Made by a program: the position numbers and the translations under genes. A model generated the notes under the pieces. That model worked only from the letters and a program-made list of their open reading frames with translations. It had not been told where the DNA came from and did no database searches. Positions 1 to 21,278 of a stretch of 21,278 nucleotides of DNA are shown here, in pieces (position 1 is the stretch's first letter; the number at the start of each line of letters is the position of its first letter). Source of the DNA: a virus. The stretch is from positions 1 through 21,278 of IMG/VR virus record IMGVR_UViG_3300025013_000116; one strand, written 5' to 3'.

Positions 1-399
1 TTATTCCTTTCTTTTTTGCCCGTCTTCAGCCGGTCTGTTCTTTTCGAGGTAATTGATCAGTTTCGACTGAGTTTCCACCTGTTGCCGTAAACTATCTATT
101 AAATCATCCTTCATTTTGCATTTGTCGCAAGGCTGGACACCAGGATTAAATTTATTACCGGATTTGACATCATAATCACTATTAACCTTCAATACTTCCC
201 CGTTTCCTGAAATAAGCCAGTTCATGTTGATATCATCAAATGACAATGCGATTTTATTGAAAAGTTCGTAGCTGGGAGCGTTACGACCCTTCACTATGTT
301 GTGAATAATCGTTGAATTTACACCAATAGCCACTGAAAATGAATTTGGGTTCAATTTCAATGTACTGATTACAAGTGCAATTCTTTCGTGTATTGTCAT
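1..399 (-). CDS. Phage repressor, helix-turn-helix (CI/c type)
   Basis: Predicted DNA-binding repressor that keeps the phage dormant. An HTH domain occupies about residues 1-65 (SVAIGVNSTIIHNIVKGRNAPSY gives the turn and recognition helix, followed by the NWLISGNGE ending common in Bacteroidota phage repressors). The tail has a CxxC pair (CDKC) and a coiled coil (residues 95-125) that could mediate dimerisation; there is no visible S24 peptidase domain, so RecA-driven self-cleavage is unlikely. I start at the ATG at 399 (MTIHERI) rather than 441, because the upstream extension would run through the operator. The stop is the first three bases of the window. It diverges from the early operon, as Mu c diverges from ner. 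The fold is clear; the target operator is inferred from position. Confidence 0.85.
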   Translation of the reverse strand: MTIHERIALVISTLKLNPNSFSVAIGVNSTIIHNIVKGRNAPSYELFNKIALSFDDINMNWLISGNGEVLKVNSDYDVKSGNKFNPGVQPCDKCKMKDDLIDSLRQQVETQSKLINYLEKNRPAEDGQKRKE

Positions 400-431
400 T
401 TGATAAAAATAATTTGTCAATAGATGAAAAA

Positions 432-475
432 ATATTATCATTTGTTTGAAATATCGTCAAATGATAATATATTTG
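432..475 (+). promoter_or_regulatory. Early promoter with overlapping repressor operator
   Basis: A perfect inverted repeat (atattatcatttg at 432-444, caaatgataatat at 458-470, 13-nt spacer) overlaps a Bacteroidota-type promoter: TTTG at 445-448, 19-bp spacer, TATATTTG at 468-475. Transcription should start near 482, about 30 nt before the ATG at 512. A further half site (gtcatttga, 395-403) covers the repressor start codon, so autoregulation is possible. A minus-strand promoter for the repressor is less clear: TATTTTTT at 434-427 is the best -7 candidate, but its spacing to a CAAA at 458 is too long. Operator occupancy is inferred; the symmetry and promoter boxes are directly visible. Confidence 0.85.
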
Positions 476-511
476 TATTCGTTAATGAATACAAAATTAC
501 GACAAAACAAA

Positions 512-742
512 ATGAAAAAACAAATAAAAGACGAAGAGACTGAAAAAATAAAAAAACAACTGCCCCGCGCAGGCGCTTACGAGGTTATATCCGGAATGGT
601 AAACGGAGCCTACAAACCCAATACCATCAAGGCAATGATTAACCAACAGCGTACCATGAATCCAGGAGTATTACAGGCCGCAAAAGAATTAATCGAAATC
701 ATAAACCAAGGTAAAACCCAACTAAATGAGAACAATGAATAA
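512..742 (+). CDS. Ner/Cro-like small DNA-binding protein
   Basis: First early gene, opposite the repressor. The 76-residue product is basic at its N-terminus (MKKQIKDEETEKIKKQ), followed by a compact helical region (LPRAGAYEVISGMVNGAYKP, then TMNPGVLQAAKELIEIINQG). This resembles short Cro-like regulators of Bacteroidota phages, in which a degenerate HTH precedes a conserved 'aA.eLIe' helix. I use the ATG at 512; upstream in-frame ATGs at 446 and 485 lie inside or too close to the promoter. By position it would match Mu Ner, which shuts down early and repressor transcription. The fold is inferred from pattern, not proven. Confidence 0.65.
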   Translation: MKKQIKDEETEKIKKQLPRAGAYEVISGMVNGAYKPNTIKAMINQQRTMNPGVLQAAKELIEIINQGKTQLNENNE

Positions 743-899
743 CCTGTTTTTGGGCATATTCCTGCTGATAGCGGTGATAGCCCTATTTAGCGCACTATTC
801 GCAGGCGCCACCTGGCACTATGCCACAGCAATTATGGGCCTGGTATTATCCTGGCTATTTTACTCAGACAATAAATCACTTAAAACCAAAAGATCATGA
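735..899 (+). CDS. Small two-helix membrane protein
   Basis: A 54-codon frame opens at the ATG at 735, overlapping the end of the previous gene by 8 nt, and ends with TGA at 897-899. The product (MNNLFLGIFLLIAVIALFSA, then two more hydrophobic stretches around a GATWHYAT turn) should form two transmembrane helices with a short basic tail (KTKRS). The overlapping start suggests translational coupling to the Ner-like gene. An alternative ATG at 726 adds three residues. I know no family for it; tiny membrane proteins near phage immunity regions sometimes act in superinfection exclusion, which is only a guess here. Confidence 0.55.
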   Translation: MNNLFLGIFLLIAVIALFSALFAGATWHYATAIMGLVLSWLFYSDNKSLKTKRS

Positions 900-1241
900 C
901 AAAAGTTTGTAATGGCTTAAACATTCCCGAAAATCGTCATCGTGTGTTAAGAGTTCGAATACCGATACCACGATTCCTGCAAAACAGTGGTAATTCTGGA
1001 CGCTCTTCACTTTTCTCGAAATTTTGTATTGAATTACGCTTATATAAATCTTTTGAAGCTCATCCTCATACGACTTGTAATAATCGTAGTCGCATTTCTG
1101 TAAATCAAGCCCAAACATTTCGCAAAGAGGAATCAGAATCTGATCTACACCAGATTTTAGCTCGCTCCGACGCGATGGGGACATATCCGGGAGGAGTTCT
1201 ATTTGGAGATGAATATTAAACGAGATTGATTTTTCACTCAT
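894..1241 (-). CDS. Hypothetical protein, minus strand within early region
   Basis: A 115-residue minus-strand frame between the Ner-like block and the transposase. Composition is natural for a folded acidic protein (FNIHLQIELLPDMSPSRR; a Tyr/Asp-rich CDYDYYKSYEDELQ stretch; C-terminal SVFELLTHDDDFRECL). It is far more protein-like than the plus-strand frame covering the same bases (896-1219). The ATG at 1241 is preferred; an in-frame ATG at 1286 would add 15 residues. Its stop abuts the stop of the small membrane gene (agatcatgac), so the two converge. Being antisense inside an early operon, it may be an independently expressed lysogenic gene. Function unknown; no family recognised. Confidence 0.55.
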   Translation of the reverse strand: MSEKSISFNIHLQIELLPDMSPSRRSELKSGVDQILIPLCEMFGLDLQKCDYDYYKSYEDELQKIYISVIQYKISRKVKSVQNYHCFAGIVVSVFELLTHDDDFRECLSHYKLLS

Positions 1242-1290
1242 AGCATAGATTTTTGAATTAGACCACTTAAAGATATGCTTTTTCATGAAA

Positions 1291-1326
1291 CCGGGATAGG
1301 CCGCAAATTCTCACTGCGGCCCCCGG
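1291..1326. other. GC-rich hairpin upstream of minus-strand gene
   Basis: Arms ggccgca (1299-1305) and tgcggcc (1315-1321), extended by ccggg (1291-1295) and cccgg (1322-1326) across a 3-nt bulge. There is no T-run on either side, so it is not a standard intrinsic terminator. It may insulate the transposase gene from the antisense gene, or be a remnant of an interspersed repeat. Confidence 0.5.
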
Positions 1327-1338
1327 TACGAAAAAACA

Positions 1339-1386
1339 AATACTTCGATAAACTCAGTAACCAATACTTCGATAAACTCAGTAACC
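1339..1386. repeat. Tandem 24-bp repeat abutting transposase ATG
   Basis: Two identical 24-bp units (1339-1362 and 1363-1386) containing cttcgataaactcagtaacc. The second ends immediately before the transposase ATG. A related unit lies at 12455-12474 and an inverted variant at 13230-13251. The core ttcga-(t/c)a(a/g)(a/g)ctcag resembles short repeats I know from Bacteroidota chromosomes. Here it occupies the position where a ribosome-binding region would be. Confidence 0.85.
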
Positions 1387-3435
1387 ATGACCCCATACGA
1401 ATATCACAACGATCAATTAGGAGTACAGGCACGTGTGCTTATAGAAGGCAGAGACGCGGATGATAATAGCTTGAGATTAATTGGCACACGTGGGTTACAA
1501 CACCGGATTGAAAACAACTACATTAAACGGCTGCGTGCTCAGGGGCCAAACACTCCTACCCTCGTAAAATGGGACACTCTACCCCGTGACTGGCAGAAAC
1601 TATTGGTTGAAACTTTTGGGGAGCCACAACGCCAGGTGAGGCAATCGCTTTTTGAAAAACATTACTCACGCGACTCACGCGCTATTGAATTTTACACAAA
1701 TTACCAATTGACCGACGGCAAATTACTGCCGGATGATGTGATTGACGAATATACCCTGAACGCTTCGGTTCTGAACACGGTTGAGCGCATTTATACCAAA
1801 CGCTACGAATTACGCAAAAGCCTTCGCGGTGGTGTGGCTGACGTTTGGACTACAGTTACTAACGAATGCAACCGTTTCCGCGATATACAATCGCATACAC
1901 TACCAGCCAACGCAGCCGCTTTGCGCCGCAAACTGAAAGACTATAAAAAAGAAGGTTACTCCGCGCTGATTCATGGAAATTTCTGTAATAAATCGGCTTT
2001 AAAAGTGGATGAAACCGTGATGAATTTACTCAACAGCATGTTCGCGCATCAATCGTACAAGCCAACTGCTACCGAAATTGCCCGTCAGTATGAGGGTTTT
2101 TTAAGCGGATATGTTGATGTAATTGACAATAAATGGGGCGAAATATTCGATTCAAAGGAATTTCCAAAGCTTTCGCAGGCAACAATCACCAATTACCTGG
2201 CAAAATGGACCAACAAAGCAGGAACACACACCCTACGCAGTGGTGACCGTCAATTATGGATGCAGAAATTTAAGCCTTATCATAGCATGAAGATGCCGGA
2301 ATTTGCCGGAAGTATAATATCAGTTGATGACCGTCAACCTCCTTTTTGGTACGAAAAAGGCAAACGTGTTTGGATGTACGGAGCTGTTGACCTTGGAAGC
2401 GCAGCCATAACCTGCTGGGTGTTCGGAAAAACAAAAGAGAGCCTGATCCTTGAATTTTACCGTCAGATGGTCAGGAATTATACCGAGTGGGGACTAAGCC
2501 TGCCTTATGAACTCGAAGGTGAAATGAGCGGTAACAGTGTTTTCCTGAATACTTTTCTTCAGGAGGGATCGATGTTTCAGAAAACGCACATTGCCGCCAA
2601 TGCTGCCCGCGAGAAAAGGGTTGAACCCTATTGGAAACCGCTCAGGTATAAAAAAGAGAAGAAACGCTATGGATGGATTGCCCGTCCAAACGCATTATCA
2701 GAACCAAATCAGGCGGGTCCAGGTAAGCACGTGATTTTATCTTACGACCGCATTGTTGAAGAGTGCCTGATCGATATTGAAGAATGGAACAACGATGAAC
2801 ACCCGGTAATTAAAGGTAAAACGTGCTGGGAGGTATTACTTGAAATGCAACATCCGAATATAACTCCAACCAACTGGCGGGCTTTCCTTCCGTCGTTGGG
2901 ATTCAAAACACAAACCTCGTGCAATACCGGAATTATTAAGCTGAACAATACGGAATGCCTGTTAGGCGAAAACGGACAGATTGCCTTTAGCGACCGGCTG
3001 ATTAGCCTCATGGCTCAGGTTGAAGGGAAAGACCTGGACATTTACTGGCTCGACGGAAATGACGGTAAAGTATTAAAAGCATTGGTTTACCTGCGTGGAA
3101 CCGACCGCTGTATTTGCGAAGCCGTTTCGAAACCGGTTTATCACCGTGCCAGACTCGAACAAACCGAAACCGATTTGGAAGCCCGCGAACTGATGAGCAA
3201 ATACGTGGCTTCGGTTAACGGATTCATCAACACGAAACGCAAATCGATTGAACCGGTGACTGTGATCGACAACATTCCAACAACGCTAAACAACAAATTC
3301 AAAATATCCGGGTTGCGCCGCACCGTTACCGAGCGTATCGTTCCGGTTGAAGTGCTCGACAACCCGGATTTGAATGATGATGATTTAAACTTCATTTCAA
3401 CACCATTTAATAAAGGTTTATACGACACATTTTAA
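1387..3435 (+). CDS. Mu-type DDE transposase (MuA-like)
   Basis: Catalyses strand cleavage and transfer for integration and replicative transposition. At 682 residues it is close to MuA (663). Residues 1-150 hold an N-terminal DNA-binding region, and about 305-460 the RNase H-like core. Asp314 or Asp315 in SIISVDDRQP is the first catalytic acidic residue. The third is Glu413 in the NAAREKRVEPYW helix. In the second position I see only glutamates (E375, E377, E379 in LPYELEGEMSGN) instead of the usual Asp. The YGWIARPNALSEPNQAGPG segment after the core is typical of Bacteroidota Mu-like transposases. A beta-barrel region and charged C-terminal tail (NDDDLNF) follow, where MuA contacts MuB. Start at 1387, directly behind a tandem repeat. 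Confidence 0.95.
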   Translation: MTPYEYHNDQLGVQARVLIEGRDADDNSLRLIGTRGLQHRIENNYIKRLRAQGPNTPTLVKWDTLPRDWQKLLVETFGEPQRQVRQSLFEKHYSRDSRAIEFYTNYQLTDGKLLPDDVIDEYTLNASVLNTVERIYTKRYELRKSLRGGVADVWTTVTNECNRFRDIQSHTLPANAAALRRKLKDYKKEGYSALIHGNFCNKSALKVDETVMNLLNSMFAHQSYKPTATEIARQYEGFLSGYVDVIDNKWGEIFDSKEFPKLSQATITNYLAKWTNKAGTHTLRSGDRQLWMQKFKPYHSMKMPEFAGSIISVDDRQPPFWYEKGKRVWMYGAVDLGSAAITCWVFGKTKESLILEFYRQMVRNYTEWGLSLPYELEGEMSGNSVFLNTFLQEGSMFQKTHIAANAAREKRVEPYWKPLRYKKEKKRYGWIARPNALSEPNQAGPGKHVILSYDRIVEECLIDIEEWNNDEHPVIKGKTCWEVLLEMQHPNITPTNWRAFLPSLGFKTQTSCNTGIIKLNNTECLLGENGQIAFSDRLISLMAQVEGKDLDIYWLDGNDGKVLKALVYLRGTDRCICEAVSKPVYHRARLEQTETDLEARELMSKYVASVNGFINTKRKSIEPVTVIDNIPTTLNNKFKISGLRRTVTERIVPVEVLDNPDLNDDDLNFISTPFNKGLYDTF

Positions 3436-3445
3436 TTAACCGTAC

Positions 3446-3465
3446 AGACGCGATTAATCGCGTCT
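3446..3465. repeat. Interspersed palindrome (gcgattaatcgc type)
   Basis: Perfect 20-bp palindrome agacgcgatt/aatcgcgtct followed by ctaac, in the 44-bp gap between transposase and MuB-like genes. It shares the aGAC...GTCTct ends with the palindromes at 9429-9456, 15143-15166 and 20913-20940, so it is probably one family with a variable centre. No T-run follows, so termination is unlikely. Confidence 0.8.
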
Positions 3466-3479
3466 CTAACAAACAAACT

Positions 3480-4388
3480 ATGGCTATTACACTTACCACG
3501 GAATTTAAACTGAAGATTGTTGAAGAGATGCACGAGCGGCGGAAGCTGTATGACGGCAGTAATGGTGCATTTGCCAAATCGCTTGGAATTTCGGCTGCCG
3601 TATTTTCGCGCCTGAACAATGGCGAACACATGGGATTGCTGAAAACAACGCAGTGGATCATGATGGCCCAATTCCTGGGCATCACCATCGAAGACCGCAA
3701 ATGGAACGTAGCCCGTACCGACGTGTTTGTGATGATCGAAACCGGTGTTCAGTTCTGCAAGGCTCACGCCAAAGCTATGATTTGTGTGGATGACTGCGGA
3801 ATCGGCAAAACCTTCACGGCCAAATACCTGAGCCGCACGATGAAAAACACTTTCTATGTGGATGCCAGTCAGGCTAAAACCCGCCAGGCATTTATCAGGC
3901 TTCTGGCTAAAACCGTAGGAGGCGAAAGCAAAGGACAATACTTCGCTGTAAAGGAAACCCTTAAATTTTACCTGAAGAGCATCAATCAGCCGGTTGTAAT
4001 CATAGACGAAGCCGGTGACCTGGAATACGAAGCTTTTCTGGAATTGAAAGAACTTTGGAATGCCACCGAAAATTACTGCGGATGGTATATGATGGGCGCC
4101 GACGGATTGCGCGCTAAAATAGAGCGCGGGATAGCCAATAAAAAGGTTGGTTTTGCCGAGATATTCTCGCGTTACTCCGAAAAATTCTCAACCATCGTTC
4201 CCCGCGAGCGTCAGGACCGGAATGCTTTTTATAAGAAACTGATTACCGACGTTTTGAGCGCCAATAATTGCGATCCCGACCAGATTAATGCCATTGCCAA
4301 ACGATGTCTGGCAAACGACTCGGGAGGCCACATTGGCGGACTACGCAGGGCTGAAAGTTTACTGATTTTAATCAGGGAGGCTGAATAA
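3480..4388 (+). CDS. MuB-like transposition ATPase
   Basis: AAA+ ATPase that would bind target DNA, stimulate the transposase and govern target choice and immunity. At 302 residues it matches MuB (312). An N-terminal HTH (about residues 5-70, NGAFAKSLGISAAVFSRLNN) resembles that of MuB. Walker A is DDCGIGKT (104-111), Walker B VVIIDEAGD (172-180), with a sensor-like GWYMMGADGL after it. The C-terminal helical segment (residues 240-302, ending GGHIGGLRRAESLLILI) fits the MuB DNA-binding domain. It directly follows the transposase, as in Mu. Strongly supported by fold and position. Confidence 0.93.
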   Translation: MAITLTTEFKLKIVEEMHERRKLYDGSNGAFAKSLGISAAVFSRLNNGEHMGLLKTTQWIMMAQFLGITIEDRKWNVARTDVFVMIETGVQFCKAHAKAMICVDDCGIGKTFTAKYLSRTMKNTFYVDASQAKTRQAFIRLLAKTVGGESKGQYFAVKETLKFYLKSINQPVVIIDEAGDLEYEAFLELKELWNATENYCGWYMMGADGLRAKIERGIANKKVGFAEIFSRYSEKFSTIVPRERQDRNAFYKKLITDVLSANNCDPDQINAIAKRCLANDSGGHIGGLRRAESLLILIREAE

Positions 4389-4389
4389 G

Positions 4390-4421
4390 AATGATGAATT
4401 GTGAATGATGAATGATGAATG
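4390..4421. repeat. Short tandem aatgatg/gaatgat repeat
   Basis: About four near-identical 7-10-bp units (aatgatgaat, gtgaatgatg, aatgatgaat) between the MuB-like gene and the next. They create several spurious ATGs, including the one at 4419 in frame with the downstream gene. It looks like a known kind of host intergenic simple repeat rather than a regulatory array. Confidence 0.7.
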
Positions 4422-4442
4422 AAAACCAATCAACCAAATAAA

Positions 4443-4646
4443 ATGAAACGAATCATACATGTGGCTAAACAGCTTATCGCAGATATTGAAAATGAAGTTG
4501 AAACGCGCAAAAAGATTTATAACAGTCACGGCGACCGCTGGCAGGACTCACAAAAAGGCCGGGAATACCTCGAAGAAACCGAGCGGCTCAGTGAAATGCT
4601 CAACCAACTGAACGATTCTATTTGCGAACTGACTGAAAACCTCTAG
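4443..4646 (+). CDS. Small coiled-coil protein of the early operon
   Basis: The 67-residue product is almost wholly helical and charged (AKQLIADIENEVETRKKIYN, then GDRWQDSQKGREYLEETERL). Leu/Ile heptads suggest a coiled coil. The RxxxY...WQ.S.KG.eY pattern occurs in small Bacteroidota phage proteins of unknown role. I prefer the ATG at 4443, preceded by an AT-rich leader, over 4419, which falls in the simple repeat. It ends 3 nt before the next ATG, so the two are probably translated together. Function not recognised. Confidence 0.75.
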   Translation: MKRIIHVAKQLIADIENEVETRKKIYNSHGDRWQDSQKGREYLEETERLSEMLNQLNDSICELTENL

Positions 4647-4649
4647 CGC

Positions 4650-5267
4650 ATGACGCGATCTATTACTGCCCGTAACCTTTTTGAAAAACGCACAGGAAAG
4701 ACGGTCCGCTTCGATAGCGAACTATTCACCAAAGCGATTGGAGAGGCTGAAATGAAAGGATGCTGGCTGATTTACGGACCCGAAAAAAACGGAAAGACCT
4801 GGTTTACGCTGCAACTGGTAAAAGCACTGGCAACATTCGAAAAGGTTGCCTACATCAGCGCGGAGGAAGGCACAGACCTAAGTTTTGTAAGGGCTTGCGA
4901 AAGGGCGGGAATAACGGCAGCCGATAAGATCCTGTTTGACGAGTATCTGTCGGTCGGGGAAATTAAAGAAAAGTTCTCGAAGGCGAAAACGCCCAACATA
5001 CTGGTGATTGACAACCTTACGATTTACCGCGACGAGTTTAAGTCGGTTGGTATCCGTGAACTGATCACCGCGTTCCCCGAAAAGCTGATCATTTTCGTAG
5101 CGCACGAAGACCGAAAAGAACCTTACCCCGCCTGTGCCAAAATGGCCTCGAAAATGGCGAAGGTAATCATCAACGTGAAAGGCTTACGGGCGTTTGTGTT
5201 AAGCAGGTTTTCGGAAGGCGGATCACTGGAGATTAACGACGAAATGAGCGAAATGTACTGGGGATAG
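4650..5267 (+). CDS. RecA/RadA-fold phage ATPase
   Basis: P-loop NTPase of the RecA/DnaB fold, 205 residues. Walker A is GPEKNGKT (43-50), Walker B NILVIDNL (116-123), with YISAEEG (68-74) in the place of the catalytic glutamate strand of RecA-like ATPases. Phages carry such short ATPases as recombination mediators, helicase-like or single-strand binding accessory factors; Mu itself has none, so it is an addition of the Bacteroidota lineage. The C-terminal strand-rich part (KMAKVIINVKGLRAFVLSRF) completes the RecA core and no further domain follows. Its stop lies directly against a repeat. Exact partner unknown. Confidence 0.8.
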   Translation: MTRSITARNLFEKRTGKTVRFDSELFTKAIGEAEMKGCWLIYGPEKNGKTWFTLQLVKALATFEKVAYISAEEGTDLSFVRACERAGITAADKILFDEYLSVGEIKEKFSKAKTPNILVIDNLTIYRDEFKSVGIRELITAFPEKLIIFVAHEDRKEPYPACAKMASKMAKVIINVKGLRAFVLSRFSEGGSLEINDEMSEMYWG

Positions 5268-5403
5268 AAGCCCCCTCTAAATCTCCCCCGGAGTGGGAGA
5301 CTTAAAAAATGCTTCGAAAGTGATAAACGTAAATTGAAATAATAACCTTAAAACCCGGAACTCCCTCCGGTTCCCCTCCCTCGGAGGGGTTAGGGGAGGC
5401 TTC
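5268..5403. repeat. Paired G+C-rich interspersed repeats (family A)
   Basis: Two oppositely oriented family A units (5268-5303 with aagccccctctaaatctc; 5370-5403 ending ggggttaggggaggcttc) enclose about 65 bp of unique AT-richer DNA. They fill nearly the whole gap between the ATPase and GemA-like genes. The outer ends are complementary, as in a bipartite REP/BIME-like element or a MITE. The right unit ends 3 bp before the next ATG and may act as its ribosome-binding region. Confidence 0.85.
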
Positions 5404-5406
5404 AAT

Positions 5407-5853
5407 ATGAAAACAACAACAGACCTACAACACGCTCTCCTGGTTAAGCGGTACCATACGCTGGCCACCAAGTTAGGGCTTGGCAAAGAGGATAAGGCCG
5501 CAATTATGGAGTCGTACGGCGTTGGGAGTTCGCTCGACCTTTCGGTTCAGGAGTTGACTGAGCTGTGCGCCGCGCTCGAAAGGGATAACACACCGAAAGC
5601 CCCGGTACTCGACAAGCTTCGCAAACAGGTTATGGCCAGTATCGGCGGTTGGCTGAAAACAATCAGCCAGGATTCGGATGCCCAGCGCATCAAGGCTATT
5701 GCCTGCCGTGCTACCGGCCACCGAAGGTTTAACGATATCCCTGCCGAACGGCTAAGAAACATTTACCACACATTTTTGAACAAGCAAAAGGATTTTAAGG
5801 CTGTAAAACAGATCACGGCTGAAGAGCTTGAAATATTATCATACCTGAACTAG
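5407..5853 (+). CDS. GemA-like (Mu Gp16) early protein
   Basis: 148 residues, all-helical, resembling the GemA/Mu Gp16 family (DUF1018), early proteins reported to alter host gene expression and DNA topology. Matching features are an N-terminal LVKRYHTLATKLGLGKEDKA helix, the S.LDLSVQELTELC motif, GGWLKTISQDSDAQRIKAIACRATG, and the conserved end IPAERLRNIYHTFLNKQKDFK. Position between the transposition ATPases and Gam agrees with Mu, where gemA lies in the early accessory block. It overlaps nothing and the next ATG is 2 nt after its stop. Family call fairly secure; molecular role in this host is not known. Confidence 0.75.
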   Translation: MKTTTDLQHALLVKRYHTLATKLGLGKEDKAAIMESYGVGSSLDLSVQELTELCAALERDNTPKAPVLDKLRKQVMASIGGWLKTISQDSDAQRIKAIACRATGHRRFNDIPAERLRNIYHTFLNKQKDFKAVKQITAEELEILSYLN

Positions 5854-5854
5854 C

Positions 5855-6064
5855 ATGGCATCGAACAGGCGATATTTTTTGGAACGCGTGATCATGATTC
5901 AAACGATAGTGAAAGAAGAAAAGCGCCACGGAAAGACCCAAACGTGGATTTTTGACAACATTATCAGGTTACAGCATCCAATGTCGCGCTCAACTTTTAA
6001 CAATTACATGTGCATCAATGCCAAACGCGAACTGGCAAAACTGGGGCCCAACGGCCTCCCCTAA
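5855..6064 (+). CDS. Small basic early protein
   Basis: A 69-residue basic protein (MASNRRYFLERVIMIQTIVK, then GKTQTWIFDNIIRLQHPMSR, STFNNYMCINAKRELAKLG). A small protein at this place, after GemA, with a 'y..Y.is..Tf.nym..na..eL..L' ending recurs in Bacteroidota Mu-like phages as far as I recall. The second half may be an HTH (PMSRSTFNNYMCI). Its last residues (NGLP) and the TAA stop are supplied by a family A repeat (cctcccctaaatcccc), so the native C-terminus may have been altered. Function unknown. Confidence 0.7.
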   Translation: MASNRRYFLERVIMIQTIVKEEKRHGKTQTWIFDNIIRLQHPMSRSTFNNYMCINAKRELAKLGPNGLP

Positions 6065-6170
6065 ATCCCCTCCAAAAGAGGGGACTTAAAACCGAAGAAA
6101 CAAATAGTATCCAAATTAATAACCCGGTCGCCTAAAGCCTCACCCTTCGGGGGAGGTTGGAGGGGGCTTC
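6053..6170. repeat. Second paired family A repeat element
   Basis: Left unit 6053-6087 (cctcccctaaatcccctcc) and right unit 6135-6170 (ending ggttggagggggcttc) flank about 47 bp of unique sequence. The arrangement is the same as at 5268-5403. It fills the gap before the Gam gene and overlaps the end of the upstream reading frame. Confidence 0.85.
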
Positions 6171-6186
6171 TTAAAAATTCAAAATC

Positions 6187-6705
6187 ATGGTCAAAACAAG
6201 AGAAAAAAAAGTAGTTCACAGCGGCATTAGTTCCGAAGAAATGGAAGCCGCGTTCACCGAATTCGCAACCTGCGACGCTAAGCTCCAGAAAATTAACGCC
6301 ACCATGGATGTTGAGATCACCCGCATCCGTGAGAAGTATGCCGACCAGATCACCGCTCTTGGTGAGCGGAAAGACAAAGCTTTCGATATGCTACAGGCGT
6401 GGGCTGTCGAAAATAAGGAAGATCTGTTTTGGCGCAAGAAATCGCTCAACACGATTCATGGAACCATTGGATTTCGCACTGGAGTTCCAAAGTTGAAACT
6501 CCTGAAAGGCTTCACCTGGGGAGCAGTAACCAACATGCTGAAGGAATTCCTTCCAACCTACGTGCGCGTATCTGAAGAACCTGCAAAAGATAAATTATTG
6601 GCCGACCGCAATAATGAAGAGGTAGCACAGTACCTGCCGAAAGTGGGTATTGCAGTTATCCAGGAAGAAACATTTTTCGTCGAACCTAAAAAGGAAGGCG
6701 AATAA
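6187..6705 (+). CDS. gam: Gam-like host-nuclease inhibitor
   Basis: Mu Gam homologues bind the ends of double-stranded DNA, are related to eukaryotic Ku, and shield phage DNA from RecBCD-type exonucleases. The 172-residue product (Mu Gam is 174) has the family layout. A long N-terminal helix pair (residues 18-75, EMEAAFTEFATCDAKLQKIN, then ITRIREKYADQI) is followed by the strand motif SLNTIHGTIGFRTGVPKLKL. The C-terminal half (YLPKVGIAVIQEETFFVEPK) is the conserved DNA-binding strand region ending in an acidic tail. The ATG follows a family A repeat by 16 bp. The gene ends 2 nt before the next start. Confidence 0.92.
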   Translation: MVKTREKKVVHSGISSEEMEAAFTEFATCDAKLQKINATMDVEITRIREKYADQITALGERKDKAFDMLQAWAVENKEDLFWRKKSLNTIHGTIGFRTGVPKLKLLKGFTWGAVTNMLKEFLPTYVRVSEEPAKDKLLADRNNEEVAQYLPKVGIAVIQEETFFVEPKKEGE

Positions 6706-6707
6706 TA

Positions 6708-7100
6708 ATGAGCCGAAAGCCAAAGTACACCTACGAGCGGAGCGGATGCCAATGGATAATTCGTGAATGGAAATACACCGAACATGGAGGGGGAGGCACA
6801 AAGATCGACGTAAAATATTCATTGGAGGAAGCGAGGAACGAGGTGTACAGGCTTAACGGTTGGAAGGAAGCCCCCTCCAAACCTCCCCCGGGAGGGATGG
6901 AGAATAACTTTCCCAAAGTTTTTATACGACTTGTAAAACTTTGGGAAAGTTATCAAAAGCGGGATATTGGCAAACTAGGAATGGCACTGCCCCGCAAGCA
7001 GGTTCAAATTGGCATGACTGAGAATGACACTTTGAACGGTCGGTGTACCCAGACGCTAAACGGGGGCTATTGGTCTCTGAAGAAAAGGGAACACGGTTAG
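6708..7100 (+). CDS. Small conserved phage protein with repeat-derived extension
   Basis: Residues 1-53 look like a complete small domain found in Bacteroidota phages (YERSGCQWIIREWKYTEHGG, ending LEEARNEVYRLNGWK). From residue 54 on the frame is translated interspersed repeat: EAPSKPPPGG comes from a family A unit (6867-6900) and ENNFPKVFIRLVKLWESYQ from a family C palindrome (6904-6953). It then runs on through apparently non-coding DNA to 7100. The likely history is loss of the original stop on repeat insertion, leaving a protein more than twice its native length, or simply a frame longer than what is functional. Function of the domain unknown. Confidence 0.7.
   Translation: MSRKPKYTYERSGCQWIIREWKYTEHGGGGTKIDVKYSLEEARNEVYRLNGWKEAPSKPPPGGMENNFPKVFIRLVKLWESYQKRDIGKLGMALPRKQVQIGMTENDTLNGRCTQTLNGGYWSLKKREHG
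6867..6900. repeat. Family A repeat inside a reading frame
   Basis: gaagccccctccaaacctcc followed by a cggga turn and ggagggatgg. Single unit inserted in frame after codon 53 of the overlapping gene and abutting a family C palindrome. Confidence 0.8.
6904..6953. repeat. Family C palindrome, copy 1
   Basis: Perfect 19-bp arms (ataactttcccaaagtttt at 6904-6922 and its complement at 6935-6953) with a 12-nt loop containing tacga. The same element occurs at 9578-9623 and 13012-13057, all with 12-nt loops and central tacga. Confidence 0.9.
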
Positions 7101-7275
7101 ACTGCAAGTTAAGCCTTAATTCTGCACAAATAGCAGATGGAAGCCGGATTCGATTTGTAAGGTTACACAGGAAAGAAATTGTACTGAAACACCTAAACAT
7201 TTGAGAAACGAGGTTTGAGCCCTCATCCGGAACAACCCCGAACAGTCGGGAGAAACAAACAAACAAACCACAATT
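7101..7275. other. Non-coding spacer with small hairpin
   Basis: No convincing gene is seen. If the upstream gene truly ends near 6870, the gene-free stretch is about 400 bp. It contains the family A and C repeats, an imperfect inverted pair gttcaaa/tttgaac near 7004-7038, and a short hairpin cccga-acag-tcggg at 7237-7250. An AC-rich leader (aaacaaacaaacaaacc) precedes the next ATG. Confidence 0.5.
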
Positions 7276-7473
7276 ATGGATCAAGCAAGCCAAGTAAAAG
7301 TAATCAACGCCGGGTTTACTATTCTCCGGTGCGATGATCAGCCTACATCGCGCATCAAATTTAAAGGAAAAGATAACCATGAGTGGCGGACACTCGAAAA
7401 GTTTGAGACCAAAGCAGCCCGCGACCGGGCATTCAAAAACTTTATGGAAATGTCATTTACAATTAACGATTAA
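7276..7473 (+). CDS. Small conserved phage protein
   Basis: 65 residues: VINAGFTILRCDDQPTSRIK, then WRTLEKFETKAARDRAFKNF and an acidic end. The 'GF.ilR.d' start and 'WrTLekFe.KaaRDR' helix recur in short hypothetical proteins of Bacteroidota phages, which suggests a small alpha/beta fold. It is followed 2 nt later by the next gene, so it is part of the operon. I cannot assign a function. Confidence 0.7.
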   Translation: MDQASQVKVINAGFTILRCDDQPTSRIKFKGKDNHEWRTLEKFETKAARDRAFKNFMEMSFTIND

Positions 7474-7475
7474 CC

Positions 7476-7685
7476 ATGGAAAAGGAAAAAACCTACGATG
7501 AGTTAAAAGCTGAAATTGACCAGCTATCTCATTACGATATGGGCCGTATGTGGCGGTTTGGGTTAGGGAACGTCGCATTTTTCGACAACACGAATCCGAT
7601 ATCTGAATACTTTAAAGATCGGCTTTTTCAACATTTTGGAGGTTTCACACCCAAAATTTCAAAACAACTAGGATGGAAGCGATAA
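7476..7685 (+). CDS. Small conserved protein (LSHYDMGRMWRF type)
   Basis: 69 residues with a distinctive signature: LSHYDMGRMWRFGLGNVAFF, then TNPISEYFKDRLFQHFGGFT and PKISKQLGW. Proteins of this kind accompany Bacteroidota mobile elements and phages. The aromatic, Gly-rich centre and the terminal GGFTPKISKQLGW suggest a conserved binding surface, but no biochemical role is known to me. Its last 13 nt overlap the following gene (ATG at 7673), so translation is probably coupled. Confidence 0.75.
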   Translation: MEKEKTYDELKAEIDQLSHYDMGRMWRFGLGNVAFFDNTNPISEYFKDRLFQHFGGFTPKISKQLGWKR

Positions 7686-7867
7686 CCGATTTCACCGCCA
7701 AAGTACGTGAAATGCGAAGGCTTCAGAAAGAATACTTCAGGAGCCGCGATAAATACATTCTAATGGAGTGTAAAAAAGCAGAAAGCGAAATTGACGATAT
7801 CCTCTCAAACAATCAGCAGCCGGTTAAAACAGTGGTGGCCGATGCCTTACAACCGAGCTTATTCTAA
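7673..7867 (+). CDS. Small helical phage protein
   Basis: 64 residues, mostly one helical hairpin: FTAKVREMRRLQKEYFRSRD, then LMECKKAESEIDDILSNNQQ. The 'V..MR.lQkeYF++Rd...l..ck..E..iD.il' pattern is a recurring small-protein family in Bacteroidota phages and plasmids. It starts inside the preceding gene and is followed by a perfect palindrome. Function unknown. Confidence 0.75.
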   Translation: MEAITDFTAKVREMRRLQKEYFRSRDKYILMECKKAESEIDDILSNNQQPVKTVVADALQPSLF

Positions 7868-7872
7868 TCCAT

Positions 7873-7901
7873 CCCCGACAGGGTTCCGAACCCTGTCGGG
7901 G
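7873..7901. repeat. Interspersed palindrome with 13-bp stem
   Basis: ccccgacagggtt (7873-7885), loop ccg, aaccctgtcgggg (7889-7901), a perfect stem. No T-run follows (gtaaaac), so it is not a canonical terminator. It resembles widespread Bacteroidota intergenic palindromes and could attenuate transcription or protect the 3' end of the upstream message. Confidence 0.85.
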
Positions 7902-7917
7902 GTAAAACAAAAACAAG

Positions 7918-8136
7918 ATGGAAAATAAATCACAAAACGAACAGATCCGCAAACACCTGGAAGCGGGTAAAAAGATTACACCGCTCGAAGCGTTGGAACA
8001 ATTCAACTGCCTGCGCCTGGGGGCCCGTATCCATAACCTGAAAGGGATGGGAATGGCTATATGCTCCGAACTGGTTGAGCGCAACGGTAAACGCTTTGCC
8101 GAGTACTCACTTGCAAACCCGGCGGTATGTGGATAG
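7918..8136 (+). CDS. Helix-turn-helix protein (HTH_39 type)
   Basis: 72-residue winged-helix-like DNA-binding protein. It shows the HTH_39 pattern: NEQIRKHLEAGKKITPLEAL (first helices), EQFNCLRLGARIHNLKGMGM (recognition helix and wing) and a terminal strand FAEYSL. Such proteins are common small regulators in Bacteroidota phages. It may control operon expression or be a remnant of a DNA-modification or excision partner; the target is unknown. The final 10 nt overlap the following tiny gene. Confidence 0.8.
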   Translation: MENKSQNEQIRKHLEAGKKITPLEALEQFNCLRLGARIHNLKGMGMAICSELVERNGKRFAEYSLANPAVCG

Positions 8137-8246
8137 CGCTAATCTATCTGGCAATAATTGCCCTGGTTGTAATTTTTAACCATGGCGGCCACCGCAAAAA
8201 AACACCAAAACCTGAAAGTAATGGAGCAGCGGAAGCCACAAACTGA
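8127..8246 (+). CDS. Tiny single-pass membrane protein
   Basis: 39 codons starting at an ATG inside the end of the HTH_39 gene and ending TGA at 8244-8246. One N-terminal transmembrane helix (MWIALIYLAIIALVVIFN) precedes a basic then neutral tail (HRKKTPKPESNGAAEATN). Overlap suggests coupled translation. The frame ends 1 nt before the structured attC-like element. Function unknown. Confidence 0.5.
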   Translation: MWIALIYLAIIALVVIFNHGGHRKKTPKPESNGAAEATN

Positions 8247-8342
8247 GCCATAACGCACGGAAGCTACACGACAGTTGCCGAGCCAAAGCAATTGAGTGTC
8301 CACGAAGTGAGACACGGCAATTGCGGGTAGCTGAAGTTATGG
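8247..8342. repeat. Structured attC-like element
   Basis: A nested cruciform. Outer arms ccataac (8248-8254) and gttatgg (8336-8342), middle arms agctac (8262-8267) and gtagct (8327-8332), inner gcaattg-a-gtgtc (8288-8300) and gacac-gg-caattgc (8311-8324). The terminal RYYYAAC/GTTRRRY-like boxes, the internal second box pair, the asymmetric bulge and the length (95 bp) resemble integron attC sites; the ends match the consensus only partly. The octamer gccataac recurs directly at 8576-8583, just after the next gene. It could instead be a transcribed structured RNA. Confidence 0.5.
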
Positions 8343-8378
8343 TGGCGGTTTTATTACTAACAATTTAAAATTACTAAC

Positions 8379-8570
8379 ATGTTAAAATTTAGCTTTATTG
8401 ATGAAGGTTTGAAAGACTTTATTCGCGATGACGAAGGAGAAGTCTTAGTTAAAGAATTTACGACATGGACGGATGCCGATGAATTTATCATGGACGGAGG
8501 CTTAGAAGAATATGGCTGGACAGATCAAGGAACTCGGAAACATTGCTGGAATGATCCAGACGGCGATTAA
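8379..8570 (+). CDS. Small acidic protein, cassette-like
   Basis: 63 residues, strongly acidic (about 17 Asp/Glu), with KFSFIDEGLKDFIRDDEGEV and two Trp-containing segments (FTTWTDADEF, EEYGWTDQGTRKHCW). Family not recognised. It sits between an attC-like element and a second copy of that element's first eight bases, has its own AT-rich leader (aatttaaaattactaac), and interrupts the tightly packed operon. Together these suggest acquisition as a separate unit. Function unknown. Confidence 0.65.
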   Translation: MLKFSFIDEGLKDFIRDDEGEVLVKEFTTWTDADEFIMDGGLEEYGWTDQGTRKHCWNDPDGD

Positions 8571-8617
8571 ACTGCGCCATAACTTGTAAATATCACCAGT
8601 TTAATTAATTAAACCAG

Positions 8618-8851
8618 ATGCAACTCACAGATTACGAATATAATGCAATAGCCAAATTAGGCCGGGCCATACACGATGGTAAGTGGAGCAATGCGGGGTT
8701 GGTTGAACTTATTAAACTGGAAGGCGATTACCTGAACCTAAAAACAATACCCAGGTATGCAAAATCGGTTGGCAAAAGCTACCCCGGTGTCGTTAAAGCA
8801 AGAGAAATAACGCATCTATTCGATGTTAAATGGATCATTGACAATGACTAA
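8618..8851 (+). CDS. Small hypothetical protein
   Basis: 77 residues: YNAIAKLGRAIHDGKWSNAG, LVELIKLEGDYLNLKTIPRY, AKSVGKSYPGVVKAREITHL, then FDVKWIIDND. The third segment reads like an HTH recognition region (AKSVGKSYPGVVKA), and phage relatives of 'L..IP.YAks.GkSY.Gv' form are known to me only as hypothetical. A nucleic-acid-binding role is a weak inference. The next gene begins 12 nt downstream. Confidence 0.7.
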   Translation: MQLTDYEYNAIAKLGRAIHDGKWSNAGLVELIKLEGDYLNLKTIPRYAKSVGKSYPGVVKAREITHLFDVKWIIDND

Positions 8852-8863
8852 AATATAAAAGAG

Positions 8864-9070
8864 ATGAGCAAAATAATTGATTACCCTGAAAAAGTACTGG
8901 AAACATACGACGTAATTGAAAAACTTCTGGTGGGAAAACAAAACCGTCCGTTGGTTTCATCAAATTCGGTTAAATCGGATGTGCTGTTGTATATCCTGAA
9001 CGAACTATATGAAACTACAACCGATTTTAAAGCCTCCCCTTGTGGGGGAGGTTTGGAGGGGGCTTTATGA
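8864..9070 (+). CDS. Small hypothetical protein ending in a repeat
   Basis: Residues 1-55 (IDYPEKVLETYDVIEKLLVG through LYILNELYETTTDFK) form a small helical acidic protein of unknown function. The last 13 residues (KASPCGGGLEGAL) are encoded by a family A repeat at 9029-9066, so the original C-terminus was probably replaced or extended by insertion. Its TGA overlaps the ATG of the HAD gene (ATGA at 9067). Confidence 0.65.
   Translation: MSKIIDYPEKVLETYDVIEKLLVGKQNRPLVSSNSVKSDVLLYILNELYETTTDFKASPCGGGLEGAL
9029..9066. repeat. Family A repeat spanning a gene junction
   Basis: aaagcctcccctt then an inverted half ending gtttggagggggcttt. It encodes the end of the upstream protein and lies immediately before the HAD ATG; its aggtttggaggggg tract could serve as a Shine-Dalgarno-like region. 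Confidence 0.85.
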
Positions 9071-9408
9071 TCCTGGCAATAGATTTTGACGGAACCATCG
9101 CCGTAGATCGTTTTCCTGAGATCGGGAAACCGATACCACAAGCTTTTGATACGCTTTCGCACTTTAAGGCAGCCGGGCACAAACTAATTTTATGGACTTG
9201 CCGCGAAGATTCGCCAGGGCGGAAATACCTCACTGAAGCTATTGAATTCTGCCGGAATTACGGCATTGAGTTCGACGCCGTAAACGATAATCTTCCTGAC
9301 GCACCTTTCTGTGATAAAGGAAACAGCCGTAAGGTTTATGCCGATTACTACATCGACGATAAATCAATGTTTCCACTTTGGGAAGCTTACGCGGGAGGCG
9401 TATTATGA
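9067..9408 (+). CDS. HAD-superfamily phosphatase-like hydrolase
   Basis: 113-residue HAD-like hydrolase. Motif I is at the very N-terminus (ILAIDFDGTI: nucleophile Asp6, Asp8), motif II is LILWTCR, and the acidic motif IV is DYYIDDK. Small stand-alone HAD domains of this 'FDGTI...LWTCRE...DD' form occur in Bacteroidota genomes and phages. Substrate is unknown; nucleotide or polynucleotide 5'/3'-phosphatase activity is the usual suggestion. I start at 9067 (ATGA overlap with the previous gene), not at 9040, which lies inside the repeat. It ends in an ATGA overlap with the zinc-ribbon gene. Confidence 0.82.
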   Translation: MILAIDFDGTIAVDRFPEIGKPIPQAFDTLSHFKAAGHKLILWTCREDSPGRKYLTEAIEFCRNYGIEFDAVNDNLPDAPFCDKGNSRKVYADYYIDDKSMFPLWEAYAGGVL

Positions 9409-9569
9409 AAGCAATATTCAGGATGTTCGTAGAGACAAGGCATGCCTTGTCTCTACATGGCAACCATGAAGAATGGCACCAATGTATTAAATGTGGCCGG
9501 TGGTTTGACCTGAGAATGAACCCTGACGGATGCTGCCCCGATTGTGGCGTACACATAAACGCGATTTAA
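9405..9569 (+). CDS. Small zinc-ribbon protein with repeat-derived insert
   Basis: 54 residues. Two CxxC pairs (C27-C30 in QCIKCGRWF, C44-C47 in CPDC) form a zinc ribbon of the kind found in small phage nucleic-acid-binding proteins. Between the start (MKAIFRMF) and the ribbon, the residues VETRHALSLHG are encoded by the 28-bp palindrome at 9429-9456, kept in frame. The start overlaps the HAD stop (ATGA). Function unknown; a role with the upstream hydrolase is suggested only by coupling. Confidence 0.7.
   Translation: MKAIFRMFVETRHALSLHGNHEEWHQCIKCGRWFDLRMNPDGCCPDCGVHINAI
9429..9456. repeat. 28-bp palindrome (gtagagacaaggca), copy 1
   Basis: Perfect palindrome gtagagacaaggca/tgccttgtctctac, identical over all 28 bp to the one at 20913-20940, inserted in frame in the zinc-ribbon gene. 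Confidence 0.92.
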
Positions 9570-9577
9570 CCAGTATT

Positions 9578-9623
9578 AACTTTTCCAAAGTTTTATTACG
9601 ATTAAAAAAACTTTGGAAAAGTT
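9578..9623. repeat. Family C palindrome, copy 2
   Basis: 17-bp arms aacttttccaaagtttt (9578-9594) and complement (9607-9623), 12-nt loop attacgattaaa. The ttcc/ggaa core differs from the tccc/ggga of copies 1 and 3, and both arms changed together. Intergenic. Confidence 0.9.
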
Positions 9624-9644
9624 TAACCTAAAAAAACGATCAAG

Positions 9645-9956
9645 ATGAAAAATGCAATATCACCAATGGCCATACCAGGATTAAAAACCGCTGACGAAAT
9701 AGCCGCCGAAATTTGGGACATACCAGAAGAATTGCTGAAAGTCAAAACAAGAAAGCGTGAAGTGGTTGAAGCGCGAATGGTACTAATCAGTTATAGGTAT
9801 CGAAATTTAAACGAAACGCAGGAATCTGCATCAAATCAATATGGACTGAAAGAACACACATCAACCATCCACGCTTGCAAAACAGTTGATGCGCTACTGC
9901 AAACCGATAAGGATTTCGGGCATAAACACGAAGAGTTTTGTAAGAGGATTAAATAG
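9645..9956 (+). CDS. Stand-alone DnaA domain IV-like protein
   Basis: 103 residues. The part from residue 35 matches the C-terminal DNA-binding domain of the replication initiator DnaA: TRKREVVEARMVLISYRYRN aligns with the basic-loop helix (R.revv.aRq.amyl.R), and YGLKEHTSTIHACKTV with the signature GGRDHTTVlHA.rkV. No AAA+ domain precedes it; the N-terminal 34 residues are a short linker (PGLKTADEIAAEIWDIPEEL). It could bind DnaA-box sequences and recruit or compete with host DnaA. Placed after a family C palindrome and before two antirepressor-like genes. Confidence 0.85.
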   Translation: MKNAISPMAIPGLKTADEIAAEIWDIPEELLKVKTRKREVVEARMVLISYRYRNLNETQESASNQYGLKEHTSTIHACKTVDALLQTDKDFGHKHEEFCKRIK

Positions 9957-9987
9957 TAAATAAACAAACCAATTAAAAACAAAAGTT

Positions 9988-10548
9988 ATGACAGAAGTTT
10001 CAAAAACAACAACAGTAGCAAGGATCAACCAGGTTGATATACTTGTGATCGAAAATGGAGAAAAAAGAGTTGCAGTAAAACCTATTTGCGAAGCAATAGG
10101 GGTTGATTTTTCAAGTCAACTTCAGAAGATAAAAGAGGATGAAATTTTAGGTTCAACCGTGGGGCTGAGCACCACAGTTGGAGCCGACAAAAAAGAACGC
10201 GAAATGGCCTCAATTCCTTTCAAATTTGTATTTGGATGGATATTTGGCATTAGTGCAAAAAACGTAAAAGAGGAAGCCCGCGAAGTGTTGATCAAATATA
10301 AACTTGAGTGCTATGAAGCCCTTTACAAACATTTTACCAGTTATGCCGAGTTTGTTGAGCAAAAGCAAAAACAGATAGATAGACAGCTAGAAATTGAGCG
10401 CGAAGCCCGCCGTAGTTTCTACACGGCAAAAACGGTACTAAAAGAGGCCGAATCGGAACTTTATAAAATCTCGAAACTCACGTTTAGCGATTACAACGAC
10501 CAACGCCGCCAACTGGCCATGTTTTCAGACCACGAAATGAACGGGTAA
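9988..10548 (+). CDS. Antirepressor-type protein (P22_AR_N domain)
   Basis: 186 residues. Residues 15-115 match the N-terminal domain of P22-type antirepressors: VDILVIENGEKRVAVKPICE, AIGVDFSSQLQKIKEDEILG, then IPFKFVFGWIFGISAKNVKE and LIKYKLECYEALYKHF. The C-terminal half is a long charged coiled coil (residues 120-170, QKQKQIDRQLEIEREARRSF). Such proteins bind prophage repressors and trigger induction, or regulate phage genes. It lies in the distal early operon with its own AC-rich leader. The true target, own or foreign repressor, is unknown. Confidence 0.82.
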   Translation: MTEVSKTTTVARINQVDILVIENGEKRVAVKPICEAIGVDFSSQLQKIKEDEILGSTVGLSTTVGADKKEREMASIPFKFVFGWIFGISAKNVKEEAREVLIKYKLECYEALYKHFTSYAEFVEQKQKQIDRQLEIEREARRSFYTAKTVLKEAESELYKISKLTFSDYNDQRRQLAMFSDHEMNG

Positions 10549-10596
10549 GTTAAACTTTTCTATATTTAACCAATAATAACTTAAAACCAATCTATC

Positions 10597-10842
10597 ATGG
10601 AAAAAATTCTAATCATCGTTGTCGTATCTGTTTTTATCGCTGCTATTCTATTTCTTGTTTTGCGCGAGGTAGTAACCTGGTATTTTAAAATAAATAAACT
10701 GGTGGAGCAAAACGACGAGATTATTCGGTTGCTCGAAGTTATTGCATACGAACAGGATGATGAACCGATAAAAGAACTGGAGCTGGAGGTAATAAAAAAC
10801 AAGAACGATATAACAACCGCTCTTTTTTCCAAACGAACTTAA
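10597..10842 (+). CDS. Small single-pass membrane protein
   Basis: 81 residues: an N-terminal transmembrane helix (KILIIVVVSVFIAAILFLVL), then REVVTWYFKINKLVEQNDEI and an acidic coiled-coil tail (DDEPIKELELEVIKNKND). The WYFKINK..E..dEI..LL arrangement recurs in small Bacteroidota membrane proteins. The orientation is probably a short periplasmic end with a cytoplasmic tail. Function unknown. It precedes the structured leader of the KilA-N gene. Confidence 0.72.
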   Translation: MEKILIIVVVSVFIAAILFLVLREVVTWYFKINKLVEQNDEIIRLLEVIAYEQDDEPIKELELEVIKNKNDITTALFSKRT

Positions 10843-10893
10843 AATTTATGAAGAATTGTTTTGATTCTTAAAAATAATTCTCACATTTGCTCC

Positions 10894-11027
10894 TGACTAT
10901 CAATTATTGCACTTCAGGGGCAAAATTCCTGATTTTATTTTTATTAACAAATAAGGCTCGTCCGCAGTATGGTGGCTGAATGCGAAAGCATCGGCAGATT
11001 TCACGCCCCGCGTGTAATTGATAGTCA
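10894..11027 (+). ncRNA. Structured leader upstream of KilA-N gene
   Basis: A perfect 13-bp closing stem (tgactatcaatta 10894-10906, taattgatagtca 11015-11027) encloses a ggggc/gcccc helix (10917-10921, 11005-11009). Inside is a hairpin capped by a GAAA tetraloop (atgc-gaaa-gcat, 10980-10991), extended by ctg/cag. The 3' arm tgatagtca (11019-11027) is also complementary to tgactatca at 11063-11071, which reaches the A of the antirepressor ATG. Closing stem and start-site pairing are therefore mutually exclusive. An intrinsic terminator hairpin lies between. This suggests a cis or trans antisense control, functionally like the c4 RNA of P1/P7/P22, though not the same sequence. Confidence 0.6.
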
Positions 11028-11032
11028 CACCT

Positions 11033-11053
11033 GAACCGGACGGGTTCTTTTTT
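11033..11053 (+). terminator. Intrinsic terminator within KilA-N leader
   Basis: gaacc (11033-11037), loop ggacg, ggttc (11043-11047), then TTTTTT (11048-11053). It is only 18 nt before the antirepressor ATG, so it would attenuate that gene or define the 3' end of the structured RNA. Confidence 0.7.
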
Positions 11054-11070
11054 AACCATTTTTGACTATC

Positions 11071-11709
11071 ATGGAAAAAAGAAATGAAAAGCAAGCTACG
11101 AACTTGCAGGTGGTGGAGCTAAACCACCAAAAATTTGCCGTTGAACTTCAAAACGGCAACATGAGTATCAACCTCACCCAGATGTCTCAGCCATTTGGAA
11201 GATCAAAACGACCACTTAACTGGTTAATCACACAAGAATCAAAAGATTATCTAAATGCCCTTAGCGTGGCTAAAAAAATAGCCACGGCTGAGCTTGTGAA
11301 AGTTAAGCAAGGAGGACAAAACCAAGGCACATGGGTTACAGATTATCGCATTGCCATGCGTTTTGCACAATGGTTAAGCCCTGAGTTTAGTATTGCTGTT
11401 GATGAAATTTTGGTAAACCTGTTGCGGGGCGATGCTTTACTTGTAAAACCCTTTAACGGGGTAGAGCCAACCATTCACCAGGGCAAATCGTGGTACAATT
11501 ACCTCGATGTGCTGGTTTCGTTGGGCTACAGCCGTAACAGTGGCAGCGTGGCCGTTCGCAAAAGGTTGTTCCCGCAGCATTTCGCCAAGTTGTTTGGCCG
11601 CAACTTTATAACCCCCGTATTTTGCAATTTCCTGAAATCGAAGAAAGATGCCGTACAGTTGGTGTTAGATTTTACTGCAAACCATAAAGTAATAGGAGGG
11701 CTATCCTAA
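11071..11709 (+). CDS. KilA-N domain antirepressor-like protein
   Basis: 212 residues with a KilA-N/Bro-type DNA-binding domain at about residues 20-120: FAVELQNGNMSINLTQMSQP, FGRSKRPLNWLITQESKDYL, then QGTWVTDYRIAMRFAQWLSP and EFSIAVDEILVNLL, the family's core. The C-terminal part (IHQGKSWYNYLDVLVSLGYS, then VRKRLFPQHFAKLFGRNF) is a second small domain of the kind attached to phage antirepressors. An in-frame TTG at 11062 exists, but the ATG at 11071 is preferred. It lies after an intrinsic terminator and a switch-like leader, so expression is probably conditional. Its stop TAA overlaps the next ATG (taatgg). Confidence 0.85.
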   Translation: MEKRNEKQATNLQVVELNHQKFAVELQNGNMSINLTQMSQPFGRSKRPLNWLITQESKDYLNALSVAKKIATAELVKVKQGGQNQGTWVTDYRIAMRFAQWLSPEFSIAVDEILVNLLRGDALLVKPFNGVEPTIHQGKSWYNYLDVLVSLGYSRNSGSVAVRKRLFPQHFAKLFGRNFITPVFCNFLKSKKDAVQLVLDFTANHKVIGGLS

Positions 11710-11906
11710 TGGAAGACTGTATGGAATGCACAGCAGTGCGGGAGCTTTTAGGTGAAGACGAACCCGCCGAATTTATTGAAACCATTGACACGATGTTTGA
11801 AGCATGGATTTGTTCCGAATTTTCAGACGGAACCACCGGCACCCAGCGAGCTTTAGCACTTTCGCATATCAAAGCGTTGAAGCGATTAATTAACTCGATC
11901 AAATAA
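11709..11906 (+). CDS. Small acidic protein, paralogue 1
   Basis: 65 residues, overlapping the KilA-N stop by 1 nt. Core: VRELLGEDEPAEFIETIDTM, then FEAWICSEFSDGTTGTQRAL and ALSHIKALKRLI. It is clearly homologous to the product at 12159-12407 (LL-x-D/E-P-A-x-x-x-E-T, W-x-x-S/CSE-x-SDGTT-x-x-QR, AL-x-H-x-KAL). Helical and acidic; no family with known function recognised. Because it is coupled to the antirepressor it may be its partner or modulator. Last gene of the early operon; a terminator follows 8 bp after the stop. Confidence 0.75.
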   Translation: MEDCMECTAVRELLGEDEPAEFIETIDTMFEAWICSEFSDGTTGTQRALALSHIKALKRLINSIK

Positions 11907-11914
11907 CAGGAAAG

Positions 11915-11938
11915 GCGGCCAACATGGTCGCTTTTTTT
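11915..11938 (+). terminator. Intrinsic terminator of early operon
   Basis: gcggcc (11915-11920), loop aacat, ggtcgc (11926-11931, one G-T pair), then seven T (11932-11938). Follows the last early gene by 8 bp. Confidence 0.82.
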
Positions 11939-11986
11939 ATTGCTTTAAATTTTGATTCTATTGTTTAATTCGGTTATTTAGCCAAC

Positions 11987-12118
11987 GATCGTTACTACAT
12001 ATAAGGCAAAGTGTCCACGCTTCTTAATTGGCAAAATAAAGCCAATGGAGTGCGGTATCCGTAAGGTTCCGCGATTTACTTTGCCTTATGGTATGTAGGT
12101 GACGATCAACTCCATTGG
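11987..12118 (+). ncRNA. Long branched structured element between paralogues
   Basis: Layered stem: gatcgt/acgatc (11987-11992, 12102-12107), ctacata/tatgtag (11995-12001, 12092-12098), and an 11-bp perfect taaggcaaagt/actttgcctta (12002-12012, 12078-12088). Inside are two hairpins, attggc/gccaat (12027-12032, 12041-12046) and gcgg/ccgc (12052-12055, 12069-12072). ccaatggagt (12042-12051) is also perfectly complementary to actccattgg (12109-12118) outside the closing stem, followed by a T-rich tract. That gives an alternative fold or pseudoknot just upstream of the paralogue gene. It shares agtgtccacg with the element at 8295-8304. It could be a regulatory RNA or a MITE/attC-like DNA element. 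Confidence 0.55.
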
Positions 12119-12158
12119 TTCTTTTATTTTAATCAACACTTATTAAAACATTTTAACT

Positions 12159-12407
12159 ATGCCACCCATGAAGAAAACTCCTATAGAGGAGTTATTAGAG
12201 ATTGATTCGCCGGCAGCTATTTATGAAACACTTTCTCAGTTCGCCGATGTCTGGCTAAGCTCAGAGATTAGTGATGGAACAACATGCGAACAGCGATCGG
12301 TAGCGCTCAGACATCACAAAGCACTTCGTCTGTTTTTGTATCGCCTGCAAAAAGAAGAGCGAAAAAAAACAAAAACAAAACGCAACATGCCAGTATGGCT
12401 CAGTTGA
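12159..12407 (+). CDS. Small protein, paralogue 2
   Basis: 82 residues, homologous to 11709-11906: IEELLEIDSPAAIYETLSQF, then DVWLSSEISDGTTCEQRSVA and LRHHKALRLFLY. A basic tail (KEERKKTKTKRN) is added. It lies beyond the early terminator, behind the branched structured element, so it is likely transcribed or controlled separately from its paralogue. Its A-rich leader and ATG are clear; an ATG at 12168 (MKKTP) would lose three residues. Function unknown. Followed by the convergent terminator block. Confidence 0.72.
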   Translation: MPPMKKTPIEELLEIDSPAAIYETLSQFADVWLSSEISDGTTCEQRSVALRHHKALRLFLYRLQKEERKKTKTKRNMPVWLS

Positions 12408-12432
12408 AGAAATTAAGGCAGCCTATTTTGAG

Positions 12433-12490
12433 AGCCCCCTCTAAATCTCCCCGCCTTCGATAAACTCAGGCAACTGGGAAGGGAGACTTA
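12433..12490. repeat. Family A repeat carrying a nested ttcgataaactcag unit
   Basis: agccccctctaaatctcccc, then cttcgataaactcaggcaac (12455-12474), then the family A end gggagacttaaaa. One repeat family has inserted in the loop of another. Confidence 0.82.
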
Positions 12491-12530
12491 AAACGCTCCG
12501 AACGAGTTCATCTCATGTTCGGAGCGTTTT
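12491..12530. terminator. Bidirectional terminator between convergent operons
   Basis: aaacgctccgaac (12491-12503) and gttcggagcgttt (12517-12529) form a perfect 13-bp stem with a 13-nt loop. The T-run continues to 12533 on the plus strand, and AAA precedes the stem for the minus strand. It separates the plus-strand paralogue gene from the minus-strand structural operon. Confidence 0.88.
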
Positions 12531-12534
12531 TTTA

Positions 12535-12566
12535 TTCCCCTCCCTCGGAGGGGTTAGGGGAGGCTG
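12535..12566. repeat. Family A repeat overlapping a gene end
   Basis: cccctccctcggaggggtta then ggggaggctgtc. The tta at 12554-12556 is the stop codon of the minus-strand gene that ends here, so the repeat supplies its C-terminus. Confidence 0.82.
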
Positions 12567-12991
12567 TCTTCCTCAAACGAAGTTTCCCACACCTGCACGA
12601 TCACCTTTAGGTTATCGTCCCTTTTTTCGGTGGTCTGGCTCTTCCGGCTGAACCCTGAGACCTCGCCATCGCCCCAACCCTGTAACGCGGTATAACAGGC
12701 ATTTACAGTATCGTACCGGCTCAATGCTTTTGTTTGTACCAAGGTAGGAGCCGCACCGTTTGTTTGTCCAACAGGTTCAAACGCCAGGCGAACGGTAACG
12801 CGGGCGGTTACCATCTGGATGGTGTCGCTTTCGTCCTCGCAGTTGGGATACTCCACATCAATTAAGGCACAGGGAAAGGCTACAGGAGGCCGACCCTCGA
12901 AAAAATCAAGTTGTCCGTCTTCCGCATCAATCCACTTCAATGCCGATACTGTTTTAAGCCTGGTTACTGTTTTTAAAAATACATCTTTCAT
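12554..12991 (-). CDS. Putative tail-completion/terminator protein
   Basis: 145 residues. LKWIDAEDGQLDFFEGRPPV followed by AFPCALIDVEYPNCEDE is a strong signature of a hypothetical protein placed after the G-like gene in Bacteroidota Mu-like phages. The central strand (MVTARVTVRLAFEPVG) and an end like KRDDNLKVIVQVWETSFEED resemble the alpha/beta fold of phage tail terminator or tail completion proteins. That role also fits its place after the head genes. Last gene of the minus-strand operon; its final residues and stop come from a family A repeat. Role inferred from position and fold pattern. Confidence 0.7.
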   Translation of the reverse strand: MKDVFLKTVTRLKTVSALKWIDAEDGQLDFFEGRPPVAFPCALIDVEYPNCEDESDTIQMVTARVTVRLAFEPVGQTNGAAPTLVQTKALSRYDTVNACYTALQGWGDGEVSGFSRKSQTTEKRDDNLKVIVQVWETSFEEDSLP

Positions 12992-13011
12992 GGTTACTAT
13001 TTTATATGGGT

Positions 13012-13057
13012 AACTTTCCCAAAGTTTTGGTACGATTTATAAAACTTTGGGAAAGTT
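13012..13057. repeat. Family C palindrome, copy 3
   Basis: aactttcccaaagtttt (13012-13028) and complement (13041-13057), loop ggtacgatttat. It separates two minus-strand structural genes. Confidence 0.9.
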
Positions 13058-13061
13058 GTAC

Positions 13062-13619
13062 CTATTCGTTTAAAAATCCTTTTATCCTTTCAAAAATCTT
13101 CGTATTCAGCCGTTCAGAGTGCCCCATAAACTGGCGTTTGGGTATAACAATATCAAGCTGCGTTTTTTTAGTTAAGGCTAAACCCTTGTAGAAAGCGGCT
13201 TCCTTGTTTTCCGTTTTCCCTTTTCCTTCGGTAGCTGAGCCTGTCGAAGCTCCCCCTCCGGCTGCATAATAGTTAGCCCATGCCCATTTTCTCATGGCCG
13301 GAGTTACTTTAGGGTGCAGCTCTCCACCCTCGTTATGGATTTGAGCATACGGAACCATATCGTTACCGGCGCTGATCACCACCTTATTGGCAGATACCAG
13401 GCTAGGCCGGATTGAATTCACCAACTTCGAGGATCTGACCAATAGCGAACCCTTACGAACCACCCGCTTTGTTTGCGGCCAAGCCAATCCATCCCATTCT
13501 TTGGTCTGGAACCGCTCTTTAAAGAATTCGGTAGCCGTTTCGGCAATGATATTCGGGACCTTAGCCCGGATTTTGGTTTCGAGCGCCGAAATATAATCCT
13601 GAAGGTTAGCGTATCTCAT
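13062..13619 (-). CDS. Virion morphogenesis protein (Mu G-like)
   Basis: 185 residues, matching the phage virion morphogenesis/tail completion family (Mu gpG, P2 gpS). Features: an N-terminal helix with YISALETKIRAKVPN; TATEFFKERFQTKEWDGLAW (the 'F...gWp' element); GSLLVRSSKLVNSIRPSLVS; YAQIHNEGGELHPKVTPAMR; and the end PKRQFMGHSERL ('p.R.Flg.s'). The ATG at 13619 is used because the longer frame to 13748 runs through the small-RNA region. A Gly/Ser stretch (GGGASTGSATEG, about residues 120-131) is encoded by an inverted ttcgacaggctcag repeat at 13230-13251. Confidence 0.88.
   Translation of the reverse strand: MRYANLQDYISALETKIRAKVPNIIAETATEFFKERFQTKEWDGLAWPQTKRVVRKGSLLVRSSKLVNSIRPSLVSANKVVISAGNDMVPYAQIHNEGGELHPKVTPAMRKWAWANYYAAGGGASTGSATEGKGKTENKEAAFYKGLALTKKTQLDIVIPKRQFMGHSERLNTKIFERIKGFLNE
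13230..13251. repeat. Inverted ctgagcctgtcgaag repeat in coding sequence
   Basis: gtagctgagcctgtcgaagc is the reverse complement of the cttcga.a..ctcag family seen at 1339-1386 and 12455-12474. It is in frame in the G-like gene and encodes a flexible Gly/Ser-rich loop. Confidence 0.7.
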
Positions 13620-13633
13620 TGTAAAAAATTTAC

Positions 13634-13641
13634 TACATTTG
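13634..13641 (+). promoter_or_regulatory. Candidate promoter -7 box for small RNA
   Basis: TACATTTG matches the Bacteroidota TAnnTTTG box. No good TTTG lies at 19-21 bp upstream, so the promoter is incomplete by consensus. Expected start is near 13648. Confidence 0.4.
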
Positions 13642-13647
13642 TATTGA

Positions 13648-13780
13648 AGTTTCAGCGTTCTTATGCCTGAAGACCTGGCAAGCACCTCGCGGGCGATGGG
13701 TGTTGGGTCGATCCGAGGATACGGTAGAACAAAGAGATTAACCCGCAAAAGAATCCGGTCAGTTTTGTCCGGATTTTTTT
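13648..13780 (+). ncRNA. Candidate structured small RNA
   Basis: Plus-strand unit between the minus-strand G and F genes, bounded by a TACATTTG box and an intrinsic terminator. Helices: gttct/agaac (13657-13661, 13726-13730), gacct/gggtc (13672-13676, 13705-13709), and cacctcg/cga-tg-ggtg (13683-13689, 13694-13702) with a CGGG loop. The loop with its closing base (gcggg, 13689-13693) can pair with cccgc (13742-13746) downstream, forming a pseudoknot. An ATG frame across it (13663-13878) runs straight through the terminator and looks non-coding. I recognise no RNA family. It could act in trans, or regulate the flanking structural operon by antisense overlap with the 3' end of F. Confidence 0.5.
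13752..13780 (+). terminator. Intrinsic terminator of small RNA / F gene end
   Basis: aatccgg (13752-13758), 10-nt loop, ccggatt (13769-13775), T-run 13774-13780. On the minus strand the same stem encodes the last residues and stop of F and is followed by ttctttt, so it may terminate both ways. Confidence 0.75.
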
Positions 13781-14976
13781 ATGAGCATCCCCGAACGGAA
13801 CTTTTCTTCTATGGGTATTTTTTTAGAACCAACTTTTACGGTTCCGTCAATCATAGGAAACCATGTTTTTACTTCTGATACTCTTCCGTTTTCTATCCTC
13901 GAAATAACTACCACCGTTTGGTCGCCGTAAAACTTCATCGAAATAAAGTTGTCGAACGAACCCGTTTGCAAGGTATTGACCCAAACCTCGTCCGGCGTGG
14001 ACAACGTTTCCTTCATCGCATCCAGGTACTCAACCCTTGCCAAATAGCTACCCGTTGTATGTTTCGAAAAACCGTCTTCGGGAACTATGATCCTCCTGCT
14101 ATTGTAATCCAAAAGCACGATATTTCCGTCAATAGTATTGGCCGCCTTCCAGTCTTCAGCAGTACCAGTGTACTTTGTAACATCTTTTAAAGCCTTTTGC
14201 ATCAGCATTGATTTTGGATTTAACCCATAGTCAATATAGTTTAGCAAATTGAGTTCTTTGGTAACCTTCAGCAGCTTTCCGCCCATACCCGGAAAGCCTT
14301 TAATATACATCTGGTTGCTCGTGAAAGCTTGTTTCAGGTCGGCGCGGTTAACGCCCCATCCCTGCGCTTTAGCTTTTTTAAAATCGGCTGAATCAATGAA
14401 CACCCGGGCCACTTCGCGCTGCTTGGTAATGTCGGCCCCCCCTGCCTCAGCTTTTGTGCGTGGCACAATATAGCAGCGGCAATTCCAATCGTTTGGCGGG
14501 TAAATTGTACTCCACGCCGGATCATCCTGCGGCAGAACCAGTCCGTCTAAATCGGCGTGTGAAGCCCGTACCTGTTCATCTCCCTGAGTGCGGTACATCC
14601 AAAACGGAAATATGTCCGCCTGATCCTTCAGCCTATAATAAGTTGCCGAGCTTTCGGCAGTTAAATAAGCCGTGTTATATTCCGTTTCTGCCCAGGTCTT
14701 ATTAAACAGATTGTGTTTAACTGAAGCTTTTTTTACGAAGTCATCAAAGCTTTTTGACTCCCGGAATATTGCGTTAAGCTCCTGACATTCGGCCAGCGTT
14801 TTAGCTGCACTGAAGTGGAATAAGTTAAGCTCCATGGCTGTTTGTGCAACTTCCGATTGAAAACCGTAATCGAAACCGATATCGGCCAGTTTAACCTGAT
14901 CTTTTGCCCATCCTTTTCGGAAATTGCTGATCAGGTTTGAGGCAGTATGATTGGTCAAAGTCCGGCCTATTGTCAT
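13759..14976 (-). CDS. Minor head protein (Mu F-like) with C-terminal nuclease-like domain
   Basis: 405 residues from the ATG at 14976 (a GTG at 15021 would add 15). The SPP1 gp7/Mu F head morphogenesis domain lies at about residues 90-175: FNKTWAETEYNTAYLTAESS, then RASHADLDGLVLPQDDPAW and PPNDWNCRCYIVP, the family hallmark. Residues 280-400 (GNIVLLDYNSRRIIVPEDGF; a His in FSKHTTGSYLARVEYLDAMK; DEVWVN; ISMKFYGDQTVVV; VKTWFPM) resemble the phage-Barnase-EndoU-ColicinE5/D-RelE-like nuclease domains that phages fuse to head proteins. These are thought to be ejected with DNA. The first part overlaps the portal gene by 86 bp. Nuclease activity is inferred. Confidence 0.88.
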   Translation of the reverse strand: MTIGRTLTNHTASNLISNFRKGWAKDQVKLADIGFDYGFQSEVAQTAMELNLFHFSAAKTLAECQELNAIFRESKSFDDFVKKASVKHNLFNKTWAETEYNTAYLTAESSATYYRLKDQADIFPFWMYRTQGDEQVRASHADLDGLVLPQDDPAWSTIYPPNDWNCRCYIVPRTKAEAGGADITKQREVARVFIDSADFKKAKAQGWGVNRADLKQAFTSNQMYIKGFPGMGGKLLKVTKELNLLNYIDYGLNPKSMLMQKALKDVTKYTGTAEDWKAANTIDGNIVLLDYNSRRIIVPEDGFSKHTTGSYLARVEYLDAMKETLSTPDEVWVNTLQTGSFDNFISMKFYGDQTVVVISRIENGRVSEVKTWFPMIDGTVKVGSKKIPIEEKFRSGMLIKKSGQN

Positions 14977-16411
14977 AGAACCGTTTAAAAAAATCCTGGT
15001 CAGAGAAAGTGAGAGTGTCACTTAGAGTGACGCCCTCACTATTCGTGAGGTGATTTCCAACTTTTAGAGCCCCGCTCCCCGAGGCTGCTACGAAAAAATC
15101 AAAAAACCCTTTCCAGAAATGTTTTTGATCGACCGGGCGGTCAGACAGGACATGTCCTGTCTCTACCTCATCGCTCAACTTTACCTTTTCCTTTGCCGGT
15201 GGCTTTTTGTCCCCCTCCTTCGGAGGGGTTAGGGGAGGCTGTTGTTTCCCTGGTTCCTGAGACTGATCACCGTTCACTTTCTTTCCGCCCCCGTCTTTCG
15301 GCTTTGGAATTCCGTAGGTCTCATAAAAATAATCAGGCTCAATTTCAACAATGGTGTCGAGCTGTTTGTCAATGGTGATCCGGTCTTTCAGGCTGATGGT
15401 TTCGCCCAATTCGGGATAAGCAAACGTACCGCCCGAAACCTTAAAGCCACGGGCTTCGAGCCGTGGGAGTACTTCGGTATTCAGGATAGTTTCAACAAAA
15501 ATACGGTCATCGGCATGTATGCCGCCCTCCACTTCCTGATGGACCTCGCCCAGCGACCGTGCGCCTTTATCGCCTTGCACCGTGGTCATGGTCTGACCTA
15601 AAATAGCGATCAGTATCTCCTCGTTACAAGCCTTGCGCAAATTGTTGTACAGCGCACCATCACCGGTCGAGTTGTTGGCAATGTATTCCAGATCGGTATT
15701 TTTCGGAACGGCGGCATAAGCGGCCGATCCGGCCTTATCCAATGCCTCAATCAACTGTAGGCGGCTGGCTTCGTCGAATGCGTCGTATTTACCAAGCCTG
15801 AACGGCATCCCAAAGAGTTCGGCAAATTGCGCCCAGTCGCCAAAGTTGCCGCGTTTATAAATTACATACGGACAGGTTGCCAGTATTTCGCCGAACCGGT
15901 CTTCTCCTTCAACAGCAATCAGGAAGGGATCATCGAGGTACGGAATACCGGTTTCGTCGCCTTCGTTAATGGCGATCAGGTTTTTAGCCGTGTTGATGTG
16001 GGTTCGGGGGATGCTGAACACATCGAACAGCTTTTCGTACGATGTTTCCAAAACCGTAATTCCCCACATTTTTGCCAGCATGATTTCCTTTAAAAGTATC
16101 CTGAACGCTTTGGTCTTAACCAGGTCGTTTATTTCGGGAATTTCCTTTTTATCAACCGTGAAAGTAAGCCCGGCGTTTGTGATTGGCCTGATGCGTTTGC
16201 CGATGGCATTTTTAAGGACCGGATCGATCAGGATATCCTGGTATAAATTATACAGGAGTGTGCGCTTTCCGTTGTCGGCGCTCTTCAGGGCAGTGCGCCA
16301 GCTATCAATACTTTGCGTTTGCCTGTTCAGTGTTTTAATAACCAGTTGGTTCACCACAATGCCCTTGGCGGTGGCAGTGGCGGTTTGAGTATCTTTTTTA
16401 CGTTGTGCCAT
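14891..16411 (-). CDS. Portal protein (DUF935, Mu Gp29-like)
   Basis: 506 residues. Forms the dodecameric DNA channel of the head. The DUF935 core spans about residues 20-385: NAIGKRIRPITNAGLTFTVD, MLAKMWGITVLETSYEKLFD, YKRGNFGDWAQFAELFGMPF with RLGKYD, ALDKAGSAAYAAVPKNTDLE, LGQTMTTVQGDKGARSLGEV and EIEPDYFYETYGIPKPK. The tail from residue 385 is low-complexity and contains residues coded by two repeats (PPLTPPKEGDKK from family A, VETGHVLS from a palindrome). It then enters FFKRFYDNRPDFDQ, which reads like the missing N-terminus of the F protein in another frame. Starts 2 nt before the Gp36 stop. Portal identity firm; the C-terminus is odd. Confidence 0.92.
   Translation of the reverse strand: MAQRKKDTQTATATAKGIVVNQLVIKTLNRQTQSIDSWRTALKSADNGKRTLLYNLYQDILIDPVLKNAIGKRIRPITNAGLTFTVDKKEIPEINDLVKTKAFRILLKEIMLAKMWGITVLETSYEKLFDVFSIPRTHINTAKNLIAINEGDETGIPYLDDPFLIAVEGEDRFGEILATCPYVIYKRGNFGDWAQFAELFGMPFRLGKYDAFDEASRLQLIEALDKAGSAAYAAVPKNTDLEYIANNSTGDGALYNNLRKACNEEILIAILGQTMTTVQGDKGARSLGEVHQEVEGGIHADDRIFVETILNTEVLPRLEARGFKVSGGTFAYPELGETISLKDRITIDKQLDTIVEIEPDYFYETYGIPKPKDGGGKKVNGDQSQEPGKQQPPLTPPKEGDKKPPAKEKVKLSDEVETGHVLSDRPVDQKHFWKGFFDFFVAASGSGALKVGNHLTNSEGVTLSDTLTFSDQDFFKRFYDNRPDFDQSYCLKPDQQFPKRMGKRSG
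15017..15050. other. Two adjacent hairpins at the portal/F junction
   Basis: gtcact-tag-agtgac (15017-15031) and cctcac-tattc-gtgagg (15034-15050) sit next to each other, upstream of the F start on the minus strand and inside the portal frame. They could affect F translation or be repeat debris. Confidence 0.55.
15143..15166. repeat. Palindrome (agacaggaca/tgtcctgtct) in portal tail
   Basis: Perfect 20-bp palindrome followed by ctac, a variant of the gtagagac...gtctctac family. It is in frame in the portal gene and encodes part of VETGHVLSDR. Confidence 0.88.
15211..15240. repeat. Family A repeat in portal tail
   Basis: ccccctccttcggaggggtt followed by aggggaggct. Read on the minus strand it encodes QPPLTPPKEGD in the portal protein. 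Confidence 0.85.
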
Positions 16412-16413
16412 AA

Positions 16414-16824
16414 TTAAAAATGTTGTATTCGTTTGGTATTGCTTCCGTAGCTTATTGTTCCGGGCTTGGTGCCGCTTACTTCCGCTTTTGGAAGATCGGG
16501 AGTGACGATTCCTTTTTGTACGCCCTTTAGCCAGGCTATTGCGGCATCGTACCGTTTCTGTCGCATGTCGTAATCGATACCCGGGTTCGATAGGTTAATG
16601 AGGTGCCACACCGCTATATCTTTCACAAAGATTAATAGCAGGGCATTTCTGCCGGTTCCTGAAGCTGAAAAAATACTTACCGTATCGTAATCGCCCAGGT
16701 AGCTTTTAGCTTCCGCCAAGGCGCCGTCAACGGCAGCCGCAACAATGGTATCATCTTCGCGGGTAATTACATCTATGTTTTCGCCATAGATGTGGGTGTT
16801 CAGTTCTGCTTGTGTTAAAAACAT
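16414..16824 (-). CDS. Gp36-like protein (DUF1320)
   Basis: 136 residues. Matches the Mu Gp36 family (DUF1320), small proteins of the Mu head-tail region. An N-terminal MFLTQAELNTHIYGENIDVI precedes DDTIVAAAVDGALAEAKSYL (the conserved 'a...a.aea.syL..rYd' helix). LLLIFVKDIAVWHLINLSN and YDMRQKRYDAAIAWLKGVQK follow, and the tail ends in basic SNTKRIQHF. In Mu the gene lies after the major head protein; here it precedes the portal, so gene order is rearranged. Likely role is head-tail connection; not proven for this family. Confidence 0.85.
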   Translation of the reverse strand: MFLTQAELNTHIYGENIDVITREDDTIVAAAVDGALAEAKSYLGDYDTVSIFSASGTGRNALLLIFVKDIAVWHLINLSNPGIDYDMRQKRYDAAIAWLKGVQKGIVTPDLPKAEVSGTKPGTISYGSNTKRIQHF

Positions 16825-16849
16825 GGTGTAAAATATCTTAAGTTAATTA

Positions 16850-17272
16850 TTAGATTGCTTCGTTCCTCGCAATGACGGCAGGGGATTGAACAATACCAAG
16901 TTTTATTAATCGCATGCCGCTGTATTTGGTTTTCAGCAGGTCGTAAGCGAAGCTGGAGACAAAACCGGTTTGTGTGTCGAAAAATGTGATCGCACTCATT
17001 TTAGTCACATTCATATAGTAAAGAAATTCACCGTTGAATTTTCGGGCTTGAATATCCATTCGGGTTAACACCTGGTACCGGTTTTCGAGGAAATACACTT
17101 TGTAGTGTTTGCCTGTTTCACGATGCATTTTATCCGCCTTTGCAATGGCCTTTAAAAGAGCTGACGGGCGGCCTTTGAAACGTTTGTACTCGGAAAGGAA
17201 AAAAGACAAAAGCCTCCCCCAGCCCCTCCGAAGGAGGGGAGAAAGAACCGCTGATAATGTTTTTATTTTCAT
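16850..17272 (-). CDS. Conserved phage protein bounded by repeat-derived ends
   Basis: 140 residues from the ATG at 17272 (an ATG at 17284 adds four). The core RPSALLKAIAKADKMHRETG, then KHYKVYFLENRYQVLTRMDI, is a hypothetical-protein signature common in Bacteroidota Mu-like phages near the terminase. LSPLLRRGWGRLLS near the N-terminus is a translated family A repeat (17211-17244), and the end VIARNEAI is translated from the gattgcttcgttcctcgcaa repeat (16853-16877). Both termini may thus be altered relative to relatives. Function unknown; its place among packaging genes suggests a virion or packaging accessory. Confidence 0.7.
   Translation of the reverse strand: MKIKTLSAVLSPLLRRGWGRLLSFFLSEYKRFKGRPSALLKAIAKADKMHRETGKHYKVYFLENRYQVLTRMDIQARKFNGEFLYYMNVTKMSAITFFDTQTGFVSSFAYDLLKTKYSGMRLIKLGIVQSPAVIARNEAI
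16853..16877. repeat. cattgcgaggaacgaagcaat-type interspersed repeat
   Basis: gattgcttcgttcctcgcaa then tgacg. Reverse complement of a motif common in intergenic repeats of many bacteria; here it forms the last codons of a reading frame. Confidence 0.75.
17211..17244. repeat. Family A repeat near a gene start
   Basis: agcctcccccagcccctccg, then aaggaggggagaaa. In frame after about eight codons of the minus-strand gene. Confidence 0.83.
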
Positions 17273-17304
17273 ATTTTTAAGCATTAATGTTGTTTTTTCT
17301 TTTT

Positions 17305-17340
17305 AAGCCCTCCCCCTCGGGGAGGGTTTGGGAGGGGCTG
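17305..17340. repeat. Family A repeat between terminase and next gene
   Basis: aagccctccccctcggggag then ggtttgggaggggctg. It ends 1 bp before the large-terminase stop codon and fills the intergenic gap. Confidence 0.85.
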
Positions 17341-17341
17341 T

Positions 17342-18877
17342 TTAATAGCGTTTAGAGTTTCGTTGACGTTGGCCCCAAGTGAATGAACCTGCCGATTGCA
17401 TTTCTTTTTCTTTTAATATCCATTCCCCACCTTCTATACAGTCGGGCCCATCGCATGGTGATTTGAGCTGTGGAGAAATTAAAAGGAATTGTTCTTCGAG
17501 GCGTTTCATGTGGGGATTACCCTTTTCATCTTCGTTTAAAATCAGGTTTCCTAACCGGTTAAGCGGTTCAAGGTTTCCCTCAATACGGCTGAACTTATCG
17601 GGTTTTTTGCGTTCATCCGGAATAATGCCGATAGAATAACCTTTTTCCTTTGTTGCAGCAACAAACAGCGGAATAAAAACCTGATCGTAAAATGGGTCCT
17701 GAAGAGAGTTATTTTCGATGTAGTTGTAAAGCTGGGTCCGCTCTTTCACATACTCTTTCAAGTCATAATACCAGCCCACATATTCAGCATTGACAACTTT
17801 ATCTAAAAAGCCGGTGAAAATGTATGTTTTGCCTTCCAGCTTTCCCATCAGAAAAAGCGCCTTGTTACAACCGGCTTTGTTTTTGGCATTGCTTGGAGCG
17901 GGGTCACCATAGGCAACCAGATGCTTGAATTTATGAAGCGCCGGAACTTTGCCCCAGTGCATCTCTTTAAACGTTTCACCTTCAGTCAGCGGGTTATTCA
18001 TGTACTCGGCCTGATAGGCTGCGGTACTGATCTTCGATTTGATACGGGCAATGTTTTCGGGGCTGTTCTTTTCGGGCCAGGTACTATTGCCGTTTTTATC
18101 TTCGAGATTAACCTTGCTTACATGATCGGCTTTGAGCATAGCACGGGCAACGCAGCAATCTATTGCAATAAGGTTGCCCAGCCAAATGACCTGTAAAGCC
18201 TTCGAAACTGAACGGGTTGGAAATACGGCCTTTTCAAACCATGTCCAACGTTTAGTGATAATTTCAGTATTACGAACATCGCTGTCGGTATCAATATCCG
18301 AGATAATTATTTTGTCGGGCCTGACCTCTTCGTTTCGTGATCCGCGAGGGGACTGATCGGCGCCAACAGCGAGGAAAGATACTCCCTGAGTCGTGGTGAA
18401 ATCTCCATACGCCCACGATCCGGGATTTTCCTGAAGCCCGTAATCATTAATAATGCGTTCATTGCTGGTCAGGTTGATGCGGTAAGGTTCAAGCAGCTCG
18501 CAAGCCTTATCGTTGCTGTTCGAAATGAAAAGTATATTTTTCTTTTTGCGGGTTAGCGCTTGGTAAAGGGTGATCATCATTTCAACAACGTCCTTCGAAA
18601 GCTCTCGCGCCCATACCCTCGATTCATACCACTCATCATTTTCGAGTTCGCGCTTGGCTGCACGTTTATGGAATGCTGCTGATGGTGCATAGCAATACTT
18701 CGGAAAATAGTACATTTTCCAATCTTCGAAATTGGCTTCCAGTTTAGCTATCCGTTTTTTTCGTTCCGAGTCGCTTTCGTTCGTTTCGGCAGCTACCGAA
18801 GCGATGAAACTTTCAAAGTAACTGTCCCAGTCCCGGCCAGCCTGCCGGTCTAACGGTTTTAATACTGATTGTGCCAT
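17342..18877 (-). CDS. terL: Terminase large subunit (Mu Gp28-like)
   Basis: 511 residues. ATPase-nuclease motor that cuts and packages DNA. ATPase part: an adenine-binding-like FHKRAAKRELENDEWYESR, then RVWARELSKDV (87-97) where Walker A belongs. It has no GK(S/T), only Lys95 with Ser94. Walker B is KIIISDIDTD (189-198), and GADQSPRGSRN the downstream coupling motif. The nuclease part begins with the acidic strand HLVAYGDPAPSN (Asp325), with further acidic residues toward YSIGIIPDERKK and DKFSRIEGNLEPL. The lack of a textbook P-loop is found in some Mu-like terminases as far as I recall. Follows the small subunit with a 4-bp gap. Confidence 0.92.
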   Translation of the reverse strand: MAQSVLKPLDRQAGRDWDSYFESFIASVAAETNESDSERKKRIAKLEANFEDWKMYYFPKYCYAPSAAFHKRAAKRELENDEWYESRVWARELSKDVVEMMITLYQALTRKKKNILFISNSNDKACELLEPYRINLTSNERIINDYGLQENPGSWAYGDFTTTQGVSFLAVGADQSPRGSRNEEVRPDKIIISDIDTDSDVRNTEIITKRWTWFEKAVFPTRSVSKALQVIWLGNLIAIDCCVARAMLKADHVSKVNLEDKNGNSTWPEKNSPENIARIKSKISTAAYQAEYMNNPLTEGETFKEMHWGKVPALHKFKHLVAYGDPAPSNAKNKAGCNKALFLMGKLEGKTYIFTGFLDKVVNAEYVGWYYDLKEYVKERTQLYNYIENNSLQDPFYDQVFIPLFVAATKEKGYSIGIIPDERKKPDKFSRIEGNLEPLNRLGNLILNEDEKGNPHMKRLEEQFLLISPQLKSPCDGPDCIEGGEWILKEKEMQSAGSFTWGQRQRNSKRY

Positions 18878-18881
18878 CCGG

Positions 18882-19331
18882 TTAGCGTTTTAGCATGTCT
18901 TTAATGAAGTCGTTGAACAGACCGGCAATCTCTAAAGCTTTGGTATGATTGAACGGTCGGTACCAGGTGAGGAACCGTTTCGACACTTCAACCACATCGG
19001 CGATGCTGGCCTCAGTTTCCATCGTCTTAATTGCACCTGATAATTTGCTGATCGTGTCGGCTTGTTTCGAATCAGCATAGCGTTCGCCTTCTGGTTTTTT
19101 CTGAATGCCCGAAGTAAGTTCGTCGAGCTGCATATACAACCGGCTCAATTGCTCCTGACGGGTAATCAGCATCGACTGCCTGATCCGGTGCCAGTTGCCA
19201 TCGTTGTACCATTTGTTCATGGTAACGGTCGAAACGCCCACTTTAGCGGCGGCATCTTTTTGGCTGTATCCTTCCTTCGTGCAAAGCAATTCAGCCCATT
19301 CCTTTTTTTGATCGATAGTTAAACCTGACAT
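18882..19331 (-). CDS. Terminase small subunit-like protein
   Basis: 149 residues. An N-terminal HTH (residues 8-50, KEWAELLCTKEGYSQKDAAA, then KVGVSTVTMNKWYNDGNWHR) would recognise DNA for packaging. A coiled-coil middle (SRLYMQLDELTSG) and a helical C-terminus (FLTWYRPFNHTKALEIAGLF) follow, the latter with the 'li..fndfi.d.l' end usual for oligomerisation of small terminases in Bacteroidota phages. First gene of the minus-strand operon, directly upstream of terL. The ATG at 19331 opens into the divergent regulatory gap. Confidence 0.85.
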   Translation of the reverse strand: MSGLTIDQKKEWAELLCTKEGYSQKDAAAKVGVSTVTMNKWYNDGNWHRIRQSMLITRQEQLSRLYMQLDELTSGIQKKPEGERYADSKQADTISKLSGAIKTMETEASIADVVEVSKRFLTWYRPFNHTKALEIAGLFNDFIKDMLKR

Positions 19332-19507
19332 TTCGTCTGAATTTTTTCTGAAAAGTACAATTCACGCGCGCACCAGCCTATTTATGTTTTAAATACTACA
19401 AACTTTATGTTAACCGTTAACAAGAAACTTTTTTATGACGTTTTGTCTGATTTACTTAGCCCACCATTTGAACGACGAACAGAACTTTAATCACTTTAAA
19501 TGAAGCA
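19332..19507. promoter_or_regulatory. Divergent late control region
   Basis: This 176-bp AT-rich gap separates the minus-strand packaging operon from the plus-strand protease/capsid operon, so both late promoters should lie here. Visible elements are a near-palindrome gttaaccgttaac (19409-19421) as a possible activator site, and TTTG at 19442-19445 with ccatttg at 19464-19470 as a poor plus-strand match to TTTG/TAnnTTTG. Weak promoters are expected if a Mor/C-type activator is needed; no such gene lies in the window. Confidence 0.5.
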
Positions 19508-20509
19508 ATGGGCAGACGGGTATTAATATCAGACGAAACGGTTAACAGCTACGGGTTTTACCTGCTAAACTCCGGAGGCGACATGACCCAGTATAAGAAA
19601 AACAATATACTGTTGTGGATGCACAACCGTCCGTGGCGTGGTACTAAAGATGAAGTCCTGGCGCTGGGTACTGTCGACAACGTTTCATTCAACGAAAAGG
19701 AGCAACGCTGGGAAGGTGATTTGAATTTCGATATGAAAGACGAATTTGCCGCCAAGATCGCCCAAAAATGGGACGATGGCATTTATAAAATGGTATCGGC
19801 AGGCATCCGGGTTATTGAACAGTCATCAGACGCGAAATACATTAAGCCAGGGCAGCGGTATGAAACAGCTACCAAATGGGCGCTCAAAGAAGTATCGGTC
19901 GTTGATATCGGTTCTAACCCAAATTCGCTGGCGCTTTACGACGAGGAAGATAACGTCGTTAATCTTTCTGAAAACCCCCAGGAAATACCAATTAAAAAAC
20001 TCATTTTAAAATCAGATGATACTATGGAAATTGTAAAACTCGCTGACGGCAGTGAGTTGACAGTTGCACAGGTTCAGGAGCTGGCCGACAAAGCCAAAAC
20101 CGCAGAACAAACAATTACACAACTGACAACCGAGCGCAATCAGCTCCAAACTGAAAATGATGGCTTTAAGCTGGCTGACGCCAATGCAAAAAAAGCCGAG
20201 GCAACCGCCCTGGTTGATGCTGCCGTTTTAGATGGCCGTATTGACGCTACTGGTAAAGAATCGTACCTGCAATTTTTTGAAAGCAACCACGAAGCCGCTA
20301 AAACTGCTTTGACTGCTATTCCAAAACGCAAACCAGTTAGAGACCAGTTGAAAGACGAAGGTTCTGAAACTGAACTTGAACAGCTTACTAAACTGAGCTG
20401 GGACGAAATTGACCGCAGTGGTAAACTGGAAACAGTTAAAACCAAGTATTACGACTTGTACGAAAGCAAGTTTGAAACCAAATTCGGACATAAACCCTCT
20501 AAAAAATAA
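19508..20509 (+). CDS. Prohead protease with C-terminal scaffold (Mu I-like)
   Basis: 333 residues. The N-terminal domain (1-160) resembles HK97-type or Mu I prohead serine proteases: VNSYGFYLLNSGGDMTQY, then NNILLWMHNRPWRG with candidate catalytic His39, YKMVSAGIRVIE with Ser97, and the end WALKEVSVVDIGSNPNSLAL. A linker leads to a coiled-coil, Lys/Glu/Ala-rich scaffold region (about 173-290, SELTVAQVQELADKAKTAEQ onward) and a C-terminal helix that would bind the capsid. As in Mu, an internal ATG (20024) may give the scaffold alone. Matures the head by cleaving scaffold. Starts at the ATG at 19508 after the divergent gap. Confidence 0.9.
   Translation: MGRRVLISDETVNSYGFYLLNSGGDMTQYKKNNILLWMHNRPWRGTKDEVLALGTVDNVSFNEKEQRWEGDLNFDMKDEFAAKIAQKWDDGIYKMVSAGIRVIEQSSDAKYIKPGQRYETATKWALKEVSVVDIGSNPNSLALYDEEDNVVNLSENPQEIPIKKLILKSDDTMEIVKLADGSELTVAQVQELADKAKTAEQTITQLTTERNQLQTENDGFKLADANAKKAEATALVDAAVLDGRIDATGKESYLQFFESNHEAAKTALTAIPKRKPVRDQLKDEGSETELEQLTKLSWDEIDRSGKLETVKTKYYDLYESKFETKFGHKPSKK
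20024..20509 (+). CDS. Possible internally started scaffold protein (Mu Z-like)
   Basis: An in-frame ATG at codon 173 of the protease gene (MEIVKLADGSELTVAQ) follows an A/T-rich stretch (aaaactcattttaaaatcag) typical of Bacteroidota translation starts. Starting there would give a 161-residue scaffold without the protease, parallel to Mu gpZ made within gene I. Supported by analogy and leader composition only. Confidence 0.45.
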   Translation: MEIVKLADGSELTVAQVQELADKAKTAEQTITQLTTERNQLQTENDGFKLADANAKKAEATALVDAAVLDGRIDATGKESYLQFFESNHEAAKTALTAIPKRKPVRDQLKDEGSETELEQLTKLSWDEIDRSGKLETVKTKYYDLYESKFETKFGHKPSKK

Positions 20510-20513
20510 AATT

Positions 20514-20903
20514 ATGTGGATTAAGAAAAACGCCGACGGGTCGAGCAACTCGTTCAACTTTACTCCTCCATCCGGGTCAGCGGCTCAGGTTAAGGAAGTA
20601 CTTTTCCCGATTGCCGAGGTGCAAGTTCCAGCCTACGCGGCTACTTTGGCAGTAACCATCAAACAGATGGAAACCTTTTTGCAGCCTGCAACGCTAACCG
20701 GTGCAGTGACTATCAACGTCACCGTTGACGCCCAGGTAACGCCAGGGGCAAAACTGCACCTGAAACTTACCGCAGACGGTACCCAGTGCATTGCAACTAT
20801 CGGAACCGGTTTTGACGCCGCAGCCCCCGACCTTACCGTTGCCATTTCGTCAACCGTATTTAAAAGTTACACCTACGACGGAACCGCATTCGTGCCGTCG
20901 TAA
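20514..20903 (+). CDS. Small beta-rich virion protein, putative head decoration
   Basis: 129 residues from the ATG at 20514, 4 bp after the protease stop. It is rich in Thr, Ala and Val with alternating strands: VKEVLFPIAEVQVPAYAATL, TLTGAVTINVTVDAQVTPGA, LHLKLTADGTQCIATIGTGF and a KSYTYDGTAFVPS end. Position between scaffold-protease and major capsid is where decoration or cement proteins are coded in many tailed phages. No family signature recognised, so the role is positional inference. Followed by a 28-bp palindrome. Confidence 0.68.
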   Translation: MWIKKNADGSSNSFNFTPPSGSAAQVKEVLFPIAEVQVPAYAATLAVTIKQMETFLQPATLTGAVTINVTVDAQVTPGAKLHLKLTADGTQCIATIGTGFDAAAPDLTVAISSTVFKSYTYDGTAFVPS

Positions 20904-20912
20904 TTAAAACAG

Positions 20913-20940
20913 GTAGAGACAAGGCATGCCTTGTCTCTAC
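20913..20940. repeat. 28-bp palindrome (gtagagacaaggca), copy 2
   Basis: Identical to the palindrome at 9429-9456; intergenic, upstream of the capsid gene. No T-run follows, although the stem (14 bp if extruded or transcribed) is strong. Confidence 0.92.
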
Positions 20941-20981
20941 AATCAATTCAATTTAAAAACCATTTAAAATCTTTATACACA

Positions 20982-21278
20982 ATGAAAAAACGAATTTCAC
21001 TTAAAAGCCTGATACTGTCGCTTATGTTCGCGCTGTTTTCAGCATTCGCGTTCGCCTCGGTGGCCGCCGTACCTTTTTTGCCGTTGGCTGGCGGAATATT
21101 TACAGCATCATTTCTTCAGATGCCATCGGGCGTAACTTTCGTCGGAGGTATTCAGAAAGAAATCTGGATTAACGATATCGTCGGGAACCTGTTCAAGGCT
21201 AACCCTCACCTGAATTTTGCGATGAACGCCGACGCGTTTGTTCTTTCGGGTAAAGTGGTCCACATCCCCAATGCGGGG
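20982..21278 (+). CDS. Major capsid protein, N-terminal part
   Basis: 99 codons to the window end, no stop. From about residue 45 (FLQMPSGVTFVGGIQKEIWI, then NDIVGNLFKANPHLNFAMNA and DAFVLSGKVVHIPNAG) it matches the major head protein of Bacteroidota Mu-like phages ('k.iW..DI...LFk.N.fl......d..V..gkvVhiP.aG'). Unusually it begins MKKRISLKSLILSLMFALFS, continuing into AFAFASVAAV, which looks like a Sec signal peptide with an A-x-A type end and not like a capsid N-arm. The N-terminus may be removed by the prohead protease or target assembly to the membrane. The ATG at 20982 has an AT-rich leader. Confidence 0.85.
   Translation, partial: MKKRISLKSLILSLMFALFSAFAFASVAAVPFLPLAGGIFTASFLQMPSGVTFVGGIQKEIWINDIVGNLFKANPHLNFAMNADAFVLSGKVVHIPNAG

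Follow-up and report, generated by a model that had tools for sequence, protein, structure and literature searches.

A probable c4-type antisense RNA precedes the KilA-N gene of a Mu-like Bacteroidota phage

The c4 RNA of phages P1 and P7 lies between target copies upstream and downstream of the RNA, and the direct target of P1 c4 is icd, to which ant is coupled; the sar RNA of P22 is transcribed against ant and is not carried in a leader. RNase P cuts c4 RNA at a GG in the base of the closing stem, which leaves about 77 nt, and a' and b' then bind the target (PMC5320573), and the processed C4 RNAs of P1/P7 and Acinetobacter begin with GGW or GGC (PMC5320573). In Weinberg 2010 (PMC2864571), c4 is listed for Proteobacteria and phages only. 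Here we analyzed a leader (10894-11053, plus strand, as for all features below) in a window of 21,278 nt, which is the whole stretch of viral DNA considered. We conclude that this leader is probably a c4-type antisense RNA that would, after processing and in trans, hold back a KilA-N antirepressor, and that, judged from its sequence, a distant kinship with the P1/P7 c4 antisense RNAs is very probable. P1/P7 c4 (RF01695; c4-a1b1) and the proposed RNA are both complementary to the region where translation of an antirepressor operon starts, and they have in common the three-stem scaffold; the proposed RNA would also have a processed 5' end starting with GG, as P1/P7 c4 does (PMC5320573, PMC12197685). 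The small sar RNA of P22 pairs with the ant mRNA and hinders the start of translation (PMC12197685), and such an action is envisaged here. Whereas the antisense of P1/P7 c4 is bipartite and located in loops, that of the window RNA is one contiguous junction strand.

The window sits, as record G000, within a Prolixibacteraceae MAG (L057), with a KilA-N protein of 100% identity. Its phage has a Mu-like gene set that includes Mu Gam (Pfam) and an AAA protein, as expected for MuB. The 682-aa ORF ahead of the AAA protein (1387-3435) had no match in Pfam and would be the transposase, based on its position and size. In the region of interest, a P22_AR-type antirepressor gene (9988-10548) is followed by a small ORF (10597-10842) and the KilA-N gene (11071-11709), which encodes a KilA-N domain protein of 212 aa (Pfam PF04383, E 4.7e-16; PHROG 129 transcriptional regulator, E 2.1e-19). 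This gene is the probable target of the leader RNA, and its product is a putative antirepressor by family assignment only.

The leader begins with a promoter-like -7 element of the Bacteroidota type (consensus TAnnTTTG), CACATTTG at 10882-10889, with TATATTTG or similar at the conserved position directly before a1 in relatives; its TTTG (10886-10889) marks the start of the feature immediately 5' of a1. The 5' target copy a1, TGACTATCAATTA (10894-10906), forms a perfect 13-nt stem with the contiguous junction antisense strand a', TAATTGATAGTCA (11015-11027), and perfect non-overlapping 13-nt inverted repeats occurred in only 20/100,000 shuffles of the 191-nt leader. Next comes a small hairpin, TCAGGGGCAAAATTCCTGA (10914-10932), and then the 5' arm of a long-range closing helix with a GGC at its start (10955-10964). 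Within this helix lie the inner helix GGUG (10971-10974) with its partner CACC (11028-11031), seen in the alignment of relatives, the P3 hairpin with a GAAA cap (10975-10995; GGAAAC type in relatives and in c4-2), and the P4 hairpin ACGC-CCC-GCGU (11003-11013), the loop of which holds a' in canonical c4-2. The 3' arm of the closing helix, CGGACGGGTT, ends in a U run (11037-11053) and is a probable terminator. The second target copy a2, TGACTATCA (11063-11071, 9 nt), overlaps the ATG at 11071 and is complementary to 11019-11027. The 191-nt region folds with -50.5 kcal/mol (z = -2.75), and in the unprocessed RNA the 13-bp stem and the long-range closing helix form a pseudoknot.

All of the elements described in the initial annotation, namely the perfect 13-bp stem, the GAAA-capped hairpin, the terminator-like hairpin, and the ATG tract, were thus found in place, but its view of the terminator in front of the ATG needed to be revised. 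The local hairpin GAACC-GGACG-GGTTC and T6 are present at 11033-11053, but this 5-bp hairpin is not conserved in relatives (L002, L009), and what is conserved instead is the long-range helix of 10955-10964 with 11037-11046, which encloses the whole RNA and is followed by the U run. As a side aspect, GGGGCAAA in the 5' leader hairpin is also an inverted repeat of the promoter-proximal TTTGCTCC. Within 10886-10932, many window-type relatives keep a promoter-proximal dyad, TTTGC(T/C)CCTGA ... TCAGGGGCAAA, and many also keep another hairpin, TCAGGGG...CCTGA, which excludes the dyad and has T-rich DNA behind it. The dyad or the alternative hairpin might act as an operator or as an early attenuator.

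With the KilA-N protein as query, phage contigs were found in which the regions 5' of the gene share the layout of the window. From 5' to 3', they contain the TTTG promoter element, the 5' arm, in most cases the small TCAGGGG hairpin, the 5' arm of the long-range helix, the GAAA hairpin, a very small ACGC/GCGU hairpin, a stretch complementary to the 5' arm, CACCU, the second arm of the long-range helix together with the U run, and finally, at the start codon, a further copy of the 5' arm. The covariance model R1 was built from seven window-type RNAs, without c4-2 sequences, and 15 family members scored 45-104 bits with it. In the seven-member set, 87.6% of the cells pair, whereas shuffles reach 72.8% and slid controls 35-46%. 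In the 15-member alignment, which includes eight members not used for model building and leans towards the model because it was fitted to it, the respective values are 92.3%, 70.1%, and 32-43%, and 17 of the 25 pairs show two-sided compensatory changes. The closing helix is the clearest case, with 97.3% of its cells paired and changes on both sides in 9 of its 10 pairs (15 members).

Further members were sought with two DNA patterns that covered parts of the motif, and most of the contigs returned were unrelated. Among 96 loci from the first pattern search, R1 detected no member; among 97 loci that came mostly from the second, it detected three, of which L206 belongs to an already known contig and L158 and L231 are new. 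The R1 matches L295 and L301 (E 0.007-0.009) were treated as false, as a1 and a2 copies were absent by eye. In a blastn search against isolated phages, neither the leader nor the second RNA region described below had a match. More distant RNAs 5' of KilA-N genes were seen in L040 and L058, where the complement of the start region comes in two parts (CUGUAAU and UUGAAC in L058); R1 does not find them, and they are apparently a further variant. In L300, a second stem-plus-pseudoknot element (989-1109), followed by a small paralogous ORF, lies 5' of the c4-like RNA of that locus.

The most characteristic aspect of the family is that one variable sequence occurs in three linked copies, as a1 at the RNA 5' end, as its complement a' inside the RNA, and as a2 at the downstream start codon. 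Over 19 members, the longest exact complement between the RNA and its own start region is 9.0 nt on average, compared to 5.5 nt with the start regions of other members, which was reached in 0 of 50,000 permutations; the test treats members as exchangeable, and the similar letters of some of them (L002, L304, and L305) make it conservative in their case. The ten members outside model building gave practically the same result (8.9 nt own, 5.5 nt foreign, 0/50,000 permutations), and the upstream copy a1 follows the same own-versus-foreign pattern as the start-site copy. Examples are L231 with a' GGUGAUAGUCA and start AUGACUAUCACC, L299 with UUGUAAUUCA and AUGAAUUACAA, and L158 with GGAAGUCA and UGACUUCC. 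A target-site duplication by a mobile element as the origin of the direct repeat was ruled out, because the internal complement varies together with the repeat. Covariation and a start-site complement in relatives had been named beforehand as the sequence-level test of the proposal, and both were found, also in members outside model building. The central idea of the initial annotation, a c4-like RNA with an antisense strand over the start of an antirepressor-like gene, is supported by the covarying helices and the co-varying complement.

Its assumption that the sequence is unrelated to c4 is not supported, as searches in both directions show homology between the scaffold and Rfam c4-2. The window RNA had no match in Rfam at the gathering threshold. 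In a permissive search, c4-2 (RF02944, clan CL00128) was the best family for the window leader with 25.1 bits, in comparison to a gathering score of 41, and E-values of 0.017 (1.3 kb, 4227 families) and 0.0025 (201-nt stretch). The c4-2 family was also the best match for L031, L002, and L046, the last of which had the highest c4-2 score among the relatives (38.2 bits, E 9e-5), still below the gathering score. Conversely, R1 detected about two dozen RF02944 loci in register (E 5e-7 to 0.05). That the models detect each other indicates, at the level of sequence, that the window scaffold is homologous to c4-2. In the 5-Mb host MAG, the only two c4-2 matches (E <= 1) were the two RNAs of the window, which are about 1.1 kb apart. 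Of 396 genomes sampled from the phylum, 9 had RF02944 matches above the cut-off, with at most six copies in any one of them, whereas none of 14 control genomes had any. RF01695 (c4) was unlisted in the cmscan of the window RNA, which retains only the best model per clan.

In common with c4-2, the window RNA has the nested scaffold of a 10-bp closing helix, inner helix (AUGG-GG/CC), P3 (GGAAAC type), and P4 (ACGC/GCGU), as well as the ACACCUAA segment, the U run, the a1/a2 target copies on both sides of the RNA, and the occurrence in Bacteroidota. The antisense is where the two differ: in c4-2, it is split into a' in the P4 loop and b' (UAGGA) in the junction, whereas in the window type it is a single unbroken strand, about 12-15 nt long, that lies between P4 and CACC, and the P4 loop has 3 nt (CCC/CUC/CCU and similar), with neither loop-borne antisense nor junction UAGGA, a contrast that was read from aligned sequences, as a scripted length measurement parsed too few. 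As the window RNA was found to stay below the gathering score and to lack the loop-borne antisense, we filed it as c4-like and not as a c4-2 member. As in P1/P7 c4, the antisense of the window type is complementary to an upstream copy and to a downstream start copy, and the target is an antirepressor gene or operon by family assignment only.

Canonical c4-2 loci follow the same principle, as they have a1 and a2 copies to which a' and b' are complementary, and their own a'-a2 match exceeds all 50,000 permutations. In L275, for example, TCCTAAACACAAAG occurs both 5' of the RNA and at the downstream start, with CTTTGTG in the P4 loop and TAGGA in the junction. Where the gene downstream of canonical c4-2 loci was examined, small ORFs of 77-137 aa with no Pfam match were found, in contrast to the antirepressors of the window type. 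Some Bacteroidota genomes have up to six canonical copies (L261-L290, e.g., L275:1602-1832) with differing antisense letters, and in L267/L284 (G318:C4:20366-20566) a tandem pair of c4-2 RNAs is spaced by about 40 nt. The L275 copy precedes a 77-aa ORF (MSTNTLSKETELRLTDFF...) without Pfam or PHROG match, the first residues of which are similar at many other copies, and adjoins an ORF that resembles a Vsr-type endonuclease. The c4-2 loci with small ORFs are possibly a small toxin-like or phage-satellite system.

In the mechanism that we favor for the window, the RNA would start near 10894 with a1, the copy of the start-site sequence, and would fold into the covarying c4-2-like scaffold closed by 10955-10964/11037-11046, which places the 13-nt a' in the junction, where it could pair with a1 and also with a2 at the KilA-N start codon; these steps are in agreement with the sequence. 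By analogy with P1/P7, a cut before the closing helix at GGC 10955, as made by RNase P in c4, would remove a1 and free a', and the mature RNA of about 95 nt would pair in trans with a2 on the kilA-N mRNA and block initiation. The antirepressor would thus be silent in the lysogen and also upon superinfection by a phage of the same type, and the kilA-N mRNA would arise by read-through of the U run. The GGC at the base of the closing stem, with a GG in most relatives, is consistent with the cut motif of RNase P in c4. Fold, covariation, complementarity, and gene association are observed in the DNA; for promoter use, processing, trans action, translational block, and the role in immunity, we argue from the analogy.

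The initial annotation had considered a1 and a2 to be equally complementary to a' and the leader to be switch-like. The equality holds for 9 of the 13 nt but not for the strength, as a1:a' has a duplex energy of -23.6 kcal/mol and a2:a' of -13.0 kcal/mol, and pairing of a1 is stronger than that of a2 in every member computed. A cis-acting leader, in which a1:a' (start free) or a2:a' (start blocked) on one transcript controls kilA-N in response to a signal, perhaps with the closing helix as attenuator, is one possible reading, and we regard it as rather unlikely. It would fit the constant adjacency and fixed order of a1, a', and a2, with the gene directly 3', as well as the mutually exclusive hairpins that window-type 5' leaders can form around TCAGGGG. 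However, with a bias of about 10 kcal/mol towards a1, and with a1 being stronger everywhere, a purely cis-acting switch would stay in one state; moreover, most members have a U run between the RNA and the gene, and the homologous scaffold of P1/P7 acts in trans (PMC8546580, PMC12197685). Since the stronger a1 pairing holds a' in the unprocessed RNA, the best explanation needs processing or strand exchange, and the energy difference fits a processed precursor or trans action better than a balanced cis switch.

That the repeats are DNA operators of a repressor around the promoter and the start codon, with an incidental RNA fold, is very improbable. The dyad TTTGCTCCTGA/TCAGGGGCAAA at the promoter and the direct repetition of an 8-9-nt tract at promoter and start codon would agree with operators, but compensatory changes also occur in helices without any tract sequence, a' follows the tract from phage to phage in RNA-pairing orientation, and the scaffold is homologous to an RNA family. 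A decayed or chance structure without function, for which one could cite the origin of the window RNA from a single MAG or virus record, is refuted in our view by the conservation and covariation across viral contigs and genomes.

Returning to the c4-type antisense RNA as the favored reading, the genes behind it are of several kinds. KilA-N genes are found downstream in the window and L046 (Pfam) and in L002, L003, L009, and L045 (homology to the window protein), a Bro-N antirepressor (Ant) in L158, an AntA antirepressor in L302, and phrog anti-repressor matches in L231 and L299, with L031, L298, L304, and L305 being similar by eye. L300 and L287/L292-type RNAs precede small ORFs, and those after the L300 and L292 RNAs had no match in a family search.

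The second RNA of the window (11985-12127), located before the ORF 12159-12407, has a like architecture, with an interrupted stem of 25-30 bp, a pseudoknotted closing helix (12042-12051/12109-12118), and a U run. It folds with z = -5.0, and c4-2 is its best Rfam match (21.5 bits). In L302, a syntenic homologue has the long stem CAATACTCACC/GGTGAGTATTG and the closing helix GGCCGGTGGAAG/CTTCCATCGGTT, the arms of which differ from those of the window yet stay complementary. A start-site copy was not found for the second RNA, and when its target was searched for in the window and, with a1 as query, in the host MAG, only its own copy turned up. The ORF behind the second RNA and the small ORF after the KilA-N gene (11709-11906) are 42% identical to each other.

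As the letters of a1, a', and a2 differ among related phages on one scaffold, they would set the immunity type. We tentatively entertain, as somewhat less likely than not to hold in full, that these RNAs are a distinct c4 branch of Bacteroidota phages, in which the antisense may have been shifted out of the P4 loop into the junction and a1 may lock a pseudoknotted precursor, with maturation or the exchange of a1 for a2 as the control step; a few letters would then make exchangeable immunity types, and one scaffold would guard several unrelated antirepressor families. The control of antirepressors by c4-type RNA, as worked out in P1/P7, would be extended to temperate Mu-like Bacteroidota phages, and the Rfam family c4-2 would gain a testable function, as its own members show the three-way complementarity, too. 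Groups of superinfection immunity could be predicted directly from sequence.
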